The position numbers and the translations under genes are program-made. From Ideonella aquatica (GTDB lineage: Bacteria > Pseudomonadota > Gammaproteobacteria > Burkholderiales > Burkholderiaceae_C): DNA of 64,000 bases. This document shows, in pieces, positions 1-64,000 of the stretch. The DNA lies in assembly GCF_018069755.1 (NCBI RefSeq), contig NZ_JAGQDE010000003.1, positions 372,001-436,000 of the forward strand, in the 5' to 3' direction. The notes beneath the pieces were generated by a model, which made no database searches, was not told the DNA's origin, and was given only the letters and a program-made list of their open reading frames with translations. Positions within the stretch are counted from its first letter, which is position 1; the number at the start of each line of letters is the position of its first letter.

Positions 1-605
1 ACATCGGCGATCAGCGGGTGGCGGGCCTTGGGGTGGGTGATCCACATCCCGTGCAGGCCCATGGCCATCTGCAGCATCTCGTCGGCGTGCGGGTGGTACA
101 TGAAGCTGCCGGGGCGGCGTGCCTGGAACTCGTAGACGAAGGTCTTGCCCGGCGGCACGGCCGGCTGCGTCAGACCGGCCACGCCGTCCATGCCATTGGG
201 CAGGCGCTGGCCGTGCCAGTGCACGGTGGTGGCCTCGGGCAGCCGGTTGGTCACGTAGATGCGCACGCGGTCGCCCTCGACCACCTCGATCGTCGGGCCC
301 GGGCTCTGGCCGTTGTAGCCCCACAGGTTGGCCACCATGCCGGGGGCCATCTCGCGCTTCACCGGCTCCGCCACCAGGTGGAATTCCTTGACGCCGTCCA
401 CCATGCGCCAGGGCAGAGTCCAGCCATTGAGGGTGAGCACCGGCCGGTAGGGGCGGCCGGTGGGCGGTTGCAGCGGCGGCTGGGTGGCGGCGTCGCTGCG
501 GGTGGGTGGCTCGGGCAGGGCCGCCATCGCGGCGCGGGCCACGCCAACGGCGGCCACGGCGCCACCGGCCAGGCCGGCGCGGAAAAAGTCTCGTCGGGTA
601 CTCAT
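1..605 (-). CDS. Multicopper oxidase, CopA-like (C-terminus beyond window edge)
   Basis: The first 201 codons of a leftward gene that runs off the left edge. Residues 2-28 form a twin-arginine signal (TRRDFF, then a hydrophobic stretch ending ARA), so the enzyme is exported folded to the periplasm. The first cupredoxin domain carries two copper-binding motifs, HWHG at 129-132 and HPH at 171-173. These are the N-terminal type 2/type 3 ligands of multicopper oxidases such as CopA/CueO, which oxidise Cu(I). The start lies 13 bp after the stop of the TolC-family gene, so the two are probably co-transcribed. The C-terminal copper ligands and any Met-rich region lie outside the window, so laccase-like or nitrite-reductase-like relatives cannot be excluded. 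Confidence 0.88.
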   Translation of the reverse strand, partial: MSTRRDFFRAGLAGGAVAAVGVARAAMAALPEPPTRSDAATQPPLQPPTGRPYRPVLTLNGWTLPWRMVDGVKEFHLVAEPVKREMAPGMVANLWGYNGQSPGPTIEVVEGDRVRIYVTNRLPEATTVHWHGQRLPNGMDGVAGLTQPAVPPGKTFVYEFQARRPGSFMYHPHADEMLQMAMGLHGMWITHPKARHPLIAD

Positions 606-618
606 GGGATGCTTTCGA

Positions 619-2034
619 TCAGTGGCCGGCGCCGGAGGGGCTATCCGGGGCGGCGGAAGTGCTCAGGGCCAGGGGCTCGCTGGGACGGCCCAGCAACTGC
701 GCCTGCAGTGCGGCATCGGCGCGCCAGAACTGCGCGTCGGCCGCCACCGCGGCCTGCACCGCCTGCGCCTGGGCGCGGGCGTCGGCCAGCAGCTCGGGCA
801 GGCCGATCAGCATGCCGTTGTAGTGCAGCAGGGTCTGCTCGGCGACGCTGCGGCGCAGCGGCAGCAGCAGGTCGTGGTGCTGGCGGGCGATGGTCCAGGC
901 GGCCAGCCAGGCGGCATGGGCCTCGCGCAGCTGCGAGGCGGCGCTGGCACGCACGGCCTCGCGCTGTTGCCAGGCGGCGGCGCTGCGGGCGCTGCGGGCC
1001 TCCCGGCGCGCGGAGGCGCCGAACAGGTCCAGCCGCGCGCCCAGCTCCACGCCGCGCGTGGCCTGGCGGGTGCTGCCGTCCCAGCTGGTTTCGCTGCGCG
1101 CGCCCAGCTCCAGGTCGACCAGCGGCCCGACCGGCTCGCGGCCTTCGGCGGCGGCGGCCGCGTCCAGCGCGGTCTGCGCCAGGCGCAGGTCCAGCCGGGC
1201 CTCGGCGGCCACGGGATCGAGCGCGGCGAGCGCCAGCGGCTCGGCCGGCAGCGCGGGCAGCTGGGTGGGCAGCGCCAGGCGCTGGGCCTGGGCATCGCTC
1301 AGGCCGAGGGCCCGCACCAGGGCCTCGCGCTGGCGGACCTGGCTGGCGCGGGCAGCGGCCAGCTGGGCCCGCGCTTCGGGCTCGAAGCGCTGCTGGCGCG
1401 CACCGTTGAGTGCGCCGATGTGGCCGGCGGCTTGCAGCCGTCGCGCCAGCTCGGCGCCGGCTTCGGCGGCCACCAGCGCCCGTTCGGCCTGCTGCAGGTG
1501 CTGCTGCGCGGCCACCGCCTCGACCCAGGCCTGGCGGACCCGGGTGATGCTGTCGACCACCGCCGTCGCGGCCGCCAGTCGGGCGGCCTCCTGGCGCGGT
1601 GCGGCCTCGCGCTGGCGCGCGGGCAGGCTCAGCAGCTCGAACAGGCCCAGGCTCAGGGTGCGGCTGATCGCCAGCTCTCCGCCGCCGCTCAGGCGCTCGA
1701 AGCCCAGCCACAGCGCGGGCGGGGCGGCCTCGACGCGGGCCTGGCTCTGGTCGGCGCGGGCCTGGGTCAGCAGGGCGGCCAGGGCCGGGCTCTGGCGCAG
1801 CGCCAATTCCACCGCGCCGTCCATCGACAGCGGGGCGGCCAGCAGGGCCTCGACCCGCGCGGCGTCGGCGCGGCCGAGCATGGACGGGTCGAGAGACGGG
1901 GCCAGGCGCGCGATCGGCGCACTGGTGGGGGACGAGTCGGGGGGAGGCAGGCTGGCGCAGCCGCCCAGCAGGGCGACCAGTGACGCAGCCAGCAGCCCGG
2001 CCGCGGCCGGACGGCCGAGGTTCAGGAAGGTCAT
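619..2034 (-). CDS. TolC-family outer membrane efflux lipoprotein
   Basis: A 471-residue protein with a lipoprotein signal (LLGGC, Cys near residue 26) followed by a long Ala/Arg/Glu/Gln-rich helical protein with the internal duplication typical of outer membrane efflux factors (TolC/CusC/CzcC type). Such proteins form the outer membrane channel of RND or other tripartite pumps. It lies between a Cys/His-rich secreted protein and a multicopper oxidase in one leftward run, which suggests a metal (copper/silver) resistance role. No RND pump or adaptor gene is visible; they may lie beyond the left edge. The substrate is inferred from neighbours only. Confidence 0.85.
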
Positions 2035-2103
2035 CGTGACCTCTTCAAGACAAGGAGAGGGGAGTGCGCCCGGGCGGGACCCGGCGCGGCGACGGCGGGG
2101 CGC

Positions 2104-2445
2104 TCAGCGCGTGGGCGGTCGCTCGTCCACCGGCCACAGGGCCGGGCTCACTGGTGGGGCCGCGGCGGGCGTCGGCGGGTCAGCAGGCAGGGCCAGCGCA
2201 GTCGGTGGGCTGGCCAGCGGTGGCGCCAGGGCCAGGCAGCAGGGGCTCAGGTGGTGCGCCAGCTTGCCGGGCAGATGGGCGGTGTCGGACACCGCGGCGG
2301 TGTGATCACCATGACCGGCGTGATCGGTGACCACCACAGCGGGAAGTTCGTGGCAACTGCCCGGCACCAGCGCGGCCCAGCCACGCAGCGGCAACGCCAG
2401 CGCCAGCGCCAGCAGCAGCCACCAGGTCCAGGCGCGACGACACAT
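2104..2445 (-). CDS. Small secreted Cys/His-rich protein of the metal cluster
   Basis: 113 residues. Residues 1-25 are a clear Sec signal peptide ([13 protein letters not shown]) ending GWAA. The mature part holds SCHEL, a His cluster (HAGHGDH), HH and a CC pair, then a Pro/Ala-rich tail. This resembles the short, poorly conserved secreted proteins often found at the head of copper-resistance operons (for example DUF2946-like), but the family cannot be assigned with certainty. It is the first gene of the leftward run and precedes the TolC-family gene by 69 bp. It could bind metal in the periplasm, which is inference from the His/Cys content. Confidence 0.6.
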
Positions 2446-2526
2446 GCCGTGGTTATAGCACCGTGGACCGACCGCGAAGGGGGCTTACACTCCTCGCCCG
2501 GTTCCTCCGGCCCACACCCCACACCC

Positions 2527-3219
2527 ATGTCCCTGCTGTCCACCTTGGCGGCCACGCTCGTGGCCTACCTGATCGGCTCGCTGTCGTTTGCCGTGATCGT
2601 CAGCCGCACCATGGGTCTGGCGGACCCGCGCAGCTACGGCTCGGGCAACCCCGGTGCCACCAATGTGCTGCGCTCAGGCAGCAAGAAGGCGGCCATCCTC
2701 ACGCTGCTGCTGGACGCCCTCAAAGGCGTGGTGCCGGTGCTGGTGGCGCAGGCGCTGGCGCCGCGTTTCGGCTGGGGCGAGGGCACGCTGGGCCTGGTCG
2801 GCCTGGCGGCCTTCCTGGGTCATCTGTGGCCGGTGTTCTTCCGCTTCCAGGGCGGCAAGGGCGTAGCCACCGCGGTGGGCGTGCTGCTCGCCCTGGTGCC
2901 GGTGACCGGCCTGGCCTGTATGGGCCTGTGGCTGGCGGTGGCCTACTTCACCCGCTATTCGTCGCTGGCGTCCATCCTGGCCGCCGTGGCCGCACCAGTG
3001 ATCCAGTTGCTGGCCTTTGGGGTCTCGCCGATGGTGGGCGCGATCGCCGTGATGAGCGCGCTGCTGGTGTGGCGCCACGAGGGCAACATCCGCAAGCTGC
3101 TGGCCGGCACCGAATCGAAGATCGGCCAGAAGGCCGCCGCGGCCCCTGCTGCGGCGCATGAACCCCATCCCTCCCATCACACGCGCCACACGCGCAAGAA
3201 CCCCTCAGGAAAGCATTGA
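2527..3219 (+). CDS. plsY: Acyl-phosphate glycerol-3-phosphate acyltransferase PlsY
   Basis: 230 residues with several membrane helices. PlsY transfers an acyl group from acyl-phosphate to glycerol-3-phosphate, the first step of phospholipid synthesis, in the inner membrane. The family loops are present: [13 protein letters not shown] (substrate/phosphate binding) and [11 protein letters not shown]. The C-terminus is a His/Pro/Lys-rich tail of about 30 residues that goes beyond the usual PlsY core. The ATG was chosen because it begins the conserved first helix ([20 protein letters not shown]). Farther upstream in-frame codons would overlap the divergent gene. The stop lies two bases before the RidA start. 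Confidence 0.95.
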
Positions 3220-3221
3220 CC

Positions 3222-3566
3222 ATGATCCAGCGATTCGACGTCGGCCCCCGCATGTCCGAGATGGCCGTCCACAACGGCACCGTCTATTTGGCCGGCCAGG
3301 TGGCCGCCGATGGCAACCAGGACATCCAGGGCCAGACCCGCCAGGTGCTCGACGCGATCGACGCCCTGCTGGCCCGCGCCGGCAGCGACAAGACCAAGAT
3401 CTTGCGCGCCCAGATTTTCCTGGCCGACCTGGCCGACTTCGCCGCGATGAACAGCGTCTGGGAAGCCTGGGTGGTGGCCGGCCACACGCCGCCGCGCGCC
3501 ACCGTGCAGGCCGCGCTGGCCAAGCCGGAGTGGAAGGTCGAGATCGTCGTCACGGCCGCGGCCTGA
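3222..3566 (+). CDS. RidA/YjgF-family protein
   Basis: 114 residues covering the whole RidA fold. Family signatures are VYLAGQVA near the N-terminus and the C-terminal PPRATVQAALAKPEWKVEIVV, which contains the Arg used by true deaminases. RidA proteins hydrolyse reactive enamine/imine intermediates released by PLP enzymes. The ATG is preceded by AGGAAA at a good distance; a TTG six bases upstream is less likely. Together with plsY it forms a tightly spaced pair, and the next gene starts 4 bp after its stop. Confidence 0.88.
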   Translation: MIQRFDVGPRMSEMAVHNGTVYLAGQVAADGNQDIQGQTRQVLDAIDALLARAGSDKTKILRAQIFLADLADFAAMNSVWEAWVVAGHTPPRATVQAALAKPEWKVEIVVTAAA

Positions 3567-3570
3567 GCCC

Positions 3571-3924
3571 GTGGCCTGGGCCCGCCGCGATGTCACGGCC
3601 CTGGCCGTGGTCGGGCTGCTGGCCCTGGTCGCCTGGTCCGCCATCCAGGCCTGGCGCGCTGGCCAGGTGGGTGACGAGATCGCGCGGCTGGCGCGGCCCG
3701 GCGACATCCAGATGGTGTCCAGCGAGACCTGCGTTTTCTGTGCCGCTGCGCGCCGCTGGATGACGGCGCAGCAGGTGCCCTTTGACGAGTGCCTGGTTGA
3801 GCGCGACGGCGCCTGCATGGCGCGCTACCAGGCCCAGGGTGCGCCGGGTACGCCGTTGATCTTCGTGCGCGGCCAGCCGCAGCTGGGCTTCAGCCCGCAG
3901 CGCGTGCGAGACGCGCTGCGCTGA
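3571..3924 (+). CDS. Membrane-anchored glutaredoxin-like protein
   Basis: 117 residues starting with GTG. Residues 8-26 are one transmembrane helix (LAVVGLLALVAWSAIQAW). The rest is a short thioredoxin fold with a CVFC redox motif (SSETCVFCAAAR) and a cis-Pro loop (GAPGTPLIF). It is probably a periplasmic or membrane-bound thiol-disulfide protein of the glutaredoxin class. It follows the RidA gene by 4 bp and ends one base before the convergent yciO gene. The partner is unknown. Confidence 0.72.
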   Translation: MAWARRDVTALAVVGLLALVAWSAIQAWRAGQVGDEIARLARPGDIQMVSSETCVFCAAARRWMTAQQVPFDECLVERDGACMARYQAQGAPGTPLIFVRGQPQLGFSPQRVRDALR

Positions 3925-4548
3925 TCACAGGCCCAGCAGCGCCGGGTCGCCGCGCCCGCGGCGGATCAGCTCGGGCGCGTCGCCCGTCAGGTCGATGATG
4001 GTGGTGGGCTCAAGCTGGCAGGCACCCGCATCCACCACCGCCTGCAACTGCTTCTCGAAGCGGTCGCGGATGTCGTGCGGGTCGTTCAGCGCTTCGGTCT
4101 CGCCGGGCGGGATCAGCGTGGTGGCCAGCAGTGGCTGGCCCAGCTCCTCGAGCAGCGCCTGCAGCACGCGGTGCTCGGGCACGCGCAGCCCGATGGTGCG
4201 CCGCGAGGGGTGCGACAGCCGCCGCGGCACTTCCTTGGTGGCTTCCAGGATGAAGGTGAACGGCCCCGGCGTGCCCAGCTTGAGCAGCCGGAACTGCCGG
4301 TTGTCGACCCGGGCATAGCTGGCCAGCTCCGACAGGTCGCGGCACAGCAGCGTCAGGTGGTGCTTGTCGTCGACCTGGCGGATCTTGCGCAGGCGCTCGG
4401 CAGCGGTCTTGTCGTCCAGGTGGCAGACCAGCGCGTAGCTGGAGTCGGTGGGCACGGCGGCCACGCCGCCGGCATGCAGGATCTGCGCCGCCTGCTTGAG
4501 CAGGCGGGCCTGGGGGTTGTCGGGGTGAACCTCGAAATACTGGGCCAT
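3925..4548 (-). CDS. yciO: YciO/YrdC/Sua5-family protein
   Basis: 207 residues of the YrdC fold: PTDSSYALVCHL (nucleotide/threonine pocket), KIRQVDDKHHLTLLCRDLS (the KxR...S region) and TIGLRVPEHRV. Sua5/TsaC members make threonylcarbamoyl-AMP for tRNA t6A. The YciO branch has a similar fold, and its role is less certain. This protein lacks the C-terminal Sua5 domain and lies near rnm, as yciO does in many proteobacteria. That favours YciO over the essential TsaC. The gene is leftward and abuts the convergent glutaredoxin-like gene. Confidence 0.88.
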   Translation of the reverse strand: MAQYFEVHPDNPQARLLKQAAQILHAGGVAAVPTDSSYALVCHLDDKTAAERLRKIRQVDDKHHLTLLCRDLSELASYARVDNRQFRLLKLGTPGPFTFILEATKEVPRRLSHPSRRTIGLRVPEHRVLQALLEELGQPLLATTLIPPGETEALNDPHDIRDRFEKQLQAVVDAGACQLEPTTIIDLTGDAPELIRRGRGDPALLGL

Positions 4549-4581
4549 GGTGGCCCGATTGTCGCGCCTGCCGCGGTCCGC

Positions 4582-4737
4582 TCAGGTCATGTGCTGGGCG
4601 TGCAGCGCGGGCGGCTCGCCCGGATGTCGCTCCAGCGCCACCGGCAGGCTGACAAAGGCGGTGAAGACCACCGGCACCAGGGCCAGGGCGACGGTACCCA
4701 GCCAGCGCTGGACGAAGAGGCGAAGTTCGGGGTGCAT
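4582..4737 (-). CDS. Small single-pass membrane protein, unknown
   Basis: A 51-residue frame starting MHPELRLFVQRW with one hydrophobic helix (LGTVALALVPVVFTAFVSLP) and a short polar C-terminal tail. The ATG has a good ribosome site (CAGGAA, 8 bases upstream), which makes it a better start than the ATG 39 bases further upstream. It sits between rnm and yciO in the same leftward direction. No family is recognised. The high GC content makes chance frames common, but the ribosome site, helix and position in an operon-like run favour a real gene. Confidence 0.5.
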   Translation of the reverse strand: MHPELRLFVQRWLGTVALALVPVVFTAFVSLPVALERHPGEPPALHAQHMT

Positions 4738-4840
4738 GCTCAGGTTCCTGTCGGGCACCATGCCCGTGGAAGCCATGGTGCGGCGCGCGCATGAAGGCGG
4801 GCTGAGGGCCCGCTGAAGCCTGGCTGAAGCCGCGCCGGCC

Positions 4841-5767
4841 TCAGGTCAGCTCGGCCGGCGAGCGCAGGTGCTGCAGCCGATCGGCCCAGCGGGTCCAGAC
4901 GGCCGTGCAGCCGCCGGGCAGGTCGGGCAACTGGCCCGGTGCGACGCGGCTTTCGCCCGGCGCATGGAAATCCGATCCGCGCGAGGCCAGCAGGCCGAAC
5001 TCCTGGGCAGTGGCGGCGTAGCGCTGGGCTTCTTCGGGGAAGTGGGCGCCGCAGGTGACCTCGACCCCCACGCCGCCGTGGCCGACGAACTCGTGGAACA
5101 GCGCCCACTCCTCGGTGGGCGAAAAGCGGTAGCGTGCCGGATGCGCCAGCACGGGCAGGCCGCCGGCGTCGCGGATCCACTGCATCGCCTCGCCCAGCGC
5201 CGCCCAGCGGTGCGGCACGAAGCCGGGCAGGCCTTCCTTCAGGTAGCGCTGGAAGACCTCGTGGACGCTGGCGCAGTGGCCATGCTCCACCAGGAAGCGG
5301 GCGAAGTGCGTGCGCGAGACCAGATCGGGGTTGCCAGCGTAGCGGCGGGCCCCCTCGTACGCCCCGTGGATGCCCACCCTGGCCAGACTCTCGCCCATGT
5401 CGCGGGCGCGCTGCTCACGTCCGGCGCGCAGCCGCGCCAGGCCGGCATTCAGTTCAGGGTGGTCGGGGTCGACATCCAGGCCCAGCACATGGACGGTCTC
5501 GCCCAGGAAGCTGACCGAGACCTCGACGCCGCACACATAGGCGATGCCCAGCGCCTGCGCCGCGGCACGCGCGGCGTGCTGGCCGGCGAGCTCATCGTGG
5601 TCGGTGAGCGACCACAGCTGCACGCCACCGGCGTGGGCCAGGCGGGCCAGTTCATCGGGGGGCAGGCTGCCGTCGGAATGCACCGAGTGGCAGTGCAGGT
5701 CAGCGTTGAGCAGGTGCACGGCCTGCATTCTAGGAAGCTGCCCACGCTGACAACGGGCCAGGGACAT
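4841..5767 (-). CDS. rnm: PHP-domain phosphoesterase, RNase AM / 3',5'-nucleotide bisphosphatase
   Basis: A 308-residue PHP phosphoesterase. Metal-binding motifs are in family order: ADLHCHSVHSDGSL, LTDHDELAG, LAHPARYRF and GSDFHAPG. Relatives (YciV/TrpH/RNase AM) remove the 5' nucleotide from pAp and short RNAs and trim rRNA 5' ends. The usual neighbour yciO is just downstream. Start choice: the upstream ATG has GGGAAGG close by, while a second ATG at 5728 gives the more usual N-terminus length. Either is possible. Confidence 0.88.
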   Translation of the reverse strand: MSLARCQRGQLPRMQAVHLLNADLHCHSVHSDGSLPPDELARLAHAGGVQLWSLTDHDELAGQHAARAAAQALGIAYVCGVEVSVSFLGETVHVLGLDVDPDHPELNAGLARLRAGREQRARDMGESLARVGIHGAYEGARRYAGNPDLVSRTHFARFLVEHGHCASVHEVFQRYLKEGLPGFVPHRWAALGEAMQWIRDAGGLPVLAHPARYRFSPTEEWALFHEFVGHGGVGVEVTCGAHFPEEAQRYAATAQEFGLLASRGSDFHAPGESRVAPGQLPDLPGGCTAVWTRWADRLQHLRSPAELT

Positions 5768-5832
5768 CGGCCTTCCCGGTGCTGTTCCGGCGACCGCCTA
5801 TCATCCGGGCCCCCGCCACCCCGGCCTGACCG

Positions 5833-7197
5833 ATGTCCCCGATCCTGCCCCTGCCGCTGCCCGACGCTGACACCTTGCGCGATGCGCTGGATGTCTACCC
5901 CGACACCCGCCGCGTGGAATGCGCCACCGGCGATTTCAGCTCGGTGGCGCGCGGCAAGCATGTGGGCCGGGCTGACTTCGAGGGCCAGACCGGCTGCAAG
6001 CTGCCCTCGGTGGTGCTGGGCCTGACGCTGACCGGCGGCGAGCCGGTCGACGTGATCGGCCCGGTGCTGCCGGCCAGCTACGCCGATGTTCACCTGGTGC
6101 CTGACCTGTCCACGCTGGCGCCGCGACCGGGCCGCCCGGGCGAGCTGTGCGTGGTCTGCGAGCCCACCGGCGCGCTGCGCCCGGCGCTGGACGCCTCGGC
6201 GCTGTCGCCGCGTGCGGCGCTGCGTGCGGCGCTGGCGCGCTTGCGGGCGGCCGGCCTGCGTGCCACCGTGGCGCCCGAGCTGGAGTTCTTTCTTCTGGAG
6301 CGCGGCCCAGCGGGCGAACTGCTGGCCGCCCGTGCCCATCCCGACGCGCCGGCCCGCGAGCGGGCCTGCGAGGCCTATTCGCTGGAGCGCGCCGGCCACT
6401 TCGACGGCTTTTTCGACGCGCTGTATGACGCCTGTGCCACGCTGCGCATCCCGGTCAGCGGCCATGCGCACGAGTCGGCGCTGTCGCAGTACGAGGTCAA
6501 CTTCCTGCCCGGCGAGCCGCTGGCCCAGGCCGATGCCGTGTGGCGCTTCAAGCGCCTGGCGCGCGAGCTGGCGGCCCGGCGCGGCTTCCTGGCCAGCTTT
6601 GCCGCCAAGCCCTTTCTGGATCAGCCCGGCACCGGTATGCACTGGCACCTGAGCCTGCAGCACACCGACGGCCGCGCGTGGCCGCACGCCTTCAGCCCGC
6701 CCGGCGGCGAGCCGGTGCTGCAGCATGTCATCGCCGGCCTGCAGGCCGAGGCCGCCGCGGCCATGGCCTTCTGCGCGCCGTTTGACATGTCCTATGACCG
6801 CATCCGCCTGAGCGACGCCGCACCCTCGCACGCCAGCTGGGGCGAGGACAGTCGCTCGCTGGCCTTTCGCATCCCGGCCTCCAGCCCGGCCGGCCGCCGG
6901 GTGGAGAACCGCCTGCCTGGCGGCGACGCCAACCCCTACCTGATCCTGGCCTCGATGATCGGGCTGGGATTGGACGGCCTGCAGGCCGGGCGCCTGCCGG
7001 GCGACGGGCAGCCGCTGCCGATCTCGCTGACGGTCGCACTCGACGCCCTGCAGGCCAGCACCACATTGCGCGCCCACCTGGGCTCGCCGCTGATCGACGC
7101 CTACGTCGGCATCAAGCGCCACGAGAGTGCTGAACGCCACGCCCAGCCGGATCCGCGACGCGACTGGGACCTGTGGCATCTGGTCGAGCTCGCCTGA
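5833..7197 (+). CDS. Glutamine-synthetase-family ligase (gamma-glutamyl polyamine/amine synthetase-like)
   Basis: 454 residues with the glutamine synthetase catalytic C-domain: APELEFFL (metal Glu), GTGMHWHLSLQ (ATP/metal) and ENRLPGGDANPYLI (glutamate-binding Arg). Length and motif spelling fit the PuuA-like class, which joins glutamate to amines, better than true GlnA, which has the longer adenylylation loop. The gene is divergent from rnm and stands alone. A second member of the same class lies at 55747-57081 in an amine-degradation operon. The substrate here cannot be told from sequence. Confidence 0.8.
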   Translation: MSPILPLPLPDADTLRDALDVYPDTRRVECATGDFSSVARGKHVGRADFEGQTGCKLPSVVLGLTLTGGEPVDVIGPVLPASYADVHLVPDLSTLAPRPGRPGELCVVCEPTGALRPALDASALSPRAALRAALARLRAAGLRATVAPELEFFLLERGPAGELLAARAHPDAPARERACEAYSLERAGHFDGFFDALYDACATLRIPVSGHAHESALSQYEVNFLPGEPLAQADAVWRFKRLARELAARRGFLASFAAKPFLDQPGTGMHWHLSLQHTDGRAWPHAFSPPGGEPVLQHVIAGLQAEAAAAMAFCAPFDMSYDRIRLSDAAPSHASWGEDSRSLAFRIPASSPAGRRVENRLPGGDANPYLILASMIGLGLDGLQAGRLPGDGQPLPISLTVALDALQASTTLRAHLGSPLIDAYVGIKRHESAERHAQPDPRRDWDLWHLVELA

Positions 7198-7217
7198 GCC
7201 GAGGGGGGCAGCTTCCT

Positions 7218-7245
7218 GCCCACAGCGGCCTACGGCCGTGTGGGC
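7218..7245. terminator. Hairpin after the glutamine-synthetase-like gene
   Basis: A 7-bp outer stem (GCCCACA/TGTGGGC), one bulged G, a 5-bp inner stem (CGGCC/GGCCG) and a TAC loop, starting 20 bases after the stop codon. There is no clear T-run, so factor-independent termination is uncertain. The sequence closely resembles the longer perfect hairpin at 51871-51903. Confidence 0.45.
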
Positions 7246-7361
7246 CAACGCATCCGCTCCCAAGCTCGCAGATACCCAGTCAAACCCGGGCTTTTCGCGG
7301 CTAAGGCGGGCTCAAGTTCCCGGGATCATCGTGTCATCCCCCTGAATGGGAGCAGTACACC

Positions 7362-8144
7362 ATGATCCGATCCCTCTGGATTTCAAAGACCGGGATGGAG
7401 GCCCAGCAGACGCAGCTGGACCACATCTCCAACAACCTCGCCAATGCCGCGACGAATGGCTACAAGCGTTCGCATGCGGTGTTCGAGGACCTGATGTATC
7501 AGAACCTGCGCCAAAGCGGTGCGGCCAGCTCCGAGCAGACGCAGCTGCCTACCGGCCTGCAGGTGGGCCTGGGCACGCGCGCCGTGGCCTCGGCGCGCGA
7601 TTTCTCGCAGGGCAATGTGCAGCAGAGCTCGAACAACCTGGACGTGGCCATCAACGGCAACGGCTTTCTGCTGGTCACGCTGCCCGATGGCGGCACCGGC
7701 TACACGCGCGATGGAGCGCTGAAGCTGGATGCGCAGGGCCAGATCGTCAACAACTCGGGCTACGTGGTGCAGCCGGGCATCACGATCCCGGCCAATGCCC
7801 AGAGCGTGTCGATCAGCCCGAGTGGCCAGGTCAGCGTGACGCTGCCGGGCCAGGCCACGCCGCAGGTGCTGGGTCAGTTCTCGATGGCTTCGTTCGCCAA
7901 CCCGGGCGGCCTGGAGCCGCGGGGCCAGAACCTCTACACCGAGACCGCCGCGTCGGGCACGCCCAATGCAGCCGTGCCGGGCACCAACGGCCTGGGCACG
8001 CTGCAACAGGGCTACCTGGAGACCAGCAACGTCAACATGGTGGAAGAACTGGTCACGATGATCCAGACCCAGCGCAGCTACGAGCTCAATTCCAAGGCCA
8101 TCTCCACCTCGGACCAGATGCTGCAGCGTCTGGCGCAGCTGTGA
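7362..8144 (+). CDS. flgG: Flagellar distal rod protein FlgG
   Basis: 260 residues, the usual FlgG length. The N-terminus [16 protein letters not shown] with [14 protein letters not shown] is the rod/hook family signature. The C-terminus ([20 protein letters not shown]) matches FlgG rather than FlgF. It forms the distal rod crossing the P and L rings. It is the first gene of the flgG-L run; flgBCDEF are not upstream, where a glutamine-synthetase-like gene and hairpin lie instead. A ribosome site (GGGAGCAG) precedes the ATG. Its stop overlaps the flgH GTG start. Confidence 0.97.
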
Positions 8145-8869
8145 GCCGCCGCGTTGCCTGGCGGTTGCTGGCCTGTCTGCCGGCCCTGGGCCTGGCGGCC
8201 TGCCAGACCCTGTACCCCACGCCCAAGGTCGACTTCGCCCACGCCACCGCGCCCGAAGCGCCGGCCAGCGGCCCCAGCGCCTTCCCCGAGCTGCAGCCGC
8301 TGCCGCACGCCGCGCCGGTGGCGATGGGTGGCAATGGCGCCATCTACCAGGCCTCGAGCTATCGGCCGCTGTTCGAGGACTACCGCGCGCGCATGGTGGG
8401 CGACACGCTGACGATCAACATCGTCGAGAACGTCAGCGCCACCCAGACCGCCAACAGCACCGTCGGCAAGACCGGCAAGGTCGAGTCCAGCGCCTCGGCG
8501 CTCAGCGGCCTGTCGGCGCTGGGCCTGTCGCGCCTGGGCATCTCGGGCAGCAGCGCCAACAACTTCGAAGGCAAGGGCACCACCGCCACGACCAACCAGT
8601 TCAGCGGCACGATCACCGCCACCGTGGTGGGCGTGCTGCCCAACGGCCACCTGCTGGTGGCCGGGGAGAAGCAGGTGGGCGTCAACCAGCGTGTTGACGT
8701 GCTGCGCTTCACCGGCCAGGTCGATCCCCGCGCCATTGCACCGGGCAACACCGTGCAGAGCGCGCAGATCGCCAACGTCCGCATCGAAAACCGCGGTCGC
8801 GGTGCGATCGAGGATGCCCAGGGCATGAACTGGCTGGGCCGCTTTTTCCTGAACCTGCTGCCGATCTGA
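8141..8869 (+). CDS. flgH: Flagellar L-ring lipoprotein FlgH
   Basis: 242 residues. The GTG start overlaps the flgG stop (GTGA). A lipobox (LGLAAC, Cys near 21) gives an outer membrane lipoprotein. The FlgH core is seen in [35 protein letters not shown] and the C-terminal [13 protein letters not shown]. FlgH forms the L ring that lets the rod pass the outer membrane. The stop overlaps the flgI ATG. Confidence 0.96.
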
Positions 8870-10023
8870 TGAGCCTCGTGATGAACGCGCCCGACCGTAC
8901 CGAACGACTGCTGCGCCTGGCCGCCATGCTGACGGCCGTCATGGCCAGCGCCGCGCTGTGGTGGCCCTGGCCGGCCCAGGCCAGCCAGCGCATCAAGGAA
9001 GTCGCCTCGGTGCAAGGGGTGCGTCCCAACCAGTTGATGGGCTACGGCCTGGTCATCGGTCTGGACGGCACCGGTGACCAGACCACCCAGACCCCGTTCA
9101 CCGCGCAAAGCGTCAACTCGATGCTGCAGCAGATGGGCGTGACGGTGCCGGCCGGCGCTCAGATGCAGCTGAAGAACGTGGCCGCCGTGCTGGTCACCGC
9201 CACGCTGCCGCCCTTTGCCCAGCCGGGCCAGCAGATTGACGTCAGCGTGTCGTCGATCGGCAATGCCAAGAGCCTGCGCGGCGGCTCCCTGGTGGCCACG
9301 GCGCTCAAGGGCGCTGACGGCCAGATCTATGCGATGGCCCAGGGCGGCCTGATCGTCGGCGGCGCCGGTGCGTCGGCGGGCGGCGCCAAGGTGCAGATCA
9401 ACCACCTCTCCGGCGGCCGCATCCCGCAGGGCGCCACCGTGGAGCGTTCGGTGCCCACGCCGCTGCTGGTGGGCGAGTTCGTGCAGCTGGACCTCAGCTC
9501 GGGCGACTTCGCCACCGCCAACGCCGTAGCCAAGGCCATCAATGGCGCCAAGGGCGAGGGCACAGCCCAGGCCATCGATGGCCGGGTGGTGCGCGTGCGC
9601 GCGCCGCAGGACAGCGCGCAGCGCGTGGCCTTCCTGGCCGAGGTCGAGAACCTCGCACTGACGCTGGAAAAGCCCGCGGCCAAGGTGGTGCTGAACCCGC
9701 GCACCGGCTCGATCGTGATGAACCAGAGCGTCACCCTGGCGCCATGTGCGATCGCGCATGGCAGCCTGTCGGTGACGATCAGCTCCACGCCGCAGGTCAG
9801 CCAGCCCGGCGCGCTGTCCGGCGGCCAGACCGTGGTCACCGAGAAGAACGACATCCAGGTCACCCAGCAGGGCGGGCAGGTCATCAACGTGCCGGCCAGT
9901 GCGCAGCTGGCGGACGTGGTCAAGGCCCTCAATGCGCTGGGCGCCACGCCGCAGGATCTGCTGGCCATCCTGCAGGCGATGAAGTCGGCAGGGGCCCTGC
10001 AGGCCGAACTCGAAGTCATCTGA
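8869..10023 (+). CDS. flgI: Flagellar P-ring protein FlgI
   Basis: 384 residues with a signal peptide ending near ASAALWWPWPAQAS, so the protein is periplasmic. The core matches FlgI: QLMGYGLVIGLDGTGDQT, then DVSVSSIGNAKSLRGGSL and the C-terminal DVVKALNALGATPQDLLAIL. It builds the P ring in the peptidoglycan. The ATG overlaps the flgH stop (TGATG). In-frame Met codons exist a few residues downstream (codons 5 and 20), so the exact N-terminus is uncertain, though the signal peptide needs at least the second. Confidence 0.97.
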   Translation: MSLVMNAPDRTERLLRLAAMLTAVMASAALWWPWPAQASQRIKEVASVQGVRPNQLMGYGLVIGLDGTGDQTTQTPFTAQSVNSMLQQMGVTVPAGAQMQLKNVAAVLVTATLPPFAQPGQQIDVSVSSIGNAKSLRGGSLVATALKGADGQIYAMAQGGLIVGGAGASAGGAKVQINHLSGGRIPQGATVERSVPTPLLVGEFVQLDLSSGDFATANAVAKAINGAKGEGTAQAIDGRVVRVRAPQDSAQRVAFLAEVENLALTLEKPAAKVVLNPRTGSIVMNQSVTLAPCAIAHGSLSVTISSTPQVSQPGALSGGQTVVTEKNDIQVTQQGGQVINVPASAQLADVVKALNALGATPQDLLAILQAMKSAGALQAELEVI

Positions 10024-10033
10024 GGCTCACACC

Positions 10034-10912
10034 ATGGCCGCCATCCCCACCACCGCATTGAGCAGCGCGCGTACCGGCTTCGGCGACGCCCGCGGCATCG
10101 AGTCGCTGCGCCAGAAGGCCGCGGCCGACCCGAAGACGGCCGTGCGCGAGGCGGCCAAGCAGTTTGAGTCGCTGTTCATGCAGGAACTGCTGAAGACCAT
10201 GCGCCAGGCCTCCGAGCCGGGCCAGGACGGCAGCCTGGACAACGAAGGCAGCAAGCTGGGCCGCGAGATGCTGGACTCGCAGTGGGCGGCCAAGGTGGCC
10301 GGCCGTCCGGGCGGTCTGAGCGACGTGATCGCCCGCCAGCTTGAGCGCAACATGGGCCTGCAACCCGGCCCGATCCCCAAGCCCGACACCGCCTCCGCGC
10401 CCATTGGCGCAGCCCAGCGCAGTGGCATCCCGACCCAGTCGGCCGCCGATTTCGTGGCCCGCCACACCGAGTCGGCCAAGGCCGCCGAGGCCGCCACCGG
10501 CATCCCCGCCACCTTCATGGTGGCCCAGGCCGCGCACGAGAGCGGCTGGGGCAAGAAGGAGATGAAGGCCGCCGACGGCAGCAACACCTTCAACCTCTTC
10601 GGCATCAAGGCCAGCCCGAACTGGAAGGGCGCCACCGCCGACGTGGTGACCACCGAGTACATCAACGGCACAGCACGCAAGGTGGTGCAGAAGTTCCGCG
10701 CCTACGCCAGCTACGCCGAGTCCTTCGCCGACTACGCCAGCCTGATGAAGAACAGCCCGCGCTACGCCAAGGTGGTGGCCGCCGGGGCCGACGCCAAGGG
10801 CTTTGCCCAGGGCCTGCAGAACGCCGGCTACGCCACCGATCCCGCCTATGCCAGCAAGCTGGGCAAGGTGATCAACACCACGCTGCGTCTGCAGCGCAGC
10901 CTGAGCGCCTGA
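10034..10912 (+). CDS. flgJ: Flagellar rod cap and muramidase FlgJ
   Basis: 292 residues with both FlgJ parts. Residues about 25-110 form the rod-binding domain (AAKQFESLFMQELLKTMRQA). Residues about 140-290 form a glucosaminidase-type peptidoglycan hydrolase (AAHESGWGKKEMKA with the catalytic Glu; FNLFGIKA). It caps the growing rod and opens the cell wall for it. It lies 10 bp after flgI. Confidence 0.96.
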   Translation: MAAIPTTALSSARTGFGDARGIESLRQKAAADPKTAVREAAKQFESLFMQELLKTMRQASEPGQDGSLDNEGSKLGREMLDSQWAAKVAGRPGGLSDVIARQLERNMGLQPGPIPKPDTASAPIGAAQRSGIPTQSAADFVARHTESAKAAEAATGIPATFMVAQAAHESGWGKKEMKAADGSNTFNLFGIKASPNWKGATADVVTTEYINGTARKVVQKFRAYASYAESFADYASLMKNSPRYAKVVAAGADAKGFAQGLQNAGYATDPAYASKLGKVINTTLRLQRSLSA

Positions 10913-10925
10913 AGGAGCACACGGC

Positions 10926-12890
10926 ATGTCGACCTCCGGATTGATGGCCATCGGCCTGCGCGCCATGCTGGCCAACAGCGCCGCGCTGCAGGTCACCGGC
11001 CACAACATCGCCAATGCCGGTGTCCAGGGCTATTCGCGCCAGTCGGCCATCCTGGCCACCAACACCGGCCAGTTCACCGGCGCCGGCTTTTTCGGCAAGG
11101 GCTCGAACGTGGTGGACGTGCGCCGTGCCCACGACCAGTTCCTGACCGCGCAGTCGCATGCTGCCGCCTCGCTCTCCAGCATGGATTCGATGCGCTCGGT
11201 CCAGCTGCAGCAGCTGGAGGACGTGTTCCCACCCGGCACCGCCGGCATCGGCTATGCGATGGGCGAGTTCCTGAACGCCGCAGCCGACCTGGCCAGTGTG
11301 CCGGCCGATGGCTCGGCGCGCCAGGTCTACCTGGCCCGCGCCGCCGACGTGGCTGCGCGCTTTGCCAGCGCGGCCGGTCGCATCGAGGTGCTGCAGGACG
11401 GCGTGCGCTCCGACCTGGCCAGTTCGGCCCAGGCCGTCAATGGCCTGGCGCAGGACATCGCCACGCTCAACGACCGCATTGCCTCGGTCTGGTCGCTGGG
11501 TCAGCGACCCAACGACCTGCTGGACCAGCGCGACGCGCTGGTGCACCAGCTCAGCCAGTACCTGCAGGTCAGCACCATCGAGGCTGACGACGGCACGCTG
11601 GGCGTGTTCATCGCCGGTGGACAGCGCCTGGTGCTGGGCACCGAGGCCTCGACGCTGAGCGTGGGTCCGGATCCGGCCGATCCCAGCCGCGCCGCCCTGT
11701 CGCTGCTCAACGGCAGCGAGGAGCTGCCGGTGGGCGACGAGCTGATCACCGGCGGCTCGATCGCCGGCCTGCTGCGCTACCAGAACCACGACCTGGTGGA
11801 CATGCGCAACCAGCTCGGGCAGATGGCCACGGCCTTTGCCGTCAAGATGAACGACCAGCAGGCCATGGGCCTGGACCTGGGCGATCCGCCCGGGGCCGGC
11901 AGCGCGCTGTTTGGCATCTCCGGCCCCACCGTGGTGCCCAACCGCAACAACGCGCGCGACGGCAACGGCGACCTGATTGCCACGGTCAATGTCGATATTG
12001 CCGACGCCACGCTGCTGCAGGCCAGCGACTACGAGCTGACCAACGACCCTGACAACCCCGGGCAGTTCCTGCTCAAGCGCCTGTCCGACGGCCTGACCCG
12101 CAGCATCGCCGATGGCGACACGGTGGATGGCTTCACCGTCAGCGTTCCGCCGCCCGGCCTGCAAAGCAGCGACCGCTTTCTGCTGCAGCCGGTGGGCCAC
12201 GCCGCCACCGGCATGAAGCGCGTGCTGGACGATCCGGATGGCATCGCCGCCGCAGCGCCGGTGACCGCCACCATGGGTGATGCCAACACCGGCACGGCCA
12301 CCGTCGCCTCGCTGAAGGTCGTCAGCACCGGCATCGACCCGGACCTGAGCGTGGCCATCAGCTTCAATGACGACACCGGCCAGTTCGACTACACCATCAC
12401 CGATCCCAGCGGCACCGTCGTCGACAGCGGCACCGGTGCCTGGGTGCCGGGCGAGCCGATCGCCTTCAATGGCTTCGAGCTGCGCCTGAACGGCGTGCCC
12501 AAGTCAGGTGACACGATCAGCATTGCCAAGACCCAGTTCCCCGCCACCAACAACGGCAACGCGCTGCAGGTGGCGGCGCTGCGCGACGAACGCTTCGTGG
12601 GCCGCACGCTGCGCGACGACGGCAGCATCGCCGAGGGCGCCACCCTCACCGATGCCTACGCCAATTCGATGTCGGACATCGGCGTGCGTGTGCAGAGCGC
12701 CAAGACCGCGGCGCAGATTTCCGAGTCGGCCTACGGCCAGGCGACCGATGCCGTGACCTCGAAGGTTGGCGTCAACCTGGACGAGGAGGCTGCGATGCTG
12801 CTGCAGTTCCAGCAAAGCTACCAGGCCGCTGCCAAGGTACTGCAGGTGGCCCAGCAGGTGTTCGACACCATGCTGCAGCTTGGCCAGTGA
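10926..12890 (+). CDS. flgK: Hook-associated protein 1 FlgK
   Basis: 654 residues. The N-terminus (ANSAALQVTGHNIANAGVQG) and C-terminus (FQQSYQAAAKVLQVAQQVFD) are the paired coiled-coil ends of axial flagellar proteins; the divergent middle is exposed. FlgK joins hook and filament. GAAGGAGC lies 8 bases before the ATG. It is followed by flgL, the usual partner. Confidence 0.96.
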   Translation: MSTSGLMAIGLRAMLANSAALQVTGHNIANAGVQGYSRQSAILATNTGQFTGAGFFGKGSNVVDVRRAHDQFLTAQSHAAASLSSMDSMRSVQLQQLEDVFPPGTAGIGYAMGEFLNAAADLASVPADGSARQVYLARAADVAARFASAAGRIEVLQDGVRSDLASSAQAVNGLAQDIATLNDRIASVWSLGQRPNDLLDQRDALVHQLSQYLQVSTIEADDGTLGVFIAGGQRLVLGTEASTLSVGPDPADPSRAALSLLNGSEELPVGDELITGGSIAGLLRYQNHDLVDMRNQLGQMATAFAVKMNDQQAMGLDLGDPPGAGSALFGISGPTVVPNRNNARDGNGDLIATVNVDIADATLLQASDYELTNDPDNPGQFLLKRLSDGLTRSIADGDTVDGFTVSVPPPGLQSSDRFLLQPVGHAATGMKRVLDDPDGIAAAAPVTATMGDANTGTATVASLKVVSTGIDPDLSVAISFNDDTGQFDYTITDPSGTVVDSGTGAWVPGEPIAFNGFELRLNGVPKSGDTISIAKTQFPATNNGNALQVAALRDERFVGRTLRDDGSIAEGATLTDAYANSMSDIGVRVQSAKTAAQISESAYGQATDAVTSKVGVNLDEEAAMLLQFQQSYQAAAKVLQVAQQVFDTMLQLGQ

Positions 12891-12916
12891 CCGAGTGACC
12901 TTCCAGGAGTCCATCC

Positions 12917-14113
12917 ATGTTCCGCGTCGCCACCCTCAACGCCTACGAGAAGGTCATCAACACGCTGCAGAAGCGCCAGCAGAACCTGGTCGAGGCGCAG
13001 CAGCAGCTCACCAGCGGCAAGCGGGTGCTGCATGCCAGCGACGATCCGGTGGCGGCGGCGCGTGCCGAGCGCGCGCGCGCGCTGCTGCAGCGCTCCGATG
13101 CCAACCAGCGCGCCGTGGACGCCAGCAAGAACTCGATGACGCTGACCGAGTCGGCACTGGGCGATGCCGGCGAGCTGCTGCAGCAGGCGCGCGAGCTGGT
13201 GGTGGCCGCCGGCAACGCCAGCTACAGCGATGCGCAGCGCCAGGACGTGGCCAAGCAACTGGCCGAGATCCGCAAGCAGCTGATGAGCGTGGCCAACCGC
13301 GGCAACGGCGCTGGCGGCTTTGTCTTCTCCGGTCAGGGCACCAGCCAACCGCCCTTCCTGGACGCGCCCGGTGGCGTGGCCTATACCGGCACCGGGGGCC
13401 AGGTCGAGGTGGCCTCGGACGAACAACTGCCGCTGACCTTCGACGGCCGCCAGGTCTGGATGGGTGCGCGCACCGGCAATGGCGTCTTCGAGACCCGCAA
13501 CCTGGGCAGCGACAGCGCCTGGATCGACGCCGGCCGGGTGACCGATCCGGCCCAGCTCACCGGCTCGACCTACAGTGTCAGCTTCAGCGTCGTGGGTGGC
13601 GTCACCACCTACAGCGTCTTCCAGGATGGCAACCCCACCGCGCTGAGCGGCCAGCCCTACACCTCCGGCCAGGCGATCTCGATCGACGGCATGTCCTTTG
13701 CCGTCAGCGGCGACCCGGCGGATGCCGACAGCTTCGAGATCGTGCCCTCGTCGGTGGGCCTGTCGGTCTTTGATGCGCTGGACCAGGTGGTCAATGCGCT
13801 GAAGACCCCCAACCAGACCGCCACCCAGGTCACCCAGGTGGTGCAGACCGGCCTGCGCGACGTGGACCAGAGCCTGGGCCAGCTGCAATCCTCGCGCAGT
13901 CTGGCCGGCGAGACGCTCAACCGCATCGAGGGTGTGCAGGCCCGTGTCTCCGACCTGAAGCTGTTTGCCAAGACCACCGAGTCCGACGCCGAGGACCTGG
14001 ACGAGACGCAGGCCATCTCCGACTTTGCCAACCAGCAGACGGGCTACCAGGTGGCCTTGCAAACCTATGCGACTCTGCAGAAGATGTCGCTCTTCCAATA
14101 CATCAACAGCTGA
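12917..14113 (+). CDS. flgL: Hook-associated protein 3 FlgL
   Basis: 398 residues, flagellin-like at both ends: an N-terminal helix (QQLTSGKRVLHASDDPVAAA) and a C-terminal helix (YQVALQTYATLQKMSLFQYI). FlgL sits between FlgK and the filament. CAGGAG precedes the ATG. It is the last flagellar structural gene of the run; signalling genes follow directly. Confidence 0.96.
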   Translation: MFRVATLNAYEKVINTLQKRQQNLVEAQQQLTSGKRVLHASDDPVAAARAERARALLQRSDANQRAVDASKNSMTLTESALGDAGELLQQARELVVAAGNASYSDAQRQDVAKQLAEIRKQLMSVANRGNGAGGFVFSGQGTSQPPFLDAPGGVAYTGTGGQVEVASDEQLPLTFDGRQVWMGARTGNGVFETRNLGSDSAWIDAGRVTDPAQLTGSTYSVSFSVVGGVTTYSVFQDGNPTALSGQPYTSGQAISIDGMSFAVSGDPADADSFEIVPSSVGLSVFDALDQVVNALKTPNQTATQVTQVVQTGLRDVDQSLGQLQSSRSLAGETLNRIEGVQARVSDLKLFAKTTESDAEDLDETQAISDFANQQTGYQVALQTYATLQKMSLFQYINS

Positions 14114-14126
14114 GGCCCCCACGGCC

Positions 14127-15335
14127 ATGTCTGCCCCCGTCCTCGACCACCTGATCCTGGCTGGCAGCGCCTTGTTCGACGCGCGCCGCCAGCCCTCCAT
14201 TGCCCGCTTGACGGTGCACCCGCTGCCCGGTGGATCGGCGCCCGATCCCCAGGCGCTGGCCGAGCTGCTGGCCGAGGCCTGGCCGGCCGAGGCCGGCCCG
14301 ATCGCGCTGAACCTGACCAGCGAGGCCTGGTTGCGTGCGTTGCTGGACTGGCTGGAACACGCCGGTGTGCAGCAGCACTGGCTGGTCGAGCTGCCGGCCT
14401 TCATGCTGGCCGACGGCGCCACCACCGACCGCCTGGCCACCTTGTCCTCGCAGGGCCAGGGCCTGGTGCTCAAGGGCCGGCCGCTGGCGCCGCTGGCGCC
14501 CGAGCAGCTGCGCAGCTTCAAGCTGGCGGTGATCGATGTCGATGAGGAACGCCGCGTGCCGGGCGAGGCCTCGACGACGGTGCCGACACGCTCGCTGCCG
14601 TTTGCCCAATCGGGCGTGAACACGCCTGCCGAGGCCTCGGCGGCGTTCAAGCGTGGCGCCACGGCGGTGCTGGGCTGGCCGCTGGGCGACCCACCGGCCG
14701 GTGGCACGGCGCGGCGTGACTTCCCTGGTGCGGTGAGCACCGTGGCCGAGCTGATGCAGCGCCTGGACCGCGAGGAGCCGGTAGGCCGGCTAGATGAGGT
14801 GCTGCGCCGAGACCCGGCGCTGGCCTTCCGGCTGATCCGCTACATCAACTCACCGGGCTTCGGCCTGTCGGTCGAGATCACCTCCTTCCAGCACGCCATC
14901 ATGGTGCTGGGTTACCAGCGCCTCAAGCGCTGGCTGGCGCTGTTGCTGACCAGCACCGTCGACAGCCCCGACCTGCAGCCGATGATGCACCTGGCGCTGC
15001 GCCGCGGTCTGATGATGGAGGAACTGGCGCGCCTGCAGGGCGATGAGACCCTGCGCAACGAGGCCTTCATCTGCGGTGTGTTCTCGCTGCTTGACCGCAT
15101 GCTGGGCCAGCCCTTTGCCCACTTGCTGGCCAAGCTGCCGGTGCCCGAGCGCGTGGCCCTGGCCCTGCTCGACGGTGCCGGCGCCCACGCCCCCGGGCTG
15201 GCGCTGGCGCAGGCGGTGGAGGCCGGCCTGCCCTACGACATCGAGGCGGCGATGGAGTCGCTGATGCTGACGCCGGGCGAGTACAACGAGGCCGTGCTCA
15301 AGGCGCTGGCCGCTGCGCGGCAACTGCAAAGCTGA
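14127..15335 (+). CDS. EAL-like / HDOD-domain signalling protein
   Basis: 402 residues. The N-terminal half resembles a degenerate EAL fold: it has no EAL or DDFG catalytic motifs but ends with a FKRGATAVLGWPLGD segment like the end of EAL domains. The C-terminal half (about 205-400) is an HDOD domain (RRDPALAFRLIRYINS, ITSFQHAIMVLGYQRLKRWL). This YuxH/CdgJ-type arrangement is known in proteins that affect motility through c-di-GMP without enzymatic activity. It starts 13 bp after flgL, so it may be read with the flagellar genes. Confidence 0.8.
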   Translation: MSAPVLDHLILAGSALFDARRQPSIARLTVHPLPGGSAPDPQALAELLAEAWPAEAGPIALNLTSEAWLRALLDWLEHAGVQQHWLVELPAFMLADGATTDRLATLSSQGQGLVLKGRPLAPLAPEQLRSFKLAVIDVDEERRVPGEASTTVPTRSLPFAQSGVNTPAEASAAFKRGATAVLGWPLGDPPAGGTARRDFPGAVSTVAELMQRLDREEPVGRLDEVLRRDPALAFRLIRYINSPGFGLSVEITSFQHAIMVLGYQRLKRWLALLLTSTVDSPDLQPMMHLALRRGLMMEELARLQGDETLRNEAFICGVFSLLDRMLGQPFAHLLAKLPVPERVALALLDGAGAHAPGLALAQAVEAGLPYDIEAAMESLMLTPGEYNEAVLKALAAARQLQS

Positions 15336-15393
15336 CCCGCGTCGTCCAGGCGGGCGGGCGACGCGTACACTCGTCGCAGCCCTGCTGCGCGAC

Positions 15394-18318
15394 ATGAGTT
15401 CCATCCTCCGCTCCTCCTCCATTCCGCTGGGTGCCGCGCGTGCCCCCCGGCCCTGTGCCGACACCGATGTCGAAGCCCTGCTTGAGCTCAGTGCGCAGGC
15501 GCTGCTGATGTTCGACGAGCGCGGGCAGGTGCTGCGCAGCAACACCGCCCTGCGCAAGCTGGCCGGCCATGCCACCGAGCGGGTCGAGCAGTTGCCCCCG
15601 GTGCTGCAGCAGTTGCTGGGCTGGCCTGGCGATCTGCCCCGTGCCGGTGTGCCGCGCGAGCTCGACGGCTTCGTCGACGGCCAGGACGGTCTGCGCCATC
15701 GGCTGCGCGCCCGGATCACCGCGCTGGCGCCGATGGAACAGGGCGCGCGCTGGCTGGCCTCCTTCGAGGACCGCAGCATCGAGGACGAGCGCGACCTGTC
15801 CCGGTTGGAGATTGCTGCGCTGATGGGCGACGCCGAGGTTGGCCTCGCGTCATGGGATGCTGCGCGCGGCTGGGTGCCGCGGCCCGCCACCTCGGCGCGC
15901 CGGGCCGCCAGCGCCGGTGGCGGCGCGCCGTCGGCCGCGATCACCTCGGTCAGCAAGGAGCTGGTCGAGCCGGATTCACTGCCCGAGTACGAGCGCCTGC
16001 AGCGCGCGCTGCGCCAGCGCGAACGGGTGGAGGTGCGCTACGCCGTGCAGCACCCGCAGACCGGGCAGCGCTGGCTGATGTCGCGCGTCGAGCCCGGCGA
16101 GCTCTCACCGGGGCGCGCCGCCTTCAGCGTGATGACGCTGGACGTCAGCCAGGAGGAGGGCGCGCGTCGGCGCAACGAGCAGCTGCTGCGCGAGCTGACC
16201 GCCATCCTGGATGAGAACCCCGCCGGCATGGCCTACTTTCTGGGCCCGGGTCTGGTGCGCTGCAACCGCCGCTTCGAGCTGCTGCTGGGCCTGCCCGAGG
16301 GCAGCGCGCGCGGCGCCACGCTGGGCGAGCTGCTGCTGCGCGGCGGCGTCTCGGCCGAGGTGGTCGATGCCACGCTGGCCGCCTTTGTGCGCGACGACCG
16401 CTGCGCCACCGAGTTCAGCCCCGGCGAGATCGGCGGCAGCGGCCGCTGGTACGCGCTGGCGCTGCGCCGCTCCGGCGACATCGGCCGCGGCGCCGACGAG
16501 ACCGTGGCGGTGCTCACCGACATCACCGAGCTGCGCCAGCGCGAGGCCGAGATGGCGGCGCTGGCGCGCGAGCGCGAGCTGATGTTCAGCCTGTCCGACG
16601 TGGGCATCGTCTACCAGCGCGACGGCCGCATCGAGCGCGCCAACCAGGCCATGGAAGAGCTCAGCGGCCACGACCAGGCCAGCCTGCAGGGCCTGCCGCT
16701 GTCCGAGCTCTTCGCCGACGAGGCCAGCTACCTGGCGCACAGCGCCAGCGAGCGGCGCGACCTGGCGGCCTCGGGCCGCCACAGCGCCGAGCGCCAGCTG
16801 CGTCGGCGCGACGGCCGCAGCCTGTGGGTGCTGTCCAGCCAGCGCTTGGTGGACACCGCCAACCCGCGCGCCGGCAGCATCTGCTCCTTTGTCAGTGTGG
16901 ATGAGCGCCGCCGCGCCCGCGAGCAGGTGCTGCAGCAGGCCGACCGCACGCGCGCCATCCTCGATTCCGTGCTGGTGGGCATCGTCAGCGTCGATGACCG
17001 CGGCATCGAGTGGATGAACCGTTCGGCCCGGCGCATGTTCGGCGGCGAGTTGGCCGATTTCGTGGGCCAGCAGATCGGCACCGTGGCCACGGCCGAGCCC
17101 GATCACCCGCTGCGCCGCACCGACTGGCTGACCACGCTGGAAGAAGGCCAGGCCGAGACCTTCGACTGCCGCCTGAAGGCGCGCGACGGCCGCGAGTTCT
17201 GGGTGGTGGGCAATGTGGTGGTGACCGGCCGCGAGTCGCAGCAGCGCCAGCTGACCTTTGCGCTGATGGACATCGACAGCCGGCGCGAGGCCGAGGTGCA
17301 GATCGCCCGCGCCCGCGCCAGCCTGCAGCGCATCATCGAGACCGCGCCGCTGGCGATTGCGCTGTTCGAGGCCGACAGCCACAAGGTGGTGCAGCTCAAC
17401 CAGATGATGGCCGAGTTCGCCGGTCAGCCGCTGGCGCGCATGCAGGACCAGCCGCCGCTGCGCTGGCTGCCGGCCGATCTGGCCGAGCCGCTGGTGGCCG
17501 ACCTGGACCGCGCCGCACGCACCCACGCCAGTGTGCACCGCGAGCTGCTGCTGCCCGCCGCCCCCGGCCAGGCGCCGCGGGTCTGGGATGTGCGTATCGT
17601 GGCGCTGGACGCCCGCGGCGAGGTGCCCGAGCAGTTGCTGCTGGTGGCCGGCGACGTCACCGAGCAGCGCGCCGCCGACCAGGCGCGGCTGGAGGCGGCC
17701 ATTGCCCAGCGCGAGATGCTGGTCAAGGAAGTCCATCACCGCATCAAGAACAACCTGCAGGGCGTGGCCGGCCTGCTGCAGCAAAACGCGCAGCGCCATC
17801 CCGAGGCGGCCGCCGCGATCGCCGAGGCGGTCAGCCAGGTCCATGCGATCGCCCAGGTCCACGGCCTGCAGGTGGGCATCAGCGGGCCGCTGCGGGTGCG
17901 CAATGTGGTGGAGGCCATCTGCAGCTCGGTGCAGCGCATGTTTGGCCGGCCGATCAGCGTGGCCATCGACGGCGCCGCGCCGCACCGCTTTGCGCTCAGC
18001 GAGGCCGATTCCATCCCGATCGCCCTGACCGTCAATGAGCTGCTGACCAACGCCATCAAGCACAGCGGCGTGGGCGGCGCGCTGGGCTGCCAGGTGCGTT
18101 TCGGCGAGCAGGAGGTGTCGATCGCGGTGGTCAACGATGGCCGCCTGCCCGAGGGCTTCCAGCTCTCGGCGGTGCCCACCGGCATCTCCGGTCTGGGCCT
18201 GGTGCGTGCGCTGCTGCCGCGCAAGGGCGCCGCCATGGCGCTGGAGCAACAGGGCAGCTGCGTGGTGGCCACGCTGCGCCTGCAGCCGCCGGCGGTGTCG
18301 CTGCTGGCGCCGCTGTGA
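15394..18318 (+). CDS. Multi-PAS sensor kinase of the HisKA_2 class
   Basis: 974 residues with no clear membrane segment, so probably a cytoplasmic sensor. Four or five PAS/PAC units fill residues 25-760; PAC-type ends such as VLTDITELRQREAE and FALMDIDSRREAE are visible. Next comes a HisKA_2 dimerisation box, EVHHRIKNNLQGVAGLLQQN, with phospho-acceptor His at 781 or 782. An HWE/HisKA_2-type ATPase domain follows (TVNELLTNAIKHSG; ISGLGLVRAL). It lies upstream of an ANTAR response regulator by about 40 bp, which is probably its partner. The signal is unknown; the PAS domains show no obvious cofactor residues. Confidence 0.88.
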   Translation: MSSILRSSSIPLGAARAPRPCADTDVEALLELSAQALLMFDERGQVLRSNTALRKLAGHATERVEQLPPVLQQLLGWPGDLPRAGVPRELDGFVDGQDGLRHRLRARITALAPMEQGARWLASFEDRSIEDERDLSRLEIAALMGDAEVGLASWDAARGWVPRPATSARRAASAGGGAPSAAITSVSKELVEPDSLPEYERLQRALRQRERVEVRYAVQHPQTGQRWLMSRVEPGELSPGRAAFSVMTLDVSQEEGARRRNEQLLRELTAILDENPAGMAYFLGPGLVRCNRRFELLLGLPEGSARGATLGELLLRGGVSAEVVDATLAAFVRDDRCATEFSPGEIGGSGRWYALALRRSGDIGRGADETVAVLTDITELRQREAEMAALARERELMFSLSDVGIVYQRDGRIERANQAMEELSGHDQASLQGLPLSELFADEASYLAHSASERRDLAASGRHSAERQLRRRDGRSLWVLSSQRLVDTANPRAGSICSFVSVDERRRAREQVLQQADRTRAILDSVLVGIVSVDDRGIEWMNRSARRMFGGELADFVGQQIGTVATAEPDHPLRRTDWLTTLEEGQAETFDCRLKARDGREFWVVGNVVVTGRESQQRQLTFALMDIDSRREAEVQIARARASLQRIIETAPLAIALFEADSHKVVQLNQMMAEFAGQPLARMQDQPPLRWLPADLAEPLVADLDRAARTHASVHRELLLPAAPGQAPRVWDVRIVALDARGEVPEQLLLVAGDVTEQRAADQARLEAAIAQREMLVKEVHHRIKNNLQGVAGLLQQNAQRHPEAAAAIAEAVSQVHAIAQVHGLQVGISGPLRVRNVVEAICSSVQRMFGRPISVAIDGAAPHRFALSEADSIPIALTVNELLTNAIKHSGVGGALGCQVRFGEQEVSIAVVNDGRLPEGFQLSAVPTGISGLGLVRALLPRKGAAMALEQQGSCVVATLRLQPPAVSLLAPL

Positions 18319-18358
18319 ACGGACCCACGGGCGGCGCGGTTTGGGCGAGAATCCGCAG

Positions 18359-19009
18359 ATGGCAGCAGAGGTGATGCAGGGTAGCAAAGGCAAGGTGCTG
18401 GTGGTCGACGACGACCGCCTGGTGCTGGCCACCGTGACCCACGGCCTGTCCCAGGCCGGCTTCGAGGTGATCGACGCCGACAACGGCGACGACGCCATCC
18501 TGCTGGCCCGCGAACACCGCCCCGACCTGGCCCTGCTCGACATCCGCATGGAGGGCAAGACCGGCTTCGATGTGGCCGACTACCTGCGCGAGTCGCTGGG
18601 CACGCCCTTCATGTTCCTGTCGGCCTTTGCCGACAGCGCCACCGTGCAGCGGGTGCGTGAACTGGGCGCGGTGGCCTACCTGGTCAAACCGCTGGACGTG
18701 GCGCAGATCGTGCCGACGGTCGAGGCGGCGGTGTCCAATGTGCGCAAGGGCACGGTCCCCCGGCCCTCACTGGTCACCAGCCCGGCCGCGCCGGTGTTGG
18801 CGCCCGCCGTGCCGCCGGCCGCGCCGCGCGAGCTGCTGTCCGATCCGCTGCCGCTGGCGGTGGGGGTGCTGATGCACCGTTACTCGATCACCCGCCATCA
18901 GGCCCTGGAGCGCCTGCAGCGCCTGGCCGATGCCGACGGCCGTCCGCTGGCCATGCACGCGGCCGCCCTGGTTGACGCGGCAGAACTGCTGGCCCGGCAC
19001 GCCGACTGA
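18359..19009 (+). CDS. Response regulator with ANTAR RNA-binding domain
   Basis: 216 residues. REC domain at about 10-125: VVDDDR acidic pair, phospho-acceptor Asp61 in LALLDIRMEG, and Lys in YLVKPLD. A Pro/Ala-rich linker follows, then an ANTAR domain (about 155-210; AVGVLMHRYSITRHQALERL, then AAALVDAAELL). ANTAR proteins bind paired RNA hairpins and prevent transcription termination. The likely kinase partner is the preceding HisKA_2 protein, a pairing often seen for ANTAR regulators. A second ATG five codons in is also possible as start. The RNA target is not identified. Confidence 0.88.
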   Translation: MAAEVMQGSKGKVLVVDDDRLVLATVTHGLSQAGFEVIDADNGDDAILLAREHRPDLALLDIRMEGKTGFDVADYLRESLGTPFMFLSAFADSATVQRVRELGAVAYLVKPLDVAQIVPTVEAAVSNVRKGTVPRPSLVTSPAAPVLAPAVPPAAPRELLSDPLPLAVGVLMHRYSITRHQALERLQRLADADGRPLAMHAAALVDAAELLARHAD

Positions 19010-19029
19010 GCGGCCGCCCGCGCCGCTGC

Positions 19030-20610
19030 TCAAGCCCCGAGGGTGAAGTAGAAGCGTGCGCCCCGGCCCACTTCCGACTCGGCCCAGATGTCCCCGCCAT
19101 GGCGGCGCAGGATGCGCTTGACCGAGGCCAGACCCACGCCGGTGCCCTGAAAGTCCTTGGGGCTGTGCAGGCGCTGGAAGACGCCGAACAGGCGGTCGGC
19201 AAAGCGCATGTCGAAGCCGGCGCCGTGGTCGGCCACCACATAGACCGCCTGGCCATCGCGCGATTCGCGGCGGAACTCGATGTGGGTGGCCGGTGCCTGG
19301 CTGCTGTACTTCCAGGCATTGCCGATCAGGTTGTCCATCGCGATGCGCAGCAGGGTGGGGTCGCCGTCGACGACGATGCCCGACTCGATCTGTAGCTCGG
19401 TGACGCGCTCGGGATGCTCGCGCTTGAGGTCGTCGAGGATGTAGGTGACCAGCTGCGACAAATCGACCGGCCGACGCTGCAGCGGCTGCGACTGCAGGCG
19501 TGACAGCGCCAGCAGGGCGTCGATCATGGCGTTCATGCGGGCAGCGGCGGCCAGCACGCGGTCGAGGTGGTCGTTGCCGATGCGGTCGAGGAAGCGGCCG
19601 TAGTCCTCCTTCAGGATGCGCGCGAAGCCGTCCACCACGCGGATTGGTGCCCGCAGGTCGTGCGAGACCGAGTAGGTGAAGGACTCGTGTTCGGCGGCGC
19701 TGACCGTGGCTTCGCGGGGCCGCGCCGCGCCGCGCAGCAGCATCACCTGGCCGTGCTCGAAGCCGTGCACGTCCAGCGTCCAGTCGCCGGCGGCGCAGGA
19801 CTCGCCGGCATCCAGCTGTGCAGCGGCATCGGCCAGCGGGGCGGGCAGCGCCTGGCGCACGCTGGGCCAATCGCGGCCGCGGGCGGCAGCCGGCTCCAGC
19901 TGCAGCAGCTTGGCAGCCTCGTCGCTGAGTGCCTCGACCGCCCAGCCCTGGGTGCCTTCGCGCAGCACCAGAGCGGCCACACCCAGGCCGGGCAGCAGGT
20001 GGGCCAGCGCGGCTTGGTCAAAGGCCCGCTGTTCCAGCTGCGACAGCGGCCGAGCGCAACCCAGGTAACCGGCAAAGCAGCCGTCGGCGCCATAGCGCGG
20101 CACGGCACGCAGTGACCAGGGCTCGGCATGCTCGCCATCCTGGCGCATGACGCGCACGTCCAGCAGGGCGGCGTGGCTGTCCAGACGCGCCTCCAGCGCG
20201 CCGGCATGCTCCAGCCGGAAGCGCTGGCCCAGCGTCTGGCCGGCCGGCAGGGTTTCAGCCCAGTCGGCCGAGGGCGCTTCGGGTGGCGGGCGCCACAGCG
20301 TCAGATGGTGGCTGGGGTCGGTTTCCCAGTACCAGGCGTCGATCAACTGTTCGGTGCGCTGCAGCGCCTGGCGTTGTTCGCTCAGTTGACGCTCGGCATG
20401 CTGGCGGCCCCACAGCAGGCCAGCCAGGCCGCAGGCGGCGCCAAAGGCCAGCATCGGCAGCCAGGCCCAGGGTCCGGCGGGGTCGCCCAGGTGCGCCTCC
20501 ACGCCACCCCAGGGGGACCAGGGCCACAGCAGGCCCGCCAGCACCAGGGTCGCAGCCACCCAGGCCAGCGTCCTGCCGGGTGCTGGGGTGGGGCGCGGCG
20601 GCGGACTCAT
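19030..20610 (-). CDS. Membrane sensor histidine kinase
   Basis: 526 residues. Two N-terminal membrane helices (about 12-30 and 48-68) surround a very short periplasmic loop. Two PAS-like regions follow, then a HisKA domain (FTYSVSHDLRAPIRVVDGF) and a HATPase domain (NLIGNAWKYSS, DHGAGFD, GTGVGLASVKRI). The phytochrome-type HisKA spelling is common among light/redox kinases, but no chromophore domain is visible. It faces left, convergent with the ANTAR regulator and divergent from the Hpt gene. The Hpt/REC-GGDEF-EAL pair opposite could be a partner (inference). Confidence 0.88.
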   Translation of the reverse strand: MSPPPRPTPAPGRTLAWVAATLVLAGLLWPWSPWGGVEAHLGDPAGPWAWLPMLAFGAACGLAGLLWGRQHAERQLSEQRQALQRTEQLIDAWYWETDPSHHLTLWRPPPEAPSADWAETLPAGQTLGQRFRLEHAGALEARLDSHAALLDVRVMRQDGEHAEPWSLRAVPRYGADGCFAGYLGCARPLSQLEQRAFDQAALAHLLPGLGVAALVLREGTQGWAVEALSDEAAKLLQLEPAAARGRDWPSVRQALPAPLADAAAQLDAGESCAAGDWTLDVHGFEHGQVMLLRGAARPREATVSAAEHESFTYSVSHDLRAPIRVVDGFARILKEDYGRFLDRIGNDHLDRVLAAAARMNAMIDALLALSRLQSQPLQRRPVDLSQLVTYILDDLKREHPERVTELQIESGIVVDGDPTLLRIAMDNLIGNAWKYSSQAPATHIEFRRESRDGQAVYVVADHGAGFDMRFADRLFGVFQRLHSPKDFQGTGVGLASVKRILRRHGGDIWAESEVGRGARFYFTLGA

Positions 20611-20753
20611 GCGACCGATTGTAAAGAGCCCGCGCGACACGCTGACAGTCACCCAGCAGGCCCGGTCCTGGGTAAAGCGAGCTTCCGGCCGCCCATTTCC
20701 AGGTTGACCCGGGGCCGGCCTGGACGCATGCTTGCCATGTATATTGCCCGCTG

Positions 20754-21170
20754 ATGTCGACCTCCTTGCCACCCCTGTCTGCAGTCCTTGATGCCGGTGG
20801 AGCACCACCTTTGCGCACCGAGGCCTTGGCCGTGCTGCGGTCGCTTGACCCGGCGGGTGGCTCGATGTTCGTGCTGCGCGTGCTCAAGACCTACCTGGGC
20901 TCACTGGACCGCTACCTGCCCGAGATCCTCGCTGCCCGCGGCCGCGGAGACGCCGCCGCGCTGCGCATGGTGGTGCATTCGCTGAAGTCCTCGTCGCTGC
21001 AGATTGGCGCCGAGCCTTTCGGTCAGCTGTGCGCCGAGATCGAGCGCGAGCTGGTTGCCCTGGGCCTGGACAGCCCCGGCATGGACCAGCGCCTGGCCAC
21101 CTTGGCGGTTGACGCCCAGGGCGTGCGACGCCGTGTCGAGTGGACGCTGGCCGAGGAGGCTGCGCGGTGA
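20754..21170 (+). CDS. Hpt phosphotransfer protein
   Basis: 138 residues with one Hpt domain. The signature RMVVHSLKSSSLQIGAEPF contains the phospho-accepting His. Hpt proteins relay phosphate between kinases and response regulators. Its stop overlaps the GTG start of the REC-PAS-GGDEF-EAL gene (GTGA), so the two are translationally coupled and probably act in the same relay, linking a kinase to c-di-GMP turnover. Confidence 0.88.
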   Translation: MSTSLPPLSAVLDAGGAPPLRTEALAVLRSLDPAGGSMFVLRVLKTYLGSLDRYLPEILAARGRGDAAALRMVVHSLKSSSLQIGAEPFGQLCAEIERELVALGLDSPGMDQRLATLAVDAQGVRRRVEWTLAEEAAR

Positions 21171-23386
21171 GCCAGCGCCACCAGATTCCCGGCATCCACC
21201 CGCCCGACCGGCCGCGGGTGCTGCTGGTCGACGACGACGAGGTCAACCTGATGCTGACGCGCGCCGCGCTGTCGACCGAGTTCGACATCGTCGAGGCCAC
21301 CAACGGCAATGACGCGCTGCGCATGGTCAGCGGCTGGGTGCCCGATCTGGTCGTGCTCGACGCGATCATGCCGGGCCTGGACGGCTTTGACACCTGCCGC
21401 GAGATGCGCAGCTACTACGGCTTCGAGCATGTGCCGGTGCTGATGCTGACCGGCCTCGAGGACGACGCCTCGGTGCAGCGCGCCTTCCAGGCCGGCGCCA
21501 CCGATTTCTTCGTCAAGTCCAACCAGTGGAGCCTGCTGACCCAGCGGCTGCACTACATGCTGCGCACCGCACGCACCAACCGCGAGCTGGAGCGCAGCAA
21601 GTCCAACCTGGCTCGCGCCCAGGATCTGGCGCGCATGGGCAGCTTCGATTGGTGGTACAGCCCCGACCTGCCGCTGGGCAGCGGGCTGGAGCTGTCCGAG
21701 CAGGCGCTGCGCGTGTTCGGCTACGGCCCCGAAGAGCATCTGTCGCTGCGCGAGATCCTGCACATGCTGGACACCGCCGACCGCGTGGCGCTGTTCCGCC
21801 AGCTGCGCCTGGTGCTGCGCAACGTGAATGTCATCGCCAACGACATCCCGATGCACCTGCCCGACGGGCGCGACCGGGTGATCCACGTCGAGGCCGAGCC
21901 CGAGTTCGGCGACCTGGGCCAGTGCATCGGCTACCGCGGCATCGTCCAGGACGTGACCGACCGGCGCCACGCCGAGGACAGCATCCGCCGCCTGGCCAGC
22001 ACCGACGCACTGACCACGCTGCCCAACCGGCGCCAGCTGATGATCCGTGCCGAGCGCGCGCTGGAGGTGGCCCGCAAGAGTGGTCATCTGGTGGCGATGC
22101 TGATGATCGACCTGGACCGGTTCAAGAACATCAATGACACGCTGGGCCATTTCGCTGGCGATGAGCTGCTGATCGAGGTCTCGGCCCGGCTGCGCGCCTG
22201 CGTGCGCCACTGCGACCAGTTCAACGACCTGATGGTGGTCGAGACGGTGGGCAACCGCTCGCACCGCCAGCTTGAAGGCGTGGCCCGGCTGGGTGGCGAC
22301 GAATTCGTCGCCCTGCTGCCCGAGGTGCACGACGTGTCCGACGCCGAGCGGGTGGGCCGACGCATTCTCGATGCGCTGCGCGAGCCGCTCTATGTCTCGG
22401 GCCAGGAGTGCTTCGCCACCGCCAGCATCGGCATTGCGGTCTACCCGCGCGACGGCGAGAACGTCACCGACCTGATGCGCAACGCCGACGTGGCGATGTA
22501 CGCCGCCAAGACCGCTGGCCGCAACAACGCCGTCACCTACAGCTCCAGCCTGGCCGGCCGCGGCCCCGAGATGCTGGAGCTGGAAACCGCCCTGCACAAG
22601 GCGATCGAGCGCGACGAGCTGCGGCTGTTCTACCAGCCCAAGATCGACGTCGCCAAGGGCTGCGTGGTGGGCGTCGAGGCGCTGATGCGCTGGCAGCGGC
22701 CCGATCGCCTGGTCTCGCCGGCCGACTTCATCCCGCTGGCCGAGGAAACCGGCCTGATCGTGCCGATGACCGAATGGGCGCTGCGCGAAGCCACCCGCCA
22801 GGTGCGCGCCTGGCAGGACGAGTTCGGCTACCAGGGGGGCGTGGCGGTGAACATGCCCAGCCGCATGTTCCACCGCAGCGACCTGCTGGAACTCGTGACC
22901 AGCTCGGTCGGGGTGCATGGGCTGCGACCCGACCGCCTGCTCCTCGAGCTGACGGAAGGCACCCTGATGACCAACATTGACGCCATCCTGCCAACACTGC
23001 GGGAGCTCAACGAACTGGGTGTTCGGATCTCGGTCGATGACTTCGGCACCGGCTACTCGTCGCTGGCCTACCTGACCACACTGCCCATCTCCGAACTCAA
23101 GATCGACCGTTCCTTCGTGCAGAACCTGGGCGTCACGCACAAGGGCAAGGCGGTGATCACCACCATCGTGGCGCTGGCACGCGCCTTGGGCCTGAGCGTG
23201 ATCGCCGAAGGCGTCGAAAGCCAGGCGCAGGCCAACATCCTGCACCGCCAGGGCTGCACGACGATGCAGGGCTACCTGTTCAGCCGACCGGTCGACGGCG
23301 CGGCCCTGGGCCCCTTGCGTGACTTCCAGCTCGCGCCGATGGCCGAGGTGCCCGAGGACGACGAAGGCCAGACGGTCTCGGCCTGA
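21167..23386 (+). CDS. Response regulator with PAS, GGDEF and EAL domains
   Basis: 739 residues from a GTG preceded by GAGGAGG. REC about 18-135 with Asp65 (VVLDAIMPG); PAS about 145-265; GGDEF with intact GGDEF at 376-380; EAL with E504-A505-L506, ELTEGTLM, DDFGTGYSSL and KIDRSF. Both c-di-GMP catalytic domains look complete. The inhibitory RxxD site is degenerate (RQLE). About 20 extra residues sit just before the GGDEF motif. Control is probably by phosphorylation through the coupled Hpt protein. Confidence 0.92.
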   Translation: MSQRHQIPGIHPPDRPRVLLVDDDEVNLMLTRAALSTEFDIVEATNGNDALRMVSGWVPDLVVLDAIMPGLDGFDTCREMRSYYGFEHVPVLMLTGLEDDASVQRAFQAGATDFFVKSNQWSLLTQRLHYMLRTARTNRELERSKSNLARAQDLARMGSFDWWYSPDLPLGSGLELSEQALRVFGYGPEEHLSLREILHMLDTADRVALFRQLRLVLRNVNVIANDIPMHLPDGRDRVIHVEAEPEFGDLGQCIGYRGIVQDVTDRRHAEDSIRRLASTDALTTLPNRRQLMIRAERALEVARKSGHLVAMLMIDLDRFKNINDTLGHFAGDELLIEVSARLRACVRHCDQFNDLMVVETVGNRSHRQLEGVARLGGDEFVALLPEVHDVSDAERVGRRILDALREPLYVSGQECFATASIGIAVYPRDGENVTDLMRNADVAMYAAKTAGRNNAVTYSSSLAGRGPEMLELETALHKAIERDELRLFYQPKIDVAKGCVVGVEALMRWQRPDRLVSPADFIPLAEETGLIVPMTEWALREATRQVRAWQDEFGYQGGVAVNMPSRMFHRSDLLELVTSSVGVHGLRPDRLLLELTEGTLMTNIDAILPTLRELNELGVRISVDDFGTGYSSLAYLTTLPISELKIDRSFVQNLGVTHKGKAVITTIVALARALGLSVIAEGVESQAQANILHRQGCTTMQGYLFSRPVDGAALGPLRDFQLAPMAEVPEDDEGQTVSA

Positions 23387-23415
23387 GCGGTCGCGTCCGT
23401 CCTGACGACCCACCG

Positions 23416-25209
23416 ATGGCCGCTGCCGAGCCCCTGACCCCAGCCCAGATCGCCAAGGCTGCGCTGCGCCGCCTGGCCCTGGCCAAGCTGGAGCCCACAC
23501 CCGAGAACTACGCCAAGGCCTGGGCCGAGGAGTCCGGCGAGGCCACCGGCACGCTGCCGCCGCGCGCCCGCAGCCTGATGGAACGCCTGGCCGCCCGCGC
23601 CTGTGACGATGCGGCGGCACGCAGCGAGCTGGGCCGCGCGCTGGGCCGCTCGCAGTGGGATGAGGCGGCGCGCCTGCTCGACCGCCAGGGCGACGGTGCC
23701 TTGGCCCAGGCGCGTGCCTGGGCGCAACTGGTCGAGCGACTGGCGCGCGGCCTGGAACGTGGCGGCCGCCACTGGACCCTCGCGCGCAAGAAGGACAGCC
23801 TGCAGCGCGTGCTGGACTCCTCCAGCAGCGACAGCGCCCGCCTGCTGCACCGCCTGAGCCAACTGGTGGGTGCCTGGGACGGCGACGAGCCCCTGCCCGC
23901 CGAGGCCGGCGACGAGAGCCCTGCCACCGAGCGGCCGCCGGCCGATGAGCCGCCTGCGGCCGACAGCGCTTCCGGCCCCGCAGGCCACCCCGGCCCCGCC
24001 CAGCTGACGCCCGAGCCTGACCACTGGCCGCGCCTGGTCGAGCCTTTGCATGGCGCGCTGCTGGTGGCCCTGCCCGACGATTCACCGCGGGCCCGCGCGC
24101 TGGCCGACGAACTGGCCGCCCTGGCCGACCGCATCGCCGCCGAAGGCGCCAGCCCGGCACTGGCTGCCGAGATCGGCGAGGCCTGCGCGCGCGCCCGCCG
24201 CCTGCTGGCCCACCGCCACCACCTGCTGGATCAGGTGCACCGGCTCAGCCGCGAGCTGGCCGGCGGCCTGGCCGAACTGGCCGAGGACGACAGCTGGGTC
24301 CAAGGCCAGTTGCAGCACCTGCAGCTGACCCTGGACGAGGCCCCCAGCGCCCGCGCGGTGCAGGCGGCCAGCGGCCTGCTGGCGCTCACCCGCGAGCGCC
24401 AGCGCAGCCTGCGTGGCGAGCGCGACCAGGCCCGCCAGGCGCTCAAGGACCTGATCCAGCGCATGCTGTCCGAGCTGGGTGAACTCGACGAGCACACCGG
24501 CCGTTTCCAGGACGGCATGCTGCGCTACGCCCAGACGATTGAGCAGGCCGATTCGCTGGAGAGCCTGGCTGGCGTGGTGCGCGAGATGGTCGACGAAAGC
24601 CGCAGCGTCCATGCGCTGGTCAGCAGCACGCGTGGCCGGCTGCACGATGAGCACGCGCGCGCCAGCCTGCTGGAGTCCAAGGTGCGCGAGCTGGAACAGG
24701 AGCTGCGCCGCCTGTCCGACGAGGTGGCCACCGACCAGCTCACCCAGGTGGCCAACCGCCGTGGTCTGGTGGCGCAGTTCGAGCAGGAGCAGTCGCGCCA
24801 GCAGCGCGACGGCGGCGAGCTGGCGGTCGGCCTGCTCGACATCGACAACTTCAAGCGCCTCAACGACAGCCTGGGGCACGCCGCCGGCGACCAGGCCCTG
24901 GTGGCGCTGGCGCAGCATGTGCGATCCTCTTTGCGTCCGGTGGACGGCGTGGCGCGCTTCGGTGGCGAGGAATTCGTCGTGCTGCTGCCCGGCACCGCGG
25001 TGGATGAGGCCTGCCGCGTGCTGACCCGCCTGCAGCGCGAGCTCAGCGCCAGCCTGTTCATGCATGACGGCCAGGAGGTGTTTGTCACCTTTTCGGCCGG
25101 CGTCACCGCCTACCGGCCCGGCGAGGCGCTGGAGGCCGCGCTGGAGCGCGCCGACGAGGCCCTCTACGAGGCCAAGCGCACCGGCAAGAACCGCACCTGC
25201 ATCGCCTGA
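23416..25209 (+). CDS. Diguanylate cyclase with helical N-terminus
   Basis: 597 residues. Residues 1-430 are Ala/Glu/Arg/Leu-rich with long predicted helices and coiled-coil, and no membrane segment; two short hydrophilic linkers break them. The C-terminal GGDEF domain carries DQLTQVANRRGL, LLDIDNFKRLND and GGEEF at 516-520, with an RPVD inhibitory site five residues before it. It should make c-di-GMP and be product-inhibited. It is 29 bp after the GGDEF-EAL gene. The N-terminus resembles proteobacterial cyclases with a helical sensor region of unknown ligand. Confidence 0.9.
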   Translation: MAAAEPLTPAQIAKAALRRLALAKLEPTPENYAKAWAEESGEATGTLPPRARSLMERLAARACDDAAARSELGRALGRSQWDEAARLLDRQGDGALAQARAWAQLVERLARGLERGGRHWTLARKKDSLQRVLDSSSSDSARLLHRLSQLVGAWDGDEPLPAEAGDESPATERPPADEPPAADSASGPAGHPGPAQLTPEPDHWPRLVEPLHGALLVALPDDSPRARALADELAALADRIAAEGASPALAAEIGEACARARRLLAHRHHLLDQVHRLSRELAGGLAELAEDDSWVQGQLQHLQLTLDEAPSARAVQAASGLLALTRERQRSLRGERDQARQALKDLIQRMLSELGELDEHTGRFQDGMLRYAQTIEQADSLESLAGVVREMVDESRSVHALVSSTRGRLHDEHARASLLESKVRELEQELRRLSDEVATDQLTQVANRRGLVAQFEQEQSRQQRDGGELAVGLLDIDNFKRLNDSLGHAAGDQALVALAQHVRSSLRPVDGVARFGGEEFVVLLPGTAVDEACRVLTRLQRELSASLFMHDGQEVFVTFSAGVTAYRPGEALEAALERADEALYEAKRTGKNRTCIA

Positions 25210-25314
25210 GGGCGGCGGGCCGCCCCAAGGGTTGGCACACTTGATGCGAACAGGGTCTTGGCCCAGCGGTCAAGATGCCGGGTCCGCTGCCGACTGCTTC
25301 CCAGGAGGTTCCCC

Positions 25315-26040
25315 ATGCCCCGTCCGTTCCTGCCCGTCCTGCTGGCCGCGGTGCTTGGCCTGACCACAGCCTGGGCCCAGGCCGAGGAGACGATCGAGCA
25401 GGTGCTGTTGCGCTCGCAGGCCCAGCGCCTGGCTGACCGTGGCCCCGCGCTGAACCCATCCCCCGAGTCGGTGCAGAACCTGCGCACCAGTTTTGAGCGG
25501 CTGAAGGCCTTGGCCCCCGAACTGGCCGATGTGGAGCTGCAGTTGGTGGGGGGCGACCTGTACGCCGAGAGCCTGTTTGGCCGCCGCGTGGTGGCGGCCA
25601 GCACCGCCGTAGGCGAACTGCCTGAGCGCGAGCGCCTGCTGATGCTGGCCCACGAACTGGGCCACCAGGCGCTGGGTCACTGGGAAGCGTTGGCCGGCCT
25701 GTACCACCAGCATGTGCCGGCGGCCGTGCGGCGCGAGTTGACCGACCCGGTGGCCGGCGTGCTGGGACACGAGGGCAGCGCACTCAGCTGGCGCCATGAA
25801 TTCGAGGCCGACGCCTGGGGCTACCGCCTGGCGCGGCCCCTGGAGCTGGGGGTCGAGGACGCCGTGGGCCTGCTGCTGCGCCAGGGTGTGCTGGGCGATT
25901 CACCTACGCATCCGGGCACGCGGCGGCGCCTGCTGCAGCTGCGCATGCTCGAGAACGAGATCGCCGGTCTGCCGGTGCCCGAGCAGTTCCGGCTGATGCA
26001 GGTCAGCTGGCGTGGGGACGGCGCCGCGTCGGGGCGCTGA
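25315..26040 (+). CDS. Secreted M48-type zinc peptidase
   Basis: 241 residues with a signal peptide (LLAAVLGLTTAWAQA). Zinc motif HELGH near residues 112-116 and the third ligand Glu in EFEAD about 45 residues later are the M48 arrangement. No TPR repeats follow, unlike BepA. It is probably a periplasmic protease or quality-control factor. The ATG has a strong ribosome site, CCAGGAGG. No functional link to the signalling genes is evident. Confidence 0.82.
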   Translation: MPRPFLPVLLAAVLGLTTAWAQAEETIEQVLLRSQAQRLADRGPALNPSPESVQNLRTSFERLKALAPELADVELQLVGGDLYAESLFGRRVVAASTAVGELPERERLLMLAHELGHQALGHWEALAGLYHQHVPAAVRRELTDPVAGVLGHEGSALSWRHEFEADAWGYRLARPLELGVEDAVGLLLRQGVLGDSPTHPGTRRRLLQLRMLENEIAGLPVPEQFRLMQVSWRGDGAASGR

Positions 26041-26271
26041 GACCCACCCGGTCCGGCCCGGTTCAGCCGACCCTGAAGAACGGCACCGCCCACGCCAGGC
26101 GGCTTGGCCGTTACCGTTGACTGGCCGGAAATGCAGGCCTTTTGACCGTTCAGTCCCCCGACTCCGCCGGGAGCCTGCCCAGCAAGATGCGTCCCGGAGC
26201 TGTTCAAGCTCTCGCAATCACCACCCACGTGCCGCCGTCCGCATCGGCAGGCCGCCACCTCCGGTACGCCC

Positions 26272-28188
26272 ATGAACTCTTCCGTTCAGTCCCCCACAGG
26301 CCTCGCCGATTTCTTCAAGTACCACGGTGTCTGGGCGCCGGGGGTGCGCCTGTTCCGCCGCCTGGGTTTTCGCGCCAAGGCGCTGGTGATCTCCAGCGCG
26401 TTTGTCGTGCCGATCATCGTGCTGGCTTACAACTACTTTGGCGACAAGGCAGCGAGCATCGCCTTCTCGGCCAAGGAGCAGATCGGTCTGGAGTACGCCC
26501 GCAGCACCCTGGCCTTGGTGGACGCCCTGCAGCAGCGCCAGACCGGCGAGGCACAGGCCACCGATGACAGCGACCGCGCGCTCTCGGCCCTGCAGGCGAA
26601 GGAGCGGGACCATTCGGCGGCACTGGGGACGGGTGCGGCGTTCGACAGCCTCGCCAGTGCGGTGCGCAGCATCCGCCCCGGGGATCCGACCGCTGTGGAG
26701 GGTGCCGTGTCGGCCGCCATCGCGCTGATCGGTCAGGCCACCGACGGGTCCAACCTGACCCTGGATCCTGACATCGACACCTACTACCTGATGAACGTGT
26801 CGATGTTCCGCGCCGCGCCGATGAGTGACAGCATCGTGCAACTGATGGCCGTGCTGGCCCGACCGATGCCGCCGGACGGCCGCAGCCCGGCTGAGCAACG
26901 CCTGCTGATCGAACGGCTGGCCGATCTGCGCAGCCAAGCGGCCGGTGTGCGCGCCGACCTGGCCAAGGCGCGCGCCTACAACCCGCAACTCAGCCTGGGC
27001 GACGACGGCGCCGGCCTGCTGGCCAGTGTTGAGCAGATCGCCCGCATCGTGGACGGGCAGATCGGGCCGCAGGCCAGCGCCAGTGGCGCCGGTGATTTCC
27101 GGGCGGCCGCAGGCGCCGCACTCAGTGCCAGCCGCGAACTGCGCCAGCGCGCGGTGGACGAGCTCGGGCGGCTGCTGGCGGTGCGCGTCCTTGCCAGCGA
27201 GCGGGCCCGCAATGCCACCGCCGCTCTGATGGGCGTGTCGCTGCTGATGGTGGTGTACCTGTTCACGGCGTTTCGCAAGGTGCTGGACGGCGGCTTGCGC
27301 GAGGTGGCCTTCCACATCAACGCGATGCGCGACGGCGACCTGACCACCCGCCCCAATCCCTGGGGCGCCGACGAGGCTGCCCAACTGATGAACACGCTGC
27401 TGCAGATGCAGTCCAGCCTGCGCGAGATCGTCTCGCAGGTGCGGTCGGCCGCGGACAGCATCGTCGAGGCCAGCGCCGAGATCTCCTCCGGCTCGCAGGA
27501 CCTGTCGGCACGGACCGAGCGGTCGGCGGCCAGCCTGCAGGAGTCGGCCTCGGCCATGGAGCAGATCGCAGCCACCGTGCAACACACCGCGTTGACCGCG
27601 CGCGAGGCCTCGGCCCTGGCTGAGCGCAACGCCCATTCCGCCCAGAAGGGCTATCAGGTGGTGGGCTCGATGATCGACACCATGGACCAGATCCAGCAAT
27701 CCTCGGCCCGCATCAGCGACATCATCGGATCGATCGATGGCATCGCCTTCCAGACCAGCATCCTAGCCCTCAATGCCGCCGTCGAGGCCAACCGGGCCGG
27801 CGAGGCCGGCCGCGGTTTCGCCGTGGTGGCCACCGAGGTGCGCCGCCTGGCCCAGCGCGCCGCTGAAGCAGCGCGCGAGGTCAAGCTGCTCGTCATCGAC
27901 AGCAGCGAGCAGGTCAGCAAGGGCTCGGAGAAGGTCACACAGTCCGGCCAGGCCATCGAGCAGATCATGCAGGAGTCCCGGCGCATCAATGAGCTGCTGG
28001 GCCAGATCGCTCGCGGCGCTGGCGAGCAGGCCAGTGGCGTGCGCCAGACCACCACCGCGGTCCAGGACATGGACTCGGCCACCCAGCAAAACGCGGCGCT
28101 GGTGGAGCAGACCGCAGCGGCCGCCTCTTCGTTGGCCGATCAGGCGCGGCGCATGGCCCAGCGGGTGCAGCAGTTCAAGCTGGCCTGA
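26272..28188 (+). CDS. Methyl-accepting chemotaxis protein
   Basis: 638 residues. Membrane helices near 38-58 and 318-340 flank a periplasmic sensor domain rich in helices. A HAMP domain follows, then the signalling tip ([20 protein letters not shown]) and methylation helices. It ends QQFKLA with no CheR-docking pentapeptide. It senses an unknown ligand and controls CheA. The N-terminal cytoplasmic stretch of about 35 residues before the first helix is longer than usual. The 231-bp region upstream holds no gene that I can support. Confidence 0.92.
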
Positions 28189-28198
28189 ACGGCCAGGC

Positions 28199-28288
28199 TG
28201 GCGGAGACGGTGAGATTCGAACTCACGGAGGGATTCCTCCCTCGGCGGTTTTCAAGACCGCTGCCTTAAGCCACTCGGCCACGTCTCC
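28199..28288 (-). tRNA. tRNA-Ser (anticodon UGA)
   Basis: Read leftward from 28288. Acceptor stem GGAGACG/CGTCTCC, D-arm GTGGCCGAGTGG, anticodon stem GCGGT/ACCGC with loop CTTGAAA (anticodon TGA), a long variable arm as in class II serine tRNAs, T-arm with GTTCGAATC, discriminator G and a genome-encoded CCA (28199-28201). It reads UCA-type serine codons. It is convergent with the chemoreceptor gene, 10 bp from its stop. Confidence 0.97.
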
Positions 28289-28337
28289 CAGGGCACCGCA
28301 TTATCAGCGCGTCGGCGGTTTTGCCTGCGTTCACGTC
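28253..28337 (-). repeat. 85-bp direct repeat, copy 1 (tRNA-Ser 5' half plus promoter)
   Basis: This segment covers the first 36 nt of tRNA-Ser and 49 bp upstream of it, including the -10 box. It is repeated without a visible difference at 28387-28471, offset by 134 bp. Confidence 0.95.
28300..28305 (-). promoter_or_regulatory. Probable -10 box of the tRNA-Ser promoter
   Basis: ATTATC here reads GATAAT on the minus strand, a near-consensus -10 box 11 bases before the tRNA 5' end. The -35 region is GC-rich and weak. The same box is repeated at 28434-28439 in the duplicated copy. Confidence 0.5.
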
Positions 28338-28386
28338 GCTGGGCGACATGAACTTCGGCGCTGGGACCGCTGGCGCGGCCCCAGAG

Positions 28387-28422
28387 CAAGACCGCTGCCT
28401 TAAGCCACTCGGCCACGTCTCC
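28387..28422 (-). pseudogene. tRNA-Ser 5' half fragment
   Basis: 36 nt that match the tRNA-Ser gene from its first base to the anticodon loop, then stop; there is no 3' half. It cannot form a tRNA. Transcription from its own promoter copy would read this half, the spacer, and then the complete tRNA. Confidence 0.88.
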
Positions 28423-28471
28423 CAGGGCACCGCATTATCAGCGCGTCGGCGGTTTTGCCTGCGTTCACGTC
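28387..28471 (-). repeat. 85-bp direct repeat, copy 2
   Basis: Second copy of the repeat at 28253-28337. It carries the same promoter-like box (28434-28439) and the tRNA 5' half. The 49-bp spacer between copies (28338-28386) is unique in the window. Confidence 0.95.
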
Positions 28472-28532
28472 TACCAGACGACATCATTATCCATGCACAA
28501 CGGTGGGCACTGTGGCGGACCGGCGCCTGCTG

Positions 28533-29111
28533 TCAGCAGCCCGAGTCATCGATCAAGATGGTCAGGCTGTCACTCGCGCTGTCGAGCTGGTAGGTGACTT
28601 TGCAATGAGCCGGCGTGGGTGCGGACGTCAGCTGATAAACACCGGCCCAGGTGCCGGGCTGGTGCGGCATGCGGTCGTAGTCCGCTGGGCGAGTGATCAG
28701 GTTGTCGACGGAGCCGTTCCAGTCGTCGACCCAGATCCTTCCCATCGGCGTCGGCCAGCCTCGGTGTGTCCAGATCGTCACCCCCTGCTCGGTGTAGTGC
28801 GGCAGGTTCCACGCCGGTTGGGCCAGGCTGCAGGTGGGCGACATGGCGCAACGGGCGCGGCCCTGCTGTGCGGCTGATTGAAGGGTCGCGACCAATCCCT
28901 CCAGGGATGCGCGCCGAGCGTCCCTGGCCAGGTTCAGGAAGCGGGGCAGGGCCGTGGCGGCCAACAGGCCCAGGATGACGACAACCGTGATCAGCTCGAT
29001 CGCAGTGAACCCCCGACTGGCAGCCTGTGACAGAACACGCCGACGGGTCCAGCCAGCCGACAGCCGTGTGGTGGCTTGCCGTGCATCAGGCGGATGCGCT
29101 GTGAAGCCCAT
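28533..29111 (-). CDS. Type IV pilin-like protein (MshA/GspH type)
   Basis: 192 residues. A prepilin peptidase site is clear: ASRG cut before FTAIELITVVVILGLLAA, with Glu at mature position 5. The following TALPRFLNLARDARRASLEG is typical of MshA-type pilins, and two Cys near the C-terminus (HCKVT...DSGC) could close the D-loop. The leader of about 35 residues is long; the chosen ATG overlaps the end of the upstream cyclase gene by 26 bp, and no later start before the cut site is visible. No assembly genes are nearby, so it depends on pilus or secretion genes elsewhere. Confidence 0.82.
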   Translation of the reverse strand: MGFTAHPPDARQATTRLSAGWTRRRVLSQAASRGFTAIELITVVVILGLLAATALPRFLNLARDARRASLEGLVATLQSAAQQGRARCAMSPTCSLAQPAWNLPHYTEQGVTIWTHRGWPTPMGRIWVDDWNGSVDNLITRPADYDRMPHQPGTWAGVYQLTSAPTPAHCKVTYQLDSASDSLTILIDDSGC

Positions 29112-30330
29112 TGTTGTCCAGCGCACTGCTGACCCTGTCGCGGCCCTGCGCCTTGGCCACATACAGGGCGGCGTCGGCCAGAGCGATGGTCTGCTCCAGG
29201 TCCAGGCTGCCGGCCGCGCGCGCGGGCAGGCCTTCGGCCACGCCGGCGGAGACGGTGCAACTCAGTGACAGGCCATTGGGCAGGCGCACCGCGCTCTGGC
29301 GCACCGACTCCACCAGGCGCTGGCCGAAGCGGTGAGCGGCGCCCAGGTCAGCGCCGTCGAGCAGAACGATGAATTCCTCGCCGCCATAGCGGCCGACCAG
29401 GTCGCCCACGCGCGCGTTGGTGCTGACCTCACGGGCCAGGTGCACGATGGCCTGGTCGCCAGCGGCGTGGCCATGGCCGTCGTTGATGCGCTTGAAGTGG
29501 TCGACGTCGATCATCGCGACTGCATAGCGCAGGTCGGGCTGGGCGGCCAGGCGCTGGCGGGCCTCGTCGTAGAAGGCGGTGCGGGTGAGCACGCCGGTCA
29601 GGCCGTCGCGGCGGGCGCGCTCGGAGATCGCGCGGCGGCTGAGTTCGTGCACGGTGGACATGAAGCTCACCGACGCGGCCACCAGGAACAGGCCACCCAG
29701 CAGCAGCGAAATCGTGTGCGCGGGCGCAGTGGCGTGGATGTCGAAGCTCATGCCCTGCACGGCCCGCCAGGCGCTGCTGCCGGCCCGCCAGGCCACGGCC
29801 GCGGCCGCAAAGGCAGCGGCCAGCCCGACGAAGCGCGAGGAGGCCAGCGTGCGGGCCTGCGGGTCCGTCCACATCAGGTGGGCGATGGCGGCTGCAAGGG
29901 TGGCGATGGCGCTGGACACCACCACCGCGCCCAGCCAGCCCAGGTGCGGGTCGATCAGCGCAGGCAGCACGCTCAGCGCGGCCAGGCCCACGGCCCAGCG
30001 GCTCAGGCGCCGCCGTGGCGTCGCGCCCAGCAGGCGGGCCTGGGCATGCAGAAACAGCGCCGGGACGGCCGTGACGGCCACGTTGGCGCCGACAAAGGAC
30101 AGGCCAAAAGGAATGTGGCCGCGCAGGAAGTACAGCAGAAAGGCCACACCGGCGGCACTGTTGGCCAGTGTCCACAGGCGCAGCCCTCTGGCCTGCTCGG
30201 GCATCGAGCGGGCCACGCTGGCGGTGAAGGCCGCCATCACGAAGCTCACCATCGCCGTGGCAAACAGCAGCGTGCGTGTGTCGAGCGGGGGGCCGGGCAG
30301 GTCAGGAAACACGGGCGAAGGCGTTGGCAC
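29086..30330 (-). CDS. Membrane diguanylate cyclase
   Basis: 414 residues from a GTG. About seven membrane helices fill residues 17-240, with no recognised 7TM or MASE name. The C-terminal GGDEF domain has RDGLTGVLTRTAFYDE, AMIDVDHFKRINDGHGH and GGEEF at 316-320, with an RVGD inhibitory site five residues before it. It should make c-di-GMP in response to an unknown membrane signal. Its 3' end overlaps the pilin gene, suggesting shared expression. Confidence 0.88.
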   Translation of the reverse strand: MPTPSPVFPDLPGPPLDTRTLLFATAMVSFVMAAFTASVARSMPEQARGLRLWTLANSAAGVAFLLYFLRGHIPFGLSFVGANVAVTAVPALFLHAQARLLGATPRRRLSRWAVGLAALSVLPALIDPHLGWLGAVVVSSAIATLAAAIAHLMWTDPQARTLASSRFVGLAAAFAAAAVAWRAGSSAWRAVQGMSFDIHATAPAHTISLLLGGLFLVAASVSFMSTVHELSRRAISERARRDGLTGVLTRTAFYDEARQRLAAQPDLRYAVAMIDVDHFKRINDGHGHAAGDQAIVHLAREVSTNARVGDLVGRYGGEEFIVLLDGADLGAAHRFGQRLVESVRQSAVRLPNGLSLSCTVSAGVAEGLPARAAGSLDLEQTIALADAALYVAKAQGRDRVSSALDNNGLHSASA

Positions 30331-30396
30331 CGCCGGAGGCAGTTCGATCGGATATCGGCCATTGCCGTACCAACTTGAGGTCGCGCCGGGCCGCCC

Positions 30397-31218
30397 TCAG
30401 CCGGGTGCCTGGGCCTGGTGGCAGCGCACCTGCACCACCTCGCGCCGGCCGCCATCTACCCGTGCCGCGCTCAGCGCGCCGCCCCAGATGCAGCCGGTGT
30501 CCAGCGCCAGCAGGTCGGGGCGGTTGATCAGGCCCAGCGTCGACCAGTGGCCGAAGGCGATCGGCTCGCCCGCGCTGGCGCGGTCAGCGTGGCTGAACCA
30601 CGGGGCGAAGCCTGCTGGCGCTTGCTCGGCACTGTCCTTGGTGTCGAACTCCAGCAGGCCGTCAGCGCTGCAAAAGCGGATGCGCGTGAGCACGTTGACG
30701 ATGAAGCGCCAGCGGTCGAAGCCGCCCAGCGTGTCGTCCCAGCGCGGTGGCTCGTTGCCGTACATCACCTGCAGGAAGTCAGGGAACTGCGGGCCACGGA
30801 TCATGGCCTCCACTTCGCGCGCCAGGGCCAGTGTGCGGTCGCGGTTCCACTGCGGCAGCACGCCGGCATGCACGCACAGCCAGCCGCAGGCGCTGTCGGC
30901 CAGGCGGCACTGGCGCAGCCAGTCCAGCCAGGCGTCGCGCTCGTCATTGGCCAGCAGGGCGCCCAGCGTGTCCTTGCGGTGCGGCCGGCGCACACCTGCG
31001 GCCACCGCCAGCAGGTGCAGGTCGTGGTTGCCCAGCAGGCAGGTGGCGCTGGCGCCTAAGCCGCGCAGGCGGCGCAGCACGCCCAGCGAGTCGGGGCCGC
31101 GGTTGACCAGGTCACCCAGCACGTGCAGGTGGTCGCGCGAGGGGCTGAAGCCGATCTCGGCCAACAACTGCTCGAAGGCGTCGTGGCAGCCCTGCAGGTC
31201 GCCGATCAGGTAGTGCAT
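30397..31218 (-). CDS. apaH: Symmetrical bis(5'-nucleosyl)-tetraphosphatase ApaH
   Basis: 273 residues, the usual ApaH length. Metallophosphatase motifs in order: GDLQGCHD, GDLVNRGPDS, GNHDLH and later VHAG and GHW. It hydrolyses Ap4A to two ADP and can decap Np4-capped RNA. The ATG was chosen at MHYLIGDLQG; earlier in-frame codons add unrelated residues. It is divergent from the CNNM gene, with 72 bp between. Confidence 0.95.
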   Translation of the reverse strand: MHYLIGDLQGCHDAFEQLLAEIGFSPSRDHLHVLGDLVNRGPDSLGVLRRLRGLGASATCLLGNHDLHLLAVAAGVRRPHRKDTLGALLANDERDAWLDWLRQCRLADSACGWLCVHAGVLPQWNRDRTLALAREVEAMIRGPQFPDFLQVMYGNEPPRWDDTLGGFDRWRFIVNVLTRIRFCSADGLLEFDTKDSAEQAPAGFAPWFSHADRASAGEPIAFGHWSTLGLINRPDLLALDTGCIWGGALSAARVDGGRREVVQVRCHQAQAPG

Positions 31219-31290
31219 GGCGCGGATTCTGCTACGCTCGCGGGTCCTTTTTCTTTCAGCGGCGGCGCCTCGGGCGGTACGCCGCGTTCC

Positions 31291-32601
31291 ATGGACGTTG
31301 CACTTCTTGTCCTGCTGATCCTGATCAACGGCGTGTTCGCGATGTCGGAGATGGCCTTGTCGGCCAGCCGCAAGGCGCGCCTGCAGGTGATGCTGGAGTC
31401 GGGCGAGAGCGGCGCGCAGGCGGCGATCACGCTGCACGACAACCCCACGCGCTTCCTGTCCACGGTGCAGATCGGCATCACCTCGATCGGCGTGCTCAAC
31501 GGCATCGTCGGCGAGGCGGCCTTCTCCGGACCGCTGGCCGAGTGGCTGCGTGCCACCTTCAGCCTGGGCGACAAGCCGTCGGCCGTCACTGCCACGGCGC
31601 TGGTGGTGGTGATCATCACCATCCTGAGCATCATCTTTGGCGAGCTGGTGCCCAAGCGCCTGGGTCAGATGTACCCCGAGACCGTGGCCCGCCTGGTGGC
31701 ACCGGCCATGCAGTGGCTGTCCTCAGCCACCCGGCCGCTGGTGGCGCTGCTGTCAGTCACCACCGAGGCGGTGCTGCGCCTGATCGGCATCCGCGGCGGC
31801 CCCAGCCGCAGCGTCACCGAGGAAGAGATTGCGGCGCAGCTGGAAGAGGGCCTGGACGCCGGCGTGATCGAGGCCCAGGAGCACCAGATGGTGCGCAACG
31901 TGTTCCGCCTGGACGACCGGCAGATCGGCTCGATGATGATCCCGCGCGCCGAGATCGACTGGATCGACGCCGACGCCCCGGTGAGCGATGTGCTGCGCAT
32001 CGTCACCGAGGCCGAGCACTCGCGCTACCCTGTGTGCCGCGGCGGCCTGGACGACGTGATCGGTGTGGTGGCCGCACACAGTCTGCTGCGTCCGCTGGCC
32101 GAGGGCCGCCTGGGTGCCTTGAGCGACCACCTGGCGCCGCCGGTCTTCGTGCCCGAAACCCTGTCGGGCATGGAGTTGCTTGAGCACTTCAAGACCAGTG
32201 GTGCCGAGCTGGTGTTCGTGGTGGACGAGTACGGTGCGGTGCAGGGTGTGATCACCGTGCGCGATGTGCTGGAGGCCATCACCGGCGAGTTCGGCACGTC
32301 CACAGATGAAGACGCCTGGGCGGTCCAGCGTGAGGACGGCAGCTGGCTGGTTGACGGCCTGATTCCGGTGCCCGAGCTGAAGGACCGCCTGGCCATCAAG
32401 GAATTGCCCGAGGAAGACCGCGGGCGCTACAACACCCTGGCTGGCATGGTCATGCTGCTGCTCGGGCGCCTGCCCCGCACCGCCGACGTCGTCGAGTGGA
32501 GCGGCTGGCGCTTCGAGGTGGTCGACCTCGACGGCAAGCGGGTGGACAAGGTGCTGGCCAGCCGCCTGCACGACCCTGAGGACGAGAGACAAGAGCCATG
32601 A
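31291..32601 (+). CDS. CNNM-domain/CBS membrane protein (HlyC/CorC family)
   Basis: 436 residues. DUF21/CNNM membrane domain at about 1-190 (NGVFAMSEMALSASRKARL; SIIFGELVPKRLG), a CBS pair at about 205-335 (MIPRAEIDWID; VVDEYGAVQGVITVRDVLE) and a C-terminal CorC_HlyC domain. Relatives are linked to magnesium/cobalt efflux, not haemolysis. The stop overlaps the SapC start (ATGA). Confidence 0.9.
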   Translation: MDVALLVLLILINGVFAMSEMALSASRKARLQVMLESGESGAQAAITLHDNPTRFLSTVQIGITSIGVLNGIVGEAAFSGPLAEWLRATFSLGDKPSAVTATALVVVIITILSIIFGELVPKRLGQMYPETVARLVAPAMQWLSSATRPLVALLSVTTEAVLRLIGIRGGPSRSVTEEEIAAQLEEGLDAGVIEAQEHQMVRNVFRLDDRQIGSMMIPRAEIDWIDADAPVSDVLRIVTEAEHSRYPVCRGGLDDVIGVVAAHSLLRPLAEGRLGALSDHLAPPVFVPETLSGMELLEHFKTSGAELVFVVDEYGAVQGVITVRDVLEAITGEFGTSTDEDAWAVQREDGSWLVDGLIPVPELKDRLAIKELPEEDRGRYNTLAGMVMLLLGRLPRTADVVEWSGWRFEVVDLDGKRVDKVLASRLHDPEDERQEP

Positions 32602-33356
32602 TCAATTCCGACCTGCACAAGCAACCCCAGTTGCTGGACCGCAACCTGCATCGCCAGCTGCGCCTGCGCAACGACCTCAACAACCTGGTGGTCGCCAAGC
32701 AGCTGAACTCGATGTTTCTGACCGTGGCCGAGTTCGGCGATGCCTGCAAGGAGTACCCGATCCTGTTCCTGCGCGCGGGCGAACTGGACGGCAAGCAGCA
32801 GGTCGCCGCGGTGGCGGTGATGGGCCTGAGCCCGGGCGAGAACCTGATGATGGAAACCACCCACGACGGCAGCGAACGCTGGACCGCGCGCTACGTGCCG
32901 GCGGTGCTGCGCGCCTACCCGTTCACGATGGCCCGCACCCAGCCTGACCAGTGGGCGGTGGCCATGGACCGCAGCTGGAAGGGCTTTTCCGAGACCGAGG
33001 GCGAGCGCCTGTTCGACGACCAGGGCGAGCCCACGCCCTACATGAACACCGTGCGCGAATTCGTCGAGCGCGTCGAGGGCGAGATCGAGCGCACCCGCCA
33101 GGCCGGCGAGCGCCTGCTGGAGCTGGGCCTGCTGCAGGAAAAGCGCTTTGACGCCACGCTGCCCAACGGCCAGCCGCTGGTGGTGGATGGCTTCCTCGCT
33201 GTTGACGAGGAGAAGATGGCCGCGCTGGGCGACGCCGAGGTGCTGGAGCTGCACCGAGGTGGCCTGGCGGCCGTGCTGATGACGCACCAGGTCTCGCTGG
33301 GCAACATGCGCGCGCTGATCGAGCGCCGGCTGGCCAAGGGCACGCAGAGCGCCTGA
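32598..33356 (+). CDS. SapC-family protein
   Basis: 252 residues of the PF07277 type, with FCHEYPIVF-like text (FGDACKEYPILFLRAGE), then AVMGLSPGENLM and RAYPFTM. The name SapC comes from surface-layer loci, and no enzymatic role is established; it is not the ABC permease SapC. It is coupled by a 4-bp overlap to the CNNM gene. Confidence 0.82.
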   Translation: MINSDLHKQPQLLDRNLHRQLRLRNDLNNLVVAKQLNSMFLTVAEFGDACKEYPILFLRAGELDGKQQVAAVAVMGLSPGENLMMETTHDGSERWTARYVPAVLRAYPFTMARTQPDQWAVAMDRSWKGFSETEGERLFDDQGEPTPYMNTVREFVERVEGEIERTRQAGERLLELGLLQEKRFDATLPNGQPLVVDGFLAVDEEKMAALGDAEVLELHRGGLAAVLMTHQVSLGNMRALIERRLAKGTQSA

Positions 33357-33404
33357 GCCCGCCGCGACTGAGGGGCACGCTGGCCGGCGCGGGCCCCGGC
33401 GTCA

Positions 33405-34949
33405 TCAGAGCTTGAAGACCGAGACCGCCTGCACCAGCTGACCGGCCTGGGTTCTCAGGCTCTCGGCTGCGGCGGCACTTTCTTCGACCAGGGCAGCGTT
33501 TTGCTGGGTGGCCTGGTCCATCTGGCCGACGGCATCACTGACCTGCTGAATGCCGGTGCTCTGTTCCACCGAGGCCGAGCTGATCTCGCTGACGATGTCG
33601 CTGACCCGCTGGATGGAGCCGACGATCTGCTCCATCGTCTCGCCCGCCTGGCCGACCAGCGTCGTGCCCTGTTCCACCTGCTCGACGTTGCGCGTGATCA
33701 GGGCCTTGATTTCCTTGGCGGCCTCGGCGCTGCGCTGAGCCAGGTTGCGCACCTCGCCGGCCACCACCGCGAAGCCGCGGCCCTGCTCGCCCGCGCGCGC
33801 CGCCTCGACGGCGGCGTTCAGCGCCAGGATGTTGGTCTGGAAAGCAATGCCGTCAATGACACCGATGATGTCGCCGATCTTGCGGCTGGAGTCGCTGATG
33901 TTCTGCATCGTCGTGACCACCTCGCCAACGACGGTGCCACCCTGTTGCGCAACGCCTGCGGCGGCGCGCGCCAGCTGATTGGCCTGCTGGGCGCTGTCGG
34001 CGTTCTGCCGGACCGTGCTGCCCAGTTCTTCCATCGACGAAGCGGTCTGTTGCAGCGCGCTGGCCTGTTGTTCGGTGCGGCCGGAGAGGTCCTGGTTGCC
34101 CTGGGCGATCTGGCTGCTGGCGGTGGCCACGCTGTCGCTGCCGGCACGCACCTGGGAGACGATCGTCGCCAGGCTGTCGCGCATCGCCGCCATCGAGGCC
34201 AGCACGCTGTTGGCCGGCGCCTGCGCCGCACCGGCGATCGGGCCCAGGTCACCCTGGGCGATCTTGCGCGCAGCGTTGCCCAGCTCGTCGGGTTCGGCGC
34301 CCAGTGCGCGCATCAGCTTGCGCGGGATGTACAGACCCAGGCCAATGGCCGTGGCCACGGCGAGCAGGAGGGCGGCCAGCAGGATGGCGCGGGCGGTGGC
34401 GTAGCTGTCCCGGGCCTGTTCGGTGTCCTGATCACCGCGCTGTGCGCCATAGGCCAGGTAGTCGTCACCCGCGGCGATCAGGGCCGCCAGCAGGGGTTGG
34501 CATTCCGCGTTCATCTTGGCGATGGCGGCATCGCGCTCGCCATTTGTGGCCTTGGCCACGATGTCCAGCGCCACCGGGCCGTACTTGGCTTCGATGGTCA
34601 CGATGGCGTCGACCAGTTGCTTGACCTTCGGGTCAGCGGCCTGGGCGGCGCGCTTGTGCAGCTCGGCCAATTGGGTCTGGACCTCGCTGTGCGCCTTGGC
34701 CACAGCGGCTTTTTCGGCCGCCAGGCGCTGCGGGTCCGTGGTGATCAACAGGTTCCGGGCCGCCAGCGCGCGAGCGTTGGTGGCCTCCAGCACCTTGTTG
34801 GCCATGGCCATGCGTTGGGCCGGCCCGTGGACATAGCGGTCGAAGGCGTCGTTCGAGCTGGCGGCGGTGTTCAACCCCAGCAGGGCCGTGATCAGCACCA
34901 GGACTGCGAGCGCACCGAACGAGAGAAGCAGCAGCGTGCGGGTTTTCAT
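33405..34949 (-). CDS. Methyl-accepting chemotaxis protein, Tar-like architecture
   Basis: 514 residues. Helix 1 at about 7-28, a four-helix-bundle periplasmic domain to about 185, helix 2 at about 188-208, HAMP, then the signalling domain with [20 protein letters not shown] at the tip. No NWETF tail is present. It detects an unknown ligand. It is convergent with the SapC gene; 103 bp without a gene separate its start from the IclR stop. Confidence 0.94.
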
Positions 34950-35052
34950 GCGCGGTTGTCCTTCGAGAGTCGGGATGGGGTCAAGACCTCCTCAGTGTCC
35001 TGGCAGGGACCCTCACACGATCCAGGGAAGAACGCGCGCAATCGGGTCCATC

Positions 35053-35841
35053 TCAGGCGCTGCCGCGCCAGCCCAGTTGCTGGGACAGGGCTTGGGCCGC
35101 TTGCTGCATGCGGCGGGCCACGGCGCCCTGGGGTCCCAGGTCGATCGCGGCGCCCGGGCCGACCACGGTCAGGCCCAGCACCAGCCGCCCCAGGCTGTCA
35201 AAGACCGGCACTGCCAGCGCGTGGATGCCGGGCACCGCGTCGCCCTCGGCGCGCGCCGGCTGGCCGGCGCGGATCTCTGACAGCGCTTGCTGGAAGGGCG
35301 CATCGGTCGCCAGCTCGTCCAGGCCCGCGCCCAGCGCCTCGCGCAGCCGCTCGGGCGGCAGCAGGGCCGCGAACAGCCGGCCGGATGCGGTGTCGCGCAG
35401 GCTCATCACGGTGCCATGGCGCATCGTCACATGCACCGGCGTGGCGGCCTCGGCCACGCGCACGATGGTCGGTCCGCGGTTGCCCCACATCGCCAGCGCC
35501 ACCGTCAGGCCCAGCGCCTCGGCCAGTTCCTCGATCAGCGGCGTGGCCAGGCGCAGCGGGTCGTACTGCTGCAGACCGATCAGGCCCATCTGCAGCGCCA
35601 GCGGGCCCAGGCCGTAGTGGCCGCTGCCGGCGTCCTGCGCCACCAGGCCCACCTTCTGGAAGCTCACCAGGTAGGGGTGGGCCTTGGCCGGCACCATGCC
35701 GGCCTCGCGGGCCAGGTCCTTCAGCGGCAGCGGGCGGCCGTGGTGGGCCAGGGCCAACAGCAGCTGGCCGCCCACCTCGATGCTCTGGATGCCACGCGGT
35801 CCGCGGGGTTCGGCGTCGTCAGCGGTGTCGTGCAGGCTCAT
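35053..35841 (-). CDS. IclR-family transcriptional regulator
   Basis: 262 residues: an N-terminal winged helix (about 20-80; LPLKDLAREAGMVPAKAHPY) and a C-terminal IclR effector domain (about 90-255). It is divergent from the MBL hydrolase/fumarylacetoacetase pair and probably controls it, sensing a pathway intermediate. ATG 35841 is preferred over a TTG eight codons upstream. A near-palindrome in the shared intergenic region (35867-35884) is a candidate operator. Confidence 0.9.
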   Translation of the reverse strand: MSLHDTADDAEPRGPRGIQSIEVGGQLLLALAHHGRPLPLKDLAREAGMVPAKAHPYLVSFQKVGLVAQDAGSGHYGLGPLALQMGLIGLQQYDPLRLATPLIEELAEALGLTVALAMWGNRGPTIVRVAEAATPVHVTMRHGTVMSLRDTASGRLFAALLPPERLREALGAGLDELATDAPFQQALSEIRAGQPARAEGDAVPGIHALAVPVFDSLGRLVLGLTVVGPGAAIDLGPQGAVARRMQQAAQALSQQLGWRGSA

Positions 35842-35866
35842 CGGCTCGGGTTTATACTGAAACAAA

Positions 35867-35884
35867 TCGATTAGACATTATCGA
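35867..35884. promoter_or_regulatory. Candidate IclR operator palindrome
   Basis: TCGATTAGACATTATCGA: two 7-bp arms with one mismatch around a 4-bp centre, in an AT-rich patch between the divergent IclR and MBL genes. IclR regulators commonly bind such sites and repress their own gene. The call rests on position and symmetry only. Confidence 0.45.
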
Positions 35885-35963
35885 ACAACCAAACTAAGAT
35901 CAAGGGGTGGAACCCGCAGGCCGGGCTCCGCCGTTTTCGCGCCGCCGCCACAGGAACACCGCC

Positions 35964-36929
35964 ATGAGCACCAAGACCTTCGCCTCGCACGCCGACCTGG
36001 AAGAAAAGCAGGTCAGCTTCGTCCAGCTGTCCGAGCACGCCTGGGCCTACACCGCCGAGGGCGACCCCAACACCGGCATCATCATCGGCGACGACGCGGT
36101 GATGGTCATCGACACCCAGGCCACGCCGGTGATGGCGCAGGACGTGATCCGCCGCATCCGCACGGTCACCGACAAGCCCATCAAGTACGTGCTGATGAGC
36201 CACTACCACGCGGTGCGCGTGCTGGGCGCCAGCGCCTACATGGCCGAAGGCGGCGAGCAGATCATCGCCAGCCAGGACACCTACGACCTGATCGTGCAGC
36301 GCGGCGAGCAGGACAAGGCCAGCGAGATCGGCCGCTTCCCGCGCCTGTTCCAGAACGTCGAGAGCGTGCCCCCGGGTCTGACCTGGCCCACCATGACCTT
36401 CACCGGCAAGATGACCGTCTGGCTGGGCAAGCTGGAAGTGCAACTGCTGCAGCTGGGCCGCGGCCACACCAAGGGCGACACCGTGGCCTGGCTGCCGCAG
36501 GAGAAGGTGCTGTTCTCGGGCGACCTGGTCGAGTTCGACGCCACCCCCTACGCCGGCGACGCCTACTTCCAGGACTGGCCGCAGACCCTGCGCAACATCG
36601 CCGCACTCCAGCCCGAGAAGCTGGTGCCCGGCCGCGGCGCTGCGCTGGCCACGCCGGAGCAGGTGCAGGCCGGCCTGCAAGGCACCGAGGCCTTCGTCAC
36701 CGAACTCTTCGCCAGCGTCAAGGCGGGTGCTGCCGCCGGCAAGCCGCTGCGCGACGTCTATGAAGAGACCTTCAAGGCGCTGCAGCCCAAGTACGGCCAC
36801 TGGGTGATCTTCAACCACTGCATGCCCTTCGACGTGACCCGTGCCTATGACGAGGCCACGCAGTACCCCGACCCGCGCATCTGGACCGCCGAGCGCGACA
36901 TCGAGATGTGGAAGGCGCTGGAAGGTTGA
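35964..36929 (+). CDS. MBL-fold hydrolase with altered metal motif
   Basis: 321 residues with a metallo-beta-lactamase fold: GIIIGDDAVMVIDTQATP, then SHYHAVRVLG where most relatives have HxHxDH, then RGHTKGDT and FSGDLVEF. The Asp-His of the first motif is replaced by Val-Arg, so metal binding may be partly lost or changed. It precedes fumarylacetoacetase by 5 bp and is divergent from IclR, pointing to aromatic-ring catabolism. AGGAAC lies upstream of the ATG. The reaction is not known. Confidence 0.82.
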   Translation: MSTKTFASHADLEEKQVSFVQLSEHAWAYTAEGDPNTGIIIGDDAVMVIDTQATPVMAQDVIRRIRTVTDKPIKYVLMSHYHAVRVLGASAYMAEGGEQIIASQDTYDLIVQRGEQDKASEIGRFPRLFQNVESVPPGLTWPTMTFTGKMTVWLGKLEVQLLQLGRGHTKGDTVAWLPQEKVLFSGDLVEFDATPYAGDAYFQDWPQTLRNIAALQPEKLVPGRGAALATPEQVQAGLQGTEAFVTELFASVKAGAAAGKPLRDVYEETFKALQPKYGHWVIFNHCMPFDVTRAYDEATQYPDPRIWTAERDIEMWKALEG

Positions 36930-36934
36930 ACGCC

Positions 36935-38242
36935 ATGCTGGACGCCACCCACGCCCCCACGCTGAAGAGCTGGGTGCCCTCGGCCAAGCAGCCGGGCACC
37001 GACTTCCCGATCCAGAACCTGCCCTTCGGGCGTTTCCGACGTGCCGGCAGCAGCGAACCGCTGCGCGTGGGCGTGGCGATCGGCGACGAGATCCTGGACC
37101 TGCAGCAGGCACTGGCCGCGGGCGGCTGGAGCGCCGAGGCCCAGGCCTGGCTGGCGCCCCTGGCGGCGGGCGACCTGAACGCCTTCATGGCGCAAGGCCC
37201 AGCGGCCCGCAAGGGCCTGCGTGCCGCGCTGAGCGCCGCGCTGCGCGAGGGCAGTGCGCAGCAGGCCGCGCTGGCGCCGTGCCTGGTGGCGCAATCCGCC
37301 GCCGAGATGGCGCTGCCCTGCCAGATCGGCGACTACACCGACTTCTACACCAGCGTCCACCATGCCACCACGGTGGGCAGGCTGTTCCGCCCCGACAACC
37401 CGCTGCTGCCCAACTACAAGTGGGTGCCGATCGGCTACCACGGCCGCGTGTCCTCGATCCGCCCCAGCGGCCAGCAGTTTCCGCGGCCCAAGGGCCAGTT
37501 CAAGGCGCCCGATGCGGCCGTGCCCGAGTACGGCCCCTGCAAGCGCCTGGACTACGAGCTGGAGATGGCCGTCTTCGTCGGCGCCGGCAACCCGCTGGGT
37601 CAGCCGATGACCATGGACCAGGCCGAGGCCGACTGGTTCGGCATGGGCCTGCTCAACGACTGGTCGGCGCGCGACGTGCAGGCCTGGGAGTACCAGCCGC
37701 TGGGCCCCTTCCTGTCGAAGAACTTCGCCAGCACCATCTCGCCGTGGATCGTCACCCAGGAGGCGCTGGCGCCGTTCCGGGCCCCGTTCACCCGCCCGGC
37801 CGACGACCCGCAGCCGCTGCCCTACCTGGACTCGGACTTCAACCGCCGCTGCGGCAGCGTGCAGGTGGTGCTGGACGTGCTGCTGCAGACGGCGCAGATG
37901 CGCGCCGCTGGCCAGGGCTTCGAGCGGGTGTCGCGCGGCAACTTCAGCCACGCCTACTGGACGGTGGCGCAGATGCTGGCGCACCACAGCGCCGGCGGCT
38001 GCAACCTGCAGCCCGGCGACATGCTGGGCACCGGCACCCAGAGCGGTCCCGAGGCGGGGCAGGGCGGCTCGCTGCTGGAGCTGAGCCTGGGCGGCAAGCA
38101 GCCGCTGACGCTGGCCAACGGCGAGCAGCGCGTCTTCCTGCAGGATGGCGATGCGGTGCAGATCAGCGGCCGCTGTGAAGCGCCCGGCGCGGTGGCCATC
38201 GGCTTCGGCCCCTGCATCGGCACGGTGCTGCCGGCGGTCTGA
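36935..38242 (+). CDS. fahA: Fumarylacetoacetase
   Basis: 435 residues, full length for FahA. It splits 4-fumarylacetoacetate into fumarate and acetoacetate, the last step of tyrosine/homogentisate degradation. Active-site text matches the family: YTDFYTSVHHAT (Asp136, His143), YELEMAVFVG (paired Glu ligands), NDWSARDVQAWEYQPLGPF and GTGTQSGP. Homogentisate dioxygenase is not next to it, which is unusual; the MBL gene takes that place. Convergent with a LysR gene. Confidence 0.95.
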   Translation: MLDATHAPTLKSWVPSAKQPGTDFPIQNLPFGRFRRAGSSEPLRVGVAIGDEILDLQQALAAGGWSAEAQAWLAPLAAGDLNAFMAQGPAARKGLRAALSAALREGSAQQAALAPCLVAQSAAEMALPCQIGDYTDFYTSVHHATTVGRLFRPDNPLLPNYKWVPIGYHGRVSSIRPSGQQFPRPKGQFKAPDAAVPEYGPCKRLDYELEMAVFVGAGNPLGQPMTMDQAEADWFGMGLLNDWSARDVQAWEYQPLGPFLSKNFASTISPWIVTQEALAPFRAPFTRPADDPQPLPYLDSDFNRRCGSVQVVLDVLLQTAQMRAAGQGFERVSRGNFSHAYWTVAQMLAHHSAGGCNLQPGDMLGTGTQSGPEAGQGGSLLELSLGGKQPLTLANGEQRVFLQDGDAVQISGRCEAPGAVAIGFGPCIGTVLPAV

Positions 38243-38261
38243 CGCGCCAGAGACGCGGCCC

Positions 38262-39152
38262 TCACCCCGCCGCGTCGACCTCCTCGAACAGCTGCAGCAG
38301 CCGCTGCGTGGCCGGCGACAGGTAGGCCTTGTCGCGGTGGATGACCACCATGCGGCGGGTCATCGCGGCGCCGGGGACGGGCACCTCCTTCAGGCCCGGG
38401 ATGCGGCCACGGCCCTGCAGGTGGTCGCGCGAGATGAAGCTCAGCAGCCCGGTCTGCACGATCAGCGTGGGCAGCATCAGCAGCATCGTCGTCTCCACCT
38501 GCACCCGCGGGCGTGGCAGGCGCTGGCGGTCGAAGGTGTGGTCCAGCCAGTCGCGGGTGGGGGCGCCCGGCGGCTGCAGGGCCCAGGCGTAGCGGCACAG
38601 GTCCTTCAGCGTCGGGCGGGTGCGGAAGATCTCGTGCCGGTTGCTGGCCGCCACCACGATCACGTCCTCGGCCACCGGCCGCGAGACCCAGCCCGGCTCG
38701 GCCCCGGTCTCGGAGCCGACGATCAGGTCAAGCTCGCCGGCGCGCAGCTGCGGCTTGAGGGTGTCGACCAGGCCCACCACGGTGCGCAGCGTCACGCCGG
38801 GGGCCTCCTGCAGCAGTCGCCGCGCCACCGCCGGCAGCACGAACTGGGCCGCTGTCGGCACGATGCCGATGCGCACCTGGCCCGTCAGGCCGGCACCGAT
38901 GGCGCGCAGCTCGCGCTGGGCGTCCTCCACGTCGAAGCGCATGCGCTGCGCCCATTTCAGCAGCACGCGCCCGGCATCGGTGAGGCGGATGCCGCGTCCG
39001 GCGCGCTCGAACAGCGCGGCACCGCAGTCGGCCTCGAGGCGGCGGATGCTGCTGGTCAGGGCCGGCTGAGTGCGGTGCAGCACCGCGCTGGCGCGGCCCA
39101 GGTGCTGCAGCTCGGCGATGGTCTCGAAGTAGCGCAGGTCTCGCAGGTCCAT
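38262..39152 (-). CDS. LysR-family transcriptional regulator
   Basis: 296 residues. N-terminal helix-turn-helix (about 1-60; MDLRDLRYFETIAELQHLGR, QPALTSSIRRLEA) and a C-terminal ligand-binding domain. It is divergent from the Bug-protein/aldolase/dehydrogenase genes and is probably their activator. Its own start region holds inverted AGTATTG/CAATACT boxes. Confidence 0.92.
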   Translation of the reverse strand: MDLRDLRYFETIAELQHLGRASAVLHRTQPALTSSIRRLEADCGAALFERAGRGIRLTDAGRVLLKWAQRMRFDVEDAQRELRAIGAGLTGQVRIGIVPTAAQFVLPAVARRLLQEAPGVTLRTVVGLVDTLKPQLRAGELDLIVGSETGAEPGWVSRPVAEDVIVVAASNRHEIFRTRPTLKDLCRYAWALQPPGAPTRDWLDHTFDRQRLPRPRVQVETTMLLMLPTLIVQTGLLSFISRDHLQGRGRIPGLKEVPVPGAAMTRRMVVIHRDKAYLSPATQRLLQLFEEVDAAG

Positions 39153-39182
39153 TCCAAAAGCCCGGTTGATGGGTTTGAAGAA

Positions 39183-39220
39183 AGTATTGATTGGACTGTA
39201 CTGCGCCGGCGCCCAATACT
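39183..39220. promoter_or_regulatory. Candidate LysR binding region
   Basis: AGTATTG (39183-39189) and its exact inverse CAATACT (39214-39220), separated by 24 bp, in the 129-bp gap between the divergent LysR and Bug genes. Spacing and position fit a LysR regulatory region; called by eye. Confidence 0.4.
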
Positions 39221-39281
39221 GCGCACCAGACCTGCAGACCCCGACTCCCCGGTGGTTGTGCCAGGCAGACACGGAGACAGC

Positions 39282-40250
39282 ATGAACACCCCCCGACGCC
39301 TCGTTCTCGCCTGCGCCGCACTGGCCCTGGGCAGCACCGCCTTCGCCCAGGCCTGGCCCGCCAAGCCGATCCGCATCGTCGTGCCCTTCCCGCCGGGTGG
39401 CGGCACCGACATCATTGCCCGCGAAACCAGCCAGCGCGTGGCCAAGTCCACCGGCTGGACCTTCGTCATCGACAACAAGCCCGGCGCCGGCGGCAACCTC
39501 GGTGTCGATGCGGTGGCCAAGTCGCCGGCCGATGGCTACACCCTGGTCTTGGGCCAGACCAGCAACCTGGCGATCAACCCCACGCTCTACAGCAAGCTGC
39601 CCTACGACCCGCAGAAGGACCTGACGCCGATCGTGCTGCTGGCCAATGCGCCGCTGGTCATGGTGACCGGCCTGAACACGCCCCACAAGTCCCTGGCCGA
39701 CGCGGTCAAGGCGGCCAAGGCCAGGCCGGGCGAAATCAACTTCGCCTCACCGGGCAACGGCACCGTGGCCCACCTGACCAGCGAGCTGTTCCAGAAGGCG
39801 GCGGGCATCAAGACCCAGCACGTGCCCTACAAGGGCGCCGCCCAGGCGATGACCGATGTCATCAGCGGCACGGTGGATCTGTACCTGTCGTCGGTGCCCA
39901 CGCTGCTGGGCCAGATCCGGCAGGGCAAGGTCCGGGCGCTGGCGGTGACCTCGGCCAAGCGCGTCGACGATCTGCCGCAGGTGCCCACCATCAACGAGTC
40001 GGGCTACCAGGGCTTCAACTCGGTGACCTGGTTCGGCCTGCTGGCCCCGGCTGGCACCCCGAAGGAGGTCATCGCACGGATCAATGCCGAGTTCAACAAG
40101 GCGCTGAAGGACCCTGAACTCAACAAGCGCCTGAACGACGAAGGGGCCGATCCCGCGGGCAGCACGCCGGAGCAGTTCGCCGCCCTGCTCAAGGACGAGA
40201 TTCCGCAGTGGGGCAAGGTCGTCAGGGAGTCCGGCGCCAAGGTGGACTGA
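39282..40250 (+). CDS. Bug-family periplasmic binding protein (tripartite tricarboxylate type)
   Basis: 322 residues. Signal peptide LVLACAALALGSTAFAQA, then the Bug/TctC fold: IRIVVPFPPGGGTDIIAR, NKPGAGGNLG, NFASPGNGTVAHLTSELF and VPYKGAAQAMTD. It binds a small carboxylate in the periplasm. The membrane partners TctA/TctB are not nearby, as is common for Bug proteins in Burkholderiales. The following aldolase and dehydrogenase suggest an oxo-acid or hydroxy-acid substrate. Confidence 0.93.
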   Translation: MNTPRRLVLACAALALGSTAFAQAWPAKPIRIVVPFPPGGGTDIIARETSQRVAKSTGWTFVIDNKPGAGGNLGVDAVAKSPADGYTLVLGQTSNLAINPTLYSKLPYDPQKDLTPIVLLANAPLVMVTGLNTPHKSLADAVKAAKARPGEINFASPGNGTVAHLTSELFQKAAGIKTQHVPYKGAAQAMTDVISGTVDLYLSSVPTLLGQIRQGKVRALAVTSAKRVDDLPQVPTINESGYQGFNSVTWFGLLAPAGTPKEVIARINAEFNKALKDPELNKRLNDEGADPAGSTPEQFAALLKDEIPQWGKVVRESGAKVD

Positions 40251-40309
40251 GCCGCCCCCGCTTGCCGCCCCGCCCGCCCACCCCGTCCCTGTTCCCGAAG
40301 GAGCCCCCC

Positions 40310-41008
40310 ATGAATCGAGGCACCGCCCTGCCCGATGTGATCCGCGAGATCGAGCGCGTCGACCCTGCCGTGGTCGCGCAAGCCGCCCAGTACCCGTCAT
40401 CGATCCTGGCCGACGTGGCCGGTCGGCGTGGTGCGCTGCATGGCCGCATCGCGCCGCTGGCGCCCGGCATGCGCTTTGCCGGCCCGGCGGTCACCGTGGA
40501 ACTGCGCCCCGGCGACAACCTGATGATCCACGCCGCACTGGCCGTGGTGAAGCCGGGCGATGTGATCGTCGTCGACGGCAAGGGAGACCTCAGCAGCGCG
40601 CTGATGGGCGAGATCATGAGCCAGCAGGCCATGGCCCTGGGCGTGGCGGCGGTGGTCATCGACGGCGCGGTGCGCGACAGCGAGGCCATCCGCGCGCTGG
40701 GCTTCCCGATGTTCGCCGCGGGTCTGAACCCAAACGGGCCGACCAAGGCCATCGCCGGCCGCCTGAATCACCCGGTGTCGGTCGGTGGTGTCACCGTGCA
40801 CCCGGGCGACCTGGTGGTGGGCGATGCCGACGGCGTCACCGTTATCGAGCGCGCCAAGGCGGCCGCGCTGCTGCCGCTGGCCGGCGAGAAGGTGGCCGCC
40901 GAGACCCGGCGCATCGCCGACATCCGCAGCCGCAAGGCCCTGCGCCCGGGCTGGCTGGACGGCGCATTGCGTGCTGCCGGCGTCATCGGCGAGGGAGAGA
41001 CGCTGTGA
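40310..41008 (+). CDS. RraA-family aldolase (HMG/CHA aldolase type)
   Basis: 232 residues with the RraA fold: GPAVTVELRPGDNLMIH, GDVIVVDGKGD, VVIDGAVRDSEAI and GDLVVGDADGV. Members that keep GAVRD and the metal Asp act as 4-hydroxy-4-methyl-2-oxoglutarate / 4-carboxy-4-hydroxy-2-oxoadipate aldolases and oxaloacetate decarboxylases; others regulate RNase E. The catabolic setting favours the enzyme. GAAGGAG precedes the ATG. The stop overlaps the next GTG. Confidence 0.86.
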   Translation: MNRGTALPDVIREIERVDPAVVAQAAQYPSSILADVAGRRGALHGRIAPLAPGMRFAGPAVTVELRPGDNLMIHAALAVVKPGDVIVVDGKGDLSSALMGEIMSQQAMALGVAAVVIDGAVRDSEAIRALGFPMFAAGLNPNGPTKAIAGRLNHPVSVGGVTVHPGDLVVGDADGVTVIERAKAAALLPLAGEKVAAETRRIADIRSRKALRPGWLDGALRAAGVIGEGETL

Positions 41009-41937
41009 GCGCCTCCCGCCCCGTGTTCCTGGTCACCGGCGCCGACCTGGCCGCCCCGGCCCTGGCGCTGCTGGAGGACTTCGAGGTGGTCTACGCCGGC
41101 AAGGCGCCCAGCGACGACGACATCGTCGCGCTGTGCCGACGCCACGACCCGGTGGCCATCATCGTGCGCTACGGGCGGGTGGGCGCTGCGGCCATGGACG
41201 CCGCGCCCAGCCTGCGCGTGATCTCCAAGCATGGCAGTGGCACCGACACCATCGACAAGACCGCCGCGCAGGCGCGCGGCATCCAGGTGGTGGCAGCGGT
41301 CGGCGCCAACGCGGCGGCCGTGGCCGAACACGCGCTGGCGCTGCTGCTGGCCTGTGCCAAGTCGGTGGTGGCTCTCAACGAACGCATGCATGCCGGCCAC
41401 TGGGACAAGGCCACGCACAAGAGCCTGGAGCTGGAGGGCCGCACCATCGGGCTGGTGGGCCTGGGCGCGATCGGCCTGCGCCTGGCCCGCATCGCCGATG
41501 CGATGGGCATGCAGGTGCTGGGCTTCGATCCCTATGCCGGCGAGCTGCCCGGCGCCATCGAGCGCGTCGACCTGCCCACGCTGTGGCGCCGTGCCGACGT
41601 GGTGTCGCTGCATTGCCCGCTCACCGCCGACAACGCCGGGCTGATCAACGCCGAGGTCCTGGCGCAGTGCAAGCCGGGGGTCATCATCGTCAACACCGCG
41701 CGTGGCGGCCTGATCGACGAAGCGGCCCTGCTGGCCGCGGTGCGCTCGGGCCAGGTGGCGGCCGCTGGCCTGGACAGCTTCGTGGTCGAGCCGATGGTGG
41801 CGCCGCACCCCTTCCATGGTGAGCCGCGGATCACGCTCAGCCCGCACATCGGCGGTGTCACGGCCGAGGCCTACGTCAAGATGGGGGTCTGGGCGGCGCG
41901 CAACGCCTTGGCGGTGCTGCAGGCTTCGGTGGCCTGA
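41005..41937 (+). CDS. D-2-hydroxyacid dehydrogenase (SerA-like)
   Basis: 310 residues from a GTG that overlaps the aldolase stop. The Rossmann motif is GLVGLGAIGLRLAR (GxGxxG), with HCPLTADNAGLIN and the catalytic region NTARGGLIDEAAL...DSFVVEP; the closing His is in SPHIGGVTAEA. It reduces or oxidises a 2-oxo/2-hydroxy acid with NAD(P). It lacks the ACT domain of true SerA. It is the last gene of the Bug/aldolase operon and is followed by a strong hairpin. Confidence 0.9.
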   Translation: MSASRPVFLVTGADLAAPALALLEDFEVVYAGKAPSDDDIVALCRRHDPVAIIVRYGRVGAAAMDAAPSLRVISKHGSGTDTIDKTAAQARGIQVVAAVGANAAAVAEHALALLLACAKSVVALNERMHAGHWDKATHKSLELEGRTIGLVGLGAIGLRLARIADAMGMQVLGFDPYAGELPGAIERVDLPTLWRRADVVSLHCPLTADNAGLINAEVLAQCKPGVIIVNTARGGLIDEAALLAAVRSGQVAAAGLDSFVVEPMVAPHPFHGEPRITLSPHIGGVTAEAYVKMGVWAARNALAVLQASVA

Positions 41938-41943
41938 AGGTCC

Positions 41944-41970
41944 CCCCAGGCGCACAGGCGGCGCCTGGGG
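41944..41970 (+). terminator. GC-rich hairpin after the dehydrogenase gene
   Basis: Perfect 10-bp stem CCCCAGGCGC/GCGCCTGGGG with a 7-nt loop, six bases after the stop codon. There is no T-run after it, so it is terminator-like rather than a classic intrinsic terminator. Confidence 0.5.
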
Positions 41971-42016
41971 TCGGGCGAACTATCATCGCGGCACCGATCC
42001 TCCGGGGAGACGCCGC

Positions 42017-42343
42017 ATGTTGATCCGCCAAGACACGCCAGTCGCCTGGCCCACCGGCCTGGACCTGCGCCGCCGCATCGCGGTGCATGCGCGCAGCGAG
42101 CGTGCGCTGAGCTTTCGGGTGGGGCTGACCAGCGATGTGGACGCCCGGGCCGACCTGTACCACCGGCAGGCGCCCGACTTTGCGGAGCTGGTGGTGTTGG
42201 GCCAGACCACGTCCGAGACCCAGATGCGCGAGACCGAGCGCGACCTGCAACAGTGGTACCGCGAGGATTTCGACAGCCCGCACTTTGGTGTGGTGGGCGC
42301 CGACGGGCCGCCGCCGTACTTCCTGTACGTGGCGCTGCGCTGA
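42017..42343 (+). CDS. Hypothetical protein
   Basis: 108 residues, no signal or membrane segment, acidic/basic mixed, ending with an aromatic PPPYFLYVALR. No family is recognised. GGGGAGA lies 8 bases before the ATG. It ends exactly where the convergent DUF429 gene ends (no gap). Confidence 0.65.
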   Translation: MLIRQDTPVAWPTGLDLRRRIAVHARSERALSFRVGLTSDVDARADLYHRQAPDFAELVVLGQTTSETQMRETERDLQQWYREDFDSPHFGVVGADGPPPYFLYVALR

Positions 42344-43174
42344 TCAGGCGCTGAGGATCCAGCCCTCCAGCGGATCCATCACTGCCGGCAGGCCCCAGCC
42401 CGGCTGGCCCACGGCCCAGGCCGCCTGCAGCAGGCACAGCACCGCGTCCAGCCGGTCGCCACTGGCGTCCTCGGCCAGGGCTTCGTGCTGGGCCGGGCTC
42501 AGTTTCAGGCGCAGGCCCAGGCGGCTGCGGCCCTGCTCCAGCGCGGCCAGCAGGTCCTTGCGGGCGATCAGGCGCTCGGGCGTTTGCTTGGCGTGCTCGT
42601 CGCTCTTGTACGAGCGGGTGCCGATCAGCTCGCGCGCCAGCAGGCCGGGGTAGGCCTCCAGCGCCACGCGCGCCGGGTCGCCCGCGTGCAGGCCGGGCAG
42701 GTCCACACCGGCCTCGATCAGCCGCGGCACGCCGGCATGCAGCATGTAGGCCACCGGCGGGTTGACCCATTTCATGCTGGGGGAGGATCCAGCCGGTCCG
42801 TCGCAGGCGCGGTGGGCGAACTTGCCGCCCGCCGGCCGGGCATCGCAAAAGGCCTGAAAGGTGCTGCGGATCTCCTCGCGCGAGAGCGCCGCGTAGTGGC
42901 GCATCAGCGCCGCCCAGTCGGTGGGCCAACCCAGCGCCAGCACCAGCTCGCGCGGCAGGCCAAAGGGCAGGTCGAAGGCGCCCACCCAGGGACCGGGGCG
43001 CCGCAGCAGGGCGCTGAAATCGTCCAGGCGCGGCAGGGTCTCGATCGTGTCGAGCCGGACCACCGCGCCCACCCGCCGGCCCCAGGCCGCGACGATGGGC
43101 TTGGCGGCGCGGGGTGCGCTGGAGAAGTCGACGCCCAGCAGCAGCCGGTCGGTGGGCGGGGCAGGGTGGGGCAT
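42344..43174 (-). CDS. DUF429-family protein
   Basis: About 276 residues. The start of an RNase H-like fold is visible (LLLGVDFSSAPRAAKP), then GAFDLPFGLPREL, LEAYPGLLAREL and SGDRLDAVLCLLQAAW, all marks of DUF429. Acidic residues in the first and last motifs suggest a nuclease-like site, but no reaction is established. A start four codons further upstream is also possible. Confidence 0.8.
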   Translation of the reverse strand: MPHPAPPTDRLLLGVDFSSAPRAAKPIVAAWGRRVGAVVRLDTIETLPRLDDFSALLRRPGPWVGAFDLPFGLPRELVLALGWPTDWAALMRHYAALSREEIRSTFQAFCDARPAGGKFAHRACDGPAGSSPSMKWVNPPVAYMLHAGVPRLIEAGVDLPGLHAGDPARVALEAYPGLLARELIGTRSYKSDEHAKQTPERLIARKDLLAALEQGRSRLGLRLKLSPAQHEALAEDASGDRLDAVLCLLQAAWAVGQPGWGLPAVMDPLEGWILSA

Positions 43175-43226
43175 GGTGGCGCGCATTCTCGCTGCCAGGG
43201 CACTGCAGCGTGGCGACAATGCCGGG

Positions 43227-44306
43227 ATGACCCGTTCCCGCGTGTTGATCGTCCTGGCCCTGATCGGCGCCCTGCTGCTGGGCCTGTTCGCCGCCTACCG
43301 CGTGGCGCTGCAGCGCCTGGAGGCCGGCCTGCGCGAGGCCCTGGGCCCACGCGCCACGGTGGGGGCCATCGAAGTGGGCTGGACCGGTCTGCGGGTGCGC
43401 GAGCTGCACGTGGCCGCCGCGCCCGGCTGGCCAGCCGATGAGGAACTGCACGCCGGCCTGGTGACCGTGCGCCCCGACCTGGCCAGTGCCTTCAGCGGCG
43501 CCTGGCGCGTGCAGCGCATCGTCGTCGAGGACGCCCGCATCGTGCTGCTGCGCACCCGCGATGGGCGGCTGCGCGTGCTGCCCTCGATGCTGGAGACGCC
43601 GGCCCGCGCGGCGGCGCCGACTGCCAGCGCCGCCCCGCCTGCGCCGGCGGTGCTGATCGACCACATCGTGCTGCGCGGCGTGCAGGTCGATCTGTTCGAT
43701 GCCAGCCTCGGACTGCCGCGGCCGCACCGCATCCGCCTGGCCGACCTGAACGCCACACTGGACACGCTGGCTCTGCCCGGGCTGGACCAGGCGATCGACA
43801 TCGACCTGTCGGCCACGCTGAAGGGTCCGGCGCACGACGGCCAGGTGGCGCTGCGCGGCCAGCTCACCCCGGCCACGCGCGAGGCTGAACTGGCGGCCGA
43901 CTTCACCGCCATCGACATGCGGGCGCTGCAGCCCTACCTGCTGAAGGTGAACGATGGCGGCATTCGCCAGGGCCGGCTGGACCTGCGCCTGACCGCCAGC
44001 GTCCACGGCCAGCGCCTGAAGGCGCCCGGCCGCATGGTGCTGACCGGGCTGGAACTGGCCGACGGCTCCGGCCTGCTGGGCCGGCTGGGCAGCCTGTCGC
44101 GCCAGGCGGCGGTGGCGGCGCTGCGCAACCAGGGCCGCATCACGCTGGACTTCACGCTGCAGGGCCGGCTGGACGACCCCGCCTTCTCGATCAACGACAG
44201 CCTGGCCCAGCGCTTTGCCACCGGCGTGGCCGAGGCGGTGGGCGTGAGCCTGGGCGGCGTGGTGGAGGGCGTGGGCAACGTGATCAAGGGCCTGTTCGGC
44301 CGCTGA
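43227..44306 (+). CDS. DUF748/AsmA-like envelope protein
   Basis: 359 residues. One N-terminal membrane helix (about 5-23) anchors a periplasmic, beta-rich protein with regular DLxATL and LRGQLTPATREAEL-type strands, as in DUF748/AsmA-like proteins that may bridge the envelope. It ends in a glycine-rich amphipathic segment (VGVSLGGVVEGVGNVIKGLF), a common end for this family. Divergent from the DUF429 gene. Confidence 0.78.
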   Translation: MTRSRVLIVLALIGALLLGLFAAYRVALQRLEAGLREALGPRATVGAIEVGWTGLRVRELHVAAAPGWPADEELHAGLVTVRPDLASAFSGAWRVQRIVVEDARIVLLRTRDGRLRVLPSMLETPARAAAPTASAAPPAPAVLIDHIVLRGVQVDLFDASLGLPRPHRIRLADLNATLDTLALPGLDQAIDIDLSATLKGPAHDGQVALRGQLTPATREAELAADFTAIDMRALQPYLLKVNDGGIRQGRLDLRLTASVHGQRLKAPGRMVLTGLELADGSGLLGRLGSLSRQAAVAALRNQGRITLDFTLQGRLDDPAFSINDSLAQRFATGVAEAVGVSLGGVVEGVGNVIKGLFGR

Positions 44307-44407
44307 GCGCGCGGGGATAGACCCCGTCGGCGCGGGGCGAAGCAGGGGCTTTGCCGGCCCGCCCAGGCCCAAACACCGACAATACGGGGTTGCTCTTGCC
44401 CACCGCC

Positions 44408-46726
44408 GTGACTGTCGCCACCACCTCCGCCGCCCCTGCCCGCCCGAAGGCGCTGACCGCCTACCGCCCGTTCTGGGCCAAGCGCTTCGGGCCCGCGCCC
44501 TTCCTGCCGATGAGCCGGCAGGAGATGACCGCGCTCGGCTGGGACAGCTGCGACATCATCATCGTCAGCGGCGACGCCTATGTCGACCACCCCAGCTTCG
44601 GCATGGCGGTGATCGGCCGCACGCTGGAGGCGCAGGGCTTTCGCGTGGGCATCATCGCCCAGCCCGACTGGCACTCGGCCGAGCCCTTCGCGGCGCTGGG
44701 CCGCCCGAACCTGTTCTTCGGCGTGGCCGCCGGGAACATGGATTCGATGATCAACCACTACACGGCCGACCGAAAGATCCGCAGCGACGACGCCTACACG
44801 CCCGGTGGCGTGGCCGGCAAGCGGCCCGACCGCGCCACGCTGGTCTACACCCAGCGCTGCCGCGAGGCCTTCAAGGATGTGCCGGTGGTGATCGGCGGCA
44901 TCGAGGCCAGCCTGCGCCGCATCGCCCACTACGACTACTGGAGCGACAAGGTGCGCCGCTCCATCCTGGTCGACAGCAAGGCCGACCTGCTGGTGTATGG
45001 CAACGCCGAGCGCGCCATCGTCGAGATCGCCCACCGTCTGGCGCAGAAGAAGCCGATCGACAGCATCACCGACGTGCGCGGCACCGCCTTCCTGCGCAAG
45101 CCGGATGATCCGGCGCTGGCCGGCTGGTTCGAGATCGACTCGACCGAGGTCGACACGCCGGGGCACGTCGATGCCCTGCTGAGCCCCTACGCCGAGGTGG
45201 ACACCACGCCCGGCGCCGCCTGCGCCGAGGGCGCTGCCGAGCCGGCCGCCGAGCAGCCGGTGCGCCTGGTGCGCCGCGCGCTGGAACACCAGGGCGCGCG
45301 CGCCATCACCACGCCGCGCGATCACACCGTGATCCGCATCCCGGCCTATGAGCAGGTCAAGTCCGACCCGGTGCTCTACGCCCACGCCAGCCGCGTGCTG
45401 CACCTGGAGACCAATCCCGGCAACGCCCGCGCGCTGGTGCAGCGCCATGGCGACGGTCATATCGCGCGCGACCTGTGGGTCAACCCGCCGCCGATCCCGT
45501 TGTCCACGCCCGAGATGGACCATGTGTTCGACCTGCCCTACGCGCGGGCGCCGCACCCCTCGTATGCCGACGCGCAGGGCAGCCATGACGTCGCCACCAA
45601 GATCCCGGCCTGGGAGATGATCCGCTTCAGCGTGAACATCATGCGCGGCTGCTTCGGCGGCTGCAGCTTCTGCTCGATCACCGAGCACGAGGGCCGGATC
45701 ATCCAGAGCCGCAGTGAAGATTCGGTGATCCGCGAGATCGAGGACATGCGCGACAAGGTGAAGGGCTTCACCGGCGTGGTCAGCGACCTGGGCGGCCCCA
45801 CCGCCAACATGTACCGGCTGGGTTGCAAGAGCCCGGAGATCGAGGCCGCCTGCCGCAAACCCAGCTGCGTCTACCCCGGCATCTGCCCCAACCTGAAGAC
45901 CGACCACGGCCCGCTGATCAAGATGTACCGGCGCGCCCGCTCGCTCAAGGGCGTGAAGAAGATCCTGATCGGCTCGGGCCTGCGCTACGACCTGGCGGTG
46001 CAGTCGCCCGAGTACGTCAAGGAACTGGTCACCCACCACGTGGGCGGCTACCTGAAGATCGCGCCCGAGCACACCGAGAACGGCCCGCTGTCCAAGATGA
46101 TGAAGCCCGGCATAGGCACCTACGACCGCTTCAAGGCGATGTTCGAGCAGGCCAATGCCGAGGCCGGCAAACAGCAGTTCCTGATCCCGTACTTCATCGC
46201 CGCCCACCCGGGCACGCGCGACGAGGACATGATGAACCTGGCGCTCTGGCTCAAGCGCAATGGCTTTCGCGCCGACCAGGTGCAGACCTTCTATCCCAGC
46301 CCGATGGCCACCGCCACCGCGATGTACCACACCGGGCTGAACACGCTGCGCGGCATCCACCGCGACAGCCGCGCCGAGAAGGTGGACATCGTCAAGGGCG
46401 ACCGCCGCCGCCGCCTGCACAAGGCCTTCCTGCGCTACCACGACCCGGCCAACTGGCCGCTGTTGCGCGAGGCGCTGAAGGACATGGGCCGGGCCGACCT
46501 GATCGGCAACGGCAAGCACCAACTGGTGCCGACCTGGCAGCCGCGCGAGGACAGCGGCTACCAGAGCCCGCGGCGCAGCAACTCGACGCCGACCAAGGCC
46601 GCAGCACCCGCCGCGGCGCCGAAGAAGGGCCGGATGCTGACCCAGCACACCGGCCTGCCGCCGCGCGAGACCGGTGCGCGGCCGGCGCCGCGCAAGCCTC
46701 AGCGCCCGGGCGGGCCGAAGCGGTAG
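44408..46726 (+). CDS. YgiQ-family radical SAM protein
   Basis: About 772 residues from GTG 44408; TTG codons at 44351, 44390 and 44396 are alternative starts. UPF0313/YgiQ marks: [31 protein letters not shown] and [20 protein letters not shown]. The radical SAM cluster is CFGGCSFC (Cx3Cx2C). A Lys/Arg/Pro-rich tail follows residue 720. The reaction is unknown. Its last 28 bp overlap the convergent GNAT gene. Confidence 0.93.
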
Positions 46727-47205
46727 AGCGCGTCCTCGCTGGGCGCGCCGTGCACTGTGCTGGGTGCGGTGTGGTCGAGCACGAAGCCGCATTTGTCGAG
46801 CACCCGGCGTGACGCAGCGTGGCGCAGGTCCACGCTGGCCCACACGGTGCTGGCCGGCCAACGATCCTGCAATTGCTGCAGCCAGGCCTGCAGCGCCGCG
46901 GTGGCCACGCCGCGGCCGGCGTGGGTGCTGCCAATGCGGTAGCCCACCCAGATCCGGCCATCGGCCTCGCGCGTGGCCTGCACCAGGCCCAGCGGCGCCC
47001 CGCTGGCGCGGTCGCGGATGACGGCGTTGAGCCAGGTCTCGCCGCTGTCGGCGGGCGCGCCGGCCACCCAGCGCGCCACGCGCGACTGCCAGGCCGCCTG
47101 GCCGTGCGGGCGGTGGTCGTCGGTGTAGGTGTATAGGGCGGGGTCCTGGATCAGCGGCCACAGCGGCGCGGCGTCTTCGAGGGTGATGGGTGTCAGCGTG
47201 ATCAT
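46699..47205 (-). CDS. GNAT acetyltransferase, RimJ/RimL-like
   Basis: 168 residues. GNAT features: [15 protein letters not shown] at the N-terminus, acetyl-CoA loop [14 protein letters not shown], and [12 protein letters not shown] near the C-terminus. RimJ/RimL relatives acetylate protein N-termini or small molecules. Its ATG overlaps the stop of the S1/P1 nuclease gene (ATGA). Confidence 0.85.
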
Positions 47206-48155
47206 GGCCAGATCGCCTGCAGCAGTTGGGCCAGCCGGGCGCCGGCGCGCAGCAGTTGGCGGCGCTGCAGCGCTTCGCGTGTGGCGGCGTCGTCGGGGCT
47301 GCGCTGGGTCCATTGCGGTGGGTCGCCGCGGGCGGGGCTGAAACGCAGCGGTGACAGCGCCTGGCGCGCCACGCCCAGGGTTTCGCTGGCCCATTGCGCA
47401 GGCCACCCCGCCGCGGCACCGCTGGGGCGGGGCAGGGCACGGGCTTCGGCCAGTAGCGCGGCGTTCACGCTGATCGGCGGCGCAGCGTCCCACAGACTGT
47501 GCAGGTTGCGCTCGCCCAGCTGCAGCCGGTTGCCCCCCGCGGTGTCGTGGGTGGGGCCATGCGGGGTGTGGTCGGGGTCGATCGGCTGGCCGCCTGCGTC
47601 CAGGTACAGCGCGCCCACATGCAGCGGCTGGTGCAGGTCGCCCACCAGGTGGGCCAGCCAGGCCAGGGCTTCGCGCTTGCTGGCAAAGCGCGGCGGGCCG
47701 GGTGGCGGCTGGTCCTGCAGCACGGCGATGGCGGCGCCCAGTGCGCCGACGATGTCGGCCTCGCGCGTGCCGGCCAGGCCGGGGCGCCAGGCCTCGCGCT
47801 GGATCGCGACGTCGGTGTAGTGCAGGCGGCGGTGGCAGGCCTCGGGCGGGATGCGCGGACCGCAGGCGCCCTCGAAGCCGGCCACGGCGGCGGCCAGGTC
47901 GTCGGCGCTGAAGACGCGGCACTCGGGCGGGCCCGAGGAGGGCCTGCCCACGCCGCGCAGGCAGTCGGGGCGCTGGGCGGCATCGGCCAGCGTCCAGCCG
48001 GCGGGCTGCAGCAGCGCGCGCAGCTCGCGCTCGGCGCGGCTGCCGGCGATCAGCGCCTCGGCAATCGCCACGCTGGTCTGGTGGCCGCGCGGGCCCCAGG
48101 CGGCGGCCTGCAGAGCGGCCAGCATCAGTGCGAGGAACAGGGCCGCGCAGCGCAT
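47202..48155 (-). CDS. Secreted S1/P1-type nuclease
   Basis: 317 residues. After a signal peptide the mature protein should begin WGPRGH, giving Trp1 and His6, two ligands of the trinuclear zinc site of S1/P1 nucleases. The others are visible at family spacing: HYTDV, HLVGDLHQPLH (His, Asp at +4, His at +10), and HSLWD (His, Asp at +4). It should cut single-stranded nucleic acid or release 3' phosphate outside the cytoplasm. It lies 2 bp after the EamA transporter gene. Confidence 0.9.
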   Translation of the reverse strand: MRCAALFLALMLAALQAAAWGPRGHQTSVAIAEALIAGSRAERELRALLQPAGWTLADAAQRPDCLRGVGRPSSGPPECRVFSADDLAAAVAGFEGACGPRIPPEACHRRLHYTDVAIQREAWRPGLAGTREADIVGALGAAIAVLQDQPPPGPPRFASKREALAWLAHLVGDLHQPLHVGALYLDAGGQPIDPDHTPHGPTHDTAGGNRLQLGERNLHSLWDAAPPISVNAALLAEARALPRPSGAAAGWPAQWASETLGVARQALSPLRFSPARGDPPQWTQRSPDDAATREALQRRQLLRAGARLAQLLQAIWP

Positions 48156-48157
48156 GT

Positions 48158-49039
48158 TCACCCCATCGCCAGCGCGGCCACGCCGCCGGCCATGCAGGCC
48201 GCACCCGCCAGGCGCCAGCCGCGGTCGGCCTCGCCCAGCCAGCGACCGCCGATCAGCGCCGCGAACAGCATCGACACCTCGCGCGCCGGTGCCACGTGCG
48301 ACAGCGGCGCCATCGTCGCCGCGTACAGCACCAGCACGTAGGCCAGCGGGCTGAAGACTGCCATCACCAGCGCGTGCCTCCATTGCGTGCGCAGCGCCTG
48401 CGCAAAGCCGGCGCGGTCGCGCCAGCAGGCCGGCAGCATGAAGGGCACGCGCAGCAGATTGCCGAAATAGTCGACCAGGATGGGCGAGACCAGCAGCACC
48501 TTCACCGCATAGCCGTCGATCACCGTGTAGCCGGCGATCAGCACGCCGGTGGCCGCACCCCAGGCCAGGCCGGCGCGCACGCGCAGGCGTTGCGCGGGGT
48601 CATGGGCGCGCGCCCACAGCGCCGGCCCGCCGGCGATCAGCCAGATGCCGGCACACACCGCCAGCACGCCGGCCACGCCCAGCGGACCGGGGGTCTCGGC
48701 CAGCAGCCACCAGGCCAGCGCGGCGCTGAGCAGCGGGCCGGTGCCGCGCGCCACCGGGTAGACCACGGTCAGGTCCGACAGCCGGTAGCCGGTGAGCAGC
48801 ACATTGAAGTAGACCAGGTGGGTGATCGCGCTGGCCAGCACCAGGCCCCATTCCAGCGCGCCCCAGCGCGGCAGTTCGGTCCACGCGGCCCACACACCCA
48901 CCGGCGCCCAGAAGACGACGATGCCGATGGCCGACAGCAGCACGAAGTGGTGGTTGCCACCGGCCTTCTTGGCCGCCACGTTCCACAGCGCGTGCAGCAG
49001 CGCCGCCACGATCACCAGGGCCAAGGCGCTGATCGGCAT
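48158..49039 (-). CDS. EamA/DMT-family transporter
   Basis: 293 residues with about ten membrane helices in two EamA halves (for example VIVAALLHALWNVAAKKAG and VYPVARGTGPLLSAALAWW). Drug/metabolite exporters of this family have varied substrates. The ATG at MPISALALV was chosen as it begins the first helix. First gene of the leftward transporter-nuclease-GNAT run. Confidence 0.87.
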   Translation of the reverse strand: MPISALALVIVAALLHALWNVAAKKAGGNHHFVLLSAIGIVVFWAPVGVWAAWTELPRWGALEWGLVLASAITHLVYFNVLLTGYRLSDLTVVYPVARGTGPLLSAALAWWLLAETPGPLGVAGVLAVCAGIWLIAGGPALWARAHDPAQRLRVRAGLAWGAATGVLIAGYTVIDGYAVKVLLVSPILVDYFGNLLRVPFMLPACWRDRAGFAQALRTQWRHALVMAVFSPLAYVLVLYAATMAPLSHVAPAREVSMLFAALIGGRWLGEADRGWRLAGAACMAGGVAALAMG

Positions 49040-49106
49040 GCTGTCAGTGGCGCGCGTGGCATTCGGGCATGGCGGGATTGTCGGTGATGGCGGCGAGAAT
49101 GCCGCC

Positions 49107-49364
49107 ATGACTGCCTCGCCGCCGCCCGCCCAGCCCCGCAATCCGCTGCATGGCGTGACGCTGGAAGCGATGGTGGTGGCCCTGGCGGCGCACTACGGCT
49201 GGGCCGGCCTGGCCCAGCGGCTGCCGGTGCGCTGCTTCCAGAGCGACCCGAGCGTGGCCTCCAGCCTGAAGTTCCTGCGCAAGACGCCGTGGGCGCGCGC
49301 CAAGCTGGAGAGCCTGTACCTGTTCATGCTGCGCGAGCTGAAGCGCGCCCCGCAGCGGCCCTGA
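49107..49364 (+). CDS. VF530-family DNA-binding protein
   Basis: 85 residues that match the VF530/DUF2132 pattern almost throughout: NPLHGVTLEAMVVALAAHYG, IPIRCF-like LPVRCFQSDPSVASSLKFLR and KTPWARAKLE. Members are small helical proteins reported to bind DNA. It ends two bases before the convergent hypothetical gene. Confidence 0.88.
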   Translation: MTASPPPAQPRNPLHGVTLEAMVVALAAHYGWAGLAQRLPVRCFQSDPSVASSLKFLRKTPWARAKLESLYLFMLRELKRAPQRP

Positions 49365-49366
49365 GC

Positions 49367-49849
49367 CTACCGGGGGCGTGCAAACTCGCTGGCGATCCAG
49401 GCCTCGGCGCTGGCACGGTTGAGCTTGAAGCCGGGCGACACGGCCACGGCCGCCAGCACGTCGCCGCCATCGTCCACTGCGCTCAGGCGGGCGCTGGGCT
49501 GGTCCTCGTCGGGTGTGATGTCCAGGCGCACGGTGATGCGCCGCTCGCTGGCCGACACCGTGATCGCCTGGTGCAGCGTGGCGTGCAGGTGCTGCTCGTG
49601 GCGGCGCAGCACCTCGCTGGCGGTCTTGACCAGGGTGTTGAAGGCGCCCACGTCCAGCGGCTTGGGGTTCTTCTTGTCGCGGCCCATGGTCCAGGGGCCG
49701 ACCAGCGCGGGCTCGTCCTCGCCCTGCTTGAACATCGCCACAGCCCAGCCGTCGTCGTCCTCGTTCTTGATCACGCGGGCGGTCCAGCCCTTGTCGATCC
49801 AGAGCCGGTCCTCGTGGACCGCCGGGACCTCGTCGATGGGGGAAGTCAT
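49367..49849 (-). CDS. Hypothetical protein
   Basis: 160 residues, soluble and acidic. A segment DEDRLWIDKGWTARVIKNED-like region near the N-terminus is followed by GPWTMGRDKKNPKPLD and a C-terminal EAWIASEFARPR. No family is recognised. It is divergent from the asparaginase gene with 38 bp between. Codon pattern and length are those of a real gene. Confidence 0.7.
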   Translation of the reverse strand: MTSPIDEVPAVHEDRLWIDKGWTARVIKNEDDDGWAVAMFKQGEDEPALVGPWTMGRDKKNPKPLDVGAFNTLVKTASEVLRRHEQHLHATLHQAITVSASERRITVRLDITPDEDQPSARLSAVDDGGDVLAAVAVSPGFKLNRASAEAWIASEFARPR

Positions 49850-49887
49850 GGCTCCAGTGTAGGGCGCGCGCGCGGCATACTGCGGCG

Positions 49888-50937
49888 ATGAGCAATCCGG
49901 TTCTGGTCGAGGCGCTGCGCGGTGACACCGTGGAATCGGCGCACCGCGGCGCGCTGGTGGTGGTGGATGCTGATGGCGCCACGGTGCTGGCGCTGGGCGA
50001 TGTGCAGCGCCCGGTGTTCCCGCGCTCGGCGGTGAAGCTGCTGCAGGCCTTGCCGCTGGTGGCCAGCGGTGCGGCCGAGCGCTGGCAGTTGACGGACGCC
50101 GAACTGGCGCTGGCCTGCGCCTCGCACGGTGGCGAGCCCGCGCATGTGGCCACCGCCGCCGGCCTGCTGGCGCGCCTGGGGCTGGACGCCAGCGTGCTGG
50201 AGTGCGGCGCGCACTGGCCGGGCCACGAGCCGGCCACCCGTGCGCTGGCGCGCAGCGGCGCCGAGCCATCGGCACTGCACAACAACTGCTCGGGCAAGCA
50301 CAGCGGCTTGGCCTGCCTGGGTTGCCTGTTGGCCGGTGGCGCCGATGCGCGCGGCTTCCTGTCGGGCTACACGCAGCCACAGCATCCGGTGATGCGCGAG
50401 GTCAGCGCCGCGCTGCAGGCCGCGACCGGTCACGATCTGGCTCATGCGCCGATGGGCATCGATGGCTGCTCGATCCCCACCTTCGCCATCCCGCTGCAGG
50501 CGCTGGCACGGGGCTTTGCGCGGGTGGCCACTGGCCAGGGCCTGTCGGCCGGGCACGCCGTGGCAGCGCGGCGCCTGCGCCGGGCCATCGCCGCGCAGCC
50601 CTTCATGGTGGCCGGCAGCGGCCGACTGGACACTGACCTGATGGCGCACTTCGGCGAGCGCCTGTGCTGCAAGGTGGGTGCCGAGGGTGTCTACTGCGCT
50701 GCGCTGCCGGAGCTGGGTTGGGGGCTGGCGATCAAGGTGGACGATGGCAACAATGCCCGCGCTGCCGAGGTGGTGCTGGCCAGTGTGGCGCAGGCCCTGC
50801 TGGTGCGCGACGAGGCCGATGCCGCGGTGCTGGCCCCGCGCGTGGCGGTGACGCTGCGCAACTGGCGCGGCACTGCAGTGGGCGCACTCCGACCCGCCAG
50901 CAGCCTGCAGCAGGCGCTGGCCACGCTGGCCCGCTGA
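49888..50937 (+). CDS. L-asparaginase II family protein
   Basis: 349 residues of the PF06089 type (thermolabile/rhizobial asparaginase II): VFPRSAVKLLQALPLV, ACASHGGEPAHV, HNNCSGKHSGLACL (the serine/cysteine/lysine active region) and GIDGCSIPTFAIPL. It hydrolyses asparagine to aspartate and ammonia. It lacks the TGGTIA motif of EcA asparaginases. A GNAT gene follows by 13 bp. Confidence 0.92.
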   Translation: MSNPVLVEALRGDTVESAHRGALVVVDADGATVLALGDVQRPVFPRSAVKLLQALPLVASGAAERWQLTDAELALACASHGGEPAHVATAAGLLARLGLDASVLECGAHWPGHEPATRALARSGAEPSALHNNCSGKHSGLACLGCLLAGGADARGFLSGYTQPQHPVMREVSAALQAATGHDLAHAPMGIDGCSIPTFAIPLQALARGFARVATGQGLSAGHAVAARRLRRAIAAQPFMVAGSGRLDTDLMAHFGERLCCKVGAEGVYCAALPELGWGLAIKVDDGNNARAAEVVLASVAQALLVRDEADAAVLAPRVAVTLRNWRGTAVGALRPASSLQQALATLAR

Positions 50938-50950
50938 ACCGGAGGGACGG

Positions 50951-51379
50951 ATGAGCACGGGCTGGTGGCAACTGTCGGAGCACGAGGACTGGCCAGCCGA
51001 TGCGGGCGTCGTGGACGACGGACTGGACGCGCACAACGCACCCTCGGTGGTCGGCGTGCGTCCGCTGGCCTGCCTGGCCCGTGATGCACAAAGGCGGGTG
51101 CTGGGCGGCGCGCTGGGCCGCACCTGGGGCGAATGCGCCGAGTTGCAGCAACTGTGGGTGCTGCCCGAGCAGCGCCAGCAGGGCCTGGGCCGTGCGCTGA
51201 TGCAGCGCTTCGAGGCGGCCGCGGTGCAGCGAGGCGTGCGGCGCGTCTACCTGACCACCTTCAGCTTCCAGGCGCCGCGCTTCTACGCCGCGCTGGGCTA
51301 CGCTGAACAAGCCCGCATCGAGGGTTTCGGCGGCGGCCATGTGAAGTACCTGTTCCTGCGCGAACTGCCCCATTCCTGA
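50951..51379 (+). CDS. GNAT acetyltransferase
   Basis: 142 residues. GNAT core: ELQQLWVLPEQRQQGLGRAL (acetyl-CoA loop QQGLGR), YLTTFSFQAPRFYAALGYAE. Relatives acetylate small amines or proteins; the substrate is unknown. CCGGAGGGACGG precedes the ATG. Confidence 0.87.
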   Translation: MSTGWWQLSEHEDWPADAGVVDDGLDAHNAPSVVGVRPLACLARDAQRRVLGGALGRTWGECAELQQLWVLPEQRQQGLGRALMQRFEAAAVQRGVRRVYLTTFSFQAPRFYAALGYAEQARIEGFGGGHVKYLFLRELPHS

Positions 51380-51432
51380 CGCAGGAGTTCCCCTGTGCCT
51401 GGCGGCCCTGGCGCCGCACTACCATGCAGCGC

Positions 51433-51870
51433 ATGAACTCCCGCATCGTCCCCACCCTGGCAGCACTGCTGGCCGTGCTGGCCCTCAGCGATCAGGCACT
51501 GGCGCAGCAGTCCGCCGCGCCCGGTATCAACTACCCCAGCGTGGCTGCCGCACTGAAGGACCTGGAGTCCCGCGACGGCAAGGACACCGTGGTCACCCAC
51601 GGCGACGGCTGGACCACGGTGAACGAGCCGGCCGCCGCCGCCCAGTGGTCCTTCCCGCCGGCGGGCCATGCCGCCTACCCGGCGGTGCTGCGCCGCACGA
51701 TGGTGCGCGGTGCCGATGGCCAGGTCCAGGTGCGCACCGACCACCTCTGCGAATCCCCCGCCGCCGCCTGCCAGGCGCTGCTGGCCGAGTTCGCGCAACT
51801 CAACGAACGCATCGAGCAGGCCAAGCGAAGCCGCGGACGGCCCCCGGCACAGCCCGCGACCGGCGGCTGA
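51433..51870 (+). CDS. Hypothetical secreted protein
   Basis: 145 residues with a signal peptide (VPTLAALLAVLALSDQALAQ). The mature part has a repeated Asp/Gly/Trp segment (VVTHGDGWTTVNEP) and two Cys (LCESPAAACQ) that could pair. No family is recognised. An ATG three codons upstream is an alternative start. A perfect hairpin begins at the base after its stop. Confidence 0.68.
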   Translation: MNSRIVPTLAALLAVLALSDQALAQQSAAPGINYPSVAAALKDLESRDGKDTVVTHGDGWTTVNEPAAAAQWSFPPAGHAAYPAVLRRTMVRGADGQVQVRTDHLCESPAAACQALLAEFAQLNERIEQAKRSRGRPPAQPATGG

Positions 51871-51903
51871 CTGCCCACAGCGGCCATAGGCCGCTGTGGG
51901 CAG
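51871..51903 (+). terminator. Perfect 15-bp hairpin, likely terminator
   Basis: Two perfectly inverse 15-nt arms (CTGCCCACAGCGGCC and its complement) around ATA, directly after a stop codon and followed by CCCTTTT within nine bases. It resembles the hairpin at 7218-7245. Confidence 0.7.
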
Positions 51904-51917
51904 AGCCCTTTTCCGTT

Positions 51918-52065
51918 GAGCTCCCCCCAGCCCCCCTCCAAGAAGGGGGCTCCAGCATGAGCTTCGGGCCGGCCTGCCGGCCGGCGTAGCGCTGGCACGC
52001 TGGGCGCACCACCCTTTGTAGTTGTGACTGGAGCCACCCTCTTGGAGGGGGGCTGGGGGGAGCTC
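51918..52065. repeat. 148-bp element with 26-bp perfect inverted ends (MITE-like)
   Basis: Ends 51918-51943 and 52040-52065 are exact inverse copies (GAGCTCCCCCCAGCC...). Similarity continues inward for about 16 more bases with three mismatches. The centre has no gene and an internal CCGGCC palindrome. No target duplication is visible. It lies between two convergent genes. Confidence 0.75.
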
Positions 52066-52080
52066 CATGTGCGGGCCTCG

Positions 52081-52109
52081 GCCCGGAGCAGCCTACGGCT
52101 GCTCCGGGC
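52081..52109 (-). terminator. Perfect 13-bp hairpin after the GntR gene
   Basis: GCCCGGAGCAGCC and its exact inverse around TAC, two bases beyond the stop of the leftward GntR gene. No T-run on the transcribed side. Probably ends the amine operon. Confidence 0.55.
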
Positions 52110-52111
52110 AG

Positions 52112-52774
52112 TTAGCTGCCGTCTCGCAATCGCTGGCGAAGAAACTGCCCTGCGACAAAGATGTCCTGCTCCACCGCGCGGCGCACACCGGCGCTGTCGT
52201 TGCGCGCCAATGCCTTGATGAGTGCCTCGTGGGCGTCGTTCAGCACGCGGGCGGCGTCGGGGGTGTCGAAGAGCTGGTTGCTGATCGGGCCGGCCTGCAG
52301 CCACAGGGTGTCGATCAGGCGCCACAGCGTGGGCGAGCCCGCGGCCTGGTAGAGGATGACGTGGAAGTCCTCGTTGGCGGCCAGGTAGTCGGCGGCGTCG
52401 CCACGGGCCAGGGCCTGGGCCATGCGGGTGCACAGTGCCTTCAGGGCCTTGCGCTGTGCGGCGTCCAGACGCGCGGCGCCGCGTTCGGCGGCTTCGCCTT
52501 CCAGCAGCATGCGGGTCTGCAGCAGGTCGTCGAACTCGGCCACGCCCAGGCGCGGCACGGCCACACCGGCGTTGGGGATGTTGACCAGTGCGCCCTCGGC
52601 GGCCAGGCGTTGCAGTGCGGCGCGCACCGGCATCTGGCCCACGCCCAGGTCGGCCGCGACATTGCGGATCTTCAGCCGTTCGCCGGGCAGGAAGCGGCCC
52701 ACGGTGATCCACTGGCGCAGGCGGGCGTAGACCTCGTCCTGCTGGGTGGTGCTGGCGTCGTCAGTGGCGCTCAT
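52112..52774 (-). CDS. GntR-family regulator, FCD type
   Basis: 220 residues. N-terminal winged helix (about 10-75; YARLRQWITVGRFLPGERL, NVAADLGVGQMPVRAALQ) and C-terminal all-helical FCD ligand domain (about 85-210). It is the last gene of the leftward amine operon and overlaps the SDR stop by one base (TGATG). Probably its repressor, with a pathway intermediate as ligand. Confidence 0.9.
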   Translation of the reverse strand: MSATDDASTTQQDEVYARLRQWITVGRFLPGERLKIRNVAADLGVGQMPVRAALQRLAAEGALVNIPNAGVAVPRLGVAEFDDLLQTRMLLEGEAAERGAARLDAAQRKALKALCTRMAQALARGDAADYLAANEDFHVILYQAAGSPTLWRLIDTLWLQAGPISNQLFDTPDAARVLNDAHEALIKALARNDSAGVRRAVEQDIFVAGQFLRQRLRDGS

Positions 52775-53553
52775 CAGTAGCCGGCGGTCAGGCCGAAGTC
52801 GAGCATCACCGCGGCGCCGGTGACACCTGCGCAGGCGGGCGACAGCAGCCAGACCGCGTGCTGCGCCACTTCCTGCGGGCTGAGGAAACGCGCGGCCTCT
52901 GCCTGAGGGTAGTGGGCCAGCAGGCGGCGGTGGTAGGCGTCGGGGTCGCCTTCGCCATAGCGCTGGGCCTGGAAATCAAGCATGGGCGAGGCGATGTCTG
53001 ACGGGCACAGCGCATTGACGCGCACGCCCTGCGGCGCCAGTTCGCGCGCCAGTGCCTTGCTCATCAGCACCACGCCGCCCTTGCTGGCGCAGTAGATGGC
53101 AGCGCCGGCGTTGCCCACCACGCCAGCATCGGAAGCGATGTTGACAATGGCGCCGCGGCTGGCGGTGAGCGCCGGGATGGCGCGGCTGCACAGGAAGAAC
53201 ACGGCCTTCAGGTTGACGTCGATGCAGCGCTGCCAGTCGGCCTCGGTGGCCTGTTCGCTGGGCCCTTCCACCCACAGGCCGGCGCAGTTGGCCAGGCCGT
53301 CCAGGCGGCCGTGGTGGTCCAGCGCCTGCTGCACCAGTTGGTCGGCCTGGGCGCTGTCGCGCAGGTCGGCCACCACCGCGGGGGCGCCCAGCGCCTGGGC
53401 GCGGGCCTGCAGTGGTTCGGCCTGCACGTCGGTCAGCAGCAGGCGGGCACCCAGGCTGGCCAGCAGGTCGGCCAGCGCGCCGCCCACGCCGCCGGCGGCA
53501 CCGGTGACCAGGATCACGCGGCCCTGCATCAGGTCGGGCGCGAAGACACTCAT
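52774..53553 (-). CDS. Short-chain dehydrogenase/reductase
   Basis: 259 residues, classical SDR: ILVTGAAGGVGG (cofactor), NCAG, NIASDAG and YCASKGG (Tyr/Lys pair). An Asp at the end of strand 2 (LLTDVQ) favours NAD. It overlaps the next gene of the operon by ATGA. The substrate is unknown; an aldehyde or alcohol from amine breakdown is plausible. Confidence 0.9.
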   Translation of the reverse strand: MSVFAPDLMQGRVILVTGAAGGVGGALADLLASLGARLLLTDVQAEPLQARAQALGAPAVVADLRDSAQADQLVQQALDHHGRLDGLANCAGLWVEGPSEQATEADWQRCIDVNLKAVFFLCSRAIPALTASRGAIVNIASDAGVVGNAGAAIYCASKGGVVLMSKALARELAPQGVRVNALCPSDIASPMLDFQAQRYGEGDPDAYHRRLLAHYPQAEAARFLSPQEVAQHAVWLLSPACAGVTGAAVMLDFGLTAGY

Positions 53554-54347
53554 CCCTTGCGCTCCTGCAGGCAGTTGGCGCCATCGACCACCAGCAGCTC
53601 GCCCTGGATGTAGGCGGCGCCCGGCATGGCCAGGAAGGCGATGGCGGCGGCCATTTCGTCCGGCGTGCCGGCGCGGCCCATGGGCGTGTGGCGCGCGGCC
53701 TGGGCTTCCTCGGGTGTGGTGGAGCCGGTGGCCACCCAGCCGGGTGCCACGCAGTTGACGGTAACGCCCTGGCCGGCCACTTCCAGCGCCAGCGCCCGGC
53801 TCAGACCCACCATGCCGGCCTTGGCGGCGCTGTAGGCGGCTTCGCCGGGGTTGCTGACCAGCGGGCCAGTGACCGAGGACACGTTGACGATGCGGCCATG
53901 CCCGCGCGCCAGCATGCCGGGCAGCACGCGCCGCGTGACCAGGTAGCAGGTGTCCAGGTTGCGGGCGATGCTGGCGTGCCACTGGGCGTCGTCCAGTTCG
54001 GCCAGGGGCGTGAAGTCTTCGGCCTGGCCCTGCTGGGCCATACCGGCGTTGTTGACCAGGATGTCGATCCGGCCCGTGTCGGCCAGCACCTGCGCCACCA
54101 GGTTGGTGGCGGCGGCGGCCTCAGTGAGGTCGGCAACGTAGCCGCGCGCCACATGCCCGCGCTCGCGCAGCGCGTTGGCGCGGTCGTGCACACGCATGGT
54201 GGTGGCGGCCAAGGCCACCTCGCAGCCTAGTTCGGCCAGCAGCCGGGCGGTGGCAAAGCCGATGCCGTGTTCGCTGCCCGCGCCGGTGACCAGCGCCACC
54301 TGGCCGCTGAGGCGAAACAGCGGGTGTTGGACGACGGACTCAGCCAC
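53550..54347 (-). CDS. Short-chain dehydrogenase/reductase
   Basis: 265 residues from GTG 54347, which has AGGAA seven bases upstream; an ATG at 54371 is an alternative. SDR motifs: VTGAGSEHGIGF, NNAGMAQ, NVSSVTG and YSAAKAG. The start overlaps the aminotransferase stop by 8 bp. Second of two adjacent SDRs, about 30% alike by eye. The pair may oxidise successive or related intermediates. Confidence 0.89.
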   Translation of the reverse strand: MAESVVQHPLFRLSGQVALVTGAGSEHGIGFATARLLAELGCEVALAATTMRVHDRANALRERGHVARGYVADLTEAAAATNLVAQVLADTGRIDILVNNAGMAQQGQAEDFTPLAELDDAQWHASIARNLDTCYLVTRRVLPGMLARGHGRIVNVSSVTGPLVSNPGEAAYSAAKAGMVGLSRALALEVAGQGVTVNCVAPGWVATGSTTPEEAQAARHTPMGRAGTPDEMAAAIAFLAMPGAAYIQGELLVVDGANCLQERKG

Positions 54348-55725
54348 GGCGCAGTTCCTGCAGAGCACCATCCATGGCCTGGAGCAGGCGGGTGAGGTCG
54401 GCGTCGGTGGTGTCGGGGCAGACCAGCATCATGTTGTGGAAGGGCGTGATCAGCACGCCGCGGTTGAGCAGGTACAGGTGCAGCGCGTGTTCCAGTTCGG
54501 CATCCATCGCCGCGCCGGCGGCCGTGCCATTGTGAGGCGGCTGAGCGCAGAACTGGAACTCGGTGCGCGCGCCCACCTGGGTGACGCACCAGGGCAGTCC
54601 ATGGCGCTGGAACAGCGCACGCAGGCCGTCGGCCAGGGCGGCGGCGCGGGCGTGCATGGGCGCAAAGACCTCGGGCCGCAGCAGCTGCTCCAGCGTGGCG
54701 CGCATGGCGGCCATGGCCAGCAAGTTGGCGGTGAGCGTGGTGCCGATGCCCGAGTGCCCCGGCGGCGCGGCGCGCTTGGCGGCCTGCGCGCGCGCGGCCA
54801 GATCGGCCGTGAAACCATAGGCGGCGCAGGGCATGCCGCCGCCCAGCGCCTTGCCCACCACCACCGCATCGGCGGCGATGCCGTGGGCCCGCGCGTAGCC
54901 GCCCGGGCCGCTGCTGAGGGTGTGGGTCTCGTCCATCACCAGCAGCGTGCCGTGGCGGCGGATGATGGCCTGCGCGGCTTCCCAGAAGCCCGGCTGCGGC
55001 AGCACCATGCCGATGTTGGTCATCACCGGCTCGGCCAGCACGCAGGCCACGTCGCCGGGGGCCAGTGCGGCTTCCAGCGCGGTCAGGTCATTGAACTCGA
55101 CCACGCGGGTGGTGGGCAGCAGGTCGTGCACCTGGCCCAGCAGGCTGGGGCGCTGCACTGGCTGGCCGGCTATCAGGTCGACAAAGACATCATCCACCGT
55201 GCCGTGGTAGCAGCCGTTGAAGACCAGCAGCACCGGCCGGCCGGTGGCCGCGCGCAGCCAGCGCAGCACGAAGCGGTTGGCATCGGTGGCGGTCATCGCG
55301 AACTGCCACTGCGGCAGTCCTAAACGCTCGGCCAGCAGGCGGGCCACGACCGCGCCGTCTTCATTGGCCAGCATGGTGGTCAGGCCGGCGGCAGCCTGGT
55401 GCTGCAGCGCGGCCGCCACTGGCGCGGGCGAGTGGCCGAACATGGCGCCGGTGTCGCCCAGGCAGAAGTCCACCAGCGTGTGGCCGTCCACGTCGGTCAG
55501 CTGCGCGCCCTGGGCATGCGCCACCTGCAGCGGGAAGGGCGTGCCCCAGTCGTTCATCCAGTGCAGCGGCACGCCGAACATGAGGTGCTCGGCGGCGCGG
55601 CCGGCCAGCGCGCGCGAATGCGGGTGGGTGTCTTCGTAGCGCTGGCGCTCGCGCTGCAGCAGCGCATGCACCTGGGCGGGATCGACGCCAGTGTCGGGGC
55701 GGGCGTGGGGGGCGTGGGCGCTCAT
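54340..55725 (-). CDS. Class III aminotransferase
   Basis: 461 residues. PLP Lys lies in VVVGKALGGGMP, with Asp in VMDETHT and substrate loop GTTLTANLLAM. Class III enzymes move omega-amino groups, as in putrescine, beta-alanine or 4-aminobutyrate breakdown. It lies between a PuuA-like ligase and the SDRs, so an amine-derived substrate is likely. A 21-bp gap separates it from the ligase gene. Confidence 0.9.
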   Translation of the reverse strand: MSAHAPHARPDTGVDPAQVHALLQRERQRYEDTHPHSRALAGRAAEHLMFGVPLHWMNDWGTPFPLQVAHAQGAQLTDVDGHTLVDFCLGDTGAMFGHSPAPVAAALQHQAAAGLTTMLANEDGAVVARLLAERLGLPQWQFAMTATDANRFVLRWLRAATGRPVLLVFNGCYHGTVDDVFVDLIAGQPVQRPSLLGQVHDLLPTTRVVEFNDLTALEAALAPGDVACVLAEPVMTNIGMVLPQPGFWEAAQAIIRRHGTLLVMDETHTLSSGPGGYARAHGIAADAVVVGKALGGGMPCAAYGFTADLAARAQAAKRAAPPGHSGIGTTLTANLLAMAAMRATLEQLLRPEVFAPMHARAAALADGLRALFQRHGLPWCVTQVGARTEFQFCAQPPHNGTAAGAAMDAELEHALHLYLLNRGVLITPFHNMMLVCPDTTDADLTRLLQAMDGALQELRRG

Positions 55726-55746
55726 CGAGGCGGGTCTCCAGTGCGT

Positions 55747-57081
55747 TCAGACCAGCAGCAGCAGGTGCTCGCGCTCCCAGCTGCTGATGACGCGGTTGTA
55801 GGTGGCGTATTCCAGTTCCTTGACGGCGCAGAAGGCATCGACAAAAGTCTCGCCCAGGATCTCCTTCATGGGCTCGCAGGCGCGCATGGCCTCGATCGCG
55901 TCTTCCAGGTGACGCGGCAACTCGTGGCTGACGTTCCAGGCGCTGCCCTGCGTGGGCTCGCTGGGCTGCAAGCCGCCCTGCAGGCCCAGCCAGCCGCAGG
56001 CCAGCGTGGCGGCCATGGCCAGGTAGGGGTTGGCGTCCACGCCGGGCACGCGGTTCTCCACTCGACGCGCGGCCGGGCCCGACTTGGGGATGCGGATGCC
56101 GCAGGTGCGGTTGTCATCGCCCCAGCGCACGTTGATCGGCGCCGACATGTAGGGCGCCAGCCGGCGGTACGAGTTGACGTAGGGCGCGAACATCGGCATG
56201 ACCTGCGGGATGTAGGTCTGCAGCCCGCCGATGAAGTGGTGGAACAGCTCCGACGGGCCGCCATCGGCCCGGCTGAAGATGTTGGCCCCGTCCGCATCCA
56301 CGATGCTCTGGTGGATGTGCATGGCACTGCCGGGCTCGCCTTCCATCGGCTTGGCCATGAAGGTGGCGAACACGCCGTGGCGCAGCGCGGTCTCGCGCAC
56401 CGCGCGCTTGAACAGGAACACCCGGTCGGCCAGCTCCAGCGGTTCGCCGTGGCTGAAGTTGATCTCCATCTGGCCGGGGCCGGCTTCGTGGATCAGTGTC
56501 TCGACGCCCAGCTGGTGCTGGTCGCAGAAGTTGGACAGCTCCATGAAGAAGGGGTCGAAGTCATTGACCGCGTCAATCGAGTAGCTCTGTCGACCCACCT
56601 CGGGCTTGCCGGTGCGACCCAGCGGCGGCTGCAGCGGCTCGTGCGGGTTCTGCTGGCGGGCCACCAGGTAGAACTCCATCTCGGGGGCGACCACCGGCTT
56701 CCAGCCCTGGCGTTCATACAGCGCCAGCACGCGGCGCAGCACCGCACGCGGCGACAACTGCACCGGGCGGCCGTCCCATTCCTCGCAGTCGTGGATCACC
56801 ACCGCCACCGGCTCGGCGGCCCAGGGCACGATGCGCACGGTGGCAGCATCGGGCTTGCAGACCATGTCGGGGTCGGTGTCGCCCACGAAGGGGCCGTTGT
56901 CTGGCTGCTGGCCGTTGACGGTGTTCAGCAGCACGCTCTTGGGAATGCGCATCTCGCCGCTGGCCAGGAACAGATCGCGCGGCAGGATCTTGCCGCGGGC
57001 AATGCCGGTCATGTCCGGGATCACGCACTCGACCTCGTGGATGCGGTGGCGTGAGAGGAAGTCGTGCAGGGGGGTGTCCAT
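55747..57081 (-). CDS. Gamma-glutamylputrescine-synthetase-like ligase
   Basis: 444 residues, glutamine synthetase fold: VIPDMTGIARGKILPRD at the N-terminus, VAPEMEFYLV, HEAGPGQMEINF, GSAMHIHQS and ENRVPGVDANPYLA. This spelling and length match PuuA, which glutamylates putrescine to start its degradation. It heads the leftward operon with an aminotransferase, two SDRs and GntR. Substrates other than putrescine (spermidine, ethanolamine) are possible. Confidence 0.88.
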   Translation of the reverse strand: MDTPLHDFLSRHRIHEVECVIPDMTGIARGKILPRDLFLASGEMRIPKSVLLNTVNGQQPDNGPFVGDTDPDMVCKPDAATVRIVPWAAEPVAVVIHDCEEWDGRPVQLSPRAVLRRVLALYERQGWKPVVAPEMEFYLVARQQNPHEPLQPPLGRTGKPEVGRQSYSIDAVNDFDPFFMELSNFCDQHQLGVETLIHEAGPGQMEINFSHGEPLELADRVFLFKRAVRETALRHGVFATFMAKPMEGEPGSAMHIHQSIVDADGANIFSRADGGPSELFHHFIGGLQTYIPQVMPMFAPYVNSYRRLAPYMSAPINVRWGDDNRTCGIRIPKSGPAARRVENRVPGVDANPYLAMAATLACGWLGLQGGLQPSEPTQGSAWNVSHELPRHLEDAIEAMRACEPMKEILGETFVDAFCAVKELEYATYNRVISSWEREHLLLLV

Positions 57082-57128
57082 GCACGGCAGTGTAGCCGAA
57101 TGGCATGGATGTGATCACAAAAGTTCAG

Positions 57129-58277
57129 TCAGGCTCTGGGTAATTCGGGGAAGACGAGGGCATTGTCGGGTTGTTTGCGATCTGACCTTGGGGGTTGCAT
57201 CATCGGGGTCGGCGGCAGCTGAAGCGCGTCCAACGGGCTGCGCGAACCCAGGCCGCCCACCTTCAGCACATGCGTGTAGATCATCGTGGTGGACACATCC
57301 GCATGGCCCAGCAACTCTTGCACCGTGCGGATGTCGGCGCCCGCCTGCAGCAGGTGCGTGGCAAAACAGTGGCGCAGCGTGTGGGGGGTGGCGGGGCGGG
57401 CGATGCCGGCGGACTGGACGGCGCGTTTGAAGGCGCGCTGGAAAGTGTCAGCGTACAGGTGATGGCGGCGCACTTCGCCGCTACGAGGATCGATCGAATG
57501 CGTGCCCTGAGGAAAGACCCAGAACCACGCCCATGTTGCGCCAGCACGAGGGTATTTTCTGGCCAGCGCATGAGGCAACTCGACGCCAGACCGTCCTTCC
57601 ATCTGATCAGCGGACCATTGCACCCTGGCATGGCCCAATTGCTCGCGCAGGTCCGTTGCCAGCGACCGGGGCAGCATGACCACCCTGTCCTTGCCGCCCT
57701 TGCCAGCCCGGACATAGATCGCCTGCTGGGCAAAGTCGACATCCTTGATCCGCAGGCCAACGCCCTCGGAGATACGCATCCCTGTCCCATACAGCAGTTT
57801 CGCCAACAGACGATAGGGGCCTTCGGGGATTCGGCGCAGCACCTCCTGCACCTCTGAGGGCGTCAGCACCACGGGCAGGCGCGGCGTGACGATCGGTCGG
57901 CCGATGTCGTCCATCCACGGCAGCTGAATGTCCAGCACTCGCGTGTACATGAACAGCAGAGCCGACAGGGCCTGCCGATGACTGGATGGCGACAACTCGC
58001 GATCGGCCGCCAGGTGCGTCAAGAATGCCTCGACCTCGGCCTTCCCCATGCCCCTCGGGTGCTGCAGGCGATGGAATCGTATGAACTGTCGGCACCAGTG
58101 CACATAGGCCGCTTCCGTCCGTCGGCTGTAGTGCATCAATCGAATGCGCTCCCGCAATTGATCGAGCAAACGATGGGATTGCAGCGGCGGCTGCGGCCCG
58201 AAGTGTGGCATGGCTGCACTTCGAGCCATGTCTGCTGGCCCGGCACCACCGTGTCGTGGTGCGGTTGTGTCGGTCAT
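57129..58277 (-). CDS. intI: Integron integrase IntI
   Basis: 382-residue tyrosine recombinase that joins attI and attC sites. Catalytic residues are complete: Arg168 (GTGMRISE), His299 and Arg302 (HTLRH), His325 (LLGHADV) and Tyr334 (TMIYTHV). The integron-specific extra segment is present at about 210-255 ([24 protein letters not shown]). The C-terminus [14 protein letters not shown] also matches IntI proteins. About 35 extra N-terminal residues precede the usual start of IntI1. The ATG follows AAGGGAGG. It points away from its cassettes, and a LexA box lies in its promoter. Confidence 0.97.
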
Positions 58278-58349
58278 GGCTTGCCTCCCTTGGCAAGGAC
58301 CGTTGAGCACCGTCACAATCAGTTGTGACTTGGCTCCGGTCTTGTCCGG

Positions 58350-58378
58350 AATTTAATACTGTATAAAAATACAGTCAA
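58350..58378 (-). promoter_or_regulatory. intI promoter
   Basis: On the minus strand TTGACT (58373-58378) and TAAATT (58350-58355) are spaced 17 bp and lie about 70 bases before the intI ATG. The LexA box covers the spacer. The boxes are read by eye. Confidence 0.5.
58359..58374. promoter_or_regulatory. LexA box
   Basis: CTGTATAAAAATACAG fits the SOS consensus CTGT-N8-ACAG exactly, with an AT-rich centre. It overlaps the intI promoter, as in other integrons whose integrase is induced by the SOS response. Confidence 0.85.
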
Positions 58379-58391
58379 CAGGAGGAAAGTC

Positions 58392-58475
58392 ATGGCCAAC
58401 AACGACGTCCCGGTCGCCCAGGTCTACCTGATAAAACGGCGCTGTTCGGAGTTCTCAGGATGTTGCGCCCTATGA
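58392..58475 (+). CDS. 27-residue leader frame before attI
   Basis: Frame beginning MANNDVPVAQVYLIKRR with a strong ribosome site (AGGAGGAAAGTC) and a stop 7 bases before the attI core. It may help translate cassettes, as ORF-11 does in class 1 integrons, or be a remnant of a gene cut by the integron. No family is recognised. Confidence 0.4.
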   Translation: MANNDVPVAQVYLIKRRCSEFSGCCAL

Positions 58476-58488
58476 CAACACGTTAGGC
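58420..58488 (+). other. attI site
   Basis: The core GTTAGGC at 58482-58488 lies between intI and the first cassette, with recombination expected after its G. The left limit is approximate; integrase-binding repeats upstream (GGATGTTGCGCCC region) resemble those of known attI sites only loosely. The paired inverse box and stem of an attC are absent. Confidence 0.75.
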
Positions 58489-58491
58489 GTC

Positions 58492-58848
58492 ATGTGCACA
58501 GTCCCTGAGGCCCTTTCCATTGGTCTCGCAATATCAGGCGTTGTCACACTGGCTCTCGCTGTCAAGCTGCAGAGTCGCTTCTTTCGCCACCTAGCCGCCC
58601 GCCACCAGAAGATCTGGGCAGCTTTCGGTAGGCGCGGCCTTTGGCGCTCGCATGAGAGCCCGGAGGCAGCCGCACAGCACTGGTATCTCATTGCAGGGGA
58701 GTACCGCTCAATCAATGACCCTGAGCTTCAACGCTCAGGTGACTGGGCGAGAAGAGTTTCCTTTTTGGCTCTAGCAATGCTGGTCATCGCCGTCGCAGCC
58801 ACTTGGCTTCCCACCTACGATTCCATCTTTGCCTGCTTTCCGCGCTAG
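58492..58848 (+). CDS. Cassette 1: small membrane protein, unknown
   Basis: 118 residues. Two membrane helices, about 7-27 and 90-108, enclose a basic/aromatic soluble loop (RFFRHLAARHQKIWAAFGRR). The ATG lies three bases after the attI core and has no ribosome site, so it may depend on readthrough from the leader frame. G+C is visibly lower than in the chromosome around it. No family is recognised. Confidence 0.8.
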   Translation: MCTVPEALSIGLAISGVVTLALAVKLQSRFFRHLAARHQKIWAAFGRRGLWRSHESPEAAAQHWYLIAGEYRSINDPELQRSGDWARRVSFLALAMLVIAVAATWLPTYDSIFACFPR

Positions 58849-58910
58849 CCTTGCATTGCAGGCCTTAAGTACAGCGCTCTCGCAACTCCTATCCCCGGCT
58901 GAAGAATGAC

Positions 58911-59036
58911 GCCTAACCCTTCGCTCAAGCGGAGCGCCAACGGCAAGCCACCTGGCCCGCGTGGCGCCTTGGTTTATCCTGCACCACGCGGGCCAGGTGT
59001 CTCGCCGTCGTCGCCCGCTTAGCTCAAACGTTAGGC
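58911..59036 (+). other. attC site of cassette 1 (126 bp)
   Basis: R'' box GCCTAAC (58911-58917) and core GTTAGGC (59030-59036) bound it. Inside, TCAAGCGGAGCG pairs with CGCTTAGCTCA, and a long palindrome (CCACCTGGCCCGCGTGG and inverse) forms the stem. This is the standard folded attC. Confidence 0.92.
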
Positions 59037-59045
59037 GTCAAAGTC

Positions 59046-59405
59046 ATGCACTACGGCATCACTCGCGAAGCCACGAACTTCACCCACGCTGGTATGAACG
59101 ACTGGCGTGTGAAGGCGATCAAAACCTTGCTCTTCTTTGTGCCACGCGCCAATCCCGACAACGAGGTCAAGTATCCCGAGGTCCGAGCCTGGGCGCTTGA
59201 ATTGTCCGATGAGGGGATTCCTCAGCGAGAGGTTGGACTGTCAGTAAGTGGAGAAGCACTCTTTCGGTCACCGAACGCTAGGAACACAGGGTTCTGGACG
59301 GACATGGCAAGCCAGAAGTTCGAGCCGGAACAGCTCGATCCGCTGAGTTCGGAAGAGTTCTCGTCGCTCTGGCAAGCCGCAGAACAACGGGAGCCTGCCC
59401 AGTGA
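59046..59405 (+). CDS. Cassette 2: soluble protein, unknown
   Basis: 119 residues, no signal or helix in the membrane. Starts MHYGITREATNFTHAGMNDW; a hydrophobic patch (TLLFFVPRAN) and an acidic C-terminus follow. The ATG lies 9 bases after the core site. Its attC is split by an IS element. No family is recognised. Confidence 0.8.
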   Translation: MHYGITREATNFTHAGMNDWRVKAIKTLLFFVPRANPDNEVKYPEVRAWALELSDEGIPQREVGLSVSGEALFRSPNARNTGFWTDMASQKFEPEQLDPLSSEEFSSLWQAAEQREPAQ

Positions 59406-59515
59406 GCAGCTCACTTCGTCGTCTTCCAGACTTGAACCGAGTTCCCACGCAGGGCGCCTCCGCGTTGACGCCTCTCAAGAAACTCCTCCCAAGTGACTGA
59501 TCTGCAATGACTTTT

Positions 59516-60940
59516 TCAGGTCGCCTGGGCCGTGGGGACGACGGACAGTCCGAGCTTGGCGGCGCGTTGGGTGATCTGGCGGATGACGCGTTCGCGGTAG
59601 CGTTCCTCGAAGTAGTCCTGGCCCTGGTCGGTGTATTCCTCGCCCTTGGTCAGCAGGGTGTAGATCAGCCGGGCGAGCTTGTGAGCGGCGGCGGTGACGG
59701 CTTTGGGCTTGTCCATGTGTGAGCACATCCTGCGGAAGTACGCGCCCAGCGCCGACTTGCTCGAGCGCAGCGCGGCGGCGGCCAGGCGCAGGGCCTGTGC
59801 AGCGCGGTTGGCACACCGCTTGGTCTTGCCGCTGAGCAGCTTGCCGCCGGTGATCTTGGTACCGGGGCACAGCCCGAGCCAGGAGGTGAAGTGCTTGACG
59901 GAGGGGAAGCGCGACATGTCCACGCCGATCTCCGAGACCACGACCAGCGCGGTGGTCACGTCGATGCCATCGATGCGCGTCAGGTCGACCCCGCACATGC
60001 GAAACAGCTGGGCCCGCAGGTCGAACTTGGGCGCATTGCGGGCGCGGCTGCGCTTCTTGCCGGGCTGAGGATCGCCCGTGTGAGCGGCCAGGACCTGCAG
60101 TTGCGCCTCGATGGCGGCGTCGCACTCGGCGAGCTGGGTGGCGTAGAAGTCGAACAGGGCCAGGGCCTGCTTCAGGGCGAACAGATGCTCGGCGCGCCAG
60201 GAGCCTTGCAGGCTCTGGGCGATCTCGTTGGTGCTGGCCTTGATGCGGGCGTCCTTGAGGGCCGCCAGCGTCAGTCCGTCGCGTTCGCCCGCGACGATGG
60301 CGCGCAGGATCTTCTGGCCGGTGGCGCCAACGATGTCGGAGATCACGTTGGCCAGTTGCAGGTTCATCTGGGTGAGCGCCTTTTGCATATGCTGCACGTG
60401 GCGCGACTGGCTGCGCAGCAGCATCTCGCGCTGGCGGGACAGGGCACGCAGCGCGCAGACCTCATCGGCCGGGCGGAAGGCCCCGCGCAGCAGGCCATAG
60501 CTCATCAGCTGCTGCAGCCACTGGCAGTCCAGCACATCGCTCTTGCGGCCCGAGACGTTCTTGACGTGCCGGGCATTGACCAGCAGCACGGTGAAGCCGC
60601 GCGCGTCGAGCAGCTCGAACAGGGGGATCCAGTACACGCCGGTGGACTCCATGGCCACGGTGTCCACGCCGCAGGCGGCCAGCCAGTCGGCCAGGCGGTG
60701 CAGATCGGCGGTGAAGCTCGCAAACTCGCGCACCGGCTCGTCATCGCGATCGGGTGGCACGGCCACATAGTGCGAGGCCGAGCCGATGTCGATGCCGGCG
60801 GCGTTGGGGTGGGTCAGGCTCAGCGCGGCGCGCGCCTTGCCAGAGCGAGGTGGTGGGGAAATTCGGTTGCGTTGAGCCAAGGCGTCCTCCATCATCCGTT
60901 GCGGAATGTGGCGCCGCATCGGGTACGTCGTCTTGCTCAC
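59516..60940 (-). CDS. IS110-family transposase, copy 1
   Basis: 474 residues. N-terminal DEDD RuvC-like domain: Asp51 (AGIDIGS), Glu98 (VAMESTGVYW), Asp135 and Asp138 (KSDVLDCQW). C-terminal Transposase_20 domain at about 300-390 (IDGIDVTTALVVVSEIG, FTSWLGLCPGTKITGGK). IS110 enzymes insert without terminal inverted repeats, guided by an element-encoded RNA. Its translation is identical to that of copy 2. About 45 residues precede the usual start of the domain. Confidence 0.95.
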   Translation of the reverse strand: MSKTTYPMRRHIPQRMMEDALAQRNRISPPPRSGKARAALSLTHPNAAGIDIGSASHYVAVPPDRDDEPVREFASFTADLHRLADWLAACGVDTVAMESTGVYWIPLFELLDARGFTVLLVNARHVKNVSGRKSDVLDCQWLQQLMSYGLLRGAFRPADEVCALRALSRQREMLLRSQSRHVQHMQKALTQMNLQLANVISDIVGATGQKILRAIVAGERDGLTLAALKDARIKASTNEIAQSLQGSWRAEHLFALKQALALFDFYATQLAECDAAIEAQLQVLAAHTGDPQPGKKRSRARNAPKFDLRAQLFRMCGVDLTRIDGIDVTTALVVVSEIGVDMSRFPSVKHFTSWLGLCPGTKITGGKLLSGKTKRCANRAAQALRLAAAALRSSKSALGAYFRRMCSHMDKPKAVTAAAHKLARLIYTLLTKGEEYTDQGQDYFEERYRERVIRQITQRAAKLGLSVVPTAQAT

Positions 60941-61150
60941 TCTCTCAAACGGGATATCGTCGGGGCAGCTGCGAACTGCCGCGCCGATTCACCAATGTCG
61001 ATGACGTCACCCAGGACCACGCTAACCCGCGGGCAGTGCGCACCATTGCCAAATCGGTCTTCCGCGGCGCCGCATTCCACCTTGCCACATCGCGCCAGCA
61101 CAGAGTTTCTTCGGGACGATTTGCGGCGGGGTCGGGCCGATTACTTCGCT
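60941..61150 (-). ncRNA. Candidate guide (bridge/seeker) RNA region of IS copy 1
   Basis: 210 bp without a gene between the transposase start and the IS end. IS110/IS1111 elements encode an RNA in their long noncoding end that pairs with target and donor DNA. Inside, GCTAACCC (61021-61028) matches the attC junction text. RNA ends are not defined. Confidence 0.35.
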
Positions 61151-61275
61151 AACCCCTCGCTCGAGCCGACCCGCTCCGGCAGGCACTGTAAGCCCGGCCT
61201 GAGCCAGTTGAACTATCGTCTCAGTCCGGGCTTACAGTGCCTGCCTACGCGGGCTGCTCAGCTCGAACGTTAGGC
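61151..61275 (+). other. attC site of cassette 2, right part
   Basis: Begins AAC, the end of an R'' box whose GCCT lies at 59470-59473 on the other side of the IS. Core GTTAGGC at 61269-61275. The stem is a perfect 20-bp inverse pair (61178-61197 and 61226-61245). Without the IS the site would be 129 bp. Confidence 0.9.
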
Positions 61276-61282
61276 AGCACGA

Positions 61283-61585
61283 ATGCCATCGTTCGTCGCG
61301 ACGGTCATCGAAACCTGGGCGCAGCTCGCTACGCCTCTTCTGGAGCGTGGATTCAAGTCGAGCACAAAGCAAAGTGCTCTTGGCAAGGCTGTCATCGAGC
61401 TGGAAGGCCCAGGTGTTGTGGCAAGCATCGAGCTCTGGGAAGATGGCCAATGCTTGGATACCACTCTTCATCGTCTCTCGGCAGATCGCGGTTCTATCTT
61501 GGCTTGCGGCTCATGCCAGTCGCACGCCGAAACGGTCACTCGACTGTCAGAGCTTCGAGCCGCGCTGCTCAACGCTACCGGATGA
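61283..61585 (+). CDS. Cassette 3: soluble protein, unknown
   Basis: 100 residues, no signal peptide. Beta-rich centre (KAVIELEGPGVVASIELWED), a Cys pair (CGSC) and a C-terminal helix. The ATG is 7 bases after the core. Domestic attC intact. No family is recognised. Confidence 0.8.
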   Translation: MPSFVATVIETWAQLATPLLERGFKSSTKQSALGKAVIELEGPGVVASIELWEDGQCLDTTLHRLSADRGSILACGSCQSHAETVTRLSELRAALLNATG

Positions 61586-61595
61586 GTACCGTGCT

Positions 61596-61721
61596 GCCTA
61601 ACCCTTCGCTGGAACCGACGCCCGCCGTCATGACACTTGGCCCGCTTCCCGGCTTAGTTCATCATCCGTCCAGCGGGCCAAGCGCCATGCCGGCGTGCGC
61701 GGCTCAGCTCGAACGTTAGGC
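61596..61721 (+). other. attC site of cassette 3 (126 bp)
   Basis: GCCTAAC at 61596-61602, GTTAGGC at 61715-61721, with CTTGGCCCGCT and its inverse AGCGGGCCAAG as stem. About six differences from the attC of cassette 4. Confidence 0.93.
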
Positions 61722-61749
61722 TTCACAACCGAACCATCGCGCAGCGGAC

Positions 61750-62049
61750 ATGTATCGGCGCATCCGTTCAACTCTAGTCGGCCTCCTACTCGGCCTTACC
61801 GCGTACGTCACCTGGCTAACGCGCGATCCGCGGCACTTCGCCAACCCTGATTCGTGGGACTTGTCAGGATTGATCCTTTGGTATCTCGCCATAGGCGCAG
61901 CCATTGGCTTTGTTGGCGGCTTGTCGTTCGTCGAGCGCTGGCTTGAAGACAAGCAAGGTGAACTCTTTGAGAACACGCTGTTGAACGCCTTGTCTGTCCT
62001 CGCACTTGTCGCAGTGATTGCGATCGCCATCTATTCCGCCCGCAGCTAA
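61750..62049 (+). CDS. Cassette 4: small membrane protein, unknown
   Basis: 99 residues with three hydrophobic segments, about 7-23, 40-58 and 78-95. Charged loops lie between (EDKQGELFEN). The ATG is 28 bases after the core site. G+C is visibly lower than the chromosome. No family is recognised. Its attC is split by IS copy 2. Confidence 0.78.
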   Translation: MYRRIRSTLVGLLLGLTAYVTWLTRDPRHFANPDSWDLSGLILWYLAIGAAIGFVGGLSFVERWLEDKQGELFENTLLNALSVLALVAVIAIAIYSARS

Positions 62050-62166
62050 CAGACCAGCCATGAGCCCAATGTTCACAACTTTCCTCCCAAGGTTCGTACT
62101 CGACTCCTCTCTGCAGTGAAGCCTCTCAAGAAACTCCTCCCAAGTGACTGATCTGCAATGACTTTT

Positions 62167-63591
62167 TCAGGTCGCCTGGGCCGTGGGGACGACGGACAGT
62201 CCGAGCTTGGCGGCGCGTTGGGTGATCTGGCGGATGACGCGTTCGCGGTAGCGTTCCTCGAAGTAGTCCTGGCCCTGGTCGGTGTATTCCTCGCCCTTGG
62301 TCAGCAGGGTGTAGATCAGCCGGGCGAGCTTGTGAGCGGCGGCGGTGACGGCTTTGGGCTTGTCCATGTGTGAGCACATCCTGCGGAAGTACGCGCCCAG
62401 CGCCGACTTGCTCGAGCGCAGCGCGGCGGCGGCCAGGCGCAGGGCCTGTGCAGCGCGGTTGGCACACCGCTTGGTCTTGCCGCTGAGCAGCTTGCCGCCG
62501 GTGATCTTGGTACCGGGGCACAGCCCGAGCCAGGAGGTGAAGTGCTTGACGGAGGGGAAGCGCGACATGTCCACGCCGATCTCCGAGACCACGACCAGCG
62601 CGGTGGTCACGTCGATGCCATCGATGCGCGTCAGGTCGACCCCGCACATGCGAAACAGCTGGGCCCGCAGGTCGAACTTGGGCGCATTGCGGGCGCGGCT
62701 GCGCTTCTTGCCGGGCTGAGGATCGCCCGTGTGAGCGGCCAGGACCTGCAGTTGCGCCTCGATGGCGGCGTCGCACTCGGCGAGCTGGGTGGCGTAGAAG
62801 TCGAACAGGGCCAGGGCCTGCTTCAGGGCGAACAGATGCTCGGCGCGCCAGGAGCCTTGCAGGCTCTGGGCGATCTCGTTGGTGCTGGCCTTGATGCGGG
62901 CGTCCTTGAGGGCCGCCAGCGTCAGTCCGTCGCGTTCGCCCGCGACGATGGCGCGCAGGATCTTCTGGCCGGTGGCGCCAACGATGTCGGAGATCACGTT
63001 GGCCAGTTGCAGGTTCATCTGGGTGAGCGCCTTTTGCATATGCTGCACGTGGCGCGACTGGCTGCGCAGCAGCATCTCGCGCTGGCGGGACAGGGCACGC
63101 AGCGCGCAGACCTCATCGGCCGGGCGGAAGGCCCCGCGCAGCAGGCCATAGCTCATCAGCTGCTGCAGCCACTGGCAGTCCAGCACATCGCTCTTGCGGC
63201 CCGAGACGTTCTTGACGTGCCGGGCATTGACCAGCAGCACGGTGAAGCCGCGCGCGTCGAGCAGCTCGAACAGGGGGATCCAGTACACGCCGGTGGACTC
63301 CATGGCCACGGTGTCCACGCCGCAGGCGGCCAGCCAGTCGGCCAGGCGGTGCAGATCGGCGGTGAAGCTCGCAAACTCGCGCACCGGCTCGTCATCGCGA
63401 TCGGGTGGCACGGCCACATAGTGCGAGGCCGAGCCGATGTCGATGCCGGCGGCGTTGGGGTGGGTCAGGCTCAGCGCGGCGCGCGCCTTGCCAGAGCGAG
63501 GTGGTGGGGAAATTCGGTTGCGTTGAGCCAAGGCGTCCTCCATCATCCGTTGCGGAATGTGGCGCCGCATCGGGTACGTCGTCTTGCTCAC
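62167..63591 (-). CDS. IS110-family transposase, copy 2
   Basis: 474 residues, identical in translation to the copy at 59516-60940, including Asp51, Glu98, Asp135 and Asp138 and the C-terminal Transposase_20 domain. No frameshift or stop, so both copies should be active. Confidence 0.95.
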   Translation of the reverse strand: MSKTTYPMRRHIPQRMMEDALAQRNRISPPPRSGKARAALSLTHPNAAGIDIGSASHYVAVPPDRDDEPVREFASFTADLHRLADWLAACGVDTVAMESTGVYWIPLFELLDARGFTVLLVNARHVKNVSGRKSDVLDCQWLQQLMSYGLLRGAFRPADEVCALRALSRQREMLLRSQSRHVQHMQKALTQMNLQLANVISDIVGATGQKILRAIVAGERDGLTLAALKDARIKASTNEIAQSLQGSWRAEHLFALKQALALFDFYATQLAECDAAIEAQLQVLAAHTGDPQPGKKRSRARNAPKFDLRAQLFRMCGVDLTRIDGIDVTTALVVVSEIGVDMSRFPSVKHFTSWLGLCPGTKITGGKLLSGKTKRCANRAAQALRLAAAALRSSKSALGAYFRRMCSHMDKPKAVTAAAHKLARLIYTLLTKGEEYTDQGQDYFEERYRERVIRQITQRAAKLGLSVVPTAQAT

Positions 63592-63801
63592 TCTCTCAAA
63601 CGGGATATCGTCGGGGCAGCTGCGAACTGCCGCGCCGATTCACCAATGTCGATGACGTCACCCAGGACCACGCTAACCCGCGGGCAGTGCGCACCATTGC
63701 CAAATCGGTCTTCCGCGGCGCCGCATTCCACCTTGCCACATCGCGCCAGCACAGAGTTTCTTCGGGACGATTTGCGGCGGGGTCGGGCCGATTACTTCGC
63801 T
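63592..63801 (-). ncRNA. Candidate guide RNA region of IS copy 2
   Basis: Same 210-bp noncoding end as in copy 1, with no gene. Called on the family's known architecture only. Confidence 0.35.
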
Positions 63802-63923
63802 AACCCCTCGCTGGAACCGACGCCCACCGTCATGCCACTTGGCCCGCTTCCCGGCTTAGGCCATCATCCGTCCAGCGGGCCAAGCGCCATGTCGGCGTGC
63901 GCGGCTCAGCTCGAACGTTAGGC
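63802..63923 (+). other. attC site of cassette 4, right part
   Basis: Begins with AAC of a split R'' box (GCCT at 62121-62124) and ends with core GTTAGGC at 63917-63923. Without the IS it would be 126 bp and about 95% identical to the attC of cassette 3. Confidence 0.9.
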
Positions 63924-63937
63924 AGCACGACAAGCCC

Positions 63938-64000
63938 ATGATCGTCATCCGCCGGATCGAACCCCAAGAGTGGTCGAAGTACCGTGAACTTCGCCTGCGC
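63938..64000 (+). CDS. Cassette 5: GNAT acetyltransferase, N-terminus only
   Basis: 21 codons before the window ends, 14 bases after the core site. The peptide IRRIEPQEWSKYRELRLR is the typical first strand and helix of GNAT acetyltransferases. Such genes are common integron cargo and can acetylate antibiotics or other amines; the substrate cannot be told from this part. Confidence 0.65.
   Translation, partial: MIVIRRIEPQEWSKYRELRLR

Follow-up and report, generated by a model that had tools for sequence, protein, structure and literature searches.

In IS621 of the IS110 group, the recombinase carries a DEDD plus a Tnp domain, and the left end of the element holds, upstream of the recombinase gene, an RNA whose left target guide matches the top strand of the left target and whose left donor guide matches the right end; the core is CT (PMC11208160, PMC11208158). 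Recombination by IS621 is abolished by mutation of S241 (PMC11208158), and guide covariation is already known for IS110. The element described here is like IS621 in its two domains, in its core (CT on the + strand of the window, AG in transposase orientation) and in the predicted upstream RNA with these two guides. It is unlike IS621 in the length of its transposase (458–474 aa), in having threonine in place of Ser241, in having attC R'' as its target, and in that a right target guide was not detected. ISEc21 and ISMch6, also of the IS110 group, share with it the upstream non-coding region and show natural retargeting through guide changes, though their linear target is in IS3-family transposase genes and not attC (PMC11187229).

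IS1111 elements, as PMC11187229 describes them, have subterminal repeats of 11–13 bp at 7 and 3 bp; their non-coding region usually lies downstream, a few true members having one upstream. Transposase lengths are given as about 340 aa for IS1111 and 315–450 aa for IS110. The IS1111-attC elements (ISKpn4, ISPst6, ISPa25) resemble the present element in inserting at one attC end and in an RNA, predicted for the present element, that matches the target; the IS1111 type is unlike it in its downstream region, subterminal repeats and shorter transposase, and its RNA carries the two target matches in reversed order (PMC11187229). Neither an IS110-group attC element nor a threonine lineage was found in the papers searched.

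The window, the whole stretch of 64,000 nucleotides that was analysed, contains an integron with two copies of the element. The features are:

57129..58316, − strand: integron integrase gene intI (NF011946, 508 bits, cut-off 435)
58911..59036, + strand: intact attC (R'' 58911-58917, R' 59030-59036)
59470..59473, + strand: GCCT from the R'' box split at site 1 (core CT 59472-59473)
59474..61150, − strand: copy 1 of the element, assigned to the IS110 group (one CT core counted in)
59516..60940, − strand: transposase/recombinase of copy 1 (474 aa read from GTG)
60928..61078, − strand: predicted bridge RNA (seekRNA) region of copy 1, upstream of the transposase (predicted extent)
60942..60949, − strand: left donor guide TTTGAGAG of copy 1, matching the element right end TTGAGAG
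61022..61028, − strand: left target guide GGGTTAG of copy 1
61151..61275, + strand: remainder of attC site 1, with AAC, stem and R' box (GTTAGGC, 61269-61275)
61596..61721, + strand: intact attC (R'' 61596-61602, R' 61715-61721)
62121..62124, + strand: GCCT from the R'' box split at site 2 (core CT 62123-62124)
62125..63801, − strand: copy 2 of the element, likewise assigned to the IS110 group, same sequence as copy 1
62167..63591, − strand: transposase of copy 2, same protein as copy 1
63579..63729, − strand: bridge RNA region predicted for copy 2, identical to that of copy 1
63673..63679, − strand: left target guide GGGTTAG of copy 2
63802..63923, + strand: remainder of attC site 2, with AAC, stem and R' box (GTTAGGC, 63917-63923)

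Both copies are 1677 bp long, with 0 differences in pairwise comparison. The original prediction, that two elements sit at the same nucleotide and in the same orientation in two attC sites with different stems, is borne out. At both sites the + strand reads GC-CT-[element]-CT-AAC, the R'' box being split between GCCT and AAC. On the right side the block common to both copies extends through AACCCCTCGCT; further out, the flanks differ on both sides, as do the stems, site 2 being 93% like the intact attC at 61598-61729. The sequence shared at the element ends is only CT. Left of copy 1, TTGACGCC is complementary to GGCGTCAA (~59034), the opening bases of its own cassette, and left of copy 2, GTGAAGCC is complementary to GGCTTCAC at 61719. 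The split sites are attC sites, each left flank being complementary to the start of its cassette, as would be expected had left and right flanks formed one cassette. Both split sites pass a hairpin test against 200 dinucleotide shuffles (p = 0.005 for site 1, 0.010 for site 2). When the genome was searched for other copies, the element DNA gave 6 matches, and the intact copies among them are the two in attC. The other matches are a right-end fragment on C10 (88%), a 38-bp match on C55 and, on C37, both an 83-bp remnant and a relative at 68%. The right-end string AGTTTCTTGAGAGG (≤1 mismatch) is present at both copies and at one remnant on C37.

The transposase matches NF033542, 'IS110 family RNA-guided transposase', with 295 bits (cut-off 140), and the domains PF01548 (DEDD RuvC-like, 86 bits) and PF02371 (Tnp, 50.6 bits). 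Numbered from GTG, its DEDD residues are D51, E98, D135 and D138. The 474-aa reading from GTG, which was taken first, was set back by stops of relatives before aligned codon 16. In 10/74 rows (8 Thr, 2 Ser) stop codons are confined to the first 19 aligned residues, so that translation probably starts not at GTG but more likely at Met16/17, giving about 458–459 aa. The non-coding region upstream of the transposase measures 208 bp to GTG and 253 bp to Met16, that downstream 42 bp. An IS1111-type subterminal repeat (11–13 bp at 7/3 bp) was not found at the element ends, where the longest repeat is 9 bp at the unequal depths of 39 and 4. The long upstream region, with no such repeat, very probably places the element in the IS110 group and not in IS1111-attC, and the earlier naming of it as IS1111-type is unsupported on both grounds. 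One IS1111-like neighbour aligns to the transposase at 28% over 126 aa.

Relatives were gathered for comparison of guides with flanks. Thirteen loci (L017, L022, L071, L089, L090, L091, L092, L094, L100, L112, L120, L122, L123) were omitted before end parsing, the left end or guide motif being non-consensus or the match apparently spurious; scored again, L017 and L091 each match 7/8 letters and L112 6/8. The 66 parsed rows gave 56 distinct ends and 46 distinct guide/left-flank pairs, 39 with both flanks; 49 RNAs were used for fold and column scans, and the hairpin test drew on 47 left flanks. Plasmids yielded 243 records at E≤1e-60 (3 at 60–80%), which stayed out of the later comparisons, phages 2 records, both under 60%, and viral contigs 2 distant relatives from 18 stretches.

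The guide GGGTTAG is the strand opposite the R'' box. Over the 46 distinct pairs, guide and left flank match at 213/276 non-core letters, against 141.3 (sd 6.3) in shuffles, and for the 27 pairs whose guide is other than the commonest, at 123/162, against 67.4 (sd 5.6); 0/20000 shuffles were as high in either case. Column-versus-left-flank scans ranked five neighbouring guide positions 1 to 5 in both alignments, most sequences being common to the two. Exceptions are L111, matching 1/6 letters, and 4 pairs matching 3/6. The donor guide equals the right end in 40/43 ends, repeated element copies included (shuffles 22.0, sd 2.4, 0/20000 as high). By computation, then, guide and left flank covary, donor guide and right end covary, and the core is common. 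On the right flank the column scans gave no coherent covariation (best scattered z about 3.3; a GU-pair value of 4.6 rests on 9 versus 8.1 expected), which leaves half of the published two-guide scheme unproven for this element; a right target guide candidate, GGGTGACGTCA, partly complementary to GCGTCA, was unsupported by covariation.

Outside attC-classed sites the fourth base after the core is enriched in T (18/28 distinct flanks, p = 1.3e-5 versus 0.25, rows partly dependent); at attC-like sites it is T in 9/15. A handshake-like base, the base after the guide being the first element base in 48/49 (expected 42.4), is not claimed because departures from the common base include the near relatives L060, L066 and L067; the handshake guides of PMC11208158 are located elsewhere in the RNA. 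The predicted RNA fold is weak across the 49 RNAs (RNAalifold −21), and Rfam gave no match to a bridge-type RNA within the element. Five weak Rfam microRNA matches in 58300-64000, four of them − and one +, with E values as low as 4.8e-6, all lie on attC hairpin stems, below gathering scores, and were rejected.

It is highly probable that this is an IS110-group insertion sequence directed by a bridge RNA into attC R'' boxes, with Thr364 as its putative nucleophile. For RNA production, circle and covalent chemistry, IS621 is the model. The non-coding stretch that precedes the transposase gene would give rise to a bridge RNA, which would direct recombination of a circular form of the element into R'' boxes. 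Its left target guide (RNA 5'-GGGUUAG-3') would pair with the R''-box strand CTAACCC, and the core CT, common to target and element ends, would become the crossover that gives GC-CT-element-CT-AAC. The R'' side reads GGGTTAG and the R' side ACGTTAG, in the context ACGTTAGGC; the GG before GTTAG would favour R'', and the choice of R'' over R' by this means would fix the orientation of insertion.

In the same genome GGGTTAG occurs at 39 sites: the 2 guides, the 2 occupied flanks, 12 that match the extended attC R'' pattern with ≤1 mismatch, and 23 others. GGGTTAGGC occurs at 14 sites, of which 12 fit that pattern. The original proposal that the attC box itself is targeted stands in that R'' is hit at one nucleotide and orientation and that both intact copies found in the genome are in attC, and only insofar as the guide spells seven of the box's bases. 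Since some same-guide relatives are at sites judged non-attC by test or eye, and most of those with other guides occupy non-attC sequences similar to the guide they carry, copies lacking an R'' box, named beforehand as contrary evidence, do occur among relatives, though no intact copy in the element's own genome is one.

The residue aligned with catalytic Ser241 of IS621 is Thr364 (numbered from GTG), serine being absent there from the transposase. Threonine stands at this position in 44/45 matched rows with 72% identity or more. In the tree, the window's clade comprises 29 Thr rows within a 32-row node (SH-aLRT 100), the remaining 3 rows of which are Ser; Thr stands in place of the catalytic-loop Ser separately in L093/L094/L096, and in L112. 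Thr-type copies without differences exist in three genomes, at separate sites in G049 (three copies) and G1060 (two). From the alignment we infer that Thr364 acts as the nucleophile, and the transposase, which is not a member of the chemical class of the IS621-kind serine recombinases, may work like them.

That a single insertion was followed by cassette duplication or gene conversion would account for two elements without differences and for AACCCCTCGCT in both right flanks, where both intact attC sites of the window have AACCCTTCGCT. Against this, the two sites are unlike on both sides in their flanks, stems and cassettes, each left flank fits its own cassette start, and other genomes too (G049, G1060) hold difference-free copies at separate sites, which makes this history very unlikely. 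Least credible of all is true membership of the IS1111-attC group, despite the same target box, seekRNAs there that likewise match the attC end (PMC11187229), the few true IS1111 elements with an upstream region, and the presence beside L066, at an apparent attC remnant, of an IS110-family transposase whose downstream region is long; the non-coding regions of the element, the length of its transposase and the lack of the subterminal repeat all speak against it. Recognition of the folded attC hairpin, with the guide match secondary, is improbable, if less so than either of these. The attC test was passed (p≤0.05) by 12/27 distinct left flanks with a GGTT-type guide versus 2/20 with other guides (Fisher p = 0.011), and 10 of the 12 are attC by eye, so that attC is over-represented; the contrast is inflated, since the test requires the final five letters of the flank to pair and thereby favours flanks that end in GTTAG. 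This test, with per-site shuffles, replaced a first attC score into whose background genuine attC sites from the loci themselves had apparently entered. It also passed L081 (an inverted repeat, by eye not attC), L042 (by eye an IS3-type orfA start) and L078, none of them counted as attC; it missed L062, whose length fell below its limits, and the half sites L010, L029, L034, L038, L040, L057 and L066, attC-like by eye only. Against hairpin recognition stand the relatives outside attC, most of those with other guides and some with the same one. GGGTTAG is, besides, rare in the genome, and with 12/39 of its sites matching other attC boxes the sequence by itself comes close to being enough.

The threonine raises the most serious of the alternatives, still an unlikely one: that enzymes of the Thr clade lack catalytic activity, or that Ser-type enzymes mobilise its elements in trans. 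IS621 loses its activity when S241 is mutated, which argues that an enzyme with Thr, if nothing compensates for it, could have little activity or none; the genome also has a Ser-type relative on C37, with 2 internal stop codons, and in the tree set a stop well inside the protein is seen in 3/33 Thr rows and 1/41 Ser rows. Yet DEDD is intact in nearly all rows, threonine is kept among the close relatives, and its difference-free copies occur in three genomes. G049 (E≤1e-80) and G1060 (E≤1e-150) have three matches each, all of Thr type, with 4/7 and 4/8 first-look candidates only being scored. On balance these data favour a bridge-RNA recombinase lineage with a threonine nucleophile, of which elements in the window's clade may have multiplied recently at guide-matched sites, the GGGTTAG guide probably making the present element an IS110-group counterpart of IS1111-attC.

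A seven-letter guide would explain the preference of an insertion sequence for a single box of the integron attC; the insertion splits attC and probably freezes the cassette. This suggests that within the IS110 group the guide can set attC as the target, which is then not exclusive to the IS1111-attC group, and the 46 natural guide/target pairs offer existing combinations on which the rules of bridge RNA can be tried. The conservation of threonine at the catalytic position throughout a copy-making clade offers a direct test of threonine as nucleophile in such DNA recombination. If the reading of threonine and guide is true, there would be a second route to the same attC box beside that of the IS1111-attC group.

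The window carries an integron, with cassettes on the plus strand after intI, and two 1677-bp elements without a difference between them.

57129-58316, minus strand: intI (NF011946, 508 bits)
58482, 59030, 61269, 61715 and 63917: GTTAGGC boxes, read from the sequence
58911 and 61596: intact R'' boxes (GCCTAAC), read from the sequence
59474-61150 and 62125-63801: elements splitting R'' boxes, each between GCCT and AAC

The original prediction that both copies lie in R'' boxes, at the same split point, is borne out. In each case the bases ahead of the element can pair with the first bases of the same cassette, so its left and right flanks belong together. CTGTATAAAAATACAG, at 58359-58374 upstream of intI, resembles a LexA (SOS) box. 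Other R''-like sites of this genome, some on different contigs (C48, 749-5721; C41, 12980-13609; C33, 437755-438755), suggest that cassette arrays extend past the window. A right-end fragment, L004 (C10, 82788-82949; 88% alike), terminates at AGGTGTCAAC, which looks like half an R'' box close to a degraded attC-like hairpin, and is perhaps an old third insertion.

The accompanying label, IS1111-type of the IS1111-attC group, fails. According to Siddiquee et al. (PMC11187229), IS1111 elements usually have their non-coding region downstream, a transposase of ~340 aa and subterminal repeats of 11–13 bp at 7/3 bp, and IS110 elements have the region mainly upstream and 315–450 aa. The window's transposase (minus strand; NF033542, PF01548, PF02371) has 208 bp upstream (253 bp to Met16) and 42 bp downstream, and the longest repeat shared by the element's ends measures 9 bp (depths 39 and 4). 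The protein has 474 aa from GTG. In 10 of the 74 rows of relatives, however, stop codons fall inside the first 19 aligned residues, which favours Met16/17 as the start and a length of about 458–459 aa; at either length it is longer than in IS1111. On these sequence features the element is a member of the IS110 group, and IS1111-attC membership is very unlikely.

Relatives came from a single scan of the collection genome_contigs, in which 151 encoding stretches turned up and the 80 best were retained, and from genome searches that, own genome included, gave matches in 21 of 399 genomes of the family (E<=1e-80), 3 of 399 of the order and 3 of 369 of the class (both E<=1e-150). Close relatives share a frame upstream of the transposase, like TGCCCG-[8 nt]-CGTGGTC...ATTGGTGA...CCCGTTTGAGAG, and the 8 nt inside it change together with the bases immediately left of the element.

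The 8 nt and left flank in four relatives
L009: 8 nt CGAGTCAG; left flank CAAGTCAG
L012: 8 nt CTGATGAG; left flank GTGATGAG
L049: 8 nt TAGAATAG; left flank TAGAATAG
L078: 8 nt TTTGTTAG; left flank CTTGTTAG

Over 46 distinct pairs, guide and flank match at 213 of 276 non-core letters (shuffled guides 141.3, sd 6.3; 0 of 20000 as high), and in the 27 pairs left when the commonest guide is excluded, at 123 of 162 (67.4, sd 5.6; again 0 of 20000). Of the eight letters, the first matches in 7 of 46 pairs and so is uninvolved, the next five do in 35–45, and the core AG is almost invariant; L111 is a poor pair (1 of 6). In each of two overlapping alignments, a scan of the columns against positions of the left flank ranked the five guide columns 1 to 5. 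The right end recurs in the RNA region for 40 of 43 ends (shuffle 22.0, sd 2.4), the exceptions being L008, L009 and L068. This fits the left target and left donor guides that bridge RNAs carry, as described in PMC11208160 and PMC11208158. No right target guide was found in the putative RNA region of the window element and its relatives.

The window guide, GGGTTAG, has the seven letters that face CTAACCC (R'' box plus neighbouring bases) on the other strand; the R' boxes of the window sites, in the same sense, read ACGTTAG and do not match. The 39 GGGTTAG sites in the 5.17-Mb genome are 2 guides, 2 occupied flanks, 12 R''-pattern sites (extended pattern, at most one mismatch, two in the window inspected as attC; three on C33, two on C41, seven on C48) and 23 others. 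Extended by two letters (GGGTTAGGC), the guide has 14 genome sites, 12 of which match the extended R'' pattern. From these counts the guide alone would nearly suffice to aim the element at R'' in this host. An attC hairpin test (p<=0.05) was passed by 12 of 27 left flanks with GGTT-type guides versus 2 of 20 with others (Fisher p = 0.011, in a test that favours GTTAG-ending flanks); by eye, attC was seen in 10 of the 12 and in one of the two (L119). Targeting of the attC box itself, as predicted, holds only insofar as the guide spells seven bases of that box, but same-guide relatives lie outside attC by eye (e.g. L042, L061, L081), so attC is not obligatory. L042 appears to sit at an IS3-type orfA start and L104 within a group II intron-like stretch, both with partial guide matches. 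L080 and L087 have guides TACGTTAG matching flanks that end in ACGTTAG, an R'-like form of the box, and are possibly set to the other attC end.

Window-type elements stand beside the apparent end of another element, in attC remnants, at L066 (36-893), L057 and L010; at L066 this neighbour codes for a transposase of the IS110 family that has a long region downstream of it (IS1111-like), and two attC-seeking families may share these sites. In a sister group, 4 of 6 loci examined have guides like C.TGAGAG (L003, on contig C37 of this genome, L030, L118 and L015) and lie immediately next to TTGAGAG, with which other IS110 elements end on the right, or to similar sequence; L003 (8/8) abuts the right end of a decayed relative of the window's element, the other three match 7/8, and L016 and L017 have other guides. 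Such guides may target the ends of related elements.

IS621 was the sole relative with a solved structure by sequence match (8wt6, E 1.5e-8). A manual count puts its E60, D102 and D105 at chain positions 62, 104 and 107, so S241 is position 243, in GLTPRRYE-S-G. Thr364 of the window protein, in GLCPGTKI-T-G, aligns with it by both phmmer and profile comparison. According to PMC11208158, mutating D11, E60, D102, D105 or S241 abolishes IS621 recombination. Among 99 distinct matched rows this column has 49 Ser, 48 Thr and 2 Lys (alignment apparently shifted in the last); Thr occupies all but one (L060) of the 45 rows at >=72% identity, and 4 of the 54 rows under that limit. In a quick 74-row tree, Ser/Thr needs 3 changes (shuffled mean 24), and DEDD is kept in nearly all rows. 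The sister group is of Ser type. Copies with zero differences at separate sites occur in both types. For Thr, the window's genome has two of 1677 bp, G049 three of 1663 bp and G1060 two of 1671 bp; for Ser, there are two 1640-bp copies (L072/L073) on plasmid pSym of Cupriavidus necator UYPR2.512.

Ser370, near Thr364, is a less likely stand-in for the catalytic serine, because it is common to most rows of both types and aligns with an IS621 glycine (phmmer) or a non-catalytic serine (gapped profile alignment). The S241 column may also differ in position between groups, the L066 neighbour having Ser then Thr (NSTGGK).

Covariation of guides with their targets, an upstream RNA in IS110-group elements and RNA guidance of IS1111 elements to attC have all been published. 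No IS110-group element aimed at attC was found in the literature searched on IS110/IS1111 with attC, integrons or bridge/seek RNA, a limited coverage that included PMC12444791 and PMC11089894. The word threonine did not turn up in the main texts of PMC11187229, PMC11208160 and PMC11208158, and a literature search joining IS110, threonine, catalytic serine and transposase gave no paper. As judged from the alignments, the threonine lineage is the most novel part.
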